Of a DNA stretch of 64,000 nt, positions 1 to 64,000 are shown piece after piece. The translations under genes were made by a program, and so were the position numbers. This DNA comes from an uncultured Winogradskyella sp. (GTDB taxonomy: Bacteria > Bacteroidota > Bacteroidia > Flavobacteriales > Flavobacteriaceae). Under the pieces are notes generated by a model. The model made no database searches. It was not told the DNA's origin and worked only from the letters and a program-made list of their open reading frames with translations. The stretch lies in NCBI GenBank assembly GCA_913055905.1, contig CAJXLB010000002.1, forward strand, positions 186,001-250,000. The letters are read 5' to 3'. Positions within the stretch are counted from its first letter, which is position 1, and every line of letters starts with the position of its first letter.

Positions 1-307
1 AACAGCTACTGATTTTGACGCTATTGATAAGTTTGTAAAGGTAACCGATGAGGAAAGTGCACATTGTGCTAGGGAAATCTCTAATACAGAGGGTATGTTT
101 GTTGGTTACACGAGCGGTGCCGCAATGCAGGCTATCAAGCAACTCGGTGCAGAAGGAGAATTTAAGGCCTCAGATAAGGTTGTAGTGGTTTTTCCAGACC
201 ATGGGTCGCGTTATATGAGTAAAGTGTACAGTGACAAATGGATGGAGGAGCAAGGCTTTTTTGATAGTAAGACTGAAGTACAGAGTACAATAGAATATAT
301 AAAGTAA
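1..307 (+). CDS. C-terminal part of a fold-type II PLP enzyme (cysteine synthase / cystathionine beta-synthase family), cut by the window edge
   Basis: The open frame runs from base 2 to a TAA at 305-307, so only about the last 100 residues are present. The glycine/serine-rich segment [12 protein letters not shown] followed by [19 protein letters not shown] is the typical C-terminal phosphate-binding and tail region of PLP-dependent cysteine synthase-like enzymes of Bacteroidota. These enzymes do beta-replacement on serine, phosphoserine or acetylserine. The next gene encodes an alpha-oxoamine synthase-type acyl transferase. This makes a cysteate-synthase-like role in capnine (sulfonolipid) formation possible, but the catalytic lysine and substrate residues lie outside the window. 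Ordinary cysteine or cystathionine synthesis is the alternative. Confidence 0.8.
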
Positions 308-329
308 GTTAAATAATCCAATAGAATTG

Positions 330-362
330 GCCTGCAGATAATTCTTAAATGCAGGCTTTTTT
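330..362 (+). terminator. Rho-independent terminator after the PLP enzyme gene
   Basis: Seven-base stem GCCTGCA / TGCAGGC (330-336 with 350-356) followed by a run of seven T. It sits 23 bases after the stop codon. Confidence 0.85.
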
Positions 363-425
363 ATGGACCTGTGGCAGGTAAAATGGGTTCAGGCAAATAA
401 ATTATGCTGTCATAATATTATTACC

Positions 426-433
426 TAATTTTG
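426..433 (+). promoter_or_regulatory. Bacteroidota -7 promoter element (TAATTTTG) upstream of the AOS-type acyl transferase gene
   Basis: Exact match to TAnnTTTG, about 93 bases before the ATG at 526. No TTTG lies at the usual 17-23 base spacing upstream, so only half of the promoter is recognisable. Confidence 0.5.
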
Positions 434-525
434 CAAGCACTAACAGAACTAAGTTAACTTTAAATTAATAGGTTGTAAACCTCCATTTAACAAAGTGGTT
501 ACAACGGTTAATAGCATTAAGATTG

Positions 526-1785
526 ATGAAGGATTTATTTGATAAGATTTACAGGGACAAGGGACCATTGGGGAAATGGGCCTCTCAAGCAGAGGGCTAT
601 TTTGTGTTTCCTAAACTAGAGGGACAAATATCCAACCGGATGAAATTTCAAGGTAAGGAAGTCATTACCTGGAGTATCAATGACTATCTAGGATTAGCAA
701 ATCATCCTGAAGTTCGAAAAGTTGATGCCGAAGCGGCAGCTCAATATGGTTCTGCTTATCCTATGGGTGCTCGTATGATGTCTGGCCATACCGATTTGCA
801 CGAGAAGCTACAAAACGAATTAGCTGATTTTGTAAATAAAGAAGCGGCCTATCTTCTCAATTTTGGCTATCAGGGAATTATGTCAACTATTGATGCCTTG
901 GTATCGAAAGATGATATTATTGTTTACGATGTAGATTCACATGCTTGTATTATAGATGGTGTAAGATTGCACATGGGTAAGAGGTTTACCTACAAGCACA
1001 ATGATATAGAAAGTTTAGAAAAGAATTTAGAGCGGGCGACAAAAATGGCCGAGCAAACTGGAGGAGGCATCCTGGTCATTTCAGAAGGTGTTTTTGGTAT
1101 GCGCGGTGAGCAAGGTAGATTGAAAGAAATCGTAGCTTTAAAAAAGAAGTTCAACTTTAGATTTTTGGTTGATGATGCACATGGCTTTGGCACTTTAGGT
1201 AAAACTGGAGCAGGAGCAGGTGAGGAGCAAGGTGTTCAGGATGATATCGATGTTTATTTTGCAACCTTCGCAAAGTCTATGGCTAGCACAGGAGCTTTTA
1301 TTGCGGGTGATCAAGAAATAATAGATTATTTAAAATACAACTTGCGTTCCCAGATGTTTGCAAAATCCTTGCAAATGCAATTAACCGTAGGTGCGTTAAA
1401 GCGTTTAGAAATGCTGAGAACAATGCCAGAGTTAAAAGAGAACCTTTGGAAAATTGTTAATGCCTTACAATCTGGTTTAAGAGCGCGTGGCTTTGACCTC
1501 GGAACGACACAGAGTTGTGTGACGCCTGTATATTTAAAAGGTAGTATTCCAGAGGCCATGGCATTAGTAAGAGATTTAAGAGAGAATCACGGTATCTTTT
1601 GTTCTATTGTGGTTTATCCAGTAATACCAAAAGGTCTCATATTGTTAAGAATGATACCTACAGCGACACATACTTTAGAAGATGTCGAAGAAACTTTAGA
1701 AGCTTTTGATGCTATTAGAACGAGACTTCAAAATGGAACCTATAAGCGAATGTCTGCTTCTATCATGGCTTCTATGGAAGATTAA
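526..1785 (+). CDS. Alpha-oxoamine synthase family acyl transferase (serine palmitoyltransferase / cysteate acyltransferase type)
   Basis: A 419-residue PLP enzyme of the fold-type I alpha-oxoamine synthase family. It joins an acyl thioester to an amino acid with loss of CO2. Visible features are the N-terminal NDYLGLANHPEV segment, the DDAHGFGTLG motif near residues 216-225 (PLP ring aspartate and histidine), and the Schiff-base lysine near residue 250 in FAKSMAST. In Bacteroidota this family makes 3-ketosphinganine (serine) or 3-ketocapnine (cysteate). The flanking cysteine-synthase-like gene favours cysteate, while the BcerS-like gene downstream fits N-acylation of either product. The start is the ATG at 526; a TTG lies one codon earlier. 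KBL (glycine, threonine catabolism) is a less likely alternative. Confidence 0.85.
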   Translation: MKDLFDKIYRDKGPLGKWASQAEGYFVFPKLEGQISNRMKFQGKEVITWSINDYLGLANHPEVRKVDAEAAAQYGSAYPMGARMMSGHTDLHEKLQNELADFVNKEAAYLLNFGYQGIMSTIDALVSKDDIIVYDVDSHACIIDGVRLHMGKRFTYKHNDIESLEKNLERATKMAEQTGGGILVISEGVFGMRGEQGRLKEIVALKKKFNFRFLVDDAHGFGTLGKTGAGAGEEQGVQDDIDVYFATFAKSMASTGAFIAGDQEIIDYLKYNLRSQMFAKSLQMQLTVGALKRLEMLRTMPELKENLWKIVNALQSGLRARGFDLGTTQSCVTPVYLKGSIPEAMALVRDLRENHGIFCSIVVYPVIPKGLILLRMIPTATHTLEDVEETLEAFDAIRTRLQNGTYKRMSASIMASMED

Positions 1786-1810
1786 TGAAACTAATTCATA
1801 ATATTAAAAT

Positions 1811-1843
1811 AAAAAAAGCTGCTCCAACAGAGCAGCTTTTTTA
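1811..1843. terminator. Bidirectional terminator between convergent genes
   Basis: Hairpin AAAGCTGCTC / GAGCAGCTTT with loop CAACA, flanked by an A-run on the left and a T-run on the right, so it can stop transcription from both sides. It touches the stop codon of the acyltransferase gene on the minus strand. Confidence 0.85.
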
Positions 1844-2965
1844 TTTCATCAGATTTTTTCTATAGGTCTTACGTCTTTTGTATACTTCAGGTTTAAAGTG
1901 TTTCCATATTTTTTTAATGGCCTCGTTATCTTCGAGTTCCGCAGTTCTGTAACATTGCTCTATGCCTCTTTGTTTGAAGATATCATAGTATTCATTAAAA
2001 ATAACGGCATGTACTCCCTTGTTTTGATATTCTGGATGAACGCCTATTAAATAAAAGATAACATTTTTGCTATTCTTTTTTGCCCTGAGAATATGTGTAA
2101 AACCAAAAGGTAAAAGTCTACCATTTGCTTTTTGTAAGGCTTCTGCAAAACTTGGCATTACTACGGCAAAAGCCACAAGGTTGTTATTTTTGTCAACAAC
2201 AAATTTAATGTACTTAGGGTCAACGAATTTTATGAATTTCTTTTTAAAATAAGCTTTTTGTAAATCAGTGATTTCAACGAAAGAAGATAAAGACGCATAG
2301 GTTTTATTAAATAAATCAAACATCTCATCAACGTAAGGCATAACCTCTTGAGTAGTCTCAAAGCTTAAAGCGTTTAAGTTATACCTTTTTTTGATTAGGG
2401 CTTGTGCCTTTTTAAACGTTTCAGGATTAACGTTGGAAAATGCAAACCTGCTCTCAGAGAATTCTTTTTCAATGGTATAACCATGAGCTTCGTAGTGTTT
2501 AACGTAGTAAGGATAGTTATACCAGCTCACCATAAGGCCCAAAGTATCAAACCCTTCGGTCATTACGCCAACCTTATCTAGATTAGAAAATCCAACAGGA
2601 CCTTCTACAAAATCCAGTTTTTTTTGTTGGCCAATTTCCTCTACCTTTTTTAGAAGAGCCTCACTCACTTCCATGTCATCTATAAAGTCAAACCATCCAA
2701 AACGCATTTTCCTAATGTTTTGGTTATTGATTTCTAAATGGTTTATGATTGCGGCGATGCGACCCACAACAGTATTGCCTTTATAGGCTAAAAAGAATTG
2801 GGCTTCGGCATCATTAAATATCGGGTTTTTGTCTTTATTAAAGGTCTCTAATTCTTGCTTGATTATAGGTGGTACCCAATACTTAGAATCCTTATATATT
2901 TTGAAAGGAAACTTAACAAAGGTCTTAAGTTCTTTTTTGGTAGTCGCTTCTTTAATGGTAATCAT
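1841..2965 (-). CDS. YghO / BcerS-like GNAT-fold acyltransferase
   Basis: A 374-residue soluble protein with a C-terminal GNAT-type acyl-CoA binding region (VIFYLIGVHPEYQNKGVHAV, where QNKGV is the pyrophosphate-binding loop). The middle region is typical of the YghO/BcerS-like family: MRFGWFDF, then EGPVGFSNLD, EGFDTLG and NYPYYVKHYEAHGY. The family includes the ceramide synthase of Caulobacter, which N-acylates the sphingoid base. Here the gene converges on the alpha-oxoamine synthase gene across a shared terminator. A role as the N-acyltransferase that converts capnine to N-acyl-capnine, or sphinganine to dihydroceramide, is inferred from family and neighbourhood and is not shown by the sequence. 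Confidence 0.75.
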   Translation of the reverse strand: MITIKEATTKKELKTFVKFPFKIYKDSKYWVPPIIKQELETFNKDKNPIFNDAEAQFFLAYKGNTVVGRIAAIINHLEINNQNIRKMRFGWFDFIDDMEVSEALLKKVEEIGQQKKLDFVEGPVGFSNLDKVGVMTEGFDTLGLMVSWYNYPYYVKHYEAHGYTIEKEFSESRFAFSNVNPETFKKAQALIKKRYNLNALSFETTQEVMPYVDEMFDLFNKTYASLSSFVEITDLQKAYFKKKFIKFVDPKYIKFVVDKNNNLVAFAVVMPSFAEALQKANGRLLPFGFTHILRAKKNSKNVIFYLIGVHPEYQNKGVHAVIFNEYYDIFKQRGIEQCYRTAELEDNEAIKKIWKHFKPEVYKRRKTYRKNLMK

Positions 2966-2984
2966 ATACAGATAAACATCGTTA

Positions 2985-3935
2985 CTAATTATTCATTGCA
3001 CTTTTATTTCTTCGTGCCTTGCGCCCACCTGTATCCTTTATTGAATTACCATTATCTATTTTTTTGTCTTTGTGGAAGTCTAATCTATACGAGGCACCAA
3101 AGGCAATATTAAAAACAGAAGGCGTGTCTTTTGTGTTAAAAGCAATATTGGCATCTAGCTGAAAATCCTTATTCCATAAGTAAGCCCCTCCAACCCTAAA
3201 AATGTTATCGCCATACAAATCGCTGTTTATGCCCTGGGTTTCACCAAAAACTACCCATTGGTTCGTTAGGGCATGGGTCAACGTAAGCACATATTGAAAA
3301 ATGGGATCTTCCGTACCAATTCTATCTTGACTGAAGTTCATTACAAAGACCCAACCTCCATTAAAATTGTGTTGTGTTAAGACCATGATTTTGGGGCTTA
3401 TGCCTTCAGCATCTGGAGCTATAAATGGGTTGTCGGTAGTTCCAAAATTCGCCCCTGCATAAACAGATACGGCCGGAATAAGTGATTTCCACTGAAACTT
3501 TCTATTGGCATGGTAACTATATAAATTTGGTTTTGCCTCTTCTGCCGATTTATAGGGATCGTAAACAAGGTATTTAGCGCCAAGCGTTAAACTGGTAAAA
3601 TTGGCACGGTCTCTTTCAAAAGGAATAGCACCACTGTTAAACGTCTGGGTGTCGTTTTGGTAAGCACCGTTTAATTGTAATTCCAGCTGTTCGAAGAACA
3701 GGCCATATCTCACAGCAAAGTCAACTCCAAATCCAGAAATTTCGTAATCCAAGGGCGTATGTTCTTCTTTAACTGTGAAGGCACCTGCCTCAAATTGCAT
3801 AACGTTGGTCCCAACGGCGAAAGCGCTCTCTGAAGCTCCAGGTCTATTGCTATTAATAACTTCTGTGTATTGAGCATACCCCTTAAATGCAAATAGCATT
3901 AAAATTACTAGAAGGTAAGATTTTATGGCGTTCAT
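2985..3935 (-). CDS. Outer-membrane beta-barrel protein, transporter-family (MetA-pathway phenol degradation type)
   Basis: A 316-residue exported protein. The signal peptide is MNAIKSYLLVILMLFAFKG ending at YA|QYTE. The mature part begins with SNRPGASESAFAVGTNVMQFE, the opening seen in Bacteroidota transporter-family barrels. It continues as alternating hydrophobic beta-strands (QLELQLNGAY, FTSLTLGAKYLVY, WVFVMNFSQD, VLTLTHALTNQWVVFGET). The tail after the last strand is charged and probably periplasmic. The start is set at the ATG at 3933-3935 because the -7 promoter element at 3954-3961 lies over the alternative upstream start. The substrate is unknown. Confidence 0.75.
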   Translation of the reverse strand: MNAIKSYLLVILMLFAFKGYAQYTEVINSNRPGASESAFAVGTNVMQFEAGAFTVKEEHTPLDYEISGFGVDFAVRYGLFFEQLELQLNGAYQNDTQTFNSGAIPFERDRANFTSLTLGAKYLVYDPYKSAEEAKPNLYSYHANRKFQWKSLIPAVSVYAGANFGTTDNPFIAPDAEGISPKIMVLTQHNFNGGWVFVMNFSQDRIGTEDPIFQYVLTLTHALTNQWVVFGETQGINSDLYGDNIFRVGGAYLWNKDFQLDANIAFNTKDTPSVFNIAFGASYRLDFHKDKKIDNGNSIKDTGGRKARRNKSAMNN

Positions 3936-3953
3936 ACATAATAGGTTTAAAGT

Positions 3954-3961
3954 CAAATATA
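3954..3961 (-). promoter_or_regulatory. -7 promoter element (TATATTTG, minus strand) for the outer-membrane protein gene
   Basis: Exact TAnnTTTG match reading leftward, 18 bases before the chosen ATG. It excludes the longer start. No -33 TTTG was found at the right spacing. Confidence 0.5.
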
Positions 3962-4015
3962 GATATTTTATACTTTTTTTAGGCTTAAAAGTCCGAATAT
4001 AAACGCCCAGAATTG

Positions 4016-4023
4016 TATTTTTG
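4016..4023 (+). promoter_or_regulatory. -7 promoter element (TATTTTTG) for the DUF4834-yfhO-glycan genes
   Basis: Exact TAnnTTTG match on the plus strand. Transcription would begin near 4030, leaving about 30 bases before the ATG at 4061. Confidence 0.5.
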
Positions 4024-4060
4024 ATGAGAATAAGGATTTATGATTTACGAGGCTTCCGTT

Positions 4061-4330
4061 ATGGGATTATTAAGGACCGTTCTAATACTATTGCTCATTT
4101 ATTTTGGAGTTAAAATTTTAGCACGATTATTTGCTCCAATTCTTCTAAGGTTTGTGGCGAAAAAGGCTGAGAAAAAATTTGGTCAGCAATTTGGAGGATT
4201 TCAGCAGCCAAATGAAAAACAAGAGCGCCGAAGAAAGGAAGGTGAAACGGTCATAGACAAAATGCCAGAGAAACATAAAACGTCCAATGATGATGTTGGA
4301 GAATACATAGACTTCGAGGAGGTAGACTAA
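4061..4330 (+). CDS. DUF4834 family small membrane protein
   Basis: An 89-residue protein with one N-terminal hydrophobic segment (LLRTVLILLLIYFGVKILARL). A basic, glutamine-rich cytosolic stretch and an acidic C-terminus (DDVGEYIDFEEVD) follow. This is the usual form of DUF4834 proteins, which in Flavobacteriaceae commonly precede a YfhO gene, as here (62-base gap). The function is not known. An in-frame ATG at 4040 would add seven residues; the shorter start fits the family and leaves a normal leader after the promoter element. Confidence 0.7.
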   Translation: MGLLRTVLILLLIYFGVKILARLFAPILLRFVAKKAEKKFGQQFGGFQQPNEKQERRRKEGETVIDKMPEKHKTSNDDVGEYIDFEEVD

Positions 4331-4392
4331 CTTGTTCCATGGTTATAGCTTATAAAAAAAGTAGTAACTTTCCGCAAAAACAATAGCTTCCA

Positions 4393-6816
4393 ATGGCAGA
4401 ATCTTTCAAACGCTTAATTCCTCATATTGTTGTTATAATAGGATTTGTAATTGCGTCACTTACTTATTTTAGTCCAGTATTGCAGGGCAAAAAGATTTTT
4501 CAAAGTGACATCTTGCATTACATTGGCATGGCACAACAGCAGAAGGAGTTTGCCAAAACCACAGGAGAGGAAACCTATTGGACCAATAGTGCCTTTGGAG
4601 GTATGCCTACCTACCAATTAGGAGCTAAATATCCTCATAACTATATCAAAAAATTAGACCTCTCGTTACGGTTTTTACCTCGTCCGGCAGATTATCTATT
4701 CTTATATTTTATTGGATTTTATATTTTGATGCTGTCTCTAAAAGTAGACTATAAATTGGCAGCGTTAGGAGCCTTAGCTTTTGGGTTTTCAACCTATTTG
4801 ATTATCATATTAGGCGTTGGACATAATTCCAAGGCGCATGCCATTGCTTATATGCCTTTGGTACTTTCAGGAATCATACTAACATTTAGAAAAAAATACG
4901 TTTTAGGTTTCCTCCTTACGACAGTTGCTCTGGGGCTGGAGCTCGTTGCTAATCATTATCAAATGACCTATTACTTGCTTTTGCTTGTCATAGTTATGGG
5001 TCTGGCCTATTTAGTGGATGCGTTACAAAAGAAAATTCTTCCAGAGTTTTTTAAAGCAGTGGGTTTATTGTCCATGGCAGCAATAATAGCGGTAGGACTT
5101 AATGCTACCAATATTATGGCTACTCAGCAGTATGTTAAGGAAAGTACTAGAGGAAAAAGTGAGCTTACGATTAACCCTAATGGGACGCCAAGGGAAGTAT
5201 CCTCTGGTTTGGATAGAGACTACATAACGGAGTACAGTTATGGTTTAGTTGAAACCTTTAATTTATTTATCCCGAAATTCATGGGTGGTGGCAATTATGA
5301 GAATTTAGGTAAGGATTCCAATACTTATAAGGCTTACATAAATCTTGGAGCTTCACCTATGGAAGCACTTGAAGCGAGCAGAAATGCACCAATGTATTGG
5401 GGCGACCAGCCGATTGTTGAGGCTCCTGCTTATGTTGGTGCTGTTGTTATATTTCTCTTTGTTTTGGGTTTATTTCTGATAAAAGGAAGGGCCAAATGGT
5501 GGTTGGTAGGAGGGACGCTACTCTCACTTTTGTTGTCTTACGGTAAAAATCTTGGTTTTTTAACTGACTTCTTTATTGATTATGTACCACTTTATAACAA
5601 ATTTAGAGCGGTTAGTTCCATTCAGGTTATCTTAGAGCTTTGTGTTCCGGTTTTAGGTATTTTGGGCTTGTGGCATTTGTTTAAGGATTCCAAAACCAAG
5701 GAAAAAAAATTAAAAGCCTTAAAGTATTCCGTATTTATTACGGCAGGACTATGTCTGGTTTTTTTACTTTTCAATTCAACTCTTTTTGATTTTGAAGGAT
5801 TGCGCGACGATAGATATGCCCAAGCCTATGGTCCAAACTTCGTGGATGCGTTGATTGCAGATAGAAAGGCTCTTTTTACCTCAGATACTATTAGAACATT
5901 GATTTTAGTCCTTTTGTCTGCCAGCACGTTATATTTCTACCTGCAGCGAAAGGTGAACAAAAATGCTACTATTGTTATTCTTGCGATTTTGGCTGTATTT
6001 GATTTGGTTACTGTGAACAGAAATTATGTTAATAATGACGACTTTGTGCCAGCTGTTCAAGTAGATAAACCATACCAACCAACAGCGGCCGATAAGGAAA
6101 TTCTTAAGGATAGCGGTCATTTCAGGGTTCTCGATATGTCTCAAGAGGGCCAGAGCAAACCAGCTCGAGCCGCGTACTTCCATAATTCCTTAATGGGCTA
6201 TCATGCCGCAAAATTAGGCAGGTATAACGAACTCCTCGAATTTCATATTTATGATAATAATATGAATGTGCTAAATATGCTCAACACAAAGTATATTATT
6301 ATTGAAGAACAAGGCAAGATTCTTCCTTACACAAATACCGAAGCGAATGGCAATGCATGGTTTGTGACAGAAATTAAAAAACTGAATTCGGCAAATGAGG
6401 AAATTAAAGCCTTGGATACACTTAATACTAAATCAAGGGCCGTGAGTACTTTAATAGAGTCATCCAAAAAATTTGACTTAGATTCAACAGCTTCCATCAA
6501 ACTAGAGGAGTTTAAACCAAATTACCTTCGCTATGCCTCCAATAATACTCACGATGGTTTTGCTGTTTTCTCGGAAATCTATTATTCAAAAGGATGGCAA
6601 TCTTATATAGATGGGCAATTGGTGCCACATACGCGAGCAAATTATATACTTAGAGGATTAGAAGTACCAAAAGGAAGTCATACTATCGAATTTAAGTTTG
6701 AATCACAGGTGGTTAAAACAGGCAGTACCATCACATTGGCAAGTTCAATTGTTTTGGCTATTTTAATTCTTTTTGGAGCCTACAAGCAGTTTGAGCATTA
6801 TAAGTCAAAAGGATAA
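4393..6816 (+). CDS. YfhO family polytopic membrane protein
   Basis: An 807-residue integral membrane protein with about a dozen hydrophobic segments in the first 550 residues. Two features are family hallmarks: an early periplasmic loop with FQSDILHYIGMAQQQKEF and TNSAFGGMPTYQLG, and a later soluble domain (PNYLRYASNNTHDGFAVFSE, then YSKGWQSYIDG and GSHTIEFKFE) before a last helix. YfhO proteins are GT-C-like; in Bacillus and Listeria a member helps glycosylate lipoteichoic acid. Bacteroidota lack teichoic acids, so the acceptor here is unknown. It lies just upstream of a glycosyltransferase and a flippase (8-base gap to the next ATG), pointing to surface-glycan work. Confidence 0.85.
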   Translation: MAESFKRLIPHIVVIIGFVIASLTYFSPVLQGKKIFQSDILHYIGMAQQQKEFAKTTGEETYWTNSAFGGMPTYQLGAKYPHNYIKKLDLSLRFLPRPADYLFLYFIGFYILMLSLKVDYKLAALGALAFGFSTYLIIILGVGHNSKAHAIAYMPLVLSGIILTFRKKYVLGFLLTTVALGLELVANHYQMTYYLLLLVIVMGLAYLVDALQKKILPEFFKAVGLLSMAAIIAVGLNATNIMATQQYVKESTRGKSELTINPNGTPREVSSGLDRDYITEYSYGLVETFNLFIPKFMGGGNYENLGKDSNTYKAYINLGASPMEALEASRNAPMYWGDQPIVEAPAYVGAVVIFLFVLGLFLIKGRAKWWLVGGTLLSLLLSYGKNLGFLTDFFIDYVPLYNKFRAVSSIQVILELCVPVLGILGLWHLFKDSKTKEKKLKALKYSVFITAGLCLVFLLFNSTLFDFEGLRDDRYAQAYGPNFVDALIADRKALFTSDTIRTLILVLLSASTLYFYLQRKVNKNATIVILAILAVFDLVTVNRNYVNNDDFVPAVQVDKPYQPTAADKEILKDSGHFRVLDMSQEGQSKPARAAYFHNSLMGYHAAKLGRYNELLEFHIYDNNMNVLNMLNTKYIIIEEQGKILPYTNTEANGNAWFVTEIKKLNSANEEIKALDTLNTKSRAVSTLIESSKKFDLDSTASIKLEEFKPNYLRYASNNTHDGFAVFSEIYYSKGWQSYIDGQLVPHTRANYILRGLEVPKGSHTIEFKFESQVVKTGSTITLASSIVLAILILFGAYKQFEHYKSKG

Positions 6817-6824
6817 TTTTGGCT

Positions 6825-8105
6825 ATGGCTTTAAAGAAAGTACTCATTATCACTTACTATTGGCCACCAGCAGGAGGTCCAGGCGTGCAACGTTGGTTGA
6901 AATTTGTAAAATACCTACCAGAATTTGGGATTGAGCCGATTGTATATGGCCCAGAAAATCCCAGGTATCCAATAAAGGATCCTAGTTTATTGGAAGAAGT
7001 TTCAGACTCCATAACACTTTTAAAGCAACCTATCAGAGAACCTTATGGTATAGCTAGTGTTTTATCTAAAAATCAGACCAAAACTATAAGTTCTGGAGTA
7101 ATTCCGAAGAGTGATGAGCAGTCCTTGTTGCAAAAATTAATGTTGTATATAAGAGGTAATTTCTTTATCCCGGACGCAAGGAAAAATTGGGTAAAACCAT
7201 CCGTAAGGTTCCTTTCTAAATACTTGTCCTCAAACAAGGTTGAAGCGGTGATAACAACTGGTCCACCACACAGTTTACATCTCATTGGCCTAGGTCTTAA
7301 AGAAAAGTTAGGTGTTAAGTGGATTGCAGACTTTAGAGATCCTTGGACTACCATAGGTTATCACAAATCATTAAAGCTTACACCGCGATCAAAATCTAAA
7401 CATTTAAAGCTGGAATCTAAAGTTTTAAATAGGGCTAATCATATTGTGGTTACTAGCGCTAACACCAAAAGAGAGTTTGAAGCAAAGACCGACAGACCTA
7501 TATCATTAATTACCAATGGTTATGACAGCCATTCTGTCCAGATTGACAAAAAGGATGATTTGTTTACAATAGCGCACATTGGATCGTTATTATCAGAGCG
7601 TAATCCTACCTTGTTATGGCAAGTTTTATCTGAGCTTTTGACTGAAAATAAAGAGTTTGCAAGGCTGTTTCGTCTACGCCTAGTAGGAGTGGTAAGTTCT
7701 CATGTTCTGGAAAAAATAAAAGCATACAAGTTGGAGGACTACACGGAAATAATAGGATATGTGAGCCATGAGGATGCCATTAAATTCCAAATGAAATCTC
7801 AGGTGCTTCTACTTATCGAGATTGACTCTGAAGATACCAAAGCCATTATTCCAGGTAAATTGTTCGAGTATCTCGTTTCAGGAACACCTATTATTGCCAT
7901 AGGACCTCAGCAATCGGATATTGAACAGATTATAGGCTCAACCAATACTGGTTCTTATTTTACTTATGCACAAAAAACTGAATTAAAAGCTCATATTCTT
8001 GATTTGTTTCATAAGTTTCAGAACGAAAGTTTAGAGGTACACCCAATAGGACTTGAGCCTTACAGCAGAAAAGAGCTTACTAAGCGATTAGCTTCATTGA
8101 TCTGA
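6825..8105 (+). CDS. Glycosyltransferase, GT4-like (GT-B fold)
   Basis: A 426-residue protein opening with LIITYYWPPAGGPGVQRWLK, the first Rossmann strand and glycine loop of this glycosyltransferase group. DFRDPWTT lies near the middle and HIGSLLSERNP starts the second Rossmann domain. The acidic donor-binding region is IPGKLFEYLVSGTPIIAIG, near residues 345-363. It would transfer a sugar from a nucleotide donor in the cytosol. The ATG at 6825 is preferred to a TTG two codons earlier. With the YfhO gene before it and the flippase after it, it probably acts on an exported polysaccharide or lipid-linked glycan; donor and acceptor cannot be read from the sequence. Confidence 0.85.
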   Translation: MALKKVLIITYYWPPAGGPGVQRWLKFVKYLPEFGIEPIVYGPENPRYPIKDPSLLEEVSDSITLLKQPIREPYGIASVLSKNQTKTISSGVIPKSDEQSLLQKLMLYIRGNFFIPDARKNWVKPSVRFLSKYLSSNKVEAVITTGPPHSLHLIGLGLKEKLGVKWIADFRDPWTTIGYHKSLKLTPRSKSKHLKLESKVLNRANHIVVTSANTKREFEAKTDRPISLITNGYDSHSVQIDKKDDLFTIAHIGSLLSERNPTLLWQVLSELLTENKEFARLFRLRLVGVVSSHVLEKIKAYKLEDYTEIIGYVSHEDAIKFQMKSQVLLLIEIDSEDTKAIIPGKLFEYLVSGTPIIAIGPQQSDIEQIIGSTNTGSYFTYAQKTELKAHILDLFHKFQNESLEVHPIGLEPYSRKELTKRLASLI

Positions 8106-8112
8106 TATCGCT

Positions 8113-8120
8113 TATTTTTG
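8113..8120 (+). promoter_or_regulatory. -7 promoter element (TATTTTTG) before the flippase gene
   Basis: Exact TAnnTTTG match in the 46-base gap between glycosyltransferase and flippase genes, 31 bases before the flippase ATG. It may give the flippase its own start in addition to readthrough. Confidence 0.4.
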
Positions 8121-8151
8121 AAATCTCTAATCAAAGGTATTTCGCAAAGCC

Positions 8152-9612
8152 ATGGGAATTGTCATTGCACAATCTTTTAAAAACACCATTAGTACATACC
8201 TTGGCTTTGGCATAGGAGCCATAAATACCTTATTCCTATACACTAATTTTTTAAGTGATGCGTATTATGGTTTGGTGGCATTTGTGTTATCAGCAGCAAA
8301 TATAATGATGCCTATCATGGCATTTGGTGTTCATAATGCCATCGTCAAATTTTATTCAACATACAAATCCAGACAAAGTTTGGATAGCTTTCTAACTTTG
8401 ATGCTCATTTTGCCACTGATCGTAATCATTCCCGTAGGAATTATTGGTTGTATCTCTTACGATGCTATTTCCAGCTTTCTAGCGGCAAAAAATCAAATCG
8501 TAGAACCTTATATATGGCAAATGTTTGCCATTGCTATTGCCATGGCTTATTTCGAGATATTTTATGCCTGGAGCAAGGTTCAGTTGCAAACAGTTTTCGG
8601 AAACGTGATGAAGGAGATTTTTCATCGCGCACTAATTACAATGCTGTTGTGTGCTGTCTATTTCAATTGGCTTACAGCGAGCCAATTTGTACATGCATTG
8701 GTTGTTGTTTATGGCCTTCGAATGCTTCTAATGAAACTATATGCTTATGTTATTAGGGCACCGAGATTTCGATTTCAGAAAATTGCTAACCTCAATCAGA
8801 TTTTAACTTATACCTCACTGATGATTATAGCGGGATCTGTAGCCATGATAATTTTAGATATTGATAAATTTATGATAGGTCTTTTGCTACCTCAAATCGA
8901 GAATGTAGCATACTATAGCGTAGCCATCTTTATTGCAACGGTTATTGCTGTGCCACAGCGCGCCATGCATCAAATAATGCTACCGTTAACAGCGCAATAT
9001 TTAAATACTAAGGATTTTAAAAAGTTAGGGGATTTGTACCAAAGAAGTTCTATTAACCTTCTGGTGATAAGTGGTTTTATATTTCTGCTTATTATTCTAA
9101 ATATCAATCAGCTTTATCAATTGCTACCGCAAAAATTTACAGGAGGTTTAATCGTGGTACTAGTTGTTAGTATCGCTAAGCTTTATGATAATGCCTTAGG
9201 GAACAATAATGCCATATTATTCAACAGTGACTATTACAAAATGGTATTGATTTTTGGTGTGTTTTTAACCTTTATCACTATTCTGCTTAATCTTATTTTT
9301 ATCCCACTATTAGGTATCAATGGTGCCGCAATAGCAACATTTTTAGCCATTGCCTTGTATAATACTTTAAAGGTGATTTATGTAAAGCGCAAGTTCAACA
9401 TGTTGCCATTTACAGTAGACTCCATAAAGGTGCTTATTATTATATTGGTGGTAATAGCCTTGTTATACTTCTGGGACTTTCCTTATCATCCTATAGTAAA
9501 TATAGTACTGAAGTCTATTATTGCAACTCTCGTTTACGGAAGCACCATCTATTTGCTTAAAATTTCTGTAGAAATTACAGATTTGATGAAAAGAAACCTG
9601 CCCTTAAATTAA
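8152..9612 (+). CDS. Oligosaccharide flippase family protein (Wzx/MATE-like)
   Basis: A 486-residue polytopic protein with about 14 hydrophobic segments, few charged residues outside loops, and the N-terminal pattern ISTYLGFGIGAINTLFLYTN typical of the polysaccharide biosynthesis/MVF superfamily. It would move a lipid-linked oligosaccharide across the inner membrane. It follows the glycosyltransferase by 46 bases on the same strand, supporting a common glycan-export task. No O-antigen polymerase is present in the window, so the full pathway must lie elsewhere or the product is short. Confidence 0.85.
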   Translation: MGIVIAQSFKNTISTYLGFGIGAINTLFLYTNFLSDAYYGLVAFVLSAANIMMPIMAFGVHNAIVKFYSTYKSRQSLDSFLTLMLILPLIVIIPVGIIGCISYDAISSFLAAKNQIVEPYIWQMFAIAIAMAYFEIFYAWSKVQLQTVFGNVMKEIFHRALITMLLCAVYFNWLTASQFVHALVVVYGLRMLLMKLYAYVIRAPRFRFQKIANLNQILTYTSLMIIAGSVAMIILDIDKFMIGLLLPQIENVAYYSVAIFIATVIAVPQRAMHQIMLPLTAQYLNTKDFKKLGDLYQRSSINLLVISGFIFLLIILNINQLYQLLPQKFTGGLIVVLVVSIAKLYDNALGNNNAILFNSDYYKMVLIFGVFLTFITILLNLIFIPLLGINGAAIATFLAIALYNTLKVIYVKRKFNMLPFTVDSIKVLIIILVVIALLYFWDFPYHPIVNIVLKSIIATLVYGSTIYLLKISVEITDLMKRNLPLN

Positions 9613-9630
9613 AGGACTTTCTGAAAATGA

Positions 9631-9674
9631 GAAGTCCCGCAAGGTGCTCTGAGGCATACATCAAGCGGGACTTC
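9631..9674. terminator. Stem-loop between convergent flippase and Arg-rich protein genes
   Basis: Perfect 10-base inverted repeat GAAGTCCCGC (9631-9640) / GCGGGACTTC (9665-9674) with a 24-base loop. It lacks a clear T-run on either side, so it may be a weak terminator or an mRNA 3'-end stabiliser. Confidence 0.6.
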
Positions 9675-9701
9675 AATTAACCAACCAAAAAAATCATCTT
9701 T

Positions 9702-10907
9702 CTAATATCTACTTCGTCTTGAGTTTGTTCTTGTATTACTTTTATTATTATTTCTACTAATATTTGATTTCGCTCTTACCGATGGGGCTTTTCTGTCATT
9801 CCGAACAACACTTCGCTGATTTTTACTCATTGATGATGTTCTATTATATCTACGCTTTGAAGTGGCTTTTGGTTTTCTTACAGAAGCCGTTCTATTGTTA
9901 GATATGCGCGAATTAGTTCTAGCGACATTGGACCTTGTGGCTCTTTTAGGCGTTGTTACTCTCGTATTGGAACGTGTTCTTGAGTTGACAATACTTTGAG
10001 ACCTCTCCAAGCTAGAATTTCTTCTAACAGTATTGGCTGTGGTTCGCGTAGCGTTCCTTGTAACAGCTGACCTATTATTTCTTGAGTTACGTGGTCTGTC
10101 TATGTTGGCATTATTAGCTAATCCAACACTTCTTGTTCTCCTTATTTCTGAATTACGCCTCTCAACACGTCTTCTTAAATCATAATCAGCTCTAGTTCTT
10201 GGCTGTTGCGCATAACGTTGATGTGCTCTGTTGGTGTTGCGTCTTCCAAAATCTGCGCTTCCACGTCTACGATTTATGTTAAAATGTCTTATGTTGTTTC
10301 TATAAGGTCTATACCAAACATGTCTAACAGGCGTATAAAATTGTCTATAAGGCCAAGTGTTTATAACACAGAAGTTTGCTGGAGGAAGAGCATAAAATCT
10401 GTGCCATGGTCGCCAAACATAAGCTCTGTTGTAAATATTGATAAACCCTGTGTGTCTCCAAAAAACATTATTTCTGTAAAACAGTTGTAGTCCGCCAATT
10501 CTGCTTACACGGCCAATGCCATTATAGTTTATAATTATATTACCAATTTGATTTACACGACCAAATGCATCATAGAATATTGGAGTGTTTTCAATTTGGA
10601 TTATGGCACCAAAACTATCATATTGTACATAAGGATTGTAATTGAACCCAGTATTGAAGCTTAAAGCAAAGTTGGGACTATTGATACCTATGTTAACGTT
10701 TGGCCCATAATTAGGCATATAAAAGTCGAACTGTCCATCTGGAAATACCGCAAATTCAATGCCTCCTTCTATAAATATGAAAGAATTACCGTAACCTCTC
10801 ACTAAGTTGTTTATAGAAGCGTCAGCTTCTGCAATTGTGTTGGTTTCCGCTTTTGCCGTAGTGCTAACCGTCACTAACAAAGCAAATAAATATAGTATCC
10901 GTTTCAT
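9702..10907 (-). CDS. Exported protein with a very basic Arg/Asn/Ser-rich C-terminal half, function unknown
   Basis: A 401-residue protein with a clear signal peptide (MKRILYLFALLVTVSTTAKA). Residues about 40-165 are Gly/Asn/Tyr/Phe-rich with repeated short units such as YDAFGRVNQIGNIIINYNG and RVSRIGGLQLFY. Residues about 165-215 are rich in Trp, Tyr, Arg and His (YRPYRNNIRHFNINRRR). From about residue 215 to the end the chain is low-complexity and nearly devoid of acidic or hydrophobic residues (Arg, Asn, Ser, Thr, Lys). The predicted charge is extremely positive. An affinity for polyanions such as nucleic acid, LPS or acidic polysaccharide is inferred from composition only. It ends at a stem-loop shared with the flippase gene. 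Confidence 0.7.
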   Translation of the reverse strand: MKRILYLFALLVTVSTTAKAETNTIAEADASINNLVRGYGNSFIFIEGGIEFAVFPDGQFDFYMPNYGPNVNIGINSPNFALSFNTGFNYNPYVQYDSFGAIIQIENTPIFYDAFGRVNQIGNIIINYNGIGRVSRIGGLQLFYRNNVFWRHTGFINIYNRAYVWRPWHRFYALPPANFCVINTWPYRQFYTPVRHVWYRPYRNNIRHFNINRRRGSADFGRRNTNRAHQRYAQQPRTRADYDLRRRVERRNSEIRRTRSVGLANNANIDRPRNSRNNRSAVTRNATRTTANTVRRNSSLERSQSIVNSRTRSNTRVTTPKRATRSNVARTNSRISNNRTASVRKPKATSKRRYNRTSSMSKNQRSVVRNDRKAPSVRAKSNISRNNNKSNTRTNSRRSRY

Positions 10908-11121
10908 AGTTATAGGGTTTTAAATTAAACTCATAATATATGAAGCAAACAGCGTGCCAAAAAATGTAAAGTGTTGATTATCAATATTAATAGTAGTTAT
11001 ATTAAAGAGTAGGATGTAATAAGCAGGCTGAAAACAAATTTTAAGTACCTTTAGATGTTATTTTTCTTCATTTATTAAATGTTTAGTATTGTAAGATAAA
11101 CCCAGTTTCACGGCACAGAAT

Positions 11122-12204
11122 ATGGAACCAAAGGAAGTAAAATGTCAAAATTGCGAAAAGCCCTTCGAGGAAGGCTTTCAATTTTGTCCACATTGTGGTC
11201 AGAAAACTAATGATGAGTTAACCTTAGGCGTTTTATTTTACAATACGATAAGCAACTATTTTTCTTTTGATGCACGATTTTTTAAGAGTTTTTTGCCTTT
11301 AATGTTTAGGCCTGGTTATTTGGCAAAAGAATTTGTTAAGGGCAAGCGTTTGCTCTACTTACATCCCGCACAAATGTACCTTTTTGTTGCCGTTATCTTT
11401 TTTTTCATTTTTAATTTTTTCAATAGAGAGATACGTGAAAAGTTGGATAAAACAATGGAGGAAGTTGTAGCCAGCAGGGATGGTAATGGTTATGTTATCA
11501 ATGAAAAATTCCCAGATAGTATAGATTTAGACTCTATTAAAAGAAGTGCTTTAGAGCCTTTAAAGATGAACAAGAAGGCACTTGGGCTAAAAGATGAGGA
11601 TTTAAAACGTCTAGATTCAGTAACAACCATAAACCAAAATAATGGAGCCATTCAAGCAGATTTAAATTTTGATGACGCTAAAATAGATTCGCTTATAGCC
11701 ACAGGCGCATCAAACGAACAAATCTATAAAGCTATGGGGATGAGTGAAAACCCAGGCTATTTTGAAAAAAAGATTTACGCACAAGGCCTGAAATTCTATA
11801 AAACGATGGGTTTAGGGCAAATCTACCAAACCTTTATAGACAGTATACCTTTGGCTATGTTTTTCTTGATGCCTTTGTTTGCTTTGTTCTTCAAGATATT
11901 CTTTTTCAAACGAGGGCCTTACGCACACCATTTGGTGTTTAGCTTCTATTATTTTTCATTTCTATTTACCCTTTTCAGTCTTTTATTTGCTATAAACAGA
12001 TGGATTTGGGATATACCAGATTGGATAGATTGGTTGGTTGTGTTAAGTACATTTTTTTATCTCATCCTAGCGGTTATAAAGTTTTATGAGGAGCATTGGT
12101 TATTAAGCGTTATAAAAAGTGGCATTATCAGTTTTTTCTTTTCGATGCTAGTGGTACCGGTTTCCTTTGCAATACTCGGTTTTATCGCATTTCTATTTTA
12201 TTGA
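11122..12204 (+). CDS. DUF3667 family membrane protein with N-terminal zinc ribbon
   Basis: A 360-residue protein. Residues 8-25 hold a CxxC...CxxC zinc ribbon (CQNC and CPHC). RFFKSFLPLMFRPGYLAKEF and KRLLYLHPAQMYLFV follow and define the DUF3667 family. One membrane segment lies near residues 85-105. A charged extracytosolic region of about 120 residues comes next, then four further hydrophobic segments. The family is common in Bacteroidota and has no established function. It converges on the next gene with a 7-base overlap of the two stop regions. Confidence 0.8.
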   Translation: MEPKEVKCQNCEKPFEEGFQFCPHCGQKTNDELTLGVLFYNTISNYFSFDARFFKSFLPLMFRPGYLAKEFVKGKRLLYLHPAQMYLFVAVIFFFIFNFFNREIREKLDKTMEEVVASRDGNGYVINEKFPDSIDLDSIKRSALEPLKMNKKALGLKDEDLKRLDSVTTINQNNGAIQADLNFDDAKIDSLIATGASNEQIYKAMGMSENPGYFEKKIYAQGLKFYKTMGLGQIYQTFIDSIPLAMFFLMPLFALFFKIFFFKRGPYAHHLVFSFYYFSFLFTLFSLLFAINRWIWDIPDWIDWLVVLSTFFYLILAVIKFYEEHWLLSVIKSGIISFFFSMLVVPVSFAILGFIAFLFY

Positions 12205-12854
12205 TTTGATTTTGGTTTTGCGTGCCATATAGGGATTTCCAAAAAATCACTTATGATATTGGCGTCATTAACAATGGCGCTTAAGTTTCCGTGATCGACG
12301 ATGTTTTTACGCGACCCATTTTTAAGCACTAGGTTAAGCTCAAAACTATTGAAATTTGATTTTTCACCCTTAATGCGTTCTCCAATTACTTGCACCGCTG
12401 CTATTTCATCAAAAGGGATACTAAGGTTGGAATGAGATAATTTATGATTTTTGTATCCTGTTTTGAACATGCCTTGAGTTTTATCAAATACTATGGGTTT
12501 GTAAAATCCATAAAACATGAGTGCACCAACTAGCGCAAACAACAAACCAAATCCAAAAAGAAAAAACGTAGAAAAACTTAACGATTCATCATTTAAAAGA
12601 AATGAGCGTCCTCCAAAAAATAAAATACCCAGACCAATACTCAAGAATAGCCAACAGAAAAGAGCCGTGCCATAACTAGGTTTGTATGTGAGTATTCCTT
12701 CAGATGGATTACCTAATACGTGTGTTTTGAAATTGGACCCACCAGCTTTAAACGGCGTAACAGATACCGACGCTTTAAGTTTATCTAAGGAAAAATCATC
12801 AACACCAACAAGATCATTATTATCATGATTACTTGGATGTTGAGACTTCAGCAT
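12198..12854 (-). CDS. Two-helix membrane protein of unknown function, co-transcribed with uvrA
   Basis: A 218-residue protein I do not recognise. A hydrophilic N-terminal region of about 60 residues is followed by two hydrophobic segments near 65-85 and 98-118. The C-terminal part (YKPIVFDKTQGMFKTGYK, then SIPFDEIAAVQVIGE, then FELNLVLKNGSRKNIVDHG) resembles the PH-like fold of small bacterial membrane proteins. The gene starts only 5 bases after the uvrA stop codon, so it is translated from the same transcript. A link to DNA repair is not implied by the sequence. Confidence 0.65.
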   Translation of the reverse strand: MLKSQHPSNHDNNDLVGVDDFSLDKLKASVSVTPFKAGGSNFKTHVLGNPSEGILTYKPSYGTALFCWLFLSIGLGILFFGGRSFLLNDESLSFSTFFLFGFGLLFALVGALMFYGFYKPIVFDKTQGMFKTGYKNHKLSHSNLSIPFDEIAAVQVIGERIKGEKSNFNSFELNLVLKNGSRKNIVDHGNLSAIVNDANIISDFLEIPIWHAKPKSNQ

Positions 12855-12859
12855 TACAG

Positions 12860-15649
12860 TTAAATTTTATCCTTAAGATACTTGCCAGTTATGGATTTCG
12901 GATTGTTAACAACCTCTTCTGGAGTGCCACAAGCTACTAAATTTCCACCATTTTTACCGCCTTCTGGCCCTAAATCAATCATATAATCAGCACATTTAAT
13001 CAAATCTATATTATGCTCAATTACAATAATGGAGTGCCCTTTTTCTATCAAGGCACGAAACGATTTTAACAATTTCTGAATATCATGAAAATGAAGTCCT
13101 GTTGTAGGTTCATCAAATATGAACAAGGCATTGTTGGCATTGGCTCCTTTGCCCAAGAAGGTGGCTAACTTTATTCGTTGCGCTTCACCGCCAGATAGGG
13201 TAGAAGAAGACTGCCCAAGGGTTACATAGCCTAGGCCCACATCTTGTAAGGGTTGTAGCTTGTTTTTAATTTTTGTTTGTTTGTGCTTACTAAAGAAACT
13301 CACGGCATCGTCAATTGTGAGGTTTAATATATCATCGATAGACCTACCTTCAAAAGTAACCTCTAGAACTTCCTTTTTAAATCGTTTGCCTCCACAGGTG
13401 TCGCAAGTTAAGTGCACATCTGCCATAAATTGCATTTCTATGGTCACTTCGCCCTCACCTTTGCATGTTTCACAACGGCCGCCATCCACATTAAAACTGA
13501 AGTGTTTAGCTTTATAATTTCTAATCTTACTCAGCTTTTGGGATGCGAAAAGAGCTCTTATGTCATCATAAGCCTTAATATAAGTTACTGGATTAGATCG
13601 GGAGGAACGACCAATAGGATTTTGGTCTACAAATTCAATTTGTTTAATAATGTCAAAATTTCCTTTTAGCTCAGAAAATTGGCCTGGTTTATCACTAAAA
13701 CCAGTTAGTTTTTTTTGTATCGCTGGATAGAGAATTTTTTTAACCAATGTACTTTTTCCACTACCTGAAACACCAGTAACTACAGTTAACGTTTGGAGGG
13801 GAAAATTGACGTTAATATTTTTTAGGTTGTTTTCTCTAGCGCCAATAATTTCAATATAGTGTTTAGATGACTTCCGTTTTTTAGGTACTTCAATAGCCAA
13901 CTGTCCGTTTAAATATTTACCAGTTAAAGTATTAGAAGCCAAAATATCGGTGAACTCACCGTAAGCAACCACCTCACCACCGAATGTACCAGCTTCTGGG
14001 CCTATGTCTATAATGGTGTCTGCAGATTTCATTATATCTTCATCGTGTTCTACAACAATAACAGTATTACCTAAGTCCCTTAATGACTTTAAAACTTTTA
14101 TAAGCCGTTCTGTATCTTTAGGATGAAGTCCTATGCTGGGTTCATCTAAAATATACATGGATCCCACAAGGCTACTTCCCAGTGAAGTGGCCAAATTAAT
14201 GCGCTGACTTTCACCTCCGGATAAGGTGTTAGATCTTCTGTTTAGAGTGAGATAACTTAGTCCAACGTTGCTGAGAAATTCGAGTCTTGTATTAATTTCC
14301 TTGAGTAGACGCTTGGCAATACGTTGATCATGCTCAGTAAGCTCTAAACGCTTAAAATAATCTATGAGTTCCTCAATAGGAAGGTCTACCAAATCAGTAA
14401 TGGTTGCACCTTTTATTTTTACATAATTGGCTTCTTTCCTCAGCCTTTTTCCCTTGCAGACATTACATTTTGTTTTTCCCCTGTACCTTGAGAGCATTAC
14501 CCTATTTTGAATTTTATAGGCCTTGGATTCAAGTTCGTTGAAGAAGCTATCTAAGCCTTCAAAATAGTCGTTACCAGTCCAAATAAGAGCCTTTTGCTCC
14601 TCACTTAATTGAAAGTAAGGCTTATGGATAGGAAAATCGAACTTGTGCGAATTATTAACAAGTTGATCCCTATACCAGCTCATGCTTTCACCTCGCCAGG
14701 GAAAAATGGCATTTTCGTAAACAGATAATGCTGTGTTTGGAATGACCAAATCTTCGTCAATACCTATTACATCTCCATAACCTTCGCATTTGGGACAAGC
14801 ACCATATGGATTGTTAAAACTGAACAAATGTGCGTTTGGCTCTAGAAAGCTCATTCCGTCCAGCTCAAATCTATTATTGAATTCCATTTGCTTATTTTCT
14901 TGCAGCGATTCAATAATGCAGGTACCAACGCCTTCAAAGAAGGCAGTTTCGATAGCGTCTGCCAGTCTGTTTAAAAAATCTTCGTCAGTTTTAACAACGA
15001 CGCGGTCAACAACCAGAAATATGGTGTCCTCGTCATTAAGATCTAGCTTTAAAGCTTCAGAAATCCTTAAAACGTCGTCTTTCAATTTAACTCTCGAATA
15101 ACCTTGTTGTTGGAGTGTTTTTAATTTGTTTTCAAGGGTTCTTCCTTCTTCTAGCTGAATAGGTGCGAGGAGGAGCAATTTACTACCTTCATTAAAGGTT
15201 GAAATGTAGTCTATAACATCACTAACATTATGCTTCTTTACCAAATTGCCAGAGATAGGTGAGTAGGTCTTTCCAATTCTTGCAAACAATAACTTTAAAT
15301 AATCGTAAATCTCAGTTGTTGTGCCAACAGTAGACCTTGGATTTGTAGAGTTTACTTTTTGCTCTATGGCGATGGCTGGTGCAATGCCTTTTATGTAATC
15401 TACCTTAGGTTTGTTAAGCCGGCCAAGAAATTGTCTGGCATAGCTTGATAAACTCTCAACATAACGTCTTTGGCCTTCCGCATACAATGTATCGAACGCT
15501 AAGCTAGATTTACCAGATCCGGAGAGCCCTGTTATAACAACAAGCTTATTTCTTGGGATTACTACATCTAAGTTCTTTAAATTGTGGAGTTTAGCTCCTT
15601 TTATAATGATGTTTTCCTTTGGGTTTACGTCTAAAATAGTGCTCTTCAT
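12860..15649 (-). CDS. uvrA: Excinuclease ABC subunit A (UvrA)
   Basis: A 929-residue UvrA, the damage-sensing ATPase of nucleotide excision repair. It has two ABC modules. The first has Walker A GLSGSGKSS near residues 41-49 and signature LSGGESQRI. The second has GVSGSGKST and LSGGEAQRI, and both have the DEPS/DEPT Walker B. The three zinc-binding cysteine clusters are visible: CPKCEGYGD, CNVCKGKR, and CETCKGEGE with CDTCGGKR. Length is normal for the family. It is the first gene of a two-gene transcript with the downstream membrane protein. Confidence 0.97.
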   Translation of the reverse strand: MKSTILDVNPKENIIIKGAKLHNLKNLDVVIPRNKLVVITGLSGSGKSSLAFDTLYAEGQRRYVESLSSYARQFLGRLNKPKVDYIKGIAPAIAIEQKVNSTNPRSTVGTTTEIYDYLKLLFARIGKTYSPISGNLVKKHNVSDVIDYISTFNEGSKLLLLAPIQLEEGRTLENKLKTLQQQGYSRVKLKDDVLRISEALKLDLNDEDTIFLVVDRVVVKTDEDFLNRLADAIETAFFEGVGTCIIESLQENKQMEFNNRFELDGMSFLEPNAHLFSFNNPYGACPKCEGYGDVIGIDEDLVIPNTALSVYENAIFPWRGESMSWYRDQLVNNSHKFDFPIHKPYFQLSEEQKALIWTGNDYFEGLDSFFNELESKAYKIQNRVMLSRYRGKTKCNVCKGKRLRKEANYVKIKGATITDLVDLPIEELIDYFKRLELTEHDQRIAKRLLKEINTRLEFLSNVGLSYLTLNRRSNTLSGGESQRINLATSLGSSLVGSMYILDEPSIGLHPKDTERLIKVLKSLRDLGNTVIVVEHDEDIMKSADTIIDIGPEAGTFGGEVVAYGEFTDILASNTLTGKYLNGQLAIEVPKKRKSSKHYIEIIGARENNLKNINVNFPLQTLTVVTGVSGSGKSTLVKKILYPAIQKKLTGFSDKPGQFSELKGNFDIIKQIEFVDQNPIGRSSRSNPVTYIKAYDDIRALFASQKLSKIRNYKAKHFSFNVDGGRCETCKGEGEVTIEMQFMADVHLTCDTCGGKRFKKEVLEVTFEGRSIDDILNLTIDDAVSFFSKHKQTKIKNKLQPLQDVGLGYVTLGQSSSTLSGGEAQRIKLATFLGKGANANNALFIFDEPTTGLHFHDIQKLLKSFRALIEKGHSIIVIEHNIDLIKCADYMIDLGPEGGKNGGNLVACGTPEEVVNNPKSITGKYLKDKI

Positions 15650-15674
15650 AGGTTAGTTATGGTACCAGATTTTG

Positions 15675-15682
15675 CAAAGATA
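15675..15682 (-). promoter_or_regulatory. -7 promoter element (TATCTTTG, minus strand) for uvrA
   Basis: Exact TAnnTTTG match reading leftward, 25 bases before the uvrA ATG. No TTTG at the expected -33 distance. Confidence 0.5.
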
Positions 15683-15748
15683 CCACTTCTATTTGTCTCG
15701 ATAAAATCTATAGAATATGCGATAAAATGTTAAAATTTCCGTGTAATT

Positions 15749-15781
15749 TTTGCTTTTTCGGAATCATTGTTGTTATATTTG
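15749..15781 (+). promoter_or_regulatory. Complete Bacteroidota promoter for the ECF sigma factor gene
   Basis: TTTG (15749-15752), 21-base spacer, then TATATTTG (15774-15781). Both halves fit the Bacteroidota consensus TTTG-N17-23-TAnnTTTG. The predicted start near 15787 gives a leader of about 95 bases. Confidence 0.65.
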
Positions 15782-15819
15782 GCTTCTAATCAATAAATAA
15801 AAACTGCGTATAGCATAAT

Positions 15820-15876
15820 ATTACTTTAAGAAAAGCTAGAACCCCAGACCTAAAGATATTTAGGCTTTAAAGTAAT
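15820..15876 (+). promoter_or_regulatory. Nested inverted repeats in the 5' UTR of the sigma factor gene
   Basis: Outer arms ATTACTTTAA (15820-15829) and TTAAAGTAAT (15867-15876) are perfectly complementary. Between them lies a second hairpin, CCTAAA / TTTAGG (15849-15854 and 15859-15864) with loop GATA. The outer arm ends four bases before the start codon, so the folded leader would cover the ribosome-binding region. Translational control of the sigma factor is inferred. Confidence 0.55.
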
Positions 15877-15880
15877 TATT

Positions 15881-16465
15881 ATGAACAAAGAACTTATCCG
15901 CGACGCAGTATTAGTAAGCAATTATATTAATGGTGACGAAAATGCTTTAGCTATACTTATTGGCAGGCATAAACAGAAAATTTACAGTTTTATCTACTCC
16001 AAGGTATACGATAAAGATGTAACCGAAGACATATTTCAGGACACTTTTATTAAAGTCATCAGAACACTCAAACTGGGAAAATATAACGAAGAAGGTAAAT
16101 TTTTACCTTGGGTTATGAGAATTGCCCATAATTTGGTCATTGACTACTTTAGAAAAAACAACCGTATGCCCAAATTTGATAATGCTGGTGAATTTAGCAT
16201 CTTCTCCGTTTTGAGCGACTCTAGTTTAAATGCTGAAAAGGCAATGATTAAAAATCAAGTAGAGTCTGACGTTAGACGTATTATTGAAGAGCTTCCTGAA
16301 GATCAAAAGCAAGTCTTAAAAATGCGTATTTATCAAGATATGAGTTTTAAGGAAATATCAGAGCGTACTGGTGTTAGCATTAATACGGCTTTGGGAAGAA
16401 TGCGTTATGCTTTGATAAATATGAGAAAGGTAATTGAGCAAAATAATATTGTTTTAACAAATTAA
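15881..16465 (+). CDS. ECF-type RNA polymerase sigma factor
   Basis: A 194-residue sigma factor with only regions 2 and 4. Region 2 includes YDKDVTEDIFQDTFIKVIR and the -10 recognition helix WVMRIAHNLVIDYFRK. Region 4 has the helix-turn-helix MSFKEISERTGVSINTALGRMRYAL. There is no adjacent transmembrane anti-sigma factor or TonB receptor, so it is not of the FecI type. It lies opposite uvrA and is followed by a 47-codon gene that probably shares its transcript. Its own promoter is complete and its leader is structured. Confidence 0.92.
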   Translation: MNKELIRDAVLVSNYINGDENALAILIGRHKQKIYSFIYSKVYDKDVTEDIFQDTFIKVIRTLKLGKYNEEGKFLPWVMRIAHNLVIDYFRKNNRMPKFDNAGEFSIFSVLSDSSLNAEKAMIKNQVESDVRRIIEELPEDQKQVLKMRIYQDMSFKEISERTGVSINTALGRMRYALINMRKVIEQNNIVLTN

Positions 16466-16522
16466 TACAATAAAGATATTTCTGTTGCGTTTTAGTCATA
16501 TAATGGATTTAAATTTATTAAT

Positions 16523-16666
16523 ATGGCAAACATTTACTCAGAAAAAACCCCAAAGAAAATCAACCTACAACCAAAAGATGAAACTGTTAGTTTCCTTTTG
16601 AATTACTCAAAGGCTTTAAGTGTTATAAATTATAAAAAATTGAAGTTTGAAGCACTTCTAAATTAA
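16523..16666 (+). CDS. Small 47-residue protein downstream of the ECF sigma factor
   Basis: The ATG at 16523 opens a 47-codon frame ending in TAA at 16664-16666. The product begins MANIYSEKTPKKINLQPKDE, continues with FLLNYSKALSVINYKKLKFE and ends LLN. It is basic, has no signal peptide or long hydrophobic segment, and the second half could form an amphipathic helix. The gene sits 57 bases after the sigma gene and 9 bases before a strong terminator, filling the space of a second cistron exactly. I recall similar short frames behind this sigma gene in other Flavobacteriaceae but cannot check this. A regulatory partner of the sigma factor is one idea. Confidence 0.6.
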   Translation: MANIYSEKTPKKINLQPKDETVSFLLNYSKALSVINYKKLKFEALLN

Positions 16667-16675
16667 GTTGGTTAA

Positions 16676-16704
16676 AAATCCTGATTCTAAATCAGGATTT
16701 TTTG
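16676..16704. terminator. Bidirectional terminator after the small gene and nth
   Basis: Perfect stem AAATCCTGAT / ATCAGGATTT (16676-16685 and 16691-16700), loop TCTAA, then a T-run. The nth stop codon lies inside the hairpin, which has an A-run on the other side. Confidence 0.85.
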
Positions 16705-17351
16705 TTTTTATAATAGTTTTTTATTACCGAACGTCTTCCTATGGTTTTGGTAATAATATCTTTTTCAAGATTCCATCCTCGGGCAGGAGAGTACTCCCTG
16801 CCGTACCATATAATTTGAAGGTGTAGTTCATTCCAAAGTTCTTTTGGAAATAAGCGCTTTGCATCCTTTTCTGTTTGGACTACATTTTTTCCTGTACTAA
16901 ATCCCCATCTATACATCAAACGGTGTATATGTGTATCAACTGGAAATGCTGGAATACCAAAGGCTTGTGACAGCACTACCGCAGCTGTTTTATGCCCAAC
17001 TGCTGGCAAGGCTTCCAATTCTTCATAGGTTTTGGGTACTTTTCCACCATGCTGCTCTATGATTATCTTGGATAATCCGAAGATTCCCTTGCTTTTCATC
17101 GGCGATAAGCCAACGGGCTTTATAATTTCTCTTATTTCTTCAACGCTCAGTTTTACCATATCATAAGGATTATCCGCTCTTTCAAAAAGAAGAGGTGTAA
17201 TTTGGTTAACGCGAACATCTGTACTTTGTGCAGATAGCAACACGGCAATAAGAAGTGTATAGGGGTCTTTATGGTCTAAAGGAATTGGGATTTCAGGATA
17301 TATTTTGTTCAATGTGTTTATCGCAAAATTCACCTTCTCTTGTTTTTTCAT
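16692..17351 (-). CDS. nth: Endonuclease III homologue lacking the Fe-S cluster cysteines
   Basis: A 219-residue base-excision DNA glycosylase/AP lyase. The helix-hairpin-helix LPAVGHKTAAVV supplies the catalytic lysine (residue 121), and PVDTHIHR supplies the aspartate (residue 139). The C-terminal region that normally carries four cysteines binding a [4Fe-4S] cluster reads WYGREYSPARGWNLEKDI followed by ITKTIGRR, with no cysteine at all; I re-translated this from the DNA. The enzyme should retain lyase chemistry, since cluster-free relatives exist, but lacks the redox cofactor. Divergent from the glycosyltransferase gene at 17473. Confidence 0.92.
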   Translation of the reverse strand: MKKQEKVNFAINTLNKIYPEIPIPLDHKDPYTLLIAVLLSAQSTDVRVNQITPLLFERADNPYDMVKLSVEEIREIIKPVGLSPMKSKGIFGLSKIIIEQHGGKVPKTYEELEALPAVGHKTAAVVLSQAFGIPAFPVDTHIHRLMYRWGFSTGKNVVQTEKDAKRLFPKELWNELHLQIIWYGREYSPARGWNLEKDIITKTIGRRSVIKNYYKNKKS

Positions 17352-17472
17352 CCTTAAAATTTGAGTTTAGTTTAAACTAATTTTTTAACCGTTCAACAAA
17401 TAAAAAAATAACCAATATAAATTGATAAATAAATATTTAGCTTAGCTTTTAACAAATAATGCTACAATTTAT

Positions 17473-18585
17473 ATGAAAGTTGTATTTATAGCTAATTTAA
17501 TAAATAGCCCTGGAGGTCTACAAAGAATGATATTGTACCAGGCTAATTATTTCATTAGTAAGTTCAATTATGATGTGGATATAATCTTGTTAGATCAAAA
17601 AAGTAATGATTCAAAAACAACATATGAAGTGAATAAAAACATAAAGCTACATTATCTGGATATATATAAAGAAGGTTTTTTTAGTTATTATGAAAAGGTA
17701 AAGAAGGTCAATAGAGTTTTAGGCCAACTAAAACCTGATATTGTTGTAGTTTGTTTTGATGAAGTTTTTGGACTGTATTTGGGTCGTTTTATAAAGAAGA
17801 AATACCCTTTAATTTATCAGAGACATACAACAAACAACCTAAATTTCATATCAGATTCAAAATCAAAAAGGGGTAGTATTCTAAAGTCTTTTAAGAAATT
17901 ACTAATAGACAGGGCTGGAAGAGGGTATGATAAATTTGTGATACTTACAGAAGAGCATAAAAAAGATTGGCCTCACCTTAATAATCTTCATGTTATTAGT
18001 AATCCAATAACCATTGACACTGACTCTGATAAAGCACTACTTGAGAATAGGGTGGTAATTGCCGTTGGAAGACAGAATCCGGTTAAAGGTTATGACATGC
18101 TTTTAAAGTCTTGGCAAAGTGTAATTAAAAGACATCCCAATTGGAAATTAAAAATATATGGTAAGTTTAATAAAAAGCTCAATCTACAAAGTCAAGCTGA
18201 AAGACTTCATATTAATTCTAACGTTGAGTTTCATCAACACACTAATGATATCAAAACTACTTATTTAGATACTTCATTGTTGGTTTGCTCCTCTCGAATC
18301 GAAGGATTTCCCCTGGCAATCATAGAGGCCATGTCGCTTGGTGTGCCTTCGGTTTCTTTTGATTGTCCTTATGGCCCACGTGCGATTATTAAACATGGTG
18401 AGGATGGATTGTTAGTTGAACCAAATGACACTGAGAAACTAGCAGAGGCATTAATCACACTTATTGAAAACGAAGACTTAAGAAAGCAAATGGGGCAAAA
18501 GGCCCAAGTAAATATTCAACGTTATGCACCAGATAAAATTATGCAACAATGGAAAGCGCTATTCGAATCTGTCATTCAGGAATAA
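17473..18585 (+). CDS. Glycosyltransferase family 4 protein
   Basis: A 370-residue GT-B enzyme. The N-terminal domain begins MKVVFIANLINSPGGLQRM. The donor-binding domain includes VVIAVGRQNPVKGYDML and then SSRIEGFPLAIIEAMSLGVP near residues 275-295, the EX7E-type motif of GT4 retaining transferases. It stands alone between nth and bcp, with no other glycan gene nearby. By hand count the stretch 17521-17940 is about 28 % GC, below its neighbours, while the 3' part is nearer normal. This suggests the gene was acquired or recombined. Donor and acceptor are unknown. Confidence 0.88.
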   Translation: MKVVFIANLINSPGGLQRMILYQANYFISKFNYDVDIILLDQKSNDSKTTYEVNKNIKLHYLDIYKEGFFSYYEKVKKVNRVLGQLKPDIVVVCFDEVFGLYLGRFIKKKYPLIYQRHTTNNLNFISDSKSKRGSILKSFKKLLIDRAGRGYDKFVILTEEHKKDWPHLNNLHVISNPITIDTDSDKALLENRVVIAVGRQNPVKGYDMLLKSWQSVIKRHPNWKLKIYGKFNKKLNLQSQAERLHINSNVEFHQHTNDIKTTYLDTSLLVCSSRIEGFPLAIIEAMSLGVPSVSFDCPYGPRAIIKHGEDGLLVEPNDTEKLAEALITLIENEDLRKQMGQKAQVNIQRYAPDKIMQQWKALFESVIQE

Positions 18586-18671
18586 TTGATTTAACGAATT
18601 TATAACAGAATCTCCCTTTAGTTCCTTTAGGATTGATTGTATTTTTACGTTAATTCAAAAAAATTACGACA

Positions 18672-19124
18672 ATGACGCATTTAAAACCTGGTGATAAAGC
18701 ACCGAATTTTGAAGGAATGGACGAGCAAGGGAACAAGGTTTCCTTAGCAGATTATAAAGGAAAAAAATTAGTGGTTTTCTTTTATCCAAAGGCAAGTACT
18801 CCTGGATGTACGGCTGAAGCATGTAACCTTAATGATAACTTTGAAAGATTTCAAGCTGCGGGCTACGACATCCTTGGTGTAAGCGCAGATAGTGCTAAGA
18901 GACAATCAAATTTTAAGAATAAATACGGATTTAAATATCCTTTAATTGCAGATGAGGATAAATCCGTTATAAATGCTTTTGGTGTTTGGGGTCCTAAAAA
19001 GTTTATGGGTAAGGAATATGATGGTATTCATAGGACAACGTTTGTAATCGATGAAAACGGCGTATTGGAAGACGTGATTACTAAAGTAAAAACAAAAGCT
19101 CATACCGAACAGATTCTAGATTAA
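18672..19124 (+). CDS. bcp: Thioredoxin-dependent thiol peroxidase (Bcp/PrxQ)
   Basis: A 150-residue peroxiredoxin that reduces hydroperoxides with electrons from thioredoxin. The peroxidatic cysteine is residue 46 and the resolving cysteine residue 51, in the motif STPGCTAEACN, the spacing of the alpha2-helix Bcp/PrxQ type. FFYPKASTPG and GVSADS are standard. There is no signal peptide, so it acts in the cytosol. It ends at a bidirectional terminator. Confidence 0.95.
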   Translation: MTHLKPGDKAPNFEGMDEQGNKVSLADYKGKKLVVFFYPKASTPGCTAEACNLNDNFERFQAAGYDILGVSADSAKRQSNFKNKYGFKYPLIADEDKSVINAFGVWGPKKFMGKEYDGIHRTTFVIDENGVLEDVITKVKTKAHTEQILD

Positions 19125-19137
19125 GGTTTTAGGAATA

Positions 19138-19185
19138 AAAAAAGCGACCGGATATTTATTTTCTTTATTCTCTGGTCGCTTTTTT
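19138..19185. terminator. Bidirectional terminator after bcp
   Basis: Stem AAAGCGACC (19141-19149) / GGTCGCTTT (19174-19182), preceded by an A-run and followed by a T-run. It separates bcp from the convergent minus-strand gene. Confidence 0.85.
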
Positions 19186-19207
19186 ATTTGTTATAAATTC
19201 CAACAGG

Positions 19208-20656
19208 CTAATGCATAACTTCTTCTGCCTCATAGCCAAACAAACTCTTTTCTTTAATCAGTTTGGATACACCTTCAGGCAGCATTTTTTCCCAACCTTC
19301 GGTGCCTTCTGCTATCATTTTTAAGACTTCCCTCGAGAATATACGTAATATAGTGCTGTCGTAGTCTGTGATATCAACAACCTTACCATTATACTTAAAG
19401 AATTTATAGAGTTCTTTCATCCTTGGATGAACTTTAAGGTTTTCGCTTGTGGTTACCGTACCGTCACTATTTTCCATTGGGTAGAGGTAAACGCGTAAAT
19501 CCTTATAGAACAATTTACCAAAGGCTTCCAATATGCCACCACTTAAATGACGATAATATTTCTCATCAAAAATATCTACTAGGTTATTCACACCCATCGC
19601 AAGGCCCATTCTACTTTTGGTATACTGGGAGAAATATTCAACCAATTTATAGTATTCCTGAAAGTTTGATATGAGTACGGTTTGCCCTAACGAACACAAT
19701 AATCGTGCTCTGTCCATAAAATCTTGTTCGTCAATTTCACCTTCCGCTCTTAAGTTGGATAAGGTAATTTCAAAAATTACCTGTGTCTTATCCTTACTCA
19801 CTTTATTCTCTTTGATAAACATTTCATATGATTTTTCAAACATATCCATGTTTACCTTGGTCACAGGTCTAAAGCTTCCTCTAAGTGCCAAAATATTTTT
19901 CTTATACAACACTGCAGCTGGTAGTACGTTGTTGCCATCTGGAGCAAACATAACGGCATCGGTCATACCATTTTTCACAAGCTGTAAGCTCATTAACCTA
20001 TTGTCTATGTTCTTGTATACAGGTCCTGAAAAATTGATGGTATCAATTTCTAGCTGATCTTTATCTAGATGATCATAGAGATAGCGTAGCAGTTTCCTAG
20101 GCTGATTATACTTGTAAAAAGCACCGTATATAAGGTTAGTTCCTAATTTACCTAGAGTTTCCTGCTGTAAGCGCGCATCGTTTTCCTTGAACCTAATATG
20201 GAGTACGATATCATTGTACTCTTGGTCTGGTGCCACTTGGTACTTTATACCTACCCAACCGTGGCCTTTATATTTTTTTGCAAAATCTATGGTTGCTACT
20301 GTATTGGCATAAGCAAAGAATATTTTGTTAGGATGTTTTTCCCTAACTATCCTTTGTTCAATCAGGTTAACCTCGTGGTTGAGCATTTTTCTAAGACGTG
20401 CTTCAGTTACATAGCGCCTATCATCTTCAATACCATAAATGGCATCACTAAAATCCTTGTCATAAGCAGACATGGTTTTAGCGATGGTTCCCGACGCACC
20501 TCCTGCACGGAAAAACTGTCGCACGGTTTCCTGTCCTGCACCAATTTCGGCAAAAGTACCGTAGATATCCTTGTTGAGGTTAATGCGAAGTGCTTTGTCT
20601 TTAAGCGAAGGAATATTTTCAAATTTAGAATCGCCTTTATAGGTGATTTCTTCCAT
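19208..20656 (-). CDS. Conserved protein of unknown function, often labelled nicotinate-nucleotide adenylyltransferase
   Basis: A 482-residue soluble protein conserved in Bacteroidota. Characteristic stretches are LRINLNKDIYGTFAEIGAGQ, FFRAGGASGTIAKTMSAYDK, FFAYANTVATIDF and KYKGHGWVGIKYQ. Database entries often carry a NadD-type name, but the nucleotidyltransferase (H/T)xGH signature and an ISSTxxR-like motif are absent, so I do not accept that function. No membrane segment or signal peptide is visible. It has a complete promoter and diverges from an MBL hydrolase gene 90 bases away. The role is unknown. Confidence 0.8.
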   Translation of the reverse strand: MEEITYKGDSKFENIPSLKDKALRINLNKDIYGTFAEIGAGQETVRQFFRAGGASGTIAKTMSAYDKDFSDAIYGIEDDRRYVTEARLRKMLNHEVNLIEQRIVREKHPNKIFFAYANTVATIDFAKKYKGHGWVGIKYQVAPDQEYNDIVLHIRFKENDARLQQETLGKLGTNLIYGAFYKYNQPRKLLRYLYDHLDKDQLEIDTINFSGPVYKNIDNRLMSLQLVKNGMTDAVMFAPDGNNVLPAAVLYKKNILALRGSFRPVTKVNMDMFEKSYEMFIKENKVSKDKTQVIFEITLSNLRAEGEIDEQDFMDRARLLCSLGQTVLISNFQEYYKLVEYFSQYTKSRMGLAMGVNNLVDIFDEKYYRHLSGGILEAFGKLFYKDLRVYLYPMENSDGTVTTSENLKVHPRMKELYKFFKYNGKVVDITDYDSTILRIFSREVLKMIAEGTEGWEKMLPEGVSKLIKEKSLFGYEAEEVMH

Positions 20657-20681
20657 AGTATTCGGGATTACAAGTCTTTAG

Positions 20682-20711
20682 CAAAGGTAGTTAAATACAG
20701 ATGTAAACAAA
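20682..20711 (-). promoter_or_regulatory. Complete Bacteroidota promoter (minus strand) for the 482-residue protein gene
   Basis: Reading leftward: TTTG at 20711-20708, an 18-base spacer and TACCTTTG at 20689-20682. It gives a leader of about 20 bases before the ATG. Confidence 0.6.
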
Positions 20712-20721
20712 AAAATAAGCG

Positions 20722-20729
20722 TATTTTTG
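20722..20729 (+). promoter_or_regulatory. -7 promoter element (TATTTTTG) for the MBL hydrolase gene
   Basis: Exact TAnnTTTG match, 17 bases before the TTG start at 20747. It rules out the much longer frame that runs upstream antisense to the neighbouring gene. Confidence 0.55.
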
Positions 20730-20746
20730 TCATAAATTTAAGACAC

Positions 20747-21508
20747 TTGAAGGTAACGTTTTTAGGAACAGGAACATCGCAAGGAATACCTATCATAGGG
20801 AGTACGCATCCTGTTTGTTTAAGCGATAATCCTAAGGATAAAAGATTGCGCGTGTCTATTTTGGTGGAGTGGGACGACTATACCTTCGTCGTAGATTGCG
20901 GACCTGATTTTAGACAGCAAATGCTCAACGCTAAAGTCTCAAAAATTGATGGAATCTTATTTACGCACGAGCACGCAGATCATACTATGGGACTGGATGA
21001 TATCCGTCCCTTTTTCTTTAGGCAGGGCGATATTCCATTATATGCACACAAGCGCGTTTTTAAAGCGCTGGAAAAAAGATTTGATTACATCTTCACCACA
21101 AAGGAAAAGTATCCTGGTGTTCCTAGTGTAAGGAAAATAACAATCAAAAATGAACCATTCAGTATTGGAGGAATAGATGTGGTTCCTATAGATGGACTTC
21201 ATTATAAGCTTCAGGTTTTTGGTTTTAGGTTTAATAAGTTTGCTTACCTCACGGATATGAAAACCATTTCAAAAGAAGAAATCCAAAAACTGGTAGGAGT
21301 TGATGTTCTTGTGGTTAATGCTTTACGGCAAGAACCGCACATGTCTCATTTTAATTTAGAAGAAGCCTTGGAGTTTATAGAAAAAGTACGTCCCTCACGT
21401 GCCTATTTGACGCATATTAGCCATCACATGGGATTTCATAATGAGGTTCAAAGTAAATTACCGGCAAACGTATATTTAGCTTATGACAACCTAACCATAA
21501 ATATTTAG
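20747..21508 (+). CDS. MBL-fold metallo-hydrolase (PhnP-like)
   Basis: A 253-residue metallo-beta-lactamase fold hydrolase of the group that includes phosphoribosyl cyclic phosphodiesterase. The metal-binding motif HEHADH is at residues 74-79. Further ligands are VVDCGPDFR, the aspartate in AYLTDMK and the histidine in LTHISHHMGFH. The N-terminus KVTFLGTGTSQGIPIIG starts strand one of the fold, so translation begins at a TTG (20747), since no ATG or GTG is available after the promoter. It is translated together with the next gene, which starts 2 bases later. The substrate is uncertain. Confidence 0.88.
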   Translation: MKVTFLGTGTSQGIPIIGSTHPVCLSDNPKDKRLRVSILVEWDDYTFVVDCGPDFRQQMLNAKVSKIDGILFTHEHADHTMGLDDIRPFFFRQGDIPLYAHKRVFKALEKRFDYIFTTKEKYPGVPSVRKITIKNEPFSIGGIDVVPIDGLHYKLQVFGFRFNKFAYLTDMKTISKEEIQKLVGVDVLVVNALRQEPHMSHFNLEEALEFIEKVRPSRAYLTHISHHMGFHNEVQSKLPANVYLAYDNLTINI

Positions 21509-21510
21509 TT

Positions 21511-22014
21511 ATGAAGAGCAGAATTTTTATGTACCTATTTATCTTTTCGGTCTTAGTTATCATTTTTCAGTATGTGAATTCTAAGAACATTATCGATAAA
21601 TATGAAAAGGACATTTCTTCGTATCAAGATGAGCTCGCTGAAAATGCCAAAACCATTGAGGTCTTAGAAGAAGAGAATTTTGAACTCAATTATTTTAATA
21701 TCGATAGAAATCAGGAGGCCATAGATTATTTTGAATCGCAGGGCTATGACACCGATGAGCTCATACCAGCTATTAAAGAAGGGCTTTATGATATGAACGA
21801 TTACGAAGGCGATGAGCATCCCATAGTGCCTTTTGTTTCACTTACTGGAAACAAACTAATCATCAATAAGGTTCGCATACTCAATCACAAATGGATAGTG
21901 GCCAATTTCACGGATGGAGAATATTGGGGCGAAATATTTTTAACTTATGAAGTCGATGACGGTGGTGTCGCCAAATTCGATTTGTCCGAATATTTTATGT
22001 ATCCTAAACTTTAA
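21511..22014 (+). CDS. Membrane-anchored coiled-coil protein of unknown function
   Basis: A 167-residue protein with an N-terminal hydrophobic anchor (IFMYLFIFSVLVIIFQYV). A short coiled coil follows (residues about 25-57, Glu/Lys/Asp/Leu-rich). The globular C-terminal domain is acidic and contains NKVRILNHKWIVANFTDGEYWGE. It probably faces the periplasm. It is coupled to the MBL hydrolase gene (2-base gap). Homologues are sometimes labelled hydrolase, probably by transfer from the neighbour; no catalytic motif is visible. Confidence 0.7.
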   Translation: MKSRIFMYLFIFSVLVIIFQYVNSKNIIDKYEKDISSYQDELAENAKTIEVLEEENFELNYFNIDRNQEAIDYFESQGYDTDELIPAIKEGLYDMNDYEGDEHPIVPFVSLTGNKLIINKVRILNHKWIVANFTDGEYWGEIFLTYEVDDGGVAKFDLSEYFMYPKL

Positions 22015-22094
22015 GGCCACTTAAGCTTTGATTTTTTTAAGATTGAAAAATTCTCTGTTGCAATTTACTCTATAAAAACAATTTGAGTTTTTGA

Positions 22095-22742
22095 TTAAAT
22101 ATGCTTTTCTAACCACCGTTTAAAGTCAAAGAAATTTTGAGGCGCTACACCATGGCCAACAGGATATTCGGAATAGACGTGTTTAATTTGATGTGCCTTT
22201 AAAAATTCAGGAGCTTTTCTGGCCCAGTCCACTGGAATCACTTGGTCTGCACTTCCATGCGAACAGTAAAAATTCAAATGTCGCACCGCCTCCTCATTAA
22301 TATTTTTAGGAATGATATCTTCATTGATATAGCCACTAAGCGCAATAACGTTTTTTACCTTTTCGGGATAATTCAAGGCTACGGCATAACTTAATATAGT
22401 ACCTTGACTAAAGCCTAGTAAAGTAACATTGTTTGCATCTACAGGATAAGTATTACAGGCATAATCAATAAACTTTGAGATTATTTTCACCGAACGCTTG
22501 GCCTGCTCATTATCGCTCCATTTGCCTTTTTCGGCATCAAAATTTATAGCATACCACGCATTACCAAAAGGATGCATTGCATATGGAGCACGTAAGGATA
22601 TTATAAATAATTCGTCTGGCAATTCCGATGCAAATGAAAACAAATCGTTCTCATCACTACCATAGCCATGTGCCATAATCAATAAAGGTGCATTGGCCTT
22701 TAAGCTAGAAGGTCTTTTGATGTAGAATAGTTTAGAAGACAT
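22095..22742 (-). CDS. Alpha/beta-hydrolase, phospholipase/carboxylesterase family
   Basis: A 215-residue cytosolic serine esterase of the Abhydrolase_2 type. The nucleophile is Ser112 in GFSQG, the acid is Asp166 in SADQVIP and the base is His197 in VGHGV. MAHGYGSDENDL supplies the oxyanion-hole segment. It is the last gene of a four-gene minus-strand operon, 7 bases after the DUF4870-like gene. The natural substrate is unknown. Confidence 0.88.
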   Translation of the reverse strand: MSSKLFYIKRPSSLKANAPLLIMAHGYGSDENDLFSFASELPDELFIISLRAPYAMHPFGNAWYAINFDAEKGKWSDNEQAKRSVKIISKFIDYACNTYPVDANNVTLLGFSQGTILSYAVALNYPEKVKNVIALSGYINEDIIPKNINEEAVRHLNFYCSHGSADQVIPVDWARKAPEFLKAHQIKHVYSEYPVGHGVAPQNFFDFKRWLEKHI

Positions 22743-22749
22743 GGTTTGC

Positions 22750-23082
22750 TTAACCTAAAGATTTAAAAATTTTTTGAAATAGGTCGCCAACAAGAGGGAC
22801 TTTATTGGCCTTACCAGAAATAGCGCCAACTATTCCATAGACAAACAAGACTGCAAATACAATCCAAAAGGAGTAGGTGAGTGTCCAATTGTCAAAACCA
22901 CTTACTACATAACCAAAAATGAAATAAAGCAGCCATAAGCCTAGACCTTGTCTTACATGAAATGCTGTGAAACTATTTCGTTTTTCTTGGTTCATGAAGA
23001 ATGCAATTAGAACTCCAATAATTGTAAGATAAGCAACAATAGCGAAGGTTTTACCTGAATTTACAGTTTCTTCATCAATCAT
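22750..23082 (-). CDS. DUF4870-like small membrane protein
   Basis: A 110-residue protein with three hydrophobic segments. The central motif EKRNSFTAFHVRQGLGLWLL is seen in DUF4870-type import-component-like proteins. The start is the ATG at 23080-23082, which overlaps the stop codon of the preceding gene in the arrangement ATGATTGA. This implies translational coupling and excludes an upstream start in the same frame. The function is unknown. Confidence 0.75.
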   Translation of the reverse strand: MIDEETVNSGKTFAIVAYLTIIGVLIAFFMNQEKRNSFTAFHVRQGLGLWLLYFIFGYVVSGFDNWTLTYSFWIVFAVLFVYGIVGAISGKANKVPLVGDLFQKIFKSLG

Positions 23083-24334
23083 TAGCAACACATATTTTGT
23101 TATTAGCAATAATACCGTACACCTTTCCCTTTAAAGTTTTTCCTAAGAATAGACTATTTTTTGATTTAGAATGGATGTTGGATTCAGAAAACTCATAACT
23201 CACTCCAGGGTTAAACAAGGTTATTTCTGCCTTTTCGCCTTCATTTATTGTGTGTGTGCCAATACCAAAGCGTTCCTTACCTTTTGTAAGCAGGTCGATG
23301 GTTTTTTTTGTGGTAAATATGTTTTGTAGGGCACCAAATGCAGATTCTAAACCAATGGTGCCATATTTGGCATAGTCGAATTCTATGTTTTTTCCTTCAA
23401 TATCAATTGGGTTATGATCAGAGGTCACCATATCTATGGTGCCATCTTTCAGTCCCTCGATTAGCGCTTCTTTATCTGTGGTTGTTCTTAAAGGTGGCAA
23501 CACCTTATAAACAGTGTTGAAATCAACTAGTTCATCATCCGTTAACAGCAGATTGTGGATAGCGACGCTACAGGAAACATCTAATTTTTTCGATTTAGCT
23601 TCTCGAATCAACTGCACTGATTTAGCCGTAGAAATGGTAGGGATGTGTAACCTGCCTTGAGTATATTCTAGTAGAAACAAATCTCTAGCAACTTGTAATT
23701 CCTCAGCTAGGGCAGGGTTTCCTTTAAGTCCTAATTTTGTGCTGTTAATATGCTCGTTGACTACTCCAAGTCCCGAAATTTTAGATTCTTGCGGAAATGA
23801 ACAGACCAAGCCACCAAAATTGCTGGCATACTGCAATGCTATTTTTAAGAGATTTGGATTTTCAATAGGATGTTGATAGTCGTAAAAAGCAATGGCACCA
23901 GCTGTGTGCATATCATACAATTCGGCTAAATCTATACCATTACCGGATTGGGTCAACGCTCCTAAAGGAAAAAGGCTCGTAGCATTATTTGAACTTTTTG
24001 TTTTGATGAATGTGATGTCAGGAGCACTATCAACTACAGGATTGGTATTAGGGTTTAGGGCTACTACCGTAAAACCCGAAAGAGCGGCCGTATGTAAACC
24101 GTTTGCTATGGTTTCGCGTTCTTCGTAGCCTGGTTCTCCAAAAGATACGCTGCTATCAAACCAACCTTGAGATACGTGAAGGTTTTCAAGGCGTATTTCT
24201 TTATGGTTGTTGGTATTATTTATACGTTTAGAGATCTTGGCAATCCGCCCTTTTTCTATTAAGATATCAACTTTTTCATTGTGAAAATCACTTTTAGAAT
24301 CGACGATGGTGGCAGATTTTATCAGTGCGTTCAT
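23075..24334 (-). CDS. Dihydroorotase-like pseudoenzyme lacking metal ligands
   Basis: A 419-residue protein of the class I dihydroorotase/amidohydrolase fold, with NPNTNPVVD, ALTQSG and VTSDHNPI in family order. The metal-binding HxH of active enzymes is Ser62-Val63-Ser64 (GWFDSSVSFGEPG). The bridging lysine region reads AGAIAFYDY. The HAED region reads CSFPQE. The fourth histidine is Thr233 in LHIPTIST. Only the aspartate/histidine pair in SDHNP (306-307) remains. The segment around residue 62 was re-translated from the DNA. It cannot be an active pyrimidine enzyme in the usual way. It overlaps the BatA-like gene by 4 bases. A structural or regulatory role, as for the inactive DHOase partners of aspartate transcarbamoylase, is possible. 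Confidence 0.9.
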   Translation of the reverse strand: MNALIKSATIVDSKSDFHNEKVDILIEKGRIAKISKRINNTNNHKEIRLENLHVSQGWFDSSVSFGEPGYEERETIANGLHTAALSGFTVVALNPNTNPVVDSAPDITFIKTKSSNNATSLFPLGALTQSGNGIDLAELYDMHTAGAIAFYDYQHPIENPNLLKIALQYASNFGGLVCSFPQESKISGLGVVNEHINSTKLGLKGNPALAEELQVARDLFLLEYTQGRLHIPTISTAKSVQLIREAKSKKLDVSCSVAIHNLLLTDDELVDFNTVYKVLPPLRTTTDKEALIEGLKDGTIDMVTSDHNPIDIEGKNIEFDYAKYGTIGLESAFGALQNIFTTKKTIDLLTKGKERFGIGTHTINEGEKAEITLFNPGVSYEFSESNIHSKSKNSLFLGKTLKGKVYGIIANNKICVAND

Positions 24335-26259
24335 TTAAGATACTTTAGTAGAAGTATTTCTATTAGCAGAAACACCAGTGCAAAAATAACAAACCATTTC
24401 CAGAGCGCATTAACATTTGCCTTACTTTTTATGGTTTCAATAGCTTGGTCTAAACTTGTGTCTACAGTTGCATTAGGAATTTCGTCTAGACTAAAATAGG
24501 ACAGCTTGCTTTCTTCTCGAGGGTAGTTAAAACTCAATTTCTTGATTGTTTTTTCCTTATTCTTTACATCCAATATTCCCGCTTCTTCAGGAAATTCTCC
24601 TGTCTGAAGAACGACCCTGTTTTTATAGGTTTTTTGCAAAGGAATTGAGGAAGCATTAGAGGAGTTTAGGGACAATATCTCATCCTGCTCCAAGACGGTT
24701 TCAATAGCTATGGAGTTTTCTTTACCGAGGTAGTAAAAAAGTTTGGCCAAAGGTAAACTCCGTAATCCCATGTTATAAAAAACAGGTACGATTAATTGAG
24801 AACTTTTAAAGTTGGAATTATTTTTATTTAAAGGCGCTGTAAAGGTGTAAACATTTTTTCCACCTACTAGAAATGGACTGTCGTCCTCAAACCTAAGAAC
24901 TGTATTGGATGCCATTGTTGAGCCATAACTCTGTTGTACTTCTGGATACTGAAAATTCGTCACTTTTGAGTAAAACGTGTTTGCCAATAAGGGATGGTCA
25001 AAATTTATTTGGGTAATTTTTTTAGTTCCTTGGTTAGAATTTAAAAGCGCAATACCATTAATTGAATTTAGTAGTTTATTGTAAGATTTTAAATCTGCTC
25101 TTGAATGAGGTATAATAGTGACGCTTCCGCCATTATTTATAAGCGCCAATAATGCTGAATATAGAGCGTCTGAAACTTCTGGAAGCTCATTTAAAACCAC
25201 CAGGTTTTGATCAGGAATGAGGTTAAAGTTGAGTTCTTCTATGTTATAGCTTAAAAATTCAAATTCATCTTCCGTGTAGATTCGTCTTAAGAAATTGGAA
25301 TCATTCTGTTCATGGATTGCTAGGACCTTAATTTTTGGTTTTTCACTACTATTAAAATAGAAGGTGTTATCATAATTTAAACCTAAATCCTCAATTACTA
25401 TTTGTCCATCGATGGCTTTATTACTGGGAATTGTGAATAAAACTTCTGCCCTGTTATTTCTAAAGTCGGTAGCGTTCTTGGCCAACAATGTTTCGTTATT
25501 AAATAAAGAAACAGATACATTCTCAATAGGAGTACCAAAGGCGCTTAAAGTCACAGCAATATCCATAGTCTCAGCATTCTCCGATTTAACGTAAACACTG
25601 TCTATACTAATATTGTTTTTGCGAATTGGAAGTTGTTGCACCAAATTTAAGTTAATCAGGCTATCCTTAGGAAAGGACAAGACCTCACCGTTTTGTTGAA
25701 AATCAGAAACTAAGATTAAATTTTTGCTATAGGTTCCATTGTCTGAAAAGAGTTCCTTTCCCTTTAGATATGCGGCTTCATAATTAAGTTGCTCCTTTGA
25801 GTAAGTGAGTTGTATAAGGTCATTTTTAATGGCCTTTAAGGTGGTGTTTTTAAAAACCTTGTCATTGGTAAATACACTCAATTTATCAGTGTCTGGCAAT
25901 GTTGTTAGTAGTTTTTGTATGGCTTCATTTAGCAAGGTTCCATTATTGCCTTCTGCTTGCATGCTAAAGGAATTGTCTAAGTAGATGACGGTTTCTTGAG
26001 CCTCATTGTAATCTTCTGTAGTAGGAATAAAAGGCTGCGCAAAAGCTAGTACGGTAAAGGCAACAATTAATAACCGTGTGAGTAAAACCAACCATTTTTT
26101 CAATGTCGAACTTTTTCGGGTCTGAAGGTCTATTTTCTGCAGCAGTTTAACATTAGTGAACTTAACCTTCTGAAATCGCCTTAGCTGAAAAAGATGAATG
26201 AGGATAGGAATGACAAGCAAGAAAAGCGCATATAATAATTCAGGGTGTTTAAATTGCAT
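24331..26259 (-). CDS. BatA-domain and vWA-domain membrane protein
   Basis: A 642-residue protein. The N-terminal BatA domain has two hydrophobic segments (residues about 8-24 and 56-77) separated by RRFQKVKFTNVKLLQKID. A von Willebrand A domain follows with an intact MIDAS motif DNSFS (residues 95-99). The rest is a large periplasmic region with Ig-like strands and a final membrane segment near 620-640. Bat proteins are linked to aerotolerance and envelope stress in Bacteroides. This long form lacks the MoxR/batBCDE neighbours. It is the first gene of an operon with the dihydroorotase-like gene (ATGA overlap). Confidence 0.85.
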   Translation of the reverse strand: MQFKHPELLYALFLLVIPILIHLFQLRRFQKVKFTNVKLLQKIDLQTRKSSTLKKWLVLLTRLLIVAFTVLAFAQPFIPTTEDYNEAQETVIYLDNSFSMQAEGNNGTLLNEAIQKLLTTLPDTDKLSVFTNDKVFKNTTLKAIKNDLIQLTYSKEQLNYEAAYLKGKELFSDNGTYSKNLILVSDFQQNGEVLSFPKDSLINLNLVQQLPIRKNNISIDSVYVKSENAETMDIAVTLSAFGTPIENVSVSLFNNETLLAKNATDFRNNRAEVLFTIPSNKAIDGQIVIEDLGLNYDNTFYFNSSEKPKIKVLAIHEQNDSNFLRRIYTEDEFEFLSYNIEELNFNLIPDQNLVVLNELPEVSDALYSALLALINNGGSVTIIPHSRADLKSYNKLLNSINGIALLNSNQGTKKITQINFDHPLLANTFYSKVTNFQYPEVQQSYGSTMASNTVLRFEDDSPFLVGGKNVYTFTAPLNKNNSNFKSSQLIVPVFYNMGLRSLPLAKLFYYLGKENSIAIETVLEQDEILSLNSSNASSIPLQKTYKNRVVLQTGEFPEEAGILDVKNKEKTIKKLSFNYPREESKLSYFSLDEIPNATVDTSLDQAIETIKSKANVNALWKWFVIFALVFLLIEILLLKYLK

Positions 26260-26281
26260 TCCTTCGGATTCGGTTATGGTT

Positions 26282-26289
26282 CAAATATA
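26282..26289 (-). promoter_or_regulatory. -7 promoter element (TATATTTG, minus strand) for the BatA-like operon
   Basis: Exact TAnnTTTG match reading leftward, 22 bases before the ATG of the BatA-like gene. Confidence 0.5.
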
Positions 26290-26329
26290 GAAAATGAAAA
26301 GGGATAGAAAATGACGGCTTTTGAGAAAT

Positions 26330-27334
26330 TTAACAGAAAAAGAAATAGTCGGTCATAGAAACCATTTTTTTCTTTTTAAAGTATTCTGTAATATGGCGTT
26401 GTGCGTCTTCATTGGCAACGGTAACAATACTTTGCGGATTGTTTAGTTGAGATAAAAATTCAAAATTCAACAAGGGTTGCTTGTAAATTTTTTTACCAAT
26501 TTTCTTTGGGTTATTGCAGATCCAATGAAACGGTACATTCGCTTCAATGAGAAGTTTAGCTACTGTTTTTCCTTTGTAACCTGCACCCCAAATGGTTAAA
26601 GGTCGTTGATTATCGTAATCTAATTCAATAAAATATTTGGTTTTGATATCTAAAAAATAGTTTTGTGCATAATGCTCGTGTGTTCGTGATGTCCTGGTTT
26701 CGTAATCGCGCCAATAGAGTAGAATATCGTCGCAAGGAATGCAAACCAGATTAGTCTTATAAAACCTAAAGGTTAAATCATAATCTTCGGGATATCTATT
26801 TGGTTTAAACGCGCCACAGGCCTCAAGGTCTTCTTTGTAGGTCATCCAACAAGGAGACGGAATGACACATTCCTTATAAATTTCAGAATAGTTTGTGCCA
26901 TTCTGCGTGAGTCCATTGATCCATTGTTCATAGCGTGCATAGCCGTCGCTCACACCATCTGCTCTAAAATATTTCACTTTGCCAATGGCAATATGGCCTT
27001 TTCCGTAGCGATTTAGTTTAGTGACCATCCATTCCAATCGGTTTGCAGCCATGATATCATCACTATCCATTCGTGTTACAAAATTACCTTTGGCAATGTC
27101 GTAGGCCGTTCTTAAAGCGGCAATGATACCTTTACTTTTATTATTTACGACTTTAAACCGCGAGTCTTTGGATGCGGCAGCTTTTACGATATCATAACTG
27201 TTGTCAGTTGAAGCATCATTGACAAAAATGGCTTCCCAATGTTCATACGTTTGGTTTTGTATGGAAGCGATGCAGTCTTCAAGATATAAAGAGGTGTTTT
27301 TAAATGGAATCAGTATGCTTACGAAGTCGCTCAT
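26330..27334 (-). CDS. Glycosyltransferase family 2 with a C-terminal Rossmann-like domain
   Basis: A 334-residue protein. Residues 1-230 form a GT-A domain: VSILIPFKNTSLYLEDCIAS at the N-terminus, then NDASTDNS and the metal-binding DSDD motif near residue 91. The acceptor-site acids lie in PEDYDLTFRFY. After residue 245 a second unit begins with LTIWGAGYKGKTVAKLL, a GxGxxG nucleotide-binding-like start, and continues to the end. Such tails occur in some surface-glycan transferases. It stands alone on the minus strand between the BatA-like operon and an M61 peptidase. The substrate is unknown. Confidence 0.85.
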   Translation of the reverse strand: MSDFVSILIPFKNTSLYLEDCIASIQNQTYEHWEAIFVNDASTDNSYDIVKAAASKDSRFKVVNNKSKGIIAALRTAYDIAKGNFVTRMDSDDIMAANRLEWMVTKLNRYGKGHIAIGKVKYFRADGVSDGYARYEQWINGLTQNGTNYSEIYKECVIPSPCWMTYKEDLEACGAFKPNRYPEDYDLTFRFYKTNLVCIPCDDILLYWRDYETRTSRTHEHYAQNYFLDIKTKYFIELDYDNQRPLTIWGAGYKGKTVAKLLIEANVPFHWICNNPKKIGKKIYKQPLLNFEFLSQLNNPQSIVTVANEDAQRHITEYFKKKKMVSMTDYFFFC

Positions 27335-27394
27335 GATGCGAATATAATAATCTCATTTTAACATAAACTTTAGACATTCAGTAGTAACAGATTG

Positions 27395-27402
27395 TAGATT
27401 TG
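27395..27402 (+). promoter_or_regulatory. -7 promoter element (TAGATTTG) for the M61 peptidase gene
   Basis: Exact TAnnTTTG match, 31 bases before the ATG at 27434. Confidence 0.5.
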
Positions 27403-27433
27403 TGCGTCTTGTTAAAAAATTAAAATGATTACA

Positions 27434-29323
27434 ATGAAAAAATATTTTGCCATATTGGGGTTAGGCTTAGTGCTTGTAGGTTGTGGTTCCGCCAAGCCTA
27501 AAGCAGATGATTTAGCCACTAATAATCCAATCGAAACCGCATTAGATCTTACAGCCGTGGTTGACGATAAAGTGCCTGTAACCATAAATCCAGGACGGTT
27601 CACTACTGAATCTGTAACCTATAGAATACCTAGGGTGGTACAAGGTACCTATTCCGTGAGCGATTTTGGAAAATACATCGATGACTTCAAAGCGGTGGAT
27701 TACAATGGTAACGAGCTGGCAGTAGAAAAAATAGACACCAATAGTTGGACCATTTCAAACGCAACCCAACTCGATAAAATTGAATATTACGTCAATGACA
27801 CTTTCGATATTGAAACCAATGGTGGCATAGGAGGCGAACAGCCTTTCTCTCCTGCAGGAACTAATATTGAACCAGAAAATTTTGTTCTGAACCTTCACGG
27901 ATTTATTGGGTATTTTGACTCATTGAAATCCAATCAATATACATTGGATGTAACGGCACCAGCCTCTTTTGATAGAACGTCTGCTTTGCTTAGTACAGGT
28001 TCTAAAACAGTATCAGAAGACGTTGTAGTTACAAGCTATTTTGCACCACGTTATTTTGATATCACGGACAATCCTATGATGTACGGAAACCTCGATGTTG
28101 AGGAATTTATGGTAGGTGATATTAAAATAGTTTTGAGTGTTTACTCACCTAATAAAGTTCATACGGCAGCAAGTCTTAAGGAAACGGCTTTTGAGATGAT
28201 GAAGGCCCAAAAGGAATATCTAGGCGACATCAACACTACGGCACGTTATGATATCTTTCTCTACCTTTCTGAAGGTAAAGAAGATTCCCCAAAGGGATTC
28301 GGCGCTTTAGAGCATCATACTTCTACGGTTGCCGTATTTCCAGAAAGTACGCCTTTGGAGGGATTAAAAAGCTCATTTATTGATGTCATTGCCCATGAGT
28401 TCTTCCACATTGTAACGCCTTTATCAGTGCATTCTGAAGACATTCACTATTTCGATTACCACCAACCAACATTCTCTAAGCATTTGTGGATGTATGAAGG
28501 CGTAACCGAATATTTTGCTCAGCATTTCCAAGTATATAAAGGTCTAATGTCCAATGAGGAGTTTTATAGCACCATGAATCAAAAAATATCTACCTCTAGA
28601 ATGTTGGATGATACCATGAGCTTTACCATTATGAGTGAAAATGTCTTGGATGAGCCTTATGCGTCCAATTATTACAATGTATACATGAAAGGCGCTTTAA
28701 TTGGTATGTGCATTGATATTTTAATGCGCAAAGAAAGCGATGGACAGCGCAGTATGTTATCTTTAATGAAAGAGTTGTCCATGAAATATGGTAAAAACAA
28801 ACCTTTTGAAGACGATAAGATTATAGCGGAAATCACAGAAATGACCTACCCAAGTGTTGGCGAGTTTCTAAAAACTCATGTCGAAGGCGATGTACCAATC
28901 AATTACAATGAGTTTTTTGAAATGGTTGGTTTAACAATGGGGCAAACCGAGGTAGAGACCAATTACATTTTTGCGGGTGGACAAAATGTTATTTTTGATG
29001 CAGACCAACAAGCAGGTACAATATTCTTCTCAGAAATGGCCTTAAAAAATTCGTTTTGGGCATCACAAGGCGTTCAGGCAGGTGATGTCATTAAAAAAGT
29101 GAATGGCCAGGAATTAACGCTCCAAAATGCACAACAAGTGTTAGGAGGCATGTTTATGTGGCAAGAAGGGCAAGAGATAACCGTGGACTTAGAGCGAAAT
29201 GGAGAACCTGTTCTAATTAAAGCAAAATTGACCAAACCCATGGCAGTTTCAGAGTCTATAGTAGAAAATGAAGATGCTACACCAGAGCAAATAGAATTGA
29301 GGAAGGCATGGCTTAAAGGTTAA
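27434..29323 (+). CDS. M61 family aminopeptidase, lipoprotein with PDZ domain
   Basis: A 629-residue zinc peptidase of the glycyl aminopeptidase (M61) family. The N-terminus MKKYFAILGLGLVLVGC has a lipobox with Cys17, so the protein is a lipoprotein of the periplasm or outer membrane. An N-terminal beta domain precedes the catalytic domain, with HEFFH at 321-325 and the third zinc ligand Glu355 in MYEGVTEYF. A PDZ domain near residues 535-600 includes GVQAGDVIKKVNGQELT. An ATG three codons upstream is possible. It probably degrades peptides in the periplasm. It ends at a bidirectional terminator. Confidence 0.92.
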   Translation: MKKYFAILGLGLVLVGCGSAKPKADDLATNNPIETALDLTAVVDDKVPVTINPGRFTTESVTYRIPRVVQGTYSVSDFGKYIDDFKAVDYNGNELAVEKIDTNSWTISNATQLDKIEYYVNDTFDIETNGGIGGEQPFSPAGTNIEPENFVLNLHGFIGYFDSLKSNQYTLDVTAPASFDRTSALLSTGSKTVSEDVVVTSYFAPRYFDITDNPMMYGNLDVEEFMVGDIKIVLSVYSPNKVHTAASLKETAFEMMKAQKEYLGDINTTARYDIFLYLSEGKEDSPKGFGALEHHTSTVAVFPESTPLEGLKSSFIDVIAHEFFHIVTPLSVHSEDIHYFDYHQPTFSKHLWMYEGVTEYFAQHFQVYKGLMSNEEFYSTMNQKISTSRMLDDTMSFTIMSENVLDEPYASNYYNVYMKGALIGMCIDILMRKESDGQRSMLSLMKELSMKYGKNKPFEDDKIIAEITEMTYPSVGEFLKTHVEGDVPINYNEFFEMVGLTMGQTEVETNYIFAGGQNVIFDADQQAGTIFFSEMALKNSFWASQGVQAGDVIKKVNGQELTLQNAQQVLGGMFMWQEGQEITVDLERNGEPVLIKAKLTKPMAVSESIVENEDATPEQIELRKAWLKG

Positions 29324-29345
29324 TTCAATACTTTTGATAATTATA

Positions 29346-29374
29346 AAAGGCTTCCAAAATTGGAAGCTTTTTTT
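29346..29374. terminator. Bidirectional terminator after the M61 peptidase gene
   Basis: Stem GCTTCCAA / TTGGAAGC (29350-29357 and 29360-29367) with a run of seven T after it. It lies between convergent genes. Confidence 0.8.
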
Positions 29375-29379
29375 ATGCA

Positions 29380-30867
29380 CTAATATTTGGCAGACTTGCC
29401 TTTTGCTAAGGCGCTTTCAATAAACTCCCTTAAATCTTCATTTGCCTTTATAAGGTCTTCATTTCTTAAATACATCATATGGCCGCTACGATAGCCTTTA
29501 AAAGAAAAACGGTCTTTAAATTTTCCGCTTGGGTCTATTTGCCACTGGGAGTATTTTGCCGAAAAATAAGTTGTGGCACCGTCGTAATAACCTGACTGTG
29601 TTAATACTTTGAGGTACGGATTTTGAGCCATAGCTTGCCTTAAATTGTCTCGCGTGTTATCGTTGCTTCTATCCCAATCACCTACATTTCCAAAAACATT
29701 GTATTTGACATCAGTCTTCAGCCCAAGTTCATTGGTCATATAATAGTTAATGGCAGGTGTAAAGGAGTGCAGCCAGGACGTAATCTCAGAATTATATTCA
29801 GGACTAGAGCCTGTTTCAACCTTGTCAATACCTAAATATCTAGAGTCTAAGCGACCAATGGTCATTCCAGATTTGTCACGCAGTAATTCTTTCCAGAAAA
29901 ACCTATTAGGCACATTTAAATTTTGTTGAAGAATAACCTTTGTAGACAATCCTGAATAATAGCTCATCTTTTTAGCGATAGATTTGCGCTCTACTTCTTG
30001 GATAAAACCACCTTTGGCTAAAGCTGGCATTAATTCATTTAATGCAAATGATTCCGCTTCTGGAAGAATTTCCAGTAAATCCTTAGACTGTAATTCTTGG
30101 GGCAACATCTTGTGATACCATGCTGCTGCAGTATAATAAGGAAGATTCAAACTTGAAGATAATGGTCCACCTACGCGCAAGACTTTGTAGTCTGCTGGTG
30201 ACACCATAATCACACCATTGAGGTACATCCATTGTTGGTTTTGCAGAGCTAATGCCAAGCCCATAACGCGCGTTCCGCCATAGCTTTCACCAATGATAAA
30301 TTTAGGGGATTCCCAACGATTATGACGTGTTACAAACGTATTCATCCAACTAGCGAGATATTTAATATCTGCATTGATTCCGAAGAAGAGTTCATCATCC
30401 GGAAGTTTTCCGTCCTTGTCTGCTATTTTCCTAGAATAGCCAGTGTTTACAGGGTTAACGTAAACAATATCTGAAATATCCAAAATGGAGTTAGGGTTAT
30501 CCTTTACACCATAAGGCTGTACTGGATAACCCTCATCATCGATATTTAAGATTTTAGGTCCAGTATATGCCAGATGCATCCAAACCGATGCAGAACCTGG
30601 CCCACCATTAAAAGAAAACAATAAGGGTCTTTCGCTGGACTTTGCATCATTTGTTCGTTTGTAATAAGTGTAGTTTAATGATGCGATTAATTTGCCGCTA
30701 TCATCCCAAACAGGTTGAAAACCAGTTTCAGCAATGTAATCAATAGTTTTTCCTTTAATTTTCACCGAGTTTGTGGTGATATAAGCAGTATCAATTGGGA
30801 TTTGAAGATTTTGCCCAGTACATATCGCGATTGTCAATAAAAATAAAAGTGTAGTCAATTTTTTCAT
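29380..30867 (-). CDS. Serine carboxypeptidase, S10 family
   Basis: A 495-residue exported peptidase. The signal peptide is MKKLTTLLFLLTIAICTG. FSFNGGPGSASVWMH (residues about 85-99) forms the oxyanion hole. The nucleophile is Ser195 in IIGESYGGTR, and the C-terminal histidine is in YRSGHMMYLR. Length and motifs fit bacterial S10 enzymes, which remove C-terminal residues from peptides. The ATG at 30867 is chosen over a TTG two codons earlier because it gives a normal signal peptide. It converges on the M61 peptidase gene across one terminator, so two peptide-degrading enzymes lie side by side. Confidence 0.93.
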   Translation of the reverse strand: MKKLTTLLFLLTIAICTGQNLQIPIDTAYITTNSVKIKGKTIDYIAETGFQPVWDDSGKLIASLNYTYYKRTNDAKSSERPLLFSFNGGPGSASVWMHLAYTGPKILNIDDEGYPVQPYGVKDNPNSILDISDIVYVNPVNTGYSRKIADKDGKLPDDELFFGINADIKYLASWMNTFVTRHNRWESPKFIIGESYGGTRVMGLALALQNQQWMYLNGVIMVSPADYKVLRVGGPLSSSLNLPYYTAAAWYHKMLPQELQSKDLLEILPEAESFALNELMPALAKGGFIQEVERKSIAKKMSYYSGLSTKVILQQNLNVPNRFFWKELLRDKSGMTIGRLDSRYLGIDKVETGSSPEYNSEITSWLHSFTPAINYYMTNELGLKTDVKYNVFGNVGDWDRSNDNTRDNLRQAMAQNPYLKVLTQSGYYDGATTYFSAKYSQWQIDPSGKFKDRFSFKGYRSGHMMYLRNEDLIKANEDLREFIESALAKGKSAKY

Positions 30868-30904
30868 AGTCAATTAAATTAAGGTTAAAGATACAGTCTA
30901 AGTC

Positions 30905-31675
30905 TTAAAACCCCTCAAAAACACCCAAACCAAAAAGTGCAAAATCATATTTTACGGGATCTAAGGAATCAAGTCGTCTCAGGGTTTTATCCAATTCCTG
31001 TAACGTCTTAGCATCATTTTGTTTTCGTTTTAAAAGCCCTAGTTTTCTAGCAACATTACCAGAATGCACATCTAAAGGACAACTGAGCTGAGATGGCGAG
31101 AGGCTTTTCCAAATACCAAAATCCACACCAGCATTATCGTTTCTAACCATCCAACGAAGGTACATGTTAATGCGCTTAGCCGCTGAATTTTTTAGAGGGT
31201 CTGAAACATGTTTAGTGCTTCGTTTTAAATGGTCAATTTCAAAAAAAGCCGATTTAAATTTATGGATACTGCGTTGCAATGATTCTTTCTCGGCATTTTT
31301 GGCGAAAATATGTTCCAGTCCGCCATGATGCGTATAAATGTGATTCAAACATTTGATGAATTGAATAAAATCCTGTCCATTAAAAGTTCTGTGCACAAAG
31401 GTTTCGAGTCGGTCTAAGTCTGTAGACTTATGATTGATGACAAAGTCGTACGGAGCATTATCCAGAAGCAGCATCATTTTTTGAGCATTATTGATGATGC
31501 TCTTGCGGTTTCCCCATGCGATGGTCGCTGTGAGAAAACCTGAGATTTCAATATCCTCTTTTTTTGAAAATTGATGTGGGATTTGAATAGGGTCGCTGTC
31601 CAAAAACTTTGGATTGTTGTAAAGGTCTACTTTACTGTCTAAAAATTCTTTAAGTTCTGATTTTTTAAGCTTCAA
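30905..31675 (-). CDS. TIGR02757 (DUF2400) family protein
   Basis: A 256-residue cytosolic protein with the family hallmarks DPIQIPHQFSKKEDIEISGF, TATIAWGNRKSI, LRWMVRNDNAGVDFGIW and PLDVHSGNVARKLGLL. There is no ATG near the expected N-terminus; the TTG at 31675 gives MKLKKSELKEFLD, matching relatives, and leaves 22 bases after the ridA stop. A TTG at 31711 is the alternative and would overlap ridA by 14 bases. The biochemical role is unknown; the W/D/H pattern of the second half resembles helix-hairpin-helix DNA glycosylase relatives only vaguely. Confidence 0.85.
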   Translation of the reverse strand: MKLKKSELKEFLDSKVDLYNNPKFLDSDPIQIPHQFSKKEDIEISGFLTATIAWGNRKSIINNAQKMMLLLDNAPYDFVINHKSTDLDRLETFVHRTFNGQDFIQFIKCLNHIYTHHGGLEHIFAKNAEKESLQRSIHKFKSAFFEIDHLKRSTKHVSDPLKNSAAKRINMYLRWMVRNDNAGVDFGIWKSLSPSQLSCPLDVHSGNVARKLGLLKRKQNDAKTLQELDKTLRRLDSLDPVKYDFALFGLGVFEGF

Positions 31676-31697
31676 AAACGATTCCTTTTGTAGAGTC

Positions 31698-32078
31698 TTA
31701 GATAATAGCAATCATACTAATTTCTACTTTGACATATTTAGGCAGATTAGCCACTTCTACTGTTTCCCTAGCAGGAGCGGTTTCTTCGTTAAAATAAGTC
31801 GCATAAACAGCATTAATTTTTGAAAAATTTTCCATATCACTAATAAAAATGGAAGTCTTTACAACATTTTCAAACGTCATTCCGGCCTCAAACAAGACCG
31901 CTTTTAGGTTCTCCATAACCTGCTTAGTTTCTTGTTCTATAGTGGCATTTACCAATTCACCCGTTTCAGGATGTAGTGCAATTTGCCCAGAAGTATATAA
32001 GGTATTTCCTGTTAGGACGGCCTGATTGTAAGGGCCAATAGGTACAGGTGCCTTGGAAGTTGTGATAATGCGTTTCAT
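31698..32078 (-). CDS. ridA: RidA family enamine/imine deaminase
   Basis: A 126-residue protein of the YjgF/YER057c/UK114 fold. It hydrolyses reactive enamines and imines formed from serine or threonine by PLP dehydratases. The key residues Arg104 (PARETVEVANLPK) and Glu119 (KVEISMIA) are present, together with IGPYNQAV and YTSGQIAL. It is translated just before the TIGR02757 gene on the same strand. Confidence 0.95.
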   Translation of the reverse strand: MKRIITTSKAPVPIGPYNQAVLTGNTLYTSGQIALHPETGELVNATIEQETKQVMENLKAVLFEAGMTFENVVKTSIFISDMENFSKINAVYATYFNEETAPARETVEVANLPKYVKVEISMIAII

Positions 32079-32144
32079 GAATTGGAAATTTTATCCATTA
32101 AAAATAATTAAAAAGGTGCGATAACACGATGTTAAGTACATGAC

Positions 32145-34859
32145 CTAATTACCCAACTGTAAATCGGGCTGACGTCTTTGGTCGTATTTTAAGTCTTTGA
32201 GTAGGTTAGAGCGAATTCCTATAAAAAAGTTCCACGACCTACGGTTTCCTGTTGGTATCCAAGTAAAATTCATACGCCAACTAAGCAAGTCCCGTTCAAA
32301 GCGCAATTGCGTAAAGGTAAATCCTTTGTTTAGAAAGTCGTAACCGGAGGAAACACCGACGGTCCACCGTGGTGAGAGCTCAATATCACCAGAAAACATT
32401 AAGGAATGGGAGGCAATTTCGTTTTGCCGTCTTGTATTAGCATAATTTACGGCATATGCCAATCTTAAATTCCAGGGTATTTTGTAAGTGTACAGTTCAG
32501 ATGGCGTTTCTTCGGTTTCTTCTCTATCGGAATCAGTGAGGCGCTTATCGGCAAAATCTTCGGTCTTACCAAACAAACCATCTACGCGCGAATTGGACAA
32601 GGCCGCCTGTTCTTGGTTAATGTCTTCATCAATGTCACCACCTTTTCCTGAGAATGTATCGTTAGAAAGTGTATAGCTCACATTTAAATTGGCAGAGGTT
32701 AACCTAAAGAGGCTACCACCATTATCTACGTTAAATGTGTTAATGATGTTATTATTGCTATCTAAGGCATAAGGATTCAAGGTCATGCCAAAGTTGATAT
32801 TCATTTGTTTGTTGAGAATTTGTGTTCCACCATTAATTGTTACAGGACTCCAGTTTAGGGAGTCTGCTGCAATGTCATAAGCAGTGCTAATGTTAAGGTT
32901 GTTCAACAAAAATATTTTTTTTGGTTCTGTATCCGTGGAGTCCTTTGACCTAACTTTTGCCTCGATATTATTTCCTATACCGATGCCTATACTACTAGAA
33001 AAGCGGTTACCTGGCCTGCCAAATATTGAGTTTTCAAAACGTGTATACTCTTCTGTCGTTGTACCGTTAGCGTCAATGACTTCATATGTTTCGTAGTATT
33101 GGTCGAAAGCTGGAGTGATATTATAGCTTAAATTTGGCCTAATCACATGCCTTATGGCTTTTATTTTAGGGTCTTTGCCTTCCTTTTCAAAATTAAATAA
33201 CCCATAGAGGGTTGTACCTATACTTGCTCCTGCATTGTAAGTGAGAAATCTGTCAAAACCACTTTGGTCTACCGTGACCACTTCATCCAAGCCTTGGTCG
33301 TAAAATCGTCTAATGGTATTGAGGGTCCATGTCTCTTGCAAATTAGCACTGGCACTAACGCTAAAGTGATTAAAAACTTTAAAGTTGGTGGTTATAGGAA
33401 TGCTGTGTTGCATTCCTGCCAAGGCATCATCAAACATTTCAGTTTTTCCAAAAATAGAGTCTGTAGTTTCAATACGATATTCACCTCTTGTGTTGACCTG
33501 GAAGTTAATATTCTGAATGGCTCCTTTCTTTACACCAGTCTTTGGTTCAAAAGGGAAAATCCTTGTCATCGAGGCCTGCAGTGTTGGCAACGTTAAATTG
33601 ATAGCCTGGGTGTTGGTATTTTGGGTGTGGGTTGCTGTTAAATTCAGATTCACCTGTGGTTCGCCTTGAAACGTTTTGGAATATGATACCGAAGAAGCCA
33701 ATGTATTATTAAGGAAATTGGCCTGGTTAACTTGGTTGATGGACTGTTGAAAATATTGGCTACTTCCAAGGTTTACTGATGCCGAAAACCTAGAGTTCGG
33801 ATTGGCTTTAGCGTCCTGGGTATGCGACCAACGTATGTTGTAAATGGTAGTCTGTGCAAAATCTGGAAAACCACGTTCGCTATTCAGTAAATTTTCATAT
33901 CTAAAACTTAATAAGCCTCTATATTTATAGCGCTTGGCATAATTGCTTTCTATTCTAAGACCATAACTCCCATTAGTGTAGTAATCTCCAAGAACTGCCA
34001 AATCAACATAATCACTTATGGCAAAATAGTATCCTCCATTTTGTAAAAAATAACCTCTGTCATTTCCTGTATCCTCACCAAAAGATGGAAAAATAATTCC
34101 TGAGGTTTGTTTTTTAGTGAGAGGAAAAAAGGCGAATGGTAATGCTATAGGTGTGGGCACACCGTAAATTTCCATATAGGTTGGACCAACAACGATTTTC
34201 TTGTCAGGAACCATTTTTAACTTAGAAGTTATGAACTGGTATTCTGGGTCATCCATGTTTTCTGCAGTGGTAAAACGTGCATTGGCCATGAAATAGGTAG
34301 AATCGTTTTCTCGTTTGGTATTGGGTGCAAAAACATTAAATCCTTGCTGTTCTGTTCTAGAATTAAAAACAACCGCTTTTTTGGTTTCGGTGTTAAAAAT
34401 TATGGAATCCGGTTCAATAACATTGGCGCCCTGGGTAAATACAGGTTCTTGCGAGTAACCGGTTGAGTCTTTAAGGCGTCCAGCATAAATGGTGTTTTTA
34501 CTGTAGTCAATGGTTATCTGTCCTGCAGTAATCTCCATATCTTGATACTTTACAACGGCTTGGTTGAAAAGGTAAATCTTTTGTTTTTTTTGATTTATGG
34601 AAACGTAGTCCTTGGCCTTATATGTAACGATGTCTTCTAAAAACTCCGTTTTTTGTAAACTATCTGTTTTAACAGAATCTACAAGCTTCGTGTTTACGGG
34701 TTTTCCTAGTAATGAATCTACAGCTATTGCGAGAGTATCTTTAACTTTTTCAGCTGGGATAGGTTTGGACTGCTCTGGGAGTTCTTGTGCCAAGCCCAAA
34801 GTGTTGATAAACATTGTAAAACTCAACGCAAAAAGTATGTTTAGGCTGTTTGTACGCAA
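32145..34859 (-). CDS. lptD: LPS-assembly protein LptD (putative, Bacteroidota type)
   Basis: A 904-residue outer-membrane protein. The start is a TTG at 34857-34859, followed by the signal peptide RTNSLNILFALSFTMFINTL ending at GLAQ|ELPEQ; no ATG is available before the conserved region. Residues about 75-250 are an OstA/LptA-like beta-jellyroll (QKIYLFNQAVVKYQDMEITA, then TYMEIYGVPTPIALPFAFFP). The remaining 600 residues are long amphipathic strands of the LPS-inserting barrel. It should receive LPS from LptA and place it in the outer leaflet with LptE. It faces the amidase gene. Confidence 0.85.
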   Translation of the reverse strand: MRTNSLNILFALSFTMFINTLGLAQELPEQSKPIPAEKVKDTLAIAVDSLLGKPVNTKLVDSVKTDSLQKTEFLEDIVTYKAKDYVSINQKKQKIYLFNQAVVKYQDMEITAGQITIDYSKNTIYAGRLKDSTGYSQEPVFTQGANVIEPDSIIFNTETKKAVVFNSRTEQQGFNVFAPNTKRENDSTYFMANARFTTAENMDDPEYQFITSKLKMVPDKKIVVGPTYMEIYGVPTPIALPFAFFPLTKKQTSGIIFPSFGEDTGNDRGYFLQNGGYYFAISDYVDLAVLGDYYTNGSYGLRIESNYAKRYKYRGLLSFRYENLLNSERGFPDFAQTTIYNIRWSHTQDAKANPNSRFSASVNLGSSQYFQQSINQVNQANFLNNTLASSVSYSKTFQGEPQVNLNLTATHTQNTNTQAINLTLPTLQASMTRIFPFEPKTGVKKGAIQNINFQVNTRGEYRIETTDSIFGKTEMFDDALAGMQHSIPITTNFKVFNHFSVSASANLQETWTLNTIRRFYDQGLDEVVTVDQSGFDRFLTYNAGASIGTTLYGLFNFEKEGKDPKIKAIRHVIRPNLSYNITPAFDQYYETYEVIDANGTTTEEYTRFENSIFGRPGNRFSSSIGIGIGNNIEAKVRSKDSTDTEPKKIFLLNNLNISTAYDIAADSLNWSPVTINGGTQILNKQMNINFGMTLNPYALDSNNNIINTFNVDNGGSLFRLTSANLNVSYTLSNDTFSGKGGDIDEDINQEQAALSNSRVDGLFGKTEDFADKRLTDSDREETEETPSELYTYKIPWNLRLAYAVNYANTRRQNEIASHSLMFSGDIELSPRWTVGVSSGYDFLNKGFTFTQLRFERDLLSWRMNFTWIPTGNRRSWNFFIGIRSNLLKDLKYDQRRQPDLQLGN

Positions 34860-34879
34860 TCCTATTAAATGTATTTTTG
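34849..34879 (+). promoter_or_regulatory. Complete Bacteroidota promoter for the amidase gene
   Basis: TTTG at 34849-34852, a 19-base spacer, and TATTTTTG at 34872-34879. It overlaps the first codons of lptD and points towards the amidase gene, giving a leader of about 130 bases. Confidence 0.65.
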
Positions 34880-34907
34880 TAAATGTATGGCTCGGTTTTT
34901 GAAACCC

Positions 34908-34915
34908 CAAAAGTA
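34908..34915 (-). promoter_or_regulatory. -7 promoter element (TACTTTTG, minus strand) for lptD
   Basis: Exact TAnnTTTG match reading leftward, about 49 bases before the lptD TTG start. No -33 element at normal spacing. Confidence 0.5.
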
Positions 34916-35019
34916 CAGATATTTTTTTGTGTTTAATGGATTTATTATTCAAAGTTAAAAATAACAAGACCGCTTTGTCGTTAAAGGATAACATTGCTTT
35001 TCAACCCACTGAAACTTCT

Positions 35020-36141
35020 ATGCAAACGAAGGTAAAATCTATTCTAGTATTTTGGGTGTTTGTATTTATGGGATATTTAACACCTAGTGCCTCATTGCTG
35101 GCACAAAATGACAAGTTCATCGTCGTGTTGGATGCTGGTCATGGTGGTGGCGACCCTGGGAATGTTGGTAATGGGTACAAAGAGAAACATATTGCTCTTA
35201 AGGTGGCTTTGGAAGTAGGTAAGGAGCTTGAAAAGAATCCAGATATAGAGGTCATTTACACCAGGAAAACCGATGTTTTTGTAGAGCTCTATAAACGAGC
35301 CGATATTGCCAACAAGGCAGATGCCGATTTATTTATCTCAATTCATTGTAATTCTGTTGGAAATCCGCGTCCTCACGGTACTGAAACTTGGGTGCTAGGT
35401 GAGAAAAACACAGGCCGAAATTTTGAGGTAGCCAAAAAAGAAAACGAAGTTATTTTTCTCGAGGAGAATTACGAAGAAAATTATTCAGGGTTTGATCCAA
35501 GTTCTCCAGAGTCTACAATTGCCATAGGTATTGAACAAGAGGTATATGTTGAGCAGAGCATCCTTTTGGCAAGAAAAATTGAGAACAACTTCGTTGATAA
35601 AGCCAAACGAAAGAGTCGAGGGCTTAAGCAGCATAGTCTTTTGGTCATAAGAAATACGTATATGCCTAGTATTCTTGTAGAATTAGGTTTTTTAACCAAT
35701 AAAAGTGAAGGCGCTTTTTTAAATTCAAAACGCGGTCAGTCCATTATGGCCAAGGCTATACGTGATGCTGTTTTAGATTATAAGGCAGAATTAGATCAAA
35801 ATATTGGGAGTAATATATTGGGACCTAGTGTTACATCCTCTGATGGCTTAAATGAGACTTCCAACATTTATAAAGACATAACCTTTAAGGTGCAGATTGC
35901 CGCTAGCTCTAAAGATTTAGCCACAAAACCCTATAATTTCAAAGGGCTCAACGATATATCTAAATTAAAATCGGGATCGCTTTACAAATATTATTTTGGG
36001 AGTACATCGGATTATGCTGAAATACTGCGACTACAAGAACAAGCCAAAAATAGTGGCTACGGATCTAGCTTTGTCGTGGCGTTCAAAAATGGCGAACAAA
36101 TTAATCTCTCTGAAGCCCTTAAAAACACGGCGAATAAATAA
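35020..36141 (+). CDS. N-acetylmuramoyl-L-alanine amidase (Amidase_3)
   Basis: A 373-residue exported peptidoglycan hydrolase that cleaves the bond between muramic acid and L-alanine. The signal peptide starts MQTKVKSILVFWVFVFMGYL and ends at LLAQ. Zinc ligands are the histidine in LDAGHGGGDPG, the glutamate in YKEKHIALKVA and the histidine in SIHCNS; the catalytic glutamate is in LVELGFLTN. The C-terminal 80 residues (FKVQIAASSKDLATKPYNF) resemble an SPOR-like peptidoglycan-binding unit. The longer upstream frame is ignored because it has no signal-peptide-like N-terminus. An MlaD gene follows. Confidence 0.92.
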   Translation: MQTKVKSILVFWVFVFMGYLTPSASLLAQNDKFIVVLDAGHGGGDPGNVGNGYKEKHIALKVALEVGKELEKNPDIEVIYTRKTDVFVELYKRADIANKADADLFISIHCNSVGNPRPHGTETWVLGEKNTGRNFEVAKKENEVIFLEENYEENYSGFDPSSPESTIAIGIEQEVYVEQSILLARKIENNFVDKAKRKSRGLKQHSLLVIRNTYMPSILVELGFLTNKSEGAFLNSKRGQSIMAKAIRDAVLDYKAELDQNIGSNILGPSVTSSDGLNETSNIYKDITFKVQIAASSKDLATKPYNFKGLNDISKLKSGSLYKYYFGSTSDYAEILRLQEQAKNSGYGSSFVVAFKNGEQINLSEALKNTANK

Positions 36142-36176
36142 GTGCTCTACACATCAAAGGAATTAAAATTTATTCC

Positions 36177-36184
36177 TAATTTTG
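36177..36184 (+). promoter_or_regulatory. -7 promoter element (TAATTTTG) before the MlaD gene
   Basis: Exact TAnnTTTG match, 22 bases before the TTG start at 36207. Confidence 0.5.
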
Positions 36185-36206
36185 TTTTTAACCAAAGCGC
36201 AAACGA

Positions 36207-37148
36207 TTGAAAATTTCAAGAGAAGTTAAAACGGCAGTATTGGTACTTTCTGGTATTGCTCTCTTCATATATCTTTTTTCATATCTCAAGGGAGAAGATC
36301 TATTCACGAATACAGATACCTATTACACGGAATTTGATTACAATGCTTTAAGCATGTCTTCTTCCGTAACCATAAAAGGAAATAAGGTAGGGAAGGTTGA
36401 GGATATAAAATATGACTTTAAAACAGGCAAAACCATTGTTTCTTTTTCAGTAAATCCGCAATTGGAATTTTCTAAGAATAGCATCGTAAGACTTTATGAA
36501 ACAGGAATAATGGGAGGTAACGCCCTTGCGCTTGTTAATGTAAATGATGGTGAAATTGCCAAACCAGGTGACTTTATACAATCTGAAGTCCAGCCTGGCT
36601 TGATTACCTCACTGAGAAAGAATTTTTCGGGATTAAGTTCGGATTTAGACAGCACGATAAGAACGGCAGACACGCTTATGACCAACATTAATGAAATGGT
36701 TGAAGACGAATCAAGCGAAGGGATAAAGGCCACTATAGCTGAATTAAACACAACATTAAGGGCTTTTAAAAGTCTATCAGGTACCATCGAAGGCATGGTT
36801 AAGCAAAACGAAAACAAAATTGCAGCGCTGCTAGAAAATTTTGAACAAACAAGTGCCAATCTCAATGCGCTGTCCATAGAGTTAAAGGAAGCAGGTTTAA
36901 GCAATACTTTGGCCAATGTAGACAATACGTTATTGTCACTTCAGGAAACACTGTCTAAGCTCGATAACCCAACAGGAACGGTGGGTAAACTTCTTAATGA
37001 TGACGCCTTGTACAATAACTTAGAGTCGGCAACCAAGGAATTAGAGCTTCTTTTGTTAGACATAAAATTACATCCAGCGCGCTACAGAAGGATTTTGTCA
37101 AAAAAGGAAATACCTTACGAAAAGCCCACTGAAGACCAAATGAATTAG
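36207..37148 (+). CDS. MlaD family (MCE domain) lipid-transport protein
   Basis: A 313-residue protein with one N-terminal membrane anchor (KTAVLVLSGIALFIYLFSYL), an MCE domain near residues 40-115 (MSSSVTIKGNKVGKVEDIKY) and a long helical, coiled-coil-like tail. MCE proteins form hexameric rings that pass phospholipids between inner and outer membranes. The MlaE and MlaF partners are not in the window. The start is a TTG. Gene order lptD / amidase / MlaD groups outer-membrane and wall maintenance functions. Confidence 0.9.
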   Translation: MKISREVKTAVLVLSGIALFIYLFSYLKGEDLFTNTDTYYTEFDYNALSMSSSVTIKGNKVGKVEDIKYDFKTGKTIVSFSVNPQLEFSKNSIVRLYETGIMGGNALALVNVNDGEIAKPGDFIQSEVQPGLITSLRKNFSGLSSDLDSTIRTADTLMTNINEMVEDESSEGIKATIAELNTTLRAFKSLSGTIEGMVKQNENKIAALLENFEQTSANLNALSIELKEAGLSNTLANVDNTLLSLQETLSKLDNPTGTVGKLLNDDALYNNLESATKELELLLLDIKLHPARYRRILSKKEIPYEKPTEDQMN

Positions 37149-37157
37149 ATTTTCAAT

Positions 37158-38471
37158 ATGGAATATTTACCAAATATACTATTTGCAATAGCCCTAATAG
37201 CAGGCATAGGTTACTTTGCTAGAAATGTTAAAAAGCTAATTAGAAACATTAAACTAGGCCGCGATGTTGATGCAAGTGATAACAAAGCACAACGTTGGCG
37301 TAATATGGCTCGAATTGCCTTGGGGCAAAGTAAAATGGTAAGAAGACCTATTGCTGGCTTGCTGCACGTTGTGGTTTATGTTGGCTTTGTCATCATAAAT
37401 ATCGAAGTATTGGAAATTATACTCGATGGACTTTTTGGAACACATCGTTTGTTCTTGGACATTATAGGCAAACAAGTTTATGGTTTTTTAATAGGAACCT
37501 TTGAAATTTTAGCTGTTTTGGTGCTTATCACGGTAGTTGCGTTTTGGATGCGAAGAAATGTCATAAAACTTAAGCGCTTTTTAAGTGCCGAAATGAAAGG
37601 TTGGCCCAAAAACGATGGTAATATTATCCTTTATTTCGAGGTGGTATTGATGTGCCTTTTTCTAACGATGAACGCTACAGATGTGCCATTTCAAGAATTG
37701 AATTCGGGTAACGTTATCTCTCAATTTATAGCACCTTGGTTTGAAGGAATTAACGAAAATACACTTCATATCATCGAGCGCACAGCGTGGTGGCTTCATA
37801 TTTTGGGTATTCTGGTCTTTTTGAATTACCTCTACTTCTCGAAACACCTACATATATTATTGGCGTTCCCAAATACGTATTTCGGAAACCTTAATCCTAA
37901 AGGTCAATTCAATAATCTTGAGGCTGTTACTAAGGAAGTTAAACTAATGATGGACCCAAATGCCGATCCATTTGCGGCGCCAGCTGAAGGAGAAGAGGAT
38001 GAAGAACCGGCGAAGTTTGGAGCAAGCGATGTGATGGATTTAAATCGCATTCAACTTCTAAATGCCTACACCTGCACGGAATGTGGACGTTGTACAAGTG
38101 AATGTCCGGCGAATCAAACTGGTAAAAAACTCTCTCCTCGAAAAATAATGATGGATACGAGAGATCGGTTGGAGGAAGTTGGTAAAAATATTGATGCAAA
38201 TAATGGTGAATTTAAAGACGATGGTAAACAATTACTTAATGATTACATCACCGCAGAGGAGCTTTGGGCCTGTACGAGTTGCAATGCTTGCGTAGAAGCC
38301 TGTCCTGTTAGTATAGATCCCTTATCTATCATTATGGATATGCGTCGATACCTCGTTATGGAACAGAGTGCGGCACCTATGGAATTGAACAATATGATGA
38401 CCAATATTGAAAATAATGGTGCGCCTTGGCCATACAATCAAATGGATCGATTAAACTGGGCAAACGAATAA
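37158..38471 (+). CDS. Membrane-bound 4Fe-4S dicluster protein with heme-b membrane domain (FadF/EMO-like first half)
   Basis: A 437-residue protein with five or six membrane helices in the first 240 residues. Histidine pairs suited to b-type heme occur in GLLHVVVYVGF and TLHIIERTAWWLHIL. The cytosolic domain has two 4Fe-4S motifs (CTECGRCTSECP and CTSCNACVEACP) separated by about 65 residues. This is the N-terminal layout of FadF, HdrE/HdrD-type and ETF:quinone oxidoreductase proteins. The following gene supplies the missing CCG domain. A role passing electrons from ETF or a thiol to menaquinone is inferred. Confidence 0.85.
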   Translation: MEYLPNILFAIALIAGIGYFARNVKKLIRNIKLGRDVDASDNKAQRWRNMARIALGQSKMVRRPIAGLLHVVVYVGFVIINIEVLEIILDGLFGTHRLFLDIIGKQVYGFLIGTFEILAVLVLITVVAFWMRRNVIKLKRFLSAEMKGWPKNDGNIILYFEVVLMCLFLTMNATDVPFQELNSGNVISQFIAPWFEGINENTLHIIERTAWWLHILGILVFLNYLYFSKHLHILLAFPNTYFGNLNPKGQFNNLEAVTKEVKLMMDPNADPFAAPAEGEEDEEPAKFGASDVMDLNRIQLLNAYTCTECGRCTSECPANQTGKKLSPRKIMMDTRDRLEEVGKNIDANNGEFKDDGKQLLNDYITAEELWACTSCNACVEACPVSIDPLSIIMDMRRYLVMEQSAAPMELNNMMTNIENNGAPWPYNQMDRLNWANE

Positions 38472-38494
38472 TATAACCTAATCAAAACAATACT

Positions 38495-39286
38495 ATGAGC
38501 GAGCAAATAAAAGTGCCAACTATGGCAGAATGCATGGCAGAAGGAAAACAACCAGAAGTATTATTTTGGGTTGGCTGTGCCGGTAGTTTTGATGACCGAG
38601 CTAAGAAAATTACAAAAGCCTTCGTAAAATTATTAAATAAATCTAACGTAGATTTTGCGGTATTAGGAGCAGAGGAGAGCTGTACTGGCGATCCAGCGAA
38701 ACGTGCAGGAAATGAATTTTTGTTTCAGATGCAAGCCGTGACTAACATTGAAGTTTTAAACGGTTACGAGATAAAGAAAATAGTAACGACCTGTCCGCAT
38801 TGTTTCAATACCTTAAAGAATGAATATCCATCACTTGGCGGAAACTACAAGGTAGTACATCATACACAGTTTTTAAGAGATTTATTAAATGAAGGTCGGT
38901 TATCCATTGAAGGAGGTCAGTTTAAAGGGAAACGTATCACTTTTCACGACCCATGTTACTTAGGTCGTGCAAATAACGTGTACGAAGCTCCTCGCGATCT
39001 CATTCGTAAACTGGATGCAGAGTTGGTTGAAATGAAAAGTTGCAAGAGCAGAGGTCTTTGCTGTGGTGCAGGTGGTGCTCAGATGTTTAAAGATGCTGAG
39101 CCTGGTAATAAGGAAGTGAATATTGAACGTACAGAGCAAGCTTTAGATACCAAGCCAGAAATTATAGCAGCAGGTTGTCCATTTTGCAATACCATGATGA
39201 CGGATGGTGTAAAAAATAAAGAAAAGGAAGGCGAAATCGCTGTAATGGACGTGGCAGAACTTATAGCAAACGCAGAGGACTTATAG
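38495..39286 (+). CDS. CCG-domain heterodisulfide-reductase-like Fe-S protein (FadF/EMO-like second half)
   Basis: A 263-residue soluble protein with two cysteine-rich CCG modules. The first has WVGCAGSFDDR, EESCTGDPAKR and TTCPHCFNTLKN. The second has DPCYLGR, LCCGAGGAQMF and AAGCPFCNTMM, a complete set of five cysteines. The first module has a single cysteine where CC is expected (ESCTGD). These modules bind an unusual 4Fe-4S cluster that handles disulfides or hands electrons to flavin partners. It lies 23 bases after the membrane partner and the two should form one complex. Confidence 0.88.
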   Translation: MSEQIKVPTMAECMAEGKQPEVLFWVGCAGSFDDRAKKITKAFVKLLNKSNVDFAVLGAEESCTGDPAKRAGNEFLFQMQAVTNIEVLNGYEIKKIVTTCPHCFNTLKNEYPSLGGNYKVVHHTQFLRDLLNEGRLSIEGGQFKGKRITFHDPCYLGRANNVYEAPRDLIRKLDAELVEMKSCKSRGLCCGAGGAQMFKDAEPGNKEVNIERTEQALDTKPEIIAAGCPFCNTMMTDGVKNKEKEGEIAVMDVAELIANAEDL

Positions 39287-39477
39287 TGGAAACCTCAGAA
39301 AAGAGAGCGATTTTGGTTTCTGCTCTCAAAAATGGAATATTTTGGTCCGTTGTTTTATTGGTACTCACATATTTTAGAAACGGACTTTTGAACTGGAATT
39401 TCTTTCCGCTTTGGTTTCTTTTTTTCGCAGCTACTGGAGCGATTCGGCGTTATTATCTCATCAAAAAAAGGAAATAA
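39286..39477 (+). CDS. Small two-helix membrane protein
   Basis: A 63-residue protein starting with GTG at 39286, which shares one base with the TAG stop of the preceding gene (TAGTG). Two hydrophobic segments are visible: ILVSALKNGIFWSVVLLVLT and FFPLWFLFFAATGAI. The tail is basic (RRYYLIKKRK). The tight coupling to genes on both sides (the next ATG follows its stop immediately) argues that it is real. I do not recognise a family. It may assist the PH-domain pair that follows. Confidence 0.7.
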   Translation: METSEKRAILVSALKNGIFWSVVLLVLTYFRNGLLNWNFFPLWFLFFAATGAIRRYYLIKKRK

Positions 39478-39993
39478 ATGTTTACTAATGATCAAATAGA
39501 TGTTGGTGCTTTGCCGCAACTTGAGAATTTAAATCTAAAGCCTATTGATTCTAAGTACTTATACATTATTCTTATTAATATCCTTTCGGTATTTTTTGGT
39601 CTCCTTGGAGGGTTGTTTATAGCGCGTTGGATTTCAAATGATCAAGGCTTTAGGTCTTTTGCTTTGGTTTTATTGGTTATCATTGGTCTTATAGGCGTTA
39701 TGAGCCTCACAATATATTATCTTGGTTTTAAAAATCGCAAGTATGCCATAAGAGAGCAGGATATGACCTATACTCAGGGTTACATCGTAACAAAGATGGT
39801 TACCTTGCCGTATAACAGAATTCAGCATCTAGAAATAAAAAGGTCATTTCTGTCAAGAAAATTTGGATTATCTACCTTAAAAATATATTCGGCAGGCGAG
39901 TCTGGAGGAGACCTTTCTATAAAAGGGTTGCCTAAGGATGTTGCTGAAAGGCAATATGCCTATTTAACGCAAATCATTAATGAGCGAGTTTAA
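39478..39993 (+). CDS. Bacterial PH-domain (YdbS-like) membrane protein
   Basis: A 171-residue protein with two membrane segments (IILINILSVFFGLLGGLFIA and FALVLLVIIGLIGVMSLTIYY). One bacterial PH (bPH2) domain follows, with YTQGYIVTKMVTLPYNRIQH and the conserved RKFGLSTLKIYSAGE. In Firmicutes the equivalent YdbS works together with YdbT and is linked to resistance to some antimicrobial peptides. The role in Bacteroidota is not established. It overlaps the next gene by 14 bases, so the two are coupled. Confidence 0.85.
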   Translation: MFTNDQIDVGALPQLENLNLKPIDSKYLYIILINILSVFFGLLGGLFIARWISNDQGFRSFALVLLVIIGLIGVMSLTIYYLGFKNRKYAIREQDMTYTQGYIVTKMVTLPYNRIQHLEIKRSFLSRKFGLSTLKIYSAGESGGDLSIKGLPKDVAERQYAYLTQIINERV

Positions 39994-41482
39994 TTTTGAA
40001 AATCCTTCGCGTCAGTCTGCCAAAGGTATTTTGGTCATTTTTGGTGTAAGTGTATTTAAGGTAGGTAAAGGTATTGTCATTGCAGGTGCTGCCCTGGTCT
40101 TAAAATATTTACAATCGGGAAAAGGACCAGACCTTACACAACCGATATTTATTATTTCAGTTTTGGCCATTGCAATTTTCTTTTTAATCATAGCAATCCT
40201 GCGATACCTCAACTTTAAGTTTTTTCTAAAAGAGGATTATTTTTTCCTTCAAAAAGGAATCATTAACAAAGAAGAGATTTCGGTATCCTTTGGGCGGATT
40301 CAAAATGTTTACATCAAACAAAACCTGCTTCAGCAACTTATCAACGTGGTATCATTAGCCATAGAAACCGCTGGTGACGATAAGACCGAAATAGAAATAA
40401 ACGCTTTGTCCAAAACCAAGGCATTGGCTCTAAAGTCGAAATTGCTTGCAGAGGTAAAGGCGCAAAACACCAACAGTGATGAGTTGGATGCTGCCGAAAC
40501 AGAAGAACTATATTTTAAGGCCTCAGTTAAAAAACTGCTTTTAGAGGGTATGAGTGAAAATCATCTAAAAAGTTTTGTGCTCATTTTTGCTTTTTTAGTT
40601 GGGATATATCAAGATATCAAAGAGTTTGTAAATAGCGTAGAATTTGCAGAGCGATTTAGAGGATGGTTTCAATTAAACAGCGAATCGGTGATGACCTTAT
40701 TGCTATTTAATATTTCCTTGGTTGGTGCACTTTTAGTAGTGTCCTTTTTCTTCTCCATGATTAGAATGTTTGTGCAGAATTTTGATTTAACGGTTATACG
40801 AAAACCAAATGGTTTGGAAATTTCCAAGGGATTATTTAATAAAATAAGTCTAAGCTTAACCTCAAGTCGTATTCAGACGACTACTGTATCAACAAATAGA
40901 TTAAAAAAGGCTTTAGGGCTTTACAAGCTTGCATTTACACAAGCTATGGCCAACAAAAAGCAGCAGCTTAGTTTTAGTGTGGTTGGTTTAAATCGTAATC
41001 AAATCTATGAACTGCTAGACCAATTTTACCCTAAGGTCTTAGATAAGATAACAAAGCATAAACCCAATATTTATATAGTTTATAGGAGATTGTGGTTAAA
41101 TGTCTGGTTATTGATTGTGATTAATATTGGTCTCTATTTCCTTCCTATGGAGTTTTTGCTCCTCAATATTTTATTCGTACTGTACATAGGCTTTAATACC
41201 TATTACATGTACAAGAAAACCTATTACCATGTGGATGAGAATTATGTCGTATTAGGTGGTGGCGGACTCATAGATACCTTCTCTAAGTATTTGGAAATTC
41301 ATAAAGCTCAGGCCGTAGAAATTACGCAAACCATATTTCAAAAAAGAAGGAAGTTAGCGTCATTAACTGTACATTCTGCGTCTAAATCCATAACAATTCC
41401 CCACATTGAAAAAACGGAAGCTTTAGCCATTTCAAATTTTATTCTTTATTTGGTGGAGTCTCAAAATAAAGATTGGATGTAA
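39980..41482 (+). CDS. Bacterial PH-domain (YdbT-like) membrane protein
   Basis: A 500-residue protein with six or so membrane segments in pairs and three bPH2 repeats. Each repeat has the marker of a buried Arg/Gln pair: ISVSFGRIQNVYIKQ, ISLSLTSSRIQTTTV and FSKYLEIHKAQAVEITQ. This three-repeat layout is that of YdbT. It starts within the 3' end of the YdbS-like gene and would form one membrane complex with it. Confidence 0.85.
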   Translation: MSEFNFENPSRQSAKGILVIFGVSVFKVGKGIVIAGAALVLKYLQSGKGPDLTQPIFIISVLAIAIFFLIIAILRYLNFKFFLKEDYFFLQKGIINKEEISVSFGRIQNVYIKQNLLQQLINVVSLAIETAGDDKTEIEINALSKTKALALKSKLLAEVKAQNTNSDELDAAETEELYFKASVKKLLLEGMSENHLKSFVLIFAFLVGIYQDIKEFVNSVEFAERFRGWFQLNSESVMTLLLFNISLVGALLVVSFFFSMIRMFVQNFDLTVIRKPNGLEISKGLFNKISLSLTSSRIQTTTVSTNRLKKALGLYKLAFTQAMANKKQQLSFSVVGLNRNQIYELLDQFYPKVLDKITKHKPNIYIVYRRLWLNVWLLIVINIGLYFLPMEFLLLNILFVLYIGFNTYYMYKKTYYHVDENYVVLGGGGLIDTFSKYLEIHKAQAVEITQTIFQKRRKLASLTVHSASKSITIPHIEKTEALAISNFILYLVESQNKDWM

Positions 41483-41518
41483 ATCTTTATTTTTACCATA
41501 AATTTTGAATAGCGACCT

Positions 41519-42004
41519 ATGTTAGTTGATTTTGAAAAATTACCTCTAGAATCTAGAGTGTGGATATACCAGTGCAACCGTTCATTTAGTGATGATGAAA
41601 TCGCAGAGATACAGGCTCAACTAGATGATTTTATAACCTCTTGGACAGCTCACGGTAAGGGATTGGAGTCTGGCTATAAGATTGTATATAAGCGTTTTAT
41701 AGTTATTGCATTAAATGAAAATTTAAACAGCGCGACAGGCTGTTCAATTGATGCCTCGGTTCGTTTTATGCAAGGTCTGGAAGAGAAATACAATGTAGAT
41801 TTGATGGATAAAATGAATGTGTCTTATAAACAAGGCGATTTTATTGCCTACAAACCATTAAAGGATTTTAGAAAAATGGCTCGCGACAAAGCTGTTTCAA
41901 GAAACACCATAGTATTTAATAATCTTGTCACTAATATTGCCGAGTTTAACGAAAACTGGGAAGTTCCTGCCAGTGAAAGTTGGCATAACCGATTTTTAAA
42001 TTAA
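41519..42004 (+). CDS. Conserved Bacteroidota protein of unknown function
   Basis: A 161-residue soluble protein without membrane segments, containing SRVWIYQCNRSFSDDEIAEI, TAHGKGLESGYKIVYKRF and ATGCSIDASVRFMQGLEEKY. Relatives are often labelled ABC transporter ATPase, but no Walker A or signature motif is present, so I reject that name. It stands 36 bases after the PH-domain gene and 47 bases before serB. The function is unknown. Confidence 0.75.
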   Translation: MLVDFEKLPLESRVWIYQCNRSFSDDEIAEIQAQLDDFITSWTAHGKGLESGYKIVYKRFIVIALNENLNSATGCSIDASVRFMQGLEEKYNVDLMDKMNVSYKQGDFIAYKPLKDFRKMARDKAVSRNTIVFNNLVTNIAEFNENWEVPASESWHNRFLN

Positions 42005-42051
42005 GTTGAAACAGGCTGGTATAATCAATATACAGTTATAAACCTCTAAGA

Positions 42052-43272
42052 TTGGGAACAGATATTTTTTTACTTAATATTTCAGGGCAAGACAAACCTG
42101 GACTTACGTCAGGTTTAACAAGTGTATTGGCGCAATATGGTGCTAAAGTTCTTGATATAGGTCAAGCCAATATCCACGATACCCTATCATTAGGAATACT
42201 CTTTGAAATCAAGTCGGGTAAAAAAGCGGCTTCCGTACTTAAGGATTTATTGTTTAAGGCCTACGAACTTGGCATAACGGCTAAATTTACGCCAATTACC
42301 CTGGAAGACTATGAAGATTGGGTAGATCTTCAAGGAAAAGATCGTTACATCATTACTATTTTGGGAGATCGCCTTACAGCAGAGCAAATCTCTGAAGTCA
42401 CCAAAGTAGTCTCAGAAAAGAATCTTAACATTGATTCCATAAAGCGGCTAACAGGCCGACTTTCCTTAACCAAACCTGTGGAGTATCCAAGGGCTTCAAT
42501 TCAATTGTCAATTCGTGGGAAAATAGATAACAAATCGTCTTTTACGGAACGCTTTGTGCAAATCTCTAAGGAACTCGATGTAGATATTGCCTTTCAAGAA
42601 GATAATATCTTTAGAAGAAATAGACGCTTGGTTTGTTTCGATATGGATTCTACCTTAATTCAGACAGAAGTAATTGATGAATTGGCAGAACTAGCTGGCG
42701 TAGGTAAGCAAGTTAAGGAGATTACGGAATTGGCCATGCAAGGCGAAATAGATTTTAATGAAAGCTTTAAAAGACGGATGAAGCTCCTTAAAGGGCTTAG
42801 TGAGGAGGCTTTGCATCAGGTAGCCGTTAACCTACCCATTACAAAAGGAGCACGACGCCTCATAGATACCTTGCATAATTATGGCTTTAAAACCGCGATA
42901 CTTTCAGGAGGGTTTTCCTATTTTGGAAACTATTTAAAAGAAAAACTCGATATCGACTACGTATATGCCAACCAGTTGGAAATTAAGAATGGTGTTTTAA
43001 CGGGTGGTTATCTTGGAGATATTGTCAATGGCGCCAAAAAGGCTGAATATCTTAAGCTTTTGGCAGAAAAGGAAGGTATTGATATTGCCCAAACCATTGC
43101 TGTGGGTGACGGTGCCAATGATTTAGAAATGCTGGACGTTGCTGGCCTCGGAATAGCGTTTCATGCCAAGCCTAAAGTAAAGGATAATGCTCAAAGTTCT
43201 ATCTCAAGTATTGGTTTGGATGGAATTTTATACTTATTGGGCTACCATGATCGTCATATAGATTTATTATAA
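42052..43272 (+). CDS. serB: Phosphoserine phosphatase SerB with N-terminal ACT domains
   Basis: A 406-residue enzyme that makes serine from phosphoserine, the last step of serine synthesis. Residues 1-80 and about 95-180 are two ACT-like sensor domains. The HAD domain begins with FDMDSTLIQTEV (nucleophile Asp197, acid/base Asp199), followed by SGGFSYF and GDGANDLEML. Translation starts at TTG (42052), the only start in frame with the first ACT strand. Serine sensing by the ACT domains is likely from family knowledge. Confidence 0.93.
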   Translation: MGTDIFLLNISGQDKPGLTSGLTSVLAQYGAKVLDIGQANIHDTLSLGILFEIKSGKKAASVLKDLLFKAYELGITAKFTPITLEDYEDWVDLQGKDRYIITILGDRLTAEQISEVTKVVSEKNLNIDSIKRLTGRLSLTKPVEYPRASIQLSIRGKIDNKSSFTERFVQISKELDVDIAFQEDNIFRRNRRLVCFDMDSTLIQTEVIDELAELAGVGKQVKEITELAMQGEIDFNESFKRRMKLLKGLSEEALHQVAVNLPITKGARRLIDTLHNYGFKTAILSGGFSYFGNYLKEKLDIDYVYANQLEIKNGVLTGGYLGDIVNGAKKAEYLKLLAEKEGIDIAQTIAVGDGANDLEMLDVAGLGIAFHAKPKVKDNAQSSISSIGLDGILYLLGYHDRHIDLL

Positions 43273-43396
43273 TATAAATCAAGATTAATTCTTTATTGAT
43301 TTTCAACTAATAAAACATTCTTAAAGGCTTTTTACTTCTTCATAAATATGCTAATTTGGCACAAGATTCGTTAACCTACGTATAAACGATAACTGA

Positions 43397-46357
43397 ATGC
43401 GTTACCTAGCCCTTACCCTCATAGTTTTAATTTTTCAGAGTACTCCAGCTCAAGTCGAAAAAACCAATCCACTTCTTGCAGAGGATGTTGAAGCACAGCA
43501 AAAATGGGTAGATAGTATTTATTCGAGCCTTACACTTGAGGAGCGCATCGGGCAACTATTCATGGTACAAGCCTTTTCAAATAAAGGTGTGGCGCATCAA
43601 AACGAAATTGTAGACTTAGTAAAAAACCATCATATTGGTGGTATTATTTTTTCCAAAGGAGGACCGTACAGACAAGCGAAATTTAATAACGAATTACAAG
43701 CCATTTCCAAAGTAAAACTATTGGTTGGTATGGATGCAGAATGGGGTTTGAGTATGCGGCTTGACTCTACCTATGCCTTTCCATGGAATATGACCTTAGG
43801 TGCTGTAAGCAATAACAAGCTCATTGAAAAGACAGGTCAATATATTGGCGAACATTGTAAAAGGTTAGGAGTGCACTTTAATTTTGCGCCAGTAGTTGAT
43901 ATTAACACCAATCCAAAAAACCCAATAATCGGTAACCGTTCTTTTGGCGAGGATAAAGATAATGTCATAGAAAAGTCACTAGCTTTTATGCGTGGAATGC
44001 AAGGAGCTGGTGTATTGGCTAATGCCAAGCATTTTCCCGGACATGGGGATACTGAAGACGATTCGCACAAGACCCTACCAACGGTATCCTTTACTAAGGA
44101 ACGGATTGATTCTATAGAATTAGCACCCTACAAAACTTTAATTTCCAAAGGGCTGTCCAGTGTTATGGTTGCTCATCTTAACGTGCCTAGTTTAGAGGAG
44201 CGCAGTGGTTTTCCTTCATCATTATCCCAACATATTGTCAGTGATATTTTAAAAGGGGATTTGGGGTTTAATGGACTTATTTTTACGGATGCACTCACGA
44301 TGAAAGGTGCTGCAGACTTTATTGCTCAGGGTTCAAAAAGTACTGGTTCGCCATCCAATACGTCAGCAGGAGGGGAGATTGATGTAATGGCATTCATGGC
44401 AGGAAATGATGTGATGCTAATGTCCGAGAATCCCAAAAAAGGGATAAACGCTTTCGTAAGAGCTTTTGAAAAGGGCATAATTACTGAAGAACGCTTGGCT
44501 CATTCGGTCAAGAAGATTTTAATGGCTAAATACAAGGTTGGTCTTCAGGACTATACGCCAGTTGGTTTAGCAAACCTCAATACCGATTTGAATAGACTTA
44601 AGGACGATATTTTGTATGAAGAACTTATAGAAAATGCAATTACCGTCTTAAAAAATAAAAATGACCTTTTACCCTTGAGAAATTTAGAAACCAAAAATAT
44701 CGCATATGTTTCTCTGGGTGATGATGAAGGCTCTCCGTTTTATAATGAGCTTAAAAAATATACGAAGGTCCATCACATTAAAGCCGATCAATTAGACGGC
44801 TTAATAAGTAAATTACAGAACTATAATACAGTGATAATTGGTTTTCATAAATCAAACGAAAGCCCTTGGAAATCCTATAAATTCAGTAGAAAAGAGCTGG
44901 GTTGGTTGTATGAAATAGCAAGAACAAACACGGTAGTACTCGATGTCTTTGCCAAGCCTTATGCCTTAAACGACGTACTATCTATAGAAAATATTGAAGG
45001 CATTGTAATGAGTTACCAAAACAGTATCATAGCTCAGCAGAAGTCGGCACAGCTTATTTTCGGAGCCATTGGAGCAAAAGGTACGCTCCCAGTAACTGCT
45101 GGAACTTATTTTCCCCAAGGCAGTGGTATCTCTTACACTGCTATTAATACTTTAGGCTATTCCCTGCCAGAACGTGTGGGTATGGATTCCAAGCTACTTT
45201 CAAGAATAGACTCAGTCGCAAAATATGCCGTAGAAAAAGAGATGACGCCTGGATTACAGCTTCTTGTGGCTAGAAAGGGTAAGGTTATTTACAATAAAAA
45301 TTTTGGTTACCATACCTATGAAAAGAAAAACAAAGTAGATTTTGACGATGTTTACGATGTGGCATCGCTTACAAAAATATTAGCGACACTACCTGTCTTA
45401 ATGGAGCTAGAACAGCAAGGTGTACTGTCTTTAAATTCTAAATTAGAATCATTGATATCTTCCTACAGATACAGTAATAAGGGTAAAATAACCCTTAAGG
45501 AAATGCTATCGCATTATGCGCGTCTAAAGCCGTGGATACCATTCTATTTTGCGACCTTAGACTCTGTTAGCAAAAAACCACACCCAAATTATTACAGAAG
45601 GTTGCCAGAGAAAAATTTCAATATCGAGGTTACCAATACATTATTCATGCGTAATGATTATCAAGATTCCATACAAAAGATCATCAAGGAAAGTGACCTT
45701 TTGTCAAGATTGCGCTATCGATACAGTGATTTGCCGTACTATATTTTAAAAAACTATATCGAATCTTATTATGGCAAATCCCTTCAAGACATAACCCAAG
45801 ATCATTTTTATAAATCTTTAGGAGCAAATTACACCACTTACAATCCGCGCGAAAAATTTAGCTTAAGGGATATTGTTCCTACGGAAGAAGATAATTATTA
45901 CCGTTACCAAAAGGTACATGGTTATGTTCATGATATGGGAGCTGCCATGCAAGGCGGAATTGGTGGTCATGCTGGTATTTTTAGTAATGCTAACGATGTG
46001 GCAAAAATTATGCAAATGTACTTGCAGAAAGGCTACTATGGTGGCAGACGCTTTTTAAAACCTGAAACCATAGATAAATTTAATCAATGTTATTATTGCG
46101 AGTCAGACAATAGAAGAGGAGTTGGTTTCGATAAGCCACAGCTTGGAGATGTGGGGCCAACTTGCGGTTGCCTATCTATGACCAGTTTTGGACACTCTGG
46201 TTTTACAGGCACCTATGCATGGGCAGATCCAGAGGAGGAAATCGTTTACGTGTTCCTTGCTAATAGAACCTATCCGGAAGCAGGGCAAAATTTATTGCTT
46301 AAGGAAAATATCAGAACCGAGATACAACGGCTTATTTATGAGGCTATCATAGAGTAG
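43397..46357 (+). CDS. Exported GH3 beta-N-acetylglucosaminidase fused to a serine beta-lactamase-type domain
   Basis: A 986-residue protein with a short signal peptide (MRYLALTLIVLIFQSTPAQ). Residues 40-390 are a NagZ-type GH3 domain: the general acid region KHFPGHGDTEDDSHKTLP with His216 and Asp218, and nucleophile Asp298 in LIFTDALTMKG. Residues about 400-590 are a GH3 C-terminal-like sandwich. Residues about 595-986 are a class C beta-lactamase/transpeptidase-like domain with SLTK (Ser657 and Lys660), RYSDLPYY and HSGFTG. The pairing suggests muropeptide trimming: glycan by one domain, peptide or ester by the other. It is followed by bshA. Confidence 0.92.
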   Translation: MRYLALTLIVLIFQSTPAQVEKTNPLLAEDVEAQQKWVDSIYSSLTLEERIGQLFMVQAFSNKGVAHQNEIVDLVKNHHIGGIIFSKGGPYRQAKFNNELQAISKVKLLVGMDAEWGLSMRLDSTYAFPWNMTLGAVSNNKLIEKTGQYIGEHCKRLGVHFNFAPVVDINTNPKNPIIGNRSFGEDKDNVIEKSLAFMRGMQGAGVLANAKHFPGHGDTEDDSHKTLPTVSFTKERIDSIELAPYKTLISKGLSSVMVAHLNVPSLEERSGFPSSLSQHIVSDILKGDLGFNGLIFTDALTMKGAADFIAQGSKSTGSPSNTSAGGEIDVMAFMAGNDVMLMSENPKKGINAFVRAFEKGIITEERLAHSVKKILMAKYKVGLQDYTPVGLANLNTDLNRLKDDILYEELIENAITVLKNKNDLLPLRNLETKNIAYVSLGDDEGSPFYNELKKYTKVHHIKADQLDGLISKLQNYNTVIIGFHKSNESPWKSYKFSRKELGWLYEIARTNTVVLDVFAKPYALNDVLSIENIEGIVMSYQNSIIAQQKSAQLIFGAIGAKGTLPVTAGTYFPQGSGISYTAINTLGYSLPERVGMDSKLLSRIDSVAKYAVEKEMTPGLQLLVARKGKVIYNKNFGYHTYEKKNKVDFDDVYDVASLTKILATLPVLMELEQQGVLSLNSKLESLISSYRYSNKGKITLKEMLSHYARLKPWIPFYFATLDSVSKKPHPNYYRRLPEKNFNIEVTNTLFMRNDYQDSIQKIIKESDLLSRLRYRYSDLPYYILKNYIESYYGKSLQDITQDHFYKSLGANYTTYNPREKFSLRDIVPTEEDNYYRYQKVHGYVHDMGAAMQGGIGGHAGIFSNANDVAKIMQMYLQKGYYGGRRFLKPETIDKFNQCYYCESDNRRGVGFDKPQLGDVGPTCGCLSMTSFGHSGFTGTYAWADPEEEIVYVFLANRTYPEAGQNLLLKENIRTEIQRLIYEAIIE

Positions 46358-46434
46358 CCAATGAGAATTTTAAGTTAAAATTTACCCGATTAATAATCAT
46401 TTAAATAACTTGGTACACTAATTTGTAGGGCATT

Positions 46435-47571
46435 ATGAAAATAGGCATTGTTTGTTATCCAACTTTTGGCGGAAGTGGTGTGGTTGCTACGGAACTAGGG
46501 CTTGAGCTTTCTAAGCGCGGACACGAAATCCATTTCATTACTTACAGTCAACCCGTTCGTCTTGAGCTCTTAAGTAATAATGTTCACTTTCACGAAGTCC
46601 ATGTTCCAGAATATCCGCTCTTTCATTATCAGCCTTACGAATTGGCACTATCCAGTAAATTGGTAGATATGGTTAAGCTGCACGGTATAGAACTTTTGCA
46701 TGTTCACTATGCCATACCTCATGCTTACGCCGCATACATGGCACAGCAGATGCTGCTTGATGAAGATATTTTGGTTCCTATAGTTACTACGCTCCATGGT
46801 ACAGATATCACCTTGGTGGGAAGCCATCCTTTTTATAAACCTGCGGTAACCTTTAGTATCAACAAATCGGATGCGGTCACTTCCGTTTCAGAAAGTCTTA
46901 GGGCAGATACCATGCGCTTATTTAATATTGAACGACCCATACATGTTGTGCCCAATTTTATTGATTTGGAAAAGCACGTTAACAATTTTACCGATTGCCA
47001 AAGGGCTATGATGGCCGAAGACCATGAACGTATCATTACGCACATCAGTAACTTTAGAGAGGTAAAACGAATTCCAGATGTCATTAAGGTATTTAACGAA
47101 ATACAAAAACAACTACCTGCCAAGCTTATGATGGTAGGAGAGGGACCTGAAAAGGAGGCCGCTGAGTTATTGGTTGATGATTTAGGCTTGACCGATCGTG
47201 TGGTGTTCCTAGGGAATAGTACTGAGATTGACCGTATTCTATGTTTTAGTGATTTGTTTTTATTGCCTTCTGAAACTGAGAGTTTCGGTCTAGCGGCTTT
47301 AGAAGCAATGGCAAGCAGTACGCCAGTAATTTCATCAAATACAGGCGGTTTGCCTGAAGTTAATTTAGATGGCTTTTCTGGGTTTTTAAGCAATGTAGGC
47401 GATGTTGAAGATATGTCTGCAAATGCCGTTAAAATCTTAAAGGACTTAAAAACACTGGAGACCTTTAAGTCCAATGCAAAATCCCAATCTGCAAAATTTG
47501 ATATTCATGCTATAGTTCCTAAGTATGAAGCTATATACGAAGAAACACTAAAAAGCTTTTTTGTGGTTTAA
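46435..47571 (+). CDS. bshA: N-acetyl-alpha-D-glucosaminyl L-malate synthase BshA
   Basis: A 378-residue GT4 enzyme that joins N-acetylglucosamine to L-malate in the first step of bacillithiol synthesis. Characteristic stretches are MKIGIVCYPTFGGSGVVATE at the N-terminus, ITLHGTDITLVG-type acceptor-site residues (TLHGTDITLVGSHP), ISNFREVKRIPDVI and PSETESFGLAALEAMASSTP. The bshB and bshC partners are not in the window. It shows that this organism uses bacillithiol as a low-molecular-weight thiol. It converges on thrC with a 4-base overlap. Confidence 0.93.
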   Translation: MKIGIVCYPTFGGSGVVATELGLELSKRGHEIHFITYSQPVRLELLSNNVHFHEVHVPEYPLFHYQPYELALSSKLVDMVKLHGIELLHVHYAIPHAYAAYMAQQMLLDEDILVPIVTTLHGTDITLVGSHPFYKPAVTFSINKSDAVTSVSESLRADTMRLFNIERPIHVVPNFIDLEKHVNNFTDCQRAMMAEDHERIITHISNFREVKRIPDVIKVFNEIQKQLPAKLMMVGEGPEKEAAELLVDDLGLTDRVVFLGNSTEIDRILCFSDLFLLPSETESFGLAALEAMASSTPVISSNTGGLPEVNLDGFSGFLSNVGDVEDMSANAVKILKDLKTLETFKSNAKSQSAKFDIHAIVPKYEAIYEETLKSFFVV

Positions 47572-48863
47572 CCTTTTAATAGAAAGGATTTTAAATCGTC
47601 GTATGATTTTATAGGTATGCTCTTCTTAGGTTTTTCCATGATGTCCTTAATTTGGTTAGGAATTGTTATTTCCTTACCTATTGTAGTTTCAACCACATCA
47701 AGGAATTTTGTCGGATGGGCAGTTTCTAGGATGACTACATGAGCCTCAGGTTCTTTTTTCAGAAAAGCTTTAGCACCTAAATACCCAACAGCGCCGTGTG
47801 GGTCAGCAATATAGTTATAGTTACGATAGAGTTCCAGAAGTGCTTGTTTCGTCTCTAAATCAGAAAAGCTGTAGGTTGATAAATTAGATTTTAAGTTGTC
47901 ATATGAATTATCATACAATTCCTTAATTCTAATAAAATTACTTGGGTTACCAACGTCCATTGCGTTGCTTATCGTAGCAACCGAAGGTTTAGGATGATAG
48001 GATTTGGTTTCCATATACCTTACAACGGTATCGTTTGAGTTATTTGCGGCAATGAAGTGTTTCACGGGAAGACCTAATTTCTGAGCGACCATTCCAGCGC
48101 AGATATTACCGTAATTACCACTGGGTACACAAAACACCAAATTTTTATAGTTGTTTTTAAGTTCCTTATAGGCGAAAAGATAATACAAGAGTTGAGGAAG
48201 CCATCGTGCTATGTTTATAGAATTGGCAGAGGTTAACTTTATTTGCTTTGATAGCTCGTCGTCTACAAAAGCCCGCTTGACCATATCTTGGCAGTCGTCA
48301 AAAACACCAGCTACCTCTAAAGCCGTTATATTTTGACCAAGCGTCGTTAACTGCTTCTCTTGAATTTTACTCACCTTCCCACTAGGATAAAGAATGACTA
48401 CCTCAACACCTTTTATTCCTAAAAAGCCATTGGCTACGGCACCACCAGTATCTCCTGAAGTGGCTACCAAAACAGTGACCTTTTGGGTATTATCTCGATT
48501 GAAATAACCCAAACAGCGCGCCATAAAACGAGCGCCTACATCTTTAAATGCCAAGGTTGGCCCGTGAAATAGTTCTAAAATGGATAGGTTTTTATTTAAC
48601 TCAACTATAGGAAAATCAAAATTTAAAGTGTCTTCGATGATGTCCTTAAGCTTAGACTCTGGGATTTCATCACCCACAAATTGTTTTAGTGCCTCGTAGG
48701 CTATTTCAATTTTTGATTTATGGTCAATAGAGCTAAAAAAATCAGAAGCTAAAGGTCTTATGTTTTTTGGGAAGTACAAGCCTTTATCTGGAGCCAAACC
48801 ATTAATTACAGCTTGTTCAAAGCTCGTATCTGGAGCAATTCTATTGAGTGAATAATAGGTCAT
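47568..48863 (-). CDS. thrC: Threonine synthase
   Basis: A 431-residue PLP enzyme converting O-phosphohomoserine to threonine. The PLP lysine lies in HGPTLAFKDVGARFM, the phosphate-binding loop is VATSGDTGGAVANGF, and PSGNYGNICAGMVAQ is typical of the longer ThrC type. It is the last gene of thrABC; its ATG shares a base with the thrB stop (TAATG), indicating coupling. Confidence 0.97.
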   Translation of the reverse strand: MTYYSLNRIAPDTSFEQAVINGLAPDKGLYFPKNIRPLASDFFSSIDHKSKIEIAYEALKQFVGDEIPESKLKDIIEDTLNFDFPIVELNKNLSILELFHGPTLAFKDVGARFMARCLGYFNRDNTQKVTVLVATSGDTGGAVANGFLGIKGVEVVILYPSGKVSKIQEKQLTTLGQNITALEVAGVFDDCQDMVKRAFVDDELSKQIKLTSANSINIARWLPQLLYYLFAYKELKNNYKNLVFCVPSGNYGNICAGMVAQKLGLPVKHFIAANNSNDTVVRYMETKSYHPKPSVATISNAMDVGNPSNFIRIKELYDNSYDNLKSNLSTYSFSDLETKQALLELYRNYNYIADPHGAVGYLGAKAFLKKEPEAHVVILETAHPTKFLDVVETTIGKEITIPNQIKDIMEKPKKSIPIKSYDDLKSFLLKG

Positions 48864-49789
48864 TATTTAATTTTAATTCCTTCTGTATTAATTTTTGAAA
48901 CATAGATTTCAAACGGTATGGTTGTGTCACTATAGATTTGGGTCATTACTTCTGCAATGGCTTTGGCCTTATCCTGGCCTTTACATAGTGTGTATATTGA
49001 TGGTCCTGATCCAGAAATCCCACATCCTAGAGCTCCAGAAGCCATAACATTTTCTTTTAATGTGTCAAATTTTGGAATAAGCGCTTTGCGATGTGGCTCG
49101 ATGATAACATCCTTTAAGCTCGATTCAATTAAATCGTAATCTGATGTATGCAATGCATGGACAAAACTCCCCATATTGGCCGTTTGAGTGATACAATTTT
49201 TCAAGCTCGTTTCTCTTGGTAAAATGGCTCTAGCATCTGCTGTTTTTATTTCTATTTGCGGATGAATAATAGCAGCAAATAAATCACTAGGAGTGGGCAA
49301 CTGTAAAACCTGAAGGGGTTGAGTGGATTTGACCAAGGTAAATCCACCAAATAGTGCAGGAGCCAAATTATCAGCATGTTCAGCCTTGCTTGCATAGGCC
49401 TCTCCTTTCATGGCGAAGGAGGTTAATTCTGTTTTGTTTAGAGGATTGCCCAAAAGGTAATTTATACCAAAAACACTTCCTGCTGCACTGGCCGCACTAC
49501 TGCCTATACCACTTCCTGGTTTGATGCGCTTATGTATTTCAATTTCAAAGCCACAGTTTGGTTTAAGATAGTCCATTAGGGCCAAAGCTGATATACCTGC
49601 GACATTTTCGGTCGTTGTAGTAGGCAAATCAAAACCTGTGATTTTGGTAATGGTGATGCCATGTCCTTCCGTTTTTCTAATAATCATGTCATCACCAATA
49701 GTGTCCAAACAAAAGCCAAGGATATCAAAGCCGCAAGATACATTTGCTACGGTCGCTGGCGTAAATAGTTTTACTTCTTTTTGTTCCAT
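48863..49789 (-). CDS. thrB: Homoserine kinase
   Basis: A 308-residue GHMP-family kinase that phosphorylates homoserine. The ATP-binding motif PGSGIGSSAASAAG lies near residues 90-105, and GCGISGSGPSIYTLC is the third GHMP motif. It begins 3 bases after the thrA stop and runs into thrC. Confidence 0.97.
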   Translation of the reverse strand: MEQKEVKLFTPATVANVSCGFDILGFCLDTIGDDMIIRKTEGHGITITKITGFDLPTTTTENVAGISALALMDYLKPNCGFEIEIHKRIKPGSGIGSSAASAAGSVFGINYLLGNPLNKTELTSFAMKGEAYASKAEHADNLAPALFGGFTLVKSTQPLQVLQLPTPSDLFAAIIHPQIEIKTADARAILPRETSLKNCITQTANMGSFVHALHTSDYDLIESSLKDVIIEPHRKALIPKFDTLKENVMASGALGCGISGSGPSIYTLCKGQDKAKAIAEVMTQIYSDTTIPFEIYVSKINTEGIKIK

Positions 49790-49792
49790 GGA

Positions 49793-52246
49793 TTAATTAT
49801 TAGCTACTCTGATGATATCTGCGAACAACCCAGAAGCGGTAACATCTGCACCTGCTCCGGCTCCTTTTATAATCATGGGTTGCTCAGGATAGCGGTCCGT
49901 GTAAAACATTACGATATTGTCTTTACCCTCTAAATTGTAGAAGGGATGACCTTCCTTTATTTCCTGAAGTCCAACTTTAGCTTTGCCGTCTTTCAATGCT
50001 GCAACAAATTTTAATTGTGCGTTTTTGCTTTGTGCCGATTTGTAAAGTGCCTGATAATGTTCTTCATCATCTATAAGTGTTTGGAAAAAGTCATCTACAG
50101 AATCAGCTTTCATGGCGTTTTCCGTTAAGAAATTTTCAGAAACTACATCTTCCAGTTCCATATCATAGCCACTTTCCCTAGCCAGAATCAATATTTTTCT
50201 TGCTACGTCAATACCACTTAGGTCAATACGAGGGTCAGGTTCGGTATAACCTTCATCTTTAGCCTGTTTAACAACCTTGTAAAACGTGTTGGAAGCATTA
50301 AAATGGTTGAAAACAAAATTTAAACTTCCAGATAATACGGCCTGTATTTCGCGAACCTTATCTCCGGAGGCTACAAGGTGATTTAGTGTGTCAATAACAG
50401 GAAGACCAGCTCCAACATTGGTTTCAAACAAAAAGGATGCATTGTATTTTAAAGCAAGCGCTTTAAGGTTTTTGTAATATTCCAACGTACCAGAACACGC
50501 AATTTTATTACATGCGATAACGGAAAAGCTTTTCTGTAAATAACCAGGATATATATGGGCGACTTCAGTATTGGCTGTAATATCAACAAATACAGAATTT
50601 CTAAGATTTAGCTGTGTAGCCTTATCCAAAAACCCTTGTAAACTAGCCGTATTACCATTTACCAATCTCTCTTTCCAGTCATTAAGGGCTATGCCGCCTT
50701 CGTCTATAAGCATGTTTTTGGAATTGGATAAACCAACCACACGAAGGTTGATTTTAAGGTTCTTCTTAACATAGCTATGCTGCTGGTGAATCTGGTTTAT
50801 AAGGCGTTCACCAACATTGCCTACACCTGTTATAAATAGGTTGACTTGCTTTGTTTTTACTTCAAAGAACGTTTCGTGCAAACTGTTAAGGGCTTTTTTT
50901 ACATCGTTCTTTTCTATAACTGCAGATATGTTTCGTTCTGAAGCACCCTGTGCAATAGCCCTTATATTAACATTGTTTTTGCCCAAAGTACTGAACATGC
51001 GGCCACTTATTCCTTGATGGTTTTTCATTTTATCACCAATTAAGGCAATTATGGACAAATTGGTTTCCACAATAATTGGTTCGAGCTTATTTAAGGCAAT
51101 TTCATATTCGAAAGCTTCGTCAATGGATTGTTTTGCTTTTAGGGCGTCAGAATCTTTGATACCAAAGCATATGGAGTGTTCTGAAGATGACTGTGTTATT
51201 AAAATAACATTGATTTTTTCTTGCGCCAAAGTTTCGAACAAACGTTTACTAAAGCCAGGAACACCAACCATACCATTACCTTGAAGCGTTAATAGTGCAA
51301 TATGGTCTATGTTGCTTATGCCTTTAACAGGCGAACTATCGTTATTGGCGTTGGTTGTTATAGTTGTACCATGATCCTTTGGTTTAAAGGTGTTTTTGAT
51401 AAGTATGGGTATTTCTTTTTGAAGCACAGGCATTACTGTTGGTGGGTACAGAACTTTGGCTCCAAAATGCGACAGTTCAATCGCCTCTTGGTAAGACAAC
51501 TCCTTTATAGGCCTTGCTTGTTTAACCAGTTTTGGGTTGGTGGTGTACATACCGCTAACGTCAGTCCAAATTTGTAATTCAGTAGCATTAATGGCAGCAG
51601 CGATAATCGCTGCCGTATAATCTGAACCGCCACGACCAAGCGTAGTACACTCTTTATGCACGGATTTGGAAATAAATCCAGGAATAAGTGTTACCCTATT
51701 GCTATTGGCTTTGAAGAAAAGCTCAATATTAAGGGTGGTAAGTTCAAAATCAACATTGGCATTGGTAAAATTATCGTCTGTAATGATGAGCTCTTGACCA
51801 TTTTTTAAAATTATGTCTCTGCTATCTGACTTAAGAGCGTGGTAAATAATGGTGGAGGATAATAATTCACCAAAACTCAATAATTTGTCCGAAGTTTTTG
51901 GAGAGATTTCATTGATTAAAAAAATACCGTCAAGTAATTGCTTAAGCTCATCCAGTAGGGCAGTAGTAGATAATCTGATAGAATCTAGATTTTTGTCTGC
52001 ATCTATAAACAACTGGTCTTCTATCTGATGATGAATTAGAGCAATCTCATCGAAATATTTGCTATAGGATTCATCTCCATCACAGGCTAACTCAGCTACT
52101 TTTACAAGCTTGTTGGTGACTCCGCCAATGGCAGATACGACAACCGTTATGTTGTCGGACTGACTTTCCGTATCTATTATAGATATAACCTTGTTAATAC
52201 TTTCTGCAGAACCTACGGAGGTTCCACCAAATTTGAGAACTTTCAT
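49793..52246 (-). CDS. thrA: Bifunctional aspartokinase I / homoserine dehydrogenase I
   Basis: An 817-residue fusion enzyme catalysing the first and third steps of threonine synthesis. The N-terminal kinase starts MKVLKFGGTSVGSAESINKV. ACT domains follow near residues 310-460 (VPGFSKRLFETLAQEKINVI), which normally bind threonine for feedback inhibition. The dehydrogenase begins near residue 465 with NLFITGVGNVGERLINQIHQ, and LSGSLNFVFNHF marks its substrate region. It is preceded by a threonine-rich leader peptide. Confidence 0.97.
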   Translation of the reverse strand: MKVLKFGGTSVGSAESINKVISIIDTESQSDNITVVVSAIGGVTNKLVKVAELACDGDESYSKYFDEIALIHHQIEDQLFIDADKNLDSIRLSTTALLDELKQLLDGIFLINEISPKTSDKLLSFGELLSSTIIYHALKSDSRDIILKNGQELIITDDNFTNANVDFELTTLNIELFFKANSNRVTLIPGFISKSVHKECTTLGRGGSDYTAAIIAAAINATELQIWTDVSGMYTTNPKLVKQARPIKELSYQEAIELSHFGAKVLYPPTVMPVLQKEIPILIKNTFKPKDHGTTITTNANNDSSPVKGISNIDHIALLTLQGNGMVGVPGFSKRLFETLAQEKINVILITQSSSEHSICFGIKDSDALKAKQSIDEAFEYEIALNKLEPIIVETNLSIIALIGDKMKNHQGISGRMFSTLGKNNVNIRAIAQGASERNISAVIEKNDVKKALNSLHETFFEVKTKQVNLFITGVGNVGERLINQIHQQHSYVKKNLKINLRVVGLSNSKNMLIDEGGIALNDWKERLVNGNTASLQGFLDKATQLNLRNSVFVDITANTEVAHIYPGYLQKSFSVIACNKIACSGTLEYYKNLKALALKYNASFLFETNVGAGLPVIDTLNHLVASGDKVREIQAVLSGSLNFVFNHFNASNTFYKVVKQAKDEGYTEPDPRIDLSGIDVARKILILARESGYDMELEDVVSENFLTENAMKADSVDDFFQTLIDDEEHYQALYKSAQSKNAQLKFVAALKDGKAKVGLQEIKEGHPFYNLEGKDNIVMFYTDRYPEQPMIIKGAGAGADVTASGLFADIIRVANN

Positions 52247-52279
52247 AAAAATGATTTAAAACAATGGAAATTAAAACGT

Positions 52280-52362
52280 ATGACGAAAGCAATTTAGAAC
52301 CTTGCCCTTAGGGTGGTCATGGTCGTCATAAAATACATCAAATCTATGGCGTAGTTTGATGT
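52280..52362 (-). promoter_or_regulatory. thr operon leader RNA structures (putative attenuator)
   Basis: Two inverted repeats lie in the leader. The first is ACATCAAA / TTTGATGT (52335-52342 and 52355-52362), inside the middle of the leader peptide gene, extended by three more pairs in its loop. The second is ATGACGA / TCGTCAT (52280-52286 with 52323-52329). One arm of the second repeat holds the Met-Thr-Thr codons of the leader peptide, and on the transcript the other arm is followed by a U-rich stretch before thrA. A ribosome waiting at those threonine codons would block the second stem. The mechanism is inferred. Confidence 0.6.
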
Positions 52363-52401
52363 GGTAATGGTATTAAAGGTTATGGTTATTTTTTTCCTCA
52401 T
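52294..52401 (-). CDS. thrL: Threonine-rich leader peptide of the thrABC operon
   Basis: A 35-codon frame read from the minus strand: ATG at 52401-52399, TAA at 52296-52294, 47 bases before thrA. It begins MRKKITITFNTITT and ends MTTMTTLRARF, with nine threonine and four isoleucine codons in two clusters. This is the same logic as the enterobacterial ThrL peptide, although the sequence differs. I re-read each codon from the DNA. The -7 promoter element ends only seven bases before the ATG, so the leader message is nearly leaderless. Expected action: threonine or isoleucine shortage stalls the ribosome and changes the RNA fold. Confidence 0.8.
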   Translation of the reverse strand: MRKKITITFNTITTSNYAIDLMYFMTTMTTLRARF

Positions 52402-52408
52402 TACTTCT

Positions 52409-52416
52409 CAAATGTA
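52409..52416 (-). promoter_or_regulatory. -7 promoter element (TACATTTG, minus strand) for the thr leader and operon
   Basis: Exact TAnnTTTG match reading leftward, immediately before the leader peptide ATG. No TTTG at the -33 position. Confidence 0.5.
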
Positions 52417-52496
52417 TTATTTTTACGAGAATAAAAAAATATTTCAGCGTTTAAAATTTTGACTTTTAAAGCATTTGATAAGGACCAGTTTTTTGT

Positions 52497-54056
52497 ATGA
52501 AAGTATTCTCTAAAGAACAGATTTATGAAGGTGATCGCCTAACTACAGAACGCCAAAACATTTCCTCAACCGACCTAATGGAGCGTGCAGGAACCCAGAT
52601 TTTTAATTGGATGCATTTAAGGATGCAGGGAGCACAAGTTCCTGTCCATGTGTTCTGTGGTATTGGGAATAATGGTGGGGACGGATTGGTTCTAAGTAGG
52701 CAACTTATTATACACGGTTACAATGTAAAGACCTATATAGTTAATTACAGCGAAAAACGATCTAAGGATTTTCTAGTCAATTATGATAGGATAAAAAACA
52801 CTACTAAGGATTGGCCCACCATTTTAAATGGCGCTGATGAATTTCCAGATATTCATCAAGACGATATTATCGTAGATGCTGTTTTTGGCATTGGTTTAAA
52901 CCGACCACCTGCAGAATGGGTAAAAGCGCTCTTTTTAAAATTTAGGGAATCGAAGGCTTTTACTTTATCTATTGATATTCCCTCTGGCCTGTATACAGAT
53001 AAAGCAGTTGAGGACTCAGACGCAGTTGTTCATGCAAATTATACCTTAAGTTTTCAGGCACCCAAGCTAGTTTTCTTTCTACCAGAAACAGCACGTTTTA
53101 CGATACAATGGGAAGTGTTGGACATAGGTATTGATCGCGATTATTTAGCACAAACGGAAACAGCTGTAGAGCTTATAGCAAGGCACGAAGTATTACCAAT
53201 GTACAAACCAAGAGAAAAATTCTCGCACAAGGGTGATTTTGGACATGCTTTAGTGATAGGTGGTAGTTATGGTAAAATTGGAGCTCTAGTATTGGCTAGT
53301 CGCTCGGCTTTATTGTCTGGCGCAGGATTGGTAACGGCTTATTCACCTAGGTGTGGTTATACAATTTTACAAACCGCTCTGCCCGAGGTTATGGTATTGT
53401 GCGATAAAGGTGAAAATAATATAGAATCTATTGATTTTGATATAGAACCTTCAGTAATTGGCATAGGTGTTGGTCTTGGTACTTCTGATGAAACGTTACA
53501 TGCTTTTGAGCAATTTTTAAAAGGGAATAAAACACCTTTGGTTTTGGATGCCGATGCCATCAATTTATTGGCAAAACAAAAAACGTTATTAAAACATCTT
53601 CCTGAGCAAACAGTATTAACACCACACCCAAAAGAACTCGAGCGCTTAATAGGCAATTGGTCCAATGATTTTGAGAAATTGAGTAAGGTCTCAAAGTTTT
53701 CTCTAAAGCATAATGTCATAGTAATTATCAAAGGTGCCCATAGTATCACGGTATATGGTGAAAAACACTACATTAACACCACTGGGAATCCAGGAATGGC
53801 CACTGCTGGTAGCGGTGATGTATTAACAGGTGTTATTACAGGTTTAATAGCACAAGGCTATGATCCACTGCCTGCGAGTCTCTTCGGTGTTTATTTACAT
53901 GGGAAATCGGGCGATATTGCTGTAGAAAACCATGGCTATCAGAGTTTAATCGCAGGACACCTCATTGATAATTTAAGTCAAGCTTATCTAGATCTTTTCA
54001 AACAGCCAGAAGAACCTGTGGAATCCAACGAAAAGGCAGAAGAAGATTCAGACTAA
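52497..54056 (+). CDS. nnr: Bifunctional NAD(P)HX epimerase / dehydratase
   Basis: A 519-residue repair enzyme that restores NAD(P)H from its hydrated forms. Residues about 1-215 are the epimerase (FCGIGNNGGDGLVLSRQL, IDIPSGLYTD). Residues about 235-505 are the ribokinase-like dehydratase with HKGDFGHALVIGGSYGKIGA, TPHPKELERL and the nucleotide loop NPGMATAGSGDVLTGVI. A charged C-terminal tail (EEPVESNEKAEEDSD) is unusual. It diverges from the thr operon and precedes hutH by 31 bases. Confidence 0.95.
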   Translation: MKVFSKEQIYEGDRLTTERQNISSTDLMERAGTQIFNWMHLRMQGAQVPVHVFCGIGNNGGDGLVLSRQLIIHGYNVKTYIVNYSEKRSKDFLVNYDRIKNTTKDWPTILNGADEFPDIHQDDIIVDAVFGIGLNRPPAEWVKALFLKFRESKAFTLSIDIPSGLYTDKAVEDSDAVVHANYTLSFQAPKLVFFLPETARFTIQWEVLDIGIDRDYLAQTETAVELIARHEVLPMYKPREKFSHKGDFGHALVIGGSYGKIGALVLASRSALLSGAGLVTAYSPRCGYTILQTALPEVMVLCDKGENNIESIDFDIEPSVIGIGVGLGTSDETLHAFEQFLKGNKTPLVLDADAINLLAKQKTLLKHLPEQTVLTPHPKELERLIGNWSNDFEKLSKVSKFSLKHNVIVIIKGAHSITVYGEKHYINTTGNPGMATAGSGDVLTGVITGLIAQGYDPLPASLFGVYLHGKSGDIAVENHGYQSLIAGHLIDNLSQAYLDLFKQPEEPVESNEKAEEDSD

Positions 54057-54087
54057 ATTAATTTGACAGACTAAATCAATCTATAAA

Positions 54088-55623
54088 ATGGATCACATCC
54101 ATCGTATTTCATCAGAGCCTTTAGATATTGTAACCATTTACAATATTTTTAATGACAATAAAAAACTACAATTATCGGACGAGCTGACAAAAAAGATTGA
54201 AGATTGCAAAGCTTATCTAGATAAAAAACTCGCTAACAATAAAGATCCAATGTATGGTATTAACACTGGTTTTGGTTCTTTATATAATGTAAAAATATCA
54301 AACACCGATCTTACTAAACTCCAAGAAAATCTTGTGATGTCTCATGCCTGTGGTACTGGCGATCGAGTTCCTGAATCTGTTGTTAAGGTAATGCTCCTCT
54401 TAAAAATTAGGTCCTTAAGTTTTGGGCATAGTGGTGTGCAATTGAAAACGGTTCATCGTTTAATCGATTTTTTTAATAACGATATTTTCCCTGTTGTATT
54501 TAAACAAGGGTCTCTTGGAGCTTCGGGTGATTTGGCACCGCTGGCTCATTTGGCCTTGCCACTACTTGGTAAGGGAAAAGTGGTGCATAAGGATGTTGTT
54601 TATGAAGCGTCAGAGATTCTAGAAAAATTTGGTTGGGAGCCAATAAAGCTGCAGGCCAAGGAAGGGTTGGCCCTTTTAAATGGGACTCAGTTTATGAGTG
54701 CCTACGGTGTATATCTGTTACTCATGTCCCATAAGACGTCATATTTAGCGGATATTGTTGCCAGTATTTCCTTGGATGCCTTTGATGGGAGGTTAGACCC
54801 ATTTCATGATTTGGTTCATGCCATTAGACCGCATCCAGGACAACGCAAAGTAGCACGACGATTTAACGAGTTATTAAAAGGAAGTGAACTTGTATCCCGA
54901 GCAAAAGAGCATGTACAAGACCCTTATTCCTTTAGGTGTATTCCGCAGGTGCATGGCGCAACAAAGGATACTTTAGACTTTGTTGAGAAGATTATATTAA
55001 CGGAGATTAATTCGGTTACGGACAACCCTAACATTTTTTCTGAGGAGGACTTAATCATTTCAGGAGGTAACTTCCATGGACAGCCTTTAGCACTTGTTTT
55101 AGATTACTTAAAGATTGCCATGGCGGAAATAGGAAACATATCTGAACGTAGAATTTTCCAATTAGTATCGGGTTTAAGGGGTTTACCGCCTTTTTTGGTT
55201 GATAATCCAGGATTAAACTCTGGGTTTATGATTCCGCAGTACACTGCTGCCAGTATAGTGAGTGCAAATAAACAGCTTGCTACGCCTGCTAGCGTTGATA
55301 GCATCGTGTCCAGTAACGGACAGGAGGATCATGTGAGCATGGGTGCCAATGCAGCAACTCAAGCTTATGATGTTATTAGAAATGTGGAGCGCATTATAGC
55401 TATTGAGCTGCTAAATGCCTCTCAGGCCATCGAGTTTAGAAGACCATTTAAAACTTCTCCTTTATTGGAATCGTTCTTAGCAGAATACCGAAAATCCGTG
55501 CCATTTATAAAAGAAGATGAAGTCTTACATGATGCCATAGAAGCCTCAATTCATTTTATGAAAACTTTGGAAATAGAAATTGAAGAATTGTTTCTTAACA
55601 CTTATGGCTTGGATTGTTACTAA
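54088..55623 (+). CDS. hutH: Histidine ammonia-lyase
   Basis: A 511-residue enzyme that deaminates histidine to urocanate. The self-formed MIO cofactor comes from Ala145-Ser146-Gly147 in GSLGASGDLAPLAH. Tyr56 in MYGINTGFGSL and the segment NLVMSHACGTGD also mark the active site. No hutU, hutI or hutG lies beside it, which is common in Bacteroidota but leaves the pathway scattered. Histidine use as carbon or nitrogen source is the likely role. It converges on the next gene with a 4-base overlap. Confidence 0.95.
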   Translation: MDHIHRISSEPLDIVTIYNIFNDNKKLQLSDELTKKIEDCKAYLDKKLANNKDPMYGINTGFGSLYNVKISNTDLTKLQENLVMSHACGTGDRVPESVVKVMLLLKIRSLSFGHSGVQLKTVHRLIDFFNNDIFPVVFKQGSLGASGDLAPLAHLALPLLGKGKVVHKDVVYEASEILEKFGWEPIKLQAKEGLALLNGTQFMSAYGVYLLLMSHKTSYLADIVASISLDAFDGRLDPFHDLVHAIRPHPGQRKVARRFNELLKGSELVSRAKEHVQDPYSFRCIPQVHGATKDTLDFVEKIILTEINSVTDNPNIFSEEDLIISGGNFHGQPLALVLDYLKIAMAEIGNISERRIFQLVSGLRGLPPFLVDNPGLNSGFMIPQYTAASIVSANKQLATPASVDSIVSSNGQEDHVSMGANAATQAYDVIRNVERIIAIELLNASQAIEFRRPFKTSPLLESFLAEYRKSVPFIKEDEVLHDAIEASIHFMKTLEIEIEELFLNTYGLDCY

Positions 55624-56000
55624 GCGTTTTTGTGGTCTTGTACCACTTGGTCCGCCCATGCCTTAGCTTCATCTAACTCTCCAAAGATTTCAAATGGTTT
55701 TTTGAAAAACATCTTCTCTAACTGGGCATTTATTTTAGCCTTATAGTCAGCTGAAACCACTGCGAAACCTACTAGAGATTTAACCTCAGCGGTTCTGTGA
55801 TATATATTTGGATTTACGGAATAGGAGTTTATCCTGTGGGTTATGTAGACAAAAGGCTTGTCCTTATAATAATCCGTTGCATACTGAATTAGAACTTCAT
55901 TTTCATCATCACTGATGTTGACACCCTCATTGATAACCGCTATCATATAGCGCTCAAAAAATGAAAGGACACAAAACCCAAGATCTAGTTCTTTTTCCAT
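55620..56000 (-). CDS. STAS/SpoIIAA-like protein, function unknown
   Basis: A protein of about 126 residues starting at the ATG at 55998-56000. Alternation of strands and helices (FCVLSFFERYMIAVINEG, PFVYITHRINSYSVNP, LVGFAVVSAD, FEIFGELDEAKAWADQ) resembles the small SpoIIAA/STAS-like proteins common in Flavobacteriaceae. No catalytic motif is visible. In-frame ATGs at 56012 and further upstream are possible, but the terminator of clpC lies just upstream at 56031-56064. The stop overlaps hutH by 4 bases. Confidence 0.6.
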   Translation of the reverse strand: MEKELDLGFCVLSFFERYMIAVINEGVNISDDENEVLIQYATDYYKDKPFVYITHRINSYSVNPNIYHRTAEVKSLVGFAVVSADYKAKINAQLEKMFFKKPFEIFGELDEAKAWADQVVQDHKNA

Positions 56001-56030
56001 GACGTAGCTCATTAACGCAAACATAAGATA

Positions 56031-56064
56031 CAAAAAAACTCCTTAAGTTGCCAAAAGGAGTTTT
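56031..56064 (-). terminator. Terminator after clpC
   Basis: Stem AAAACTCCTT / AAGGAGTTTT (56035-56044 and 56055-56064) with a 10-base loop. Reading leftward it is followed by a T-run, as expected for the minus-strand clpC message. Confidence 0.8.
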
Positions 56065-56083
56065 AAATCTAAATTCTGAGTCA

Positions 56084-58639
56084 TTAGGATTCTGTTGGCT
56101 TTCCAGAGCTTTTAACCTTTATTTTTAGCTCTTCCGCCTTAGCATCAAAATCCATAGTAATGGTATCACCTTCTTGGATTTTTGAATTAATTATTTCTTC
56201 AGCTAAAGCATCTTCAATGTACTTCTGAATAGCACGTTTTAAAGGTCTTGCTCCGTATTGCTTGTCAAAGCCTTTGTCTGCGATGTAGTCCTTGGCTTTG
56301 GCCGTTAATTTTAAATCGTAGCCTAAGTCTTTAATACGTTTGATTAGTTTAACTAACTCTATATCAATAATTTTATTAATATCCTCTTTTTCTAGAGTAT
56401 TAAAGACAATGACATCGTCTATACGGTTCAAAAACTCGGGAGCAAAGGCTTTTTTAAGTGCATTTTCTATAACGCCTTTGGCGTAATCGGCTTCTTGCGC
56501 TTCCCTTGCCGCCGTACCAAAACCTACGCCTGTTCCAAAGTCTTTCAATTTGCGAGCTCCAATATTGGAGGTCATGATAATAATAGTGTTCCTAAAATCA
56601 ATCTTTCGACCTAAACTATCGGTAAGATAGCCGTCGTCCAACACTTGAAGCAGCATGTTAAATACGTCCGGATGTGCTTTTTCAATTTCATCTAAAAGCA
56701 CCACAGCATAAGGCTTGCGTCTAATTTTCTCAGTTAACTGGCCACCTTCTTCGTAGCCTACATAGCCTGGAGGTGCACCAATCAATCTCGAAATGGCGAA
56801 TTTCTCCATGTATTCACTCATGTCAATTCTAACAAGAGCATCATCACTATCAAACAATTCTTTGGCCAGTACTTTTGCCAACTGTGTTTTTCCAACACCA
56901 GTTTGACCTAAGAAAATAAAAGATCCTATAGGTTTGTTGGGGTCCTTGAGTCCAGCTCTATTTCTTTGAATGGCTTTTACAACCTTGGCAACTGCCGTAT
57001 CTTGACCGATTACCTTACCTTTTATGAGTTCTGGTAACTTGGCCAGTTTATTTATTTCGGTTTGTGCAATTTTATTCACTGGAATTCCTGTCATCATTGA
57101 GATAACGTCGGCAACATTGTCCTCAGTAACGATTTCGCGGTGTTGTTTCGTCTCTTCCTCCCATTTTTCTTGGGCGGCTAGAAGTTCTTTTTCCAGTCGT
57201 TTTTCATCATCACGAAGTTTAGCAGCCTCTTCGTATTTCTGCTTTTTAACAACACTGTTTTTGGTTTCCTTTACTTCTTCCAGTTTTTTCTCAAGTTCAA
57301 GAATCTGATCTGGTACATCTATATTTGTGATATGAACTCTTGATCCTGCCTCGTCCAAAGCATCTATAGCTTTGTCTGGTAAAAAGCGGTCGGTCATGTA
57401 TCTATTAGTAAGCTTAACACAAGCCTCAATAGCTTCATCTGTGTAATCTACATTATGATGCTCTTCGTAACGCGCTTTAATGTTATTGAGGATTTCTATG
57501 GTTTCTTCAACTGTAGTTGGTTCCACAATTACTTTTTGGAAACGACGTTCTAAAGCACCATCTTTTTCAATGTATTGCCTGTATTCATCTAACGTTGTAG
57601 CGCCAATACATTGAATTTCGCCACGCGCCAGTGCTGGTTTAAACATGTTGGAGGCATCGAGACTACCTGTAGCTCCACCGGCTCCAACAATGGTATGAAT
57701 CTCATCTATGAATAAAATGATATCATCATTTTTTTCAAGCTCATTCATGACGGCTTTCATGCGTTCCTCAAACTGTCCTCTATATTTTGTGCCCGCAACC
57801 AAGCTTGCTAAATCTAGCGTAACCACGCGTTTATTAAATAAGGTACGAGATACTTTGCGTTTTACGATTCGCAAGGCCAAACCTTCTGCAATAGCCGATT
57901 TCCCTACACCGGGTTCACCGATTAAAAGCGGATTGTTTTTTTTGCGTCTACTAAGGATTTGAGACACGCGTTGTATCTCTTTCTCTCTTCCTACAACAGG
58001 GTCTAGTTTGCCTTCTTCGGCCAGAATGGTTAAATCCCTACCGAAATTATCTAAAACTGGTGTTTTGGATTTTTTATTGGATTTGCCTGATTGACTTCCG
58101 CCAAATGGATTTTGTTTAGCCCCATCATCGCCATCGTTGATGTCATCATCCGAGTACGATTCAGCTTTTGGGCTGTCTAAATAATCATCATCACTTGTAA
58201 TCATTGATTTGAATTCTTCTTTAACATTATCATAATCGACCCTAAGCTTGTTCAAAAGCTTTGTTGTTGGGTCATTTTCGTTGCGCAGTATACATAAAAG
58301 TAGGTGCGCTGTATTTATTGACGAGCTCTGAAATAATTTGGCCTCTAGAAATGTGGTCTTAAGAGCGCGTTCTGCTTGTCTGGTTAAGTGAAGGTTTTTC
58401 TTCTCATTGGAAGCTGTAACGATATTAGGGTTGGCAGGACTCAAAATCTCAACCTTTCTTCGAAGGTGATTTAGGTCCACGTCCAACGCACTTAAAATAT
58501 CTATAGCCTTGCCATTGCCATCCCTTAGAAGTCCGAGCATTAAATGTTCGGTTCCTATGAAATCATGGCCTAGGCGTAGCGCTTCTTCTTTACTGTAAGC
58601 TATTACATCCTTAACTCTTGGGGAAAAATTATCATCCAT
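56084..58639 (-). CDS. clpC: ATP-dependent Clp protease ATP-binding subunit ClpC
   Basis: An 851-residue AAA+ unfoldase that feeds proteins to ClpP. The N-domain begins with FSPRVKDVIAYSKEEALRLG and GTEHLMLGLL. The first AAA module has Walker A GEPGVGKSA and the second GQTGVGKTQ. A UVR-containing middle domain lies near residues 430-500. The linker after the N-domain is acidic and poorly structured (DDDYLDSPKAESYSDDDIND). A ClpP-binding loop of the LGF type (GVGFGTAAREAQ) follows the second AAA module. Length is normal. Confidence 0.95.
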   Translation of the reverse strand: MDDNFSPRVKDVIAYSKEEALRLGHDFIGTEHLMLGLLRDGNGKAIDILSALDVDLNHLRRKVEILSPANPNIVTASNEKKNLHLTRQAERALKTTFLEAKLFQSSSINTAHLLLCILRNENDPTTKLLNKLRVDYDNVKEEFKSMITSDDDYLDSPKAESYSDDDINDGDDGAKQNPFGGSQSGKSNKKSKTPVLDNFGRDLTILAEEGKLDPVVGREKEIQRVSQILSRRKKNNPLLIGEPGVGKSAIAEGLALRIVKRKVSRTLFNKRVVTLDLASLVAGTKYRGQFEERMKAVMNELEKNDDIILFIDEIHTIVGAGGATGSLDASNMFKPALARGEIQCIGATTLDEYRQYIEKDGALERRFQKVIVEPTTVEETIEILNNIKARYEEHHNVDYTDEAIEACVKLTNRYMTDRFLPDKAIDALDEAGSRVHITNIDVPDQILELEKKLEEVKETKNSVVKKQKYEEAAKLRDDEKRLEKELLAAQEKWEEETKQHREIVTEDNVADVISMMTGIPVNKIAQTEINKLAKLPELIKGKVIGQDTAVAKVVKAIQRNRAGLKDPNKPIGSFIFLGQTGVGKTQLAKVLAKELFDSDDALVRIDMSEYMEKFAISRLIGAPPGYVGYEEGGQLTEKIRRKPYAVVLLDEIEKAHPDVFNMLLQVLDDGYLTDSLGRKIDFRNTIIIMTSNIGARKLKDFGTGVGFGTAAREAQEADYAKGVIENALKKAFAPEFLNRIDDVIVFNTLEKEDINKIIDIELVKLIKRIKDLGYDLKLTAKAKDYIADKGFDKQYGARPLKRAIQKYIEDALAEEIINSKIQEGDTITMDFDAKAEELKIKVKSSGKPTES

Positions 58640-58900
58640 AACTAATTGCCTTTCTGCATTAAAAATAATAAAACATCTCTAACATAACGACAAAAACCAT
58701 ACCTTAAATGTTAGGATATAACGAATAGACTAAAAAAGCCTTTATAATCAAAGAGAATTGACATTTACTTATTAACCAAAAAGATATTAATAATTGTTAA
58801 TAAAAAGTCCTAAAAAGACCTGCTGAAATACCTTTAAACACTACTAAAAAAAGTATATTAGCACGTTATGAAAACCCATAAAAATTAATTTGATTTACAT

Positions 58901-61429
58901 ATGTCAGAAGGAGAAAAACTGATTCCGATTAACATTGAAGATGAAATGAAATCCGCCTACATTGATTATTCAATGTCGGTCATTGTGTCACGTGCCTTAC
59001 CAGATGTAAGAGATGGTCTTAAACCTGTTCACAGACGCGTACTTTATGGTATGCACGAGTTGGGAGTTAGATCAAATACACCGCATAAAAAATCTGCCAG
59101 AATCGTAGGTGAGGTTTTGGGTAAATACCATCCGCACGGTGATACCTCTGTTTATGATACCATGGTGCGTATGGCGCAGGAGTGGAGTTTACGTTATATG
59201 CTCATTGATGGTCAAGGTAATTTTGGGTCTATTGATGGTGATAGTCCGGCCGCGATGCGATATACTGAGGCAAGGATGCGTAAGATATCTGAAGACATGT
59301 TGGCAGATATAGATAAGGAAACAGTAGACCATAGTTTAAATTTTGATGACACACTAGAGGAACCAACGGTCTTACCGACAAGGATTCCAGGGTTACTGGT
59401 TAATGGAGCTTCTGGTATTGCGGTTGGTATGGCAACAAACATGCCGCCTCACAACCTTTCAGAAGTTGTGGACGGTACCGTTGCGTTTATCGATAATCCA
59501 GATATTGAGGTTAACGAATTGATGCAGCACATTAAGGCACCTGATTTTCCAACTGGTGGCATTATCTATGGTTACGATGGCGTAAAAGAAGCCTTTGAGA
59601 CTGGCCGAGGAAGAATTGTAATGCGTGGTAAGGCTAATATCGAGGAAGTTAAAGGCCGCGAGTGTATCATAGTTACCGAAATACCATATCAGGTCAATAA
59701 AGCCGATATGATTAAAAAAACGGCCGATCTTGTTAACGAGAAGAAGCTAGAAGGCATAGCTACAATTCGTGATGAGTCCGATAGAAAAGGTATGCGCATA
59801 GTTTATGTTCTTAAAAGAGACGCCATACCAAACATTGTACTAAACAAGTTGTACAAATATACAGCACTGCAGTCGTCGTTTAGTGTAAACAATATTGCAC
59901 TTGTAAAGGGAAGGCCTGAGTTGCTCAACTTAAAAGATTTAATTCTTCATTTTGTAGACCATAGACATGACGTCGTAGTAAGACGCACAAAATACGAATT
60001 GCGCAAGGCCGAAGAACGAGCACACATTTTAGAAGGTTTAATTATAGCTTCTGACAATATAGATGAAGTTATTGCTTTAATTAGAGCGTCTTCCAATGCA
60101 GATGAAGCCAGGGAGAAATTGGTTGAACGCTTTAAGCTAACCGAAATTCAGGCCAAAGCAATTGTTGAGATGAGATTGAGACAATTGACCGGTCTTGAGC
60201 AAGATAAGCTAAGAAGCGAGTATGAAGAGCTAATGAAGACCATTGAAGACTTAAAGGATATTCTTGATAAGAAAGATCGTCGAATGGACATCATTAAGGA
60301 AGAGCTTCTAGAAATAAAAAATAAGTATGGTGATGAGCGTCGCTCAACAATAGAATACGCAGGAGGCGATCTTAGCATAGAGGATATGATTCCAGATGAA
60401 AAGGTTGTTATCACCATTTCTCATGCAGGTTACATTAAGCGTACGTCCTTGACAGAATATAAAACCCAGCATAGGGGCGGAGTAGGACAAAAAGCTTCAA
60501 CCACACGAAATGAAGATTTCCTTGAAGATTTATTTGTCGGAACAAATCACCAGTACATGTTATTCTTTACCCAAAAAGGAAAATGTTTCTGGATGCGTGT
60601 TTATGAAATACCGGAAGGAACGCGAACCTCAAAGGGTAGAGCGATACAAAACCTTATTAATATTGAGCAAGACGATAAAGTCATGGCTTTTATATGTACT
60701 CAGGACCTAAAGGATGAGGAATACATCAACAGTCATTATGTAATCATGGCGACTAAAAAAGGTCAGGTAAAAAAGACCGCTTTAGAACAATATTCTAGAC
60801 CGAGAACCAATGGAATAAACGCCATAACCATTAGGGAAGGTGATGAACTTCTTGAGGCTAAATTAACAACAGGTAATAGTCAAGTGATGTTAGCCTTAAA
60901 ATCCGGTAAGGCTATTAGGTTTGAAGAAGCTAAAACAAGACCAATGGGTCGTAATGCTTCTGGAGTAAGGGGCATCACATTAGCAGATGACAATGATGAG
61001 GTCGTAGGAATGGTTGCCGTTGACGATATGGATAGTAATATCTTGGTCGTTTCAGAAAATGGCTACGGTAAACGATCTAGTTTAGATGATTACAGGATAA
61101 CTAACAGAGGCGGTAAAGGTGTAAAAACCATTTCTATTACCGAAAAAACTGGTAACTTAGTGTCGATTAAGAATGTAACAGATGATGATGATCTCATGAT
61201 TATCAATAAATCTGGTATAGCCATTAGGATGCAAGTCTCTGATTTAAGGGTTATGGGAAGAGCCACGCAAGGTGTTAAATTAATAAACCTAAAAGGCAAA
61301 GATTCCATCGCTGCCGTGGCTAAAGTGATGAAAGATGATGATGACGATGCTGTAGCTGAAGGAGATGTTGACAATTCGGCAACAGATAATGATGGCACGG
61401 CTATTGATAATAAAACAAATGAAAACTAA
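58901..61429 (+). CDS. gyrA: DNA gyrase subunit A
   Basis: An 842-residue type II topoisomerase subunit. The catalytic tyrosine is residue 121 in [10 protein letters not shown]. The quinolone-resistance region reads [19 protein letters not shown], so the position of E. coli Ser83 is Thr82 here and Asp87 is Asp86. The C-terminal beta-pinwheel contains the GyrA-box type segment HRGGVGQKA. The final 35 residues are strongly acidic ([14 protein letters not shown] and onward). The 260 bases before it are AT-rich, with no recognisable gene; a weak TATATTAG lies near 58854. Confidence 0.97.
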
Positions 61430-61460
61430 AACTAATATTGATTAAAAACTATTAAACGTG

Positions 61461-62750
61461 ATGAAAAACTTAATGACATTAGTGTTACTCTTAGCTGTTT
61501 CGGCAATGTCGTTTGCACAAAAAAGTGAAGTAAGGGCCATTGAGAAAGCCATAAAGAAAATGAATTGGGCGGATGCCCAATCTGCAGTGGCTGCTGCAGA
61601 ACAGCTACTAGGCAACATGGACGATAAGATGAAAGCTGAGTTTTACTACCTTAAGGCTCAGGCGCTATATGCCAATGGAGCCGGCTCCAGTGAAAAAGTA
61701 GATGAAGCTATTGCTAGTTTAGAAAAACTAAAAGACGTAGAGGCCGCCATGGGCAAATACAAGTATTCTAAGGATGCTAGCGAAATGAAAACCTCAATGA
61801 TTAATAATTTCTTAACCAAAGCTAATAATGCAATAAGCAGTAAAGACTACGCTTCTGCTGCTTTAGGATTTGAAAAGGCTTATAAGTTGTCTCCAGAAGA
61901 TACCACATATTTATACTACGCAGCATCATCTGCGGTCACTAACCAGGACTATGATACTGCATTGAAGTATTATTTAGAACTTCAGGATTTAAATTATACA
62001 GGTATTAAGATGAATTATTACGCTGTGAATAAAGAGACCGGTGAAGAAGAGGTCTTTGGTGACAAAAAGACACGTGATTTATCTGTAAAAATCGCCAAGA
62101 CACATATTAACCCGAAGGATGAGATGTCTGAATCTAAAAGAGGGGAAATCACCAAAAATATAGCCTTAATTCATGTGGCCCAAGGTAACGATGAAAAAGC
62201 TCTTGCGGCAATGTCAGATGCTAGGGCAGAGAACCCAGACGATATGGGATTATTGCTTTCCGAGGCCAATGTATATCTTAAAATGGGCAACAAAGAGCGT
62301 TTTAAGGAATTAATGGAAGAGGCTACAGCAAAGGACCCCAATAATGCTGAGTTGCAGTATAACCTCGGTGTTTTGGCCGCAGAAGGTGGAGACCAAAAGG
62401 GAGCTATCAAATACTATGAGAAAGCTATTGAGCTTAATCCTAATTACGTGGACGCTTATAATAATATAGCGGTAAGCATTCTTGATGGAGAGGCTGCAAT
62501 CGTAGAAGAAATGAATTCCTTAGGCATGAGCGCTGCTGATAACAAGCGTTATGATGAATTGAAAGAAAAAAGAACGCAGCTTTATAAAAATGCCATTCCT
62601 TACTTACAGAAAGCTCTGGAATTGAGGGAAACAAATATCGACGCTGCTAAGACACTAATGAATATTTATAGTGCCTTGGGAGAAACCGATAAATTTAAGG
62701 AAATGAAAGCCAAGGTAGAAGGTATGCAATCTGCAGCCGGAGGCAATTAA
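61461..62750 (+). CDS. Exported tetratricopeptide-repeat protein
   Basis: A 429-residue protein with signal peptide MKNLMTLVLLLAVSAMSFA. The mature chain is mainly helical. TPR units are clear near residues 120-175 (AALGFEKAYKLSPEDTTYLY) and 235-345 (ELQYNLGVLAAEGGDQKGAI, then YYEKAIELNPNYVDAYNNIA). An N-terminal repeat of similar pattern begins at residue 30. It lies 28 bases after gyrA and may be read from the same transcript. It is probably a periplasmic scaffold; the partners are unknown. The start is the ATG after an in-frame GTG. Confidence 0.85.
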   Translation: MKNLMTLVLLLAVSAMSFAQKSEVRAIEKAIKKMNWADAQSAVAAAEQLLGNMDDKMKAEFYYLKAQALYANGAGSSEKVDEAIASLEKLKDVEAAMGKYKYSKDASEMKTSMINNFLTKANNAISSKDYASAALGFEKAYKLSPEDTTYLYYAASSAVTNQDYDTALKYYLELQDLNYTGIKMNYYAVNKETGEEEVFGDKKTRDLSVKIAKTHINPKDEMSESKRGEITKNIALIHVAQGNDEKALAAMSDARAENPDDMGLLLSEANVYLKMGNKERFKELMEEATAKDPNNAELQYNLGVLAAEGGDQKGAIKYYEKAIELNPNYVDAYNNIAVSILDGEAAIVEEMNSLGMSAADNKRYDELKEKRTQLYKNAIPYLQKALELRETNIDAAKTLMNIYSALGETDKFKEMKAKVEGMQSAAGGN

Positions 62751-62765
62751 TACTCATTAGTACAT

Positions 62766-62798
62766 AAAAAAAAGCGACTTATTGAAGTCGCTTTTTTT
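62766..62798. terminator. Bidirectional terminator after the TPR gene
   Basis: Perfect stem of 14 bases, AAAAAAAGCGACTT / AAGTCGCTTTTTTT, loop ATTG. It serves both convergent genes. Confidence 0.9.
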
Positions 62799-62802
62799 GT
62801 TT

Positions 62803-63552
62803 CTAGACTATTTTCTTAATCACCCTGAGCTTATGAGTGTGGATCTGGCGTTCTGCGTTATATATGCCACTATGGTCTAAGCGGTCTATCCTAACTTTTC
62901 CATGGGCATGAATAATGTAATTGTTCTCCATGATTATACCTACATGGATAATTTCACCCTCTGCATTATCAAAAAAAGCAAGATCACCCGGTTCACTTTC
63001 CTCAATAAAACTTAAGGGTTCTCCTTGAGTAGCTTGCTGCGAGGCATCTCTTTTTAAGTTAATGCCATTTAATTTATAAACCATTTGAGTAAATCCCGAA
63101 CAATCGACACCAAAAGGCGTCTTTCCGCCCCATAAATAGGGCGCATTCAGGTAAAGAAAGGCAGTAGCTACAATATTAGACTTATTTGGTGTAACGTTAA
63201 TCTTGTTTCCGTCGTAGGTATGATTCAACAATGGCAATACGTTGAGATTACTCCCAATCGGGATGGGATATAAGCTATCGTTTTCATCCGCTACATATTG
63301 AATAAGGTCTTTTGCTAATACAAAGTCAGACTGAAGGAGATTATTATGGGTGTCCTCGTCAACTTCAAGATATTGTTTGTTGTCTATCCATCCCACATAG
63401 TTATCAAAAGCAATACGAATTCGGCTCCATTTTTTGCGATACTCCAGAACTTTGAATTGGTCACCATAGAGTACCTGTGTAACCATTTCAGAAGTGTCAC
63501 TAGGCTCTAATCTAACCGGAACAATGCCCAAATTGCAAATACCGTACCGCAT
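62803..63552 (-). CDS. C40 family (NlpC/P60) peptidase with SH3 domain
   Basis: A 249-residue protein. Residues about 10-65 are a bacterial SH3-like domain (VRLEPSDTSEMVTQVLYGDQ, KWSRIRIAFDNYVGWI), and a second SH3-like unit follows near 75-115. The NlpC/P60 domain has the triad Cys151 (GVDCSGF), His203 (IHVGI) and His215 (HAHGKV). Such enzymes cut peptide stems of peptidoglycan between D-Glu and the diamino acid. No signal peptide is evident, so a cytosolic muropeptide-recycling role is plausible. It is 8 bases after the thiolase gene. Confidence 0.9.
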   Translation of the reverse strand: MRYGICNLGIVPVRLEPSDTSEMVTQVLYGDQFKVLEYRKKWSRIRIAFDNYVGWIDNKQYLEVDEDTHNNLLQSDFVLAKDLIQYVADENDSLYPIPIGSNLNVLPLLNHTYDGNKINVTPNKSNIVATAFLYLNAPYLWGGKTPFGVDCSGFTQMVYKLNGINLKRDASQQATQGEPLSFIEESEPGDLAFFDNAEGEIIHVGIIMENNYIIHAHGKVRIDRLDHSGIYNAERQIHTHKLRVIKKIV

Positions 63553-63560
63553 TTAAATGT

Positions 63561-64000
<440 letters not shown>

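What the first reader, a model, noticed from the sequence alone, without database searches (positions are those of the whole stretch)
52247..52416. Threonine-rich leader peptide with two alternative RNA stems before thrABC
A 35-codon gene with nine Thr and four Ile codons in two clusters sits between a -7 promoter element and thrA. Its second cluster (MTTMTT) is encoded by the same bases that form one arm of an inverted repeat (ATGACGA / TCGTCAT) just before thrA. Another inverted repeat lies in the middle of the frame. This looks like ribosome-mediated attenuation in a Bacteroidota organism, with a peptide unrelated in sequence to ThrL. The frame was re-read base by base. The message would be almost leaderless, which is unusual for an attenuator.
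Basis: partly seen in the sequence, partly recalled or inferred. Interest (0 to 1): 0.78.

Follow-up and report, generated by a model that had tools for sequence, protein, structure and literature searches.

The report
Threonine leader peptide before thrABC
Upstream of the threonine-making genes of this bacterium sits a tiny threonine-rich gene that probably lets the cell sense threonine shortage; relatives keep it with a hairpin at its stop codon but mostly without the usual transcription stop signal, so the last step of the switch is still unknown.

Summary
Minus strand 52401..52294 encodes a 35-codon frame with 9 Thr, 7 nt after a TAnnTTTG box and 47 nt before thrA (fused aspartate kinase/homoserine dehydrogenase), thrB and thrC. 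The frame recurs before thrA: at a strict score 102 of 177 upstream regions, against 0 of 531 shuffles and 0 of 180 control flanks. Relatives keep a short hairpin at the leader's stop codon (P1), a G-poor stretch, and a covarying, mostly AU-rich hairpin (P2). His and trp leaders of the same family end in canonical terminators (27 of 28, 27 of 29); of 97 Thr-rich thr leaders only 3 have one by the same test. So the output step differs from the textbook design; Rho-dependent termination or a U-tract-less P2 are candidates, neither shown. In this genome P1 is weak and P2 absent. Leader-peptide attenuation in flavobacteria has been proposed in print (PMC9723704); my searches listed no description of this thr element, but subscription papers were not searchable. 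No Rfam match.

The parts
52409..52416 (-). -7 promoter box TACATTTG (Bacteroidota TAnnTTTG type; the consensus is recalled)
   Evidence: Sequence. TAnnTTTG lies 40-160 nt upstream of the P1 anchor in 112 of 121 loci; 13.9 expected from shuffles.
52430..52442 (-). T-rich stretch at the place of a -33 element
   Evidence: Sequence; TTTG or T5 at this place in 96 of 111 loci, no shuffle control made.
52294..52401 (-). thr leader peptide gene, 35 codons, 9 Thr, stop TAA included
   Evidence: conserved upstream of thrA. No NCBIfam match.
52312..52329 (-). second Thr cluster (MTTMTT), running into P1
   Evidence: Sequence; in 120 leaders of relatives the last 12 codons are 32% Thr.
52299..52317 (-). 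P1, weak hairpin ACC.CCC(TAA)GGG...GGT just before the stop codon
   Evidence: Homologous place of the conserved P1; predicted -3.9 kcal/mol, like -3.8 in sister L001 and unlike -6.2 to -8.1 for four common forms in relatives; it failed the stem test that 120 of 121 loci passed.
52282..52292 (-). TTGCTTTCGTC, apparent counterpart of the G-poor motif (e.g. ATATGCTTTCCGTCCC in the genus)
   Evidence: Matched by eye and on the pairwise alignment with L001.
   Evidence: Folds; counterpart seen only in sister L001.
52280..52286 (-).
   Evidence: Folds; not above shuffles in the genus.
49793..52246 (-). thrA, bifunctional aspartate kinase/homoserine dehydrogenase I
   Evidence: NF006959, 1046 bits, cut-off 726.
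48863..49789 (-). thrB, homoserine kinase
   Evidence: NF002288 and TIGR00191 over cut-off.
47568..48863 (-). thrC, threonine synthase
   Evidence: TIGR00260 over cut-off.

Best explanation
A threonine (and isoleucine) sensing leader peptide gene controls thrABC. Shown by sequence: a conserved promoter box upstream of the frame, a conserved Thr-rich frame that ends at a hairpin (P1), and then a G-poor stretch and a covarying hairpin (P2) in most relatives. Inferred: when charged tRNA-Thr is scarce the ribosome stops on the Thr run that abuts P1; when it is plentiful the ribosome reaches the stop codon at P1 and leaves. The two situations give different RNA downstream, so that transcription into thrA is allowed in the first and curtailed in the second. 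Inferred and less certain (about 0.35): the curtailing agent is Rho, loading on the G-poor stretch after ribosome release, because an intrinsic terminator is missing.
For: Leader score >=6 in 102 of 177 regions against 0 of 531 shuffles and 0 of 180 control flanks. In 120 leaders Thr is 3.8x and Ile 1.6x its share in four window proteins (Trp 4.5x, Cys 2.75x and Phe 1.7x are also up; Trp and Cys sit in the P1 codons and just after, by eye). Promoter box in 112 of 121, 13.9 expected. P1 is kept as RNA and not only as codons: the stop codon begins in its loop or 5' arm in 14 of 120, so the 3' arm is almost wholly untranslated; in five of six f16 loci read the arms are reversed, GGG...CCC around the stop. 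P2: found in 83 of 118 loci against 15% of 1180 shuffles, and its distance from P1 has sd 2.9 nt (20-37) against 9.4 (12-46) in shuffles searched the same way, while its distance to thrA has sd 26.5 (7-221); so the module goes with the leader, not with the thrA start. Paired changes: covariation score 0.182 against 0.091 in A1 (34 loci) and 0.313 against 0.094 in A2 (46 loci), 0 of 500 shuffles reach either. P1-P2 stretch: C/G 2.41, YC density 0.145, against 0.63 and 0.032 (his) and 1.6 and 0.084 (trp) between leader stop and terminator. In 11 of 12 f39 loci the same place holds a canonical terminator, so the two builds seem to replace each other.
Against: No expression data. A ribosome stalled on the Thr run would not by itself cover the G-poor stretch, so how it keeps Rho off is unexplained. 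C over G is not special to the P1-P2 stretch: P2-thrA has C/G 3.5, his leader frames 1.63 against 1.48 in thr frames. Weaker covariation measures are reached by shuffles: pairs changed on both sides, 29 of 500 (A1) and 65 of 500 (A2); further pair types, 98 of 500 (A1); relatedness can raise all of them. In this genome P1 is weak, P2 absent and the model finds nothing. 9 of 30 genus loci read lack the leader, 3 of them (L045-L047) keeping the promoter. Outside the family 34 of 70 loci show no Thr-rich leader by eye.
Confidence: 0.72

Rival explanations
1. The output is set by P2 itself: a hairpin without a U-tract that terminates or pauses RNA polymerase, or protects a 3' end, perhaps with NusA/NusG. 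Ribosome position decides whether it acts.
For: P2 covaries, keeps a tight distance from P1, and lies near the place of the canonical terminator seen in f39.
Against: P2 is mostly AU-rich and weak (-3.0 and -4.0 kcal/mol for two examples), by eye is not followed by an immediate U-run in most loci listed, and is missing in the window and L001.
Confidence: 0.25
2. Textbook attenuation with an intrinsic terminator and mutually exclusive stems.
For: True of some Bacteroidota thr leaders (11 of 12 in f39; L149 and L152 in the family, L013) and of his and trp leaders in the same family.
Against: No terminator-like site in window 51800-52700; 3 of 97 Thr-rich family leaders by a test that finds 27 of 28 his and 27 of 29 trp ones; stems not conserved.
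Confidence: 0.07
3. Translational attenuation: the RNA between leader and thrA opens or closes the thrA start site.
For: In one clade of 32 loci RNAalifold puts the thrA AUG region in a hairpin and gives the motif up to 0.39 probability of pairing with early thrA codons; thrA is only 47 nt away in the window.
Against: P2-thrA distance varies from 7 to 221 nt; the pairings were not seen in the genus alignment.
Confidence: 0.07
4. In this species the element is a decayed remnant: the frame persists but the RNA switch no longer works.
For: Weak P1, no P2, no model hit; loss of the leader elsewhere in the genus.
Against: Promoter, start and most Thr codons are kept in the sister L001, whose P1 is an unbroken 5-bp stem, though no more stable (-3.8 kcal/mol).
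Confidence: 0.15
5. P2 is a DNA palindrome bound by a protein rather than an RNA hairpin.
For: Near-perfect palindromes such as TGTCTATACAGACA; G-U against A-C cells do not separate the two readings well (A1 7 to 1, A2 11 to 8).
Against: Loop length varies from 3 to 10 nt, unusual for an operator; arms differ widely between genera.
Confidence: 0.1

Closest known systems
E. coli thrL attenuator (Rfam Thr_leader, RF00506; number and peptide recalled)
   Same: Thr and Ile rich leader frame before a fused thrA and thrBC.
   Different: Peptide unrelated by eye; no intrinsic terminator found; hairpin at the stop codon in relatives; nearly leaderless in this genus by sequence. No Rfam match in the window.
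Bacteroid-trp RNA (Rfam RF01692)
   Same: Leader-peptide RNA before an amino acid operon in the same family; it hits trp locus L261.
   Different: Trp codons and a canonical terminator; no match in the 10 thr loci of the same family given.
Leader-peptide attenuation in Flavobacterium psychrophilum (PMC9723704, 2021; passages read, supplement not readable here)
   Same: Reports strong clues for leader-peptide attenuation before amino acid operons.
   Different: The passages I saw do not name thrA or describe P1, the motif or P2.
Leader-like short ORFs in Bacteroides thetaiotaomicron (PMC7366714, 2020; passages read)
   Same: Notes short ORFs in long 5' UTRs reminiscent of attenuating leader peptides.
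   Different: The passages seen give no thr example and no mechanism.
Vitreschak et al. 2004, FEMS Microbiol Lett 234:357 (title seen in a reference list; text not held; recalled to include Bacteroidetes/Chlorobi cases)
   Same: Comparative prediction of amino acid attenuators.
   Different: Could not be read, so whether it already lists a Bacteroidetes thr attenuator is open.
Rho-dependent leader ORF control, e.g. mdtU of E. coli (PMC7815308, passages) and the topAI leader (PMC12121999, start of abstract in a listing); tnaC and mgtL recalled
   Same: Short ORF upstream, termination by Rho rather than by an intrinsic terminator.
   Different: No amino acid run with a conserved stop-codon hairpin is described in what I saw; the Rho role here is only inferred.

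Membership tests
Ribosome-mediated (classic) amino acid attenuator | Short leader frame enriched in codons of the operon's product | tested here: met
   9 of 35 Thr, rank 1 of 480; Thr 3.8x in 120 leaders.
Ribosome-mediated (classic) amino acid attenuator | Lies between promoter and the cognate biosynthetic operon | tested here: met
   Promoter box by sequence and thrABC; transcription start not mapped.
Ribosome-mediated (classic) amino acid attenuator | Intrinsic terminator between leader and first gene | tested here: not met
   0 in window 51800-52700; 3 of 97 Thr-rich family leaders; 7 of 120 with P1 when P1 itself is included in the test.
Ribosome-mediated (classic) amino acid attenuator | Mutually exclusive alternative pairing | tested here: inconclusive
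Ribosome-mediated (classic) amino acid attenuator | Response to starvation for the amino acid | not testable with these tools
   Needs a reporter.
Rfam Thr_leader | Match at the gathering score | tested here: not met
   No match in the window or in the 11 thr loci among 13 sources.
Rho-dependent leader ORF attenuator | C-rich, G-poor RNA after the leader stop | tested here: met
   C/G 2.41, YC 0.145 in 83 relatives; composition only, and trp leaders (C/G 1.6) are intermediate.
Rho-dependent leader ORF attenuator | Premature 3' ends that depend on Rho | not testable with these tools
   Needs 3'-end mapping with Rho inhibited.
Leaderless mRNA | Start codon at or within a few nt of the 5' end | tested here: inconclusive
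   ATG 7 nt after the -7 box; start site unmapped.

The most novel reading that the evidence does not exclude
Many Bacteroidia regulate threonine synthesis with a leader-peptide attenuator of a distinct build: the stop codon is held in or beside a hairpin that the terminating ribosome must open, and the decision is executed without an intrinsic terminator, probably through Rho on a G-poor stretch bounded by P1 and P2, while his and trp in the same cells use canonical terminators.
Probability: 0.35. Interest if true: 0.7.

Novelty: new variant of a known kind. Interest (0 to 1): 0.5.

Why it matters
My paper searches listed little on attenuation in Bacteroidota. If right, one cell uses two different output steps for the same sensing principle, a natural comparison for what Rho, a pause hairpin or RNA decay can do in place of an intrinsic terminator. 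It also gives a concrete RNA element (P1, motif, P2), without an Rfam match in the loci tested, that can be tried in a laboratory flavobacterium.

Tried and rejected
G-run of P1 pairing with the motif: RNAalifold shows it in one clade and the partner falls mostly at the motif, but mean duplex energy is -4.43 against -4.56 in shuffles, 118 loci. Second promoter inside the module: TAnnTTTG between P1 and thrA in 19 of 120 loci, 6.7 expected from mononucleotide shuffles; 17 of them 21-28 nt after P1, nearly all one clade; rejected as a general feature. Column-wise mutual information on a plain alignment: noise, P2 was misaligned. Use of the P1-P2 RNA elsewhere: model R1 on 149 genomes (strict filters) gave 38 matches in 37 genomes; two away from thrA were read, one lies inside a coding frame and neither has a leader-like frame; the other 36 lie at thrA, one read (G164) and the rest judged by eye from coordinates. 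Against 79 loci and the window it gave 46 matches at E up to 1, so it misses many of the divergent ones, the window included.

Rows dropped: 11 of 188 thrA upstream loci before the 177 (paralogues, duplicates, non-Bacteroidota and truncated hits); 14 of 135 anchored loci before the promoter count, among them terminator-type relatives such as L149; the window locus failed the P1 stem test, so the 120 exclude it. The 120 were picked for having P1; they include the terminator-type L013 and at least three loci from outside the family. Because that choice could hide terminators, I repeated the test on 97 of 157 family loci chosen by Thr content alone: 3 of 97, of which L149 and L152 look real. My terminator script also missed stems in L175 and L293 that I judge terminator-like by eye. 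A2 was fitted to the model structure, so its pair counts lean towards it.

Full report
What is there. On the minus strand a TACATTTG box (52416..52409) is followed after 7 nt by a 35-codon frame (52401..52294) with 9 Thr, and after 47 nt by thrA (52246..49793), thrB and thrC. The frame has the highest Thr fraction of 480 ORFs of 25-60 aa in the window. The window lies in a 2.95-Mb genome in 13 contigs; the nearest named relative found is Winogradskyella pelagia (L001, ThrA 80% identical; records very near the window may be left out there). A divergent gene for an NAD(P)H-hydrate epimerase/dehydratase-like protein starts at 52497.

Conservation. ThrA was used to collect upstream regions from named genomes, 41 genomes of the genus, 199 of the family and 119 of the class. 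Not every match was read: 30 loci per search were given, and 80 further family matches were taken as stretches. Of 177 upstream regions kept, 135 score at least 3.5 for a Thr-rich frame running into a C-run/G-run hairpin and 102 at least 6; dinucleotide shuffles give 7.7% and 0 of 531, flanks of his, ilvD and trp genes 8.3% and 0 of 180. In the genus 21 of 30 loci read carry it, L034 counted by eye; L045-L053 do not, the loose scores of L048 and L053 being judged false. A TAnnTTTG box precedes the frame in 112 of 121 loci, 13.9 expected. The start codon is 7 nt after the box in 18 loci, all of this genus or L001, and 16-23 nt in 73 of 111.

Conserved RNA parts. P1 is a hairpin of 4-9 pairs, mostly of the type ACCC(N3-4)GGGT, at the end of the frame. 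The stop codon begins after it in 85 of 120 loci (1-4 nt after in 78), in its 3' arm in 21 and in its loop or 5' arm in 14. The last group shows that an almost wholly untranslated 3' arm is kept for its own sake. After P1 comes a stretch that resembles UAUAU-N-UUCUYC and is poor in G. P2 follows at 20-37 nt in 83 of 118 loci, against 15% of shuffles, with a far tighter distance than in shuffles (sd 2.9 against 9.4); a first scan gave hairpin scores of 12 or more in 75% of 131 loci against 35% of shuffles. Its pairs change on both sides, though some covariation measures are within reach of shuffles.

Mostly no terminator. With one scripted test, 27 of 28 his leaders and 27 of 29 trp leaders (30 loci each) of the same family have a stem followed by a T-run. 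For thr it is 7 of 120 loci chosen by P1, of which only L013 looks convincing, and 3 of 97 family loci chosen by Thr content alone, of which L149 and L152 look real. Only 6 ilv leaders were recognised, 3 with a terminator. The tool scan finds none in window 51800-52700, where 0.4 would be expected by chance.

Other Bacteroidia. From a search of 316 class genomes (80 with a match) and, 75 upstream regions were compared, 70 of them outside the family. By eye 36 of the 70 have a Thr-rich leader and 34 do not. In f39, 11 of 12 have a leader with a strong terminator. Loci with leaders in f2, f13, f14, f16, f32 and f35 mostly show P1 without a clear terminator; in f16 five of six loci read have P1 with reversed arms, and a seventh (L304) has no such leader. 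L293 (f48) and L175 (f35) have terminator-like stems by eye that the script missed; L181 and L182 have borderline ones.

How it probably works. Stalling of the ribosome on the Thr run under Thr (or Ile) shortage, against completion at the stop codon, is the sensing step; this is inferred from codon content, place and conservation. That the module keeps its distance to the leader and not to thrA points to transcription elongation rather than to the thrA start site. [quoted passage not shown] This last step is a guess with strong rivals; the one structural idea I tested for it failed, and C over G is also seen between P2 and thrA.

This genome. The window's own copy is derived: P1 is predicted at -3.9 kcal/mol, like -3.8 in L001 and against -6.2 to -8.1 for four common forms in relatives; P2 is absent, and the model built on relatives does not find it. 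Whether the switch still works here is open.

What is known. Rfam has no match at the gathering score in the window or in the 11 thr loci searched, while one trp leader hits Bacteroid-trp. PMC9723704 (passages) reports strong clues for leader-peptide attenuation before amino acid operons of a flavobacterium, and PMC7366714 (passages) notes leader-like short ORFs in B. thetaiotaomicron. The searches listed no paper that, from its title and abstract start or the passages I read, describes a Bacteroidota thr leader; subscription papers, including Vitreschak et al. 2004, are not held, so absence from print is not established. I therefore rate it a new variant of a known kind.

Noticed in passing
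L190-L219 (his), L250-L279 (trp), L220-L249 (ilvD): 28 of 30 his loci and 29 of 30 trp loci of the family carry His-run or WWW leader peptides, 27 of each with a terminator by script; the one his locus given to Rfam (L203) has no match.
   Followed up: partly
L045, L046, L047 upstream of thrA: The TAATACATTTG promoter is kept but no Thr-rich frame was found, so thrA regulation may have been relaxed or replaced.
   Followed up: no
L171, L174, L180, L305-L310, L315, L318 (family f39); L149, L152 (own family): Thr leaders with strong terminators; a possible ancestral or independently gained form of the same control.
   Followed up: partly
L173, L178, L182, L312, L333 (family f16): The stop-codon hairpin has reversed arms (ACGGG..CCCGT type) with the stop codon at or in the loop.
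   Followed up: partly
P1-P2 gap of 17 loci, nearly all one clade, e.g. L058, L060, L089: TAnnTTTG occurs 21-28 nt after P1, overlapping the 5' arm of P2; a lineage-specific second promoter is possible.
   Followed up: partly
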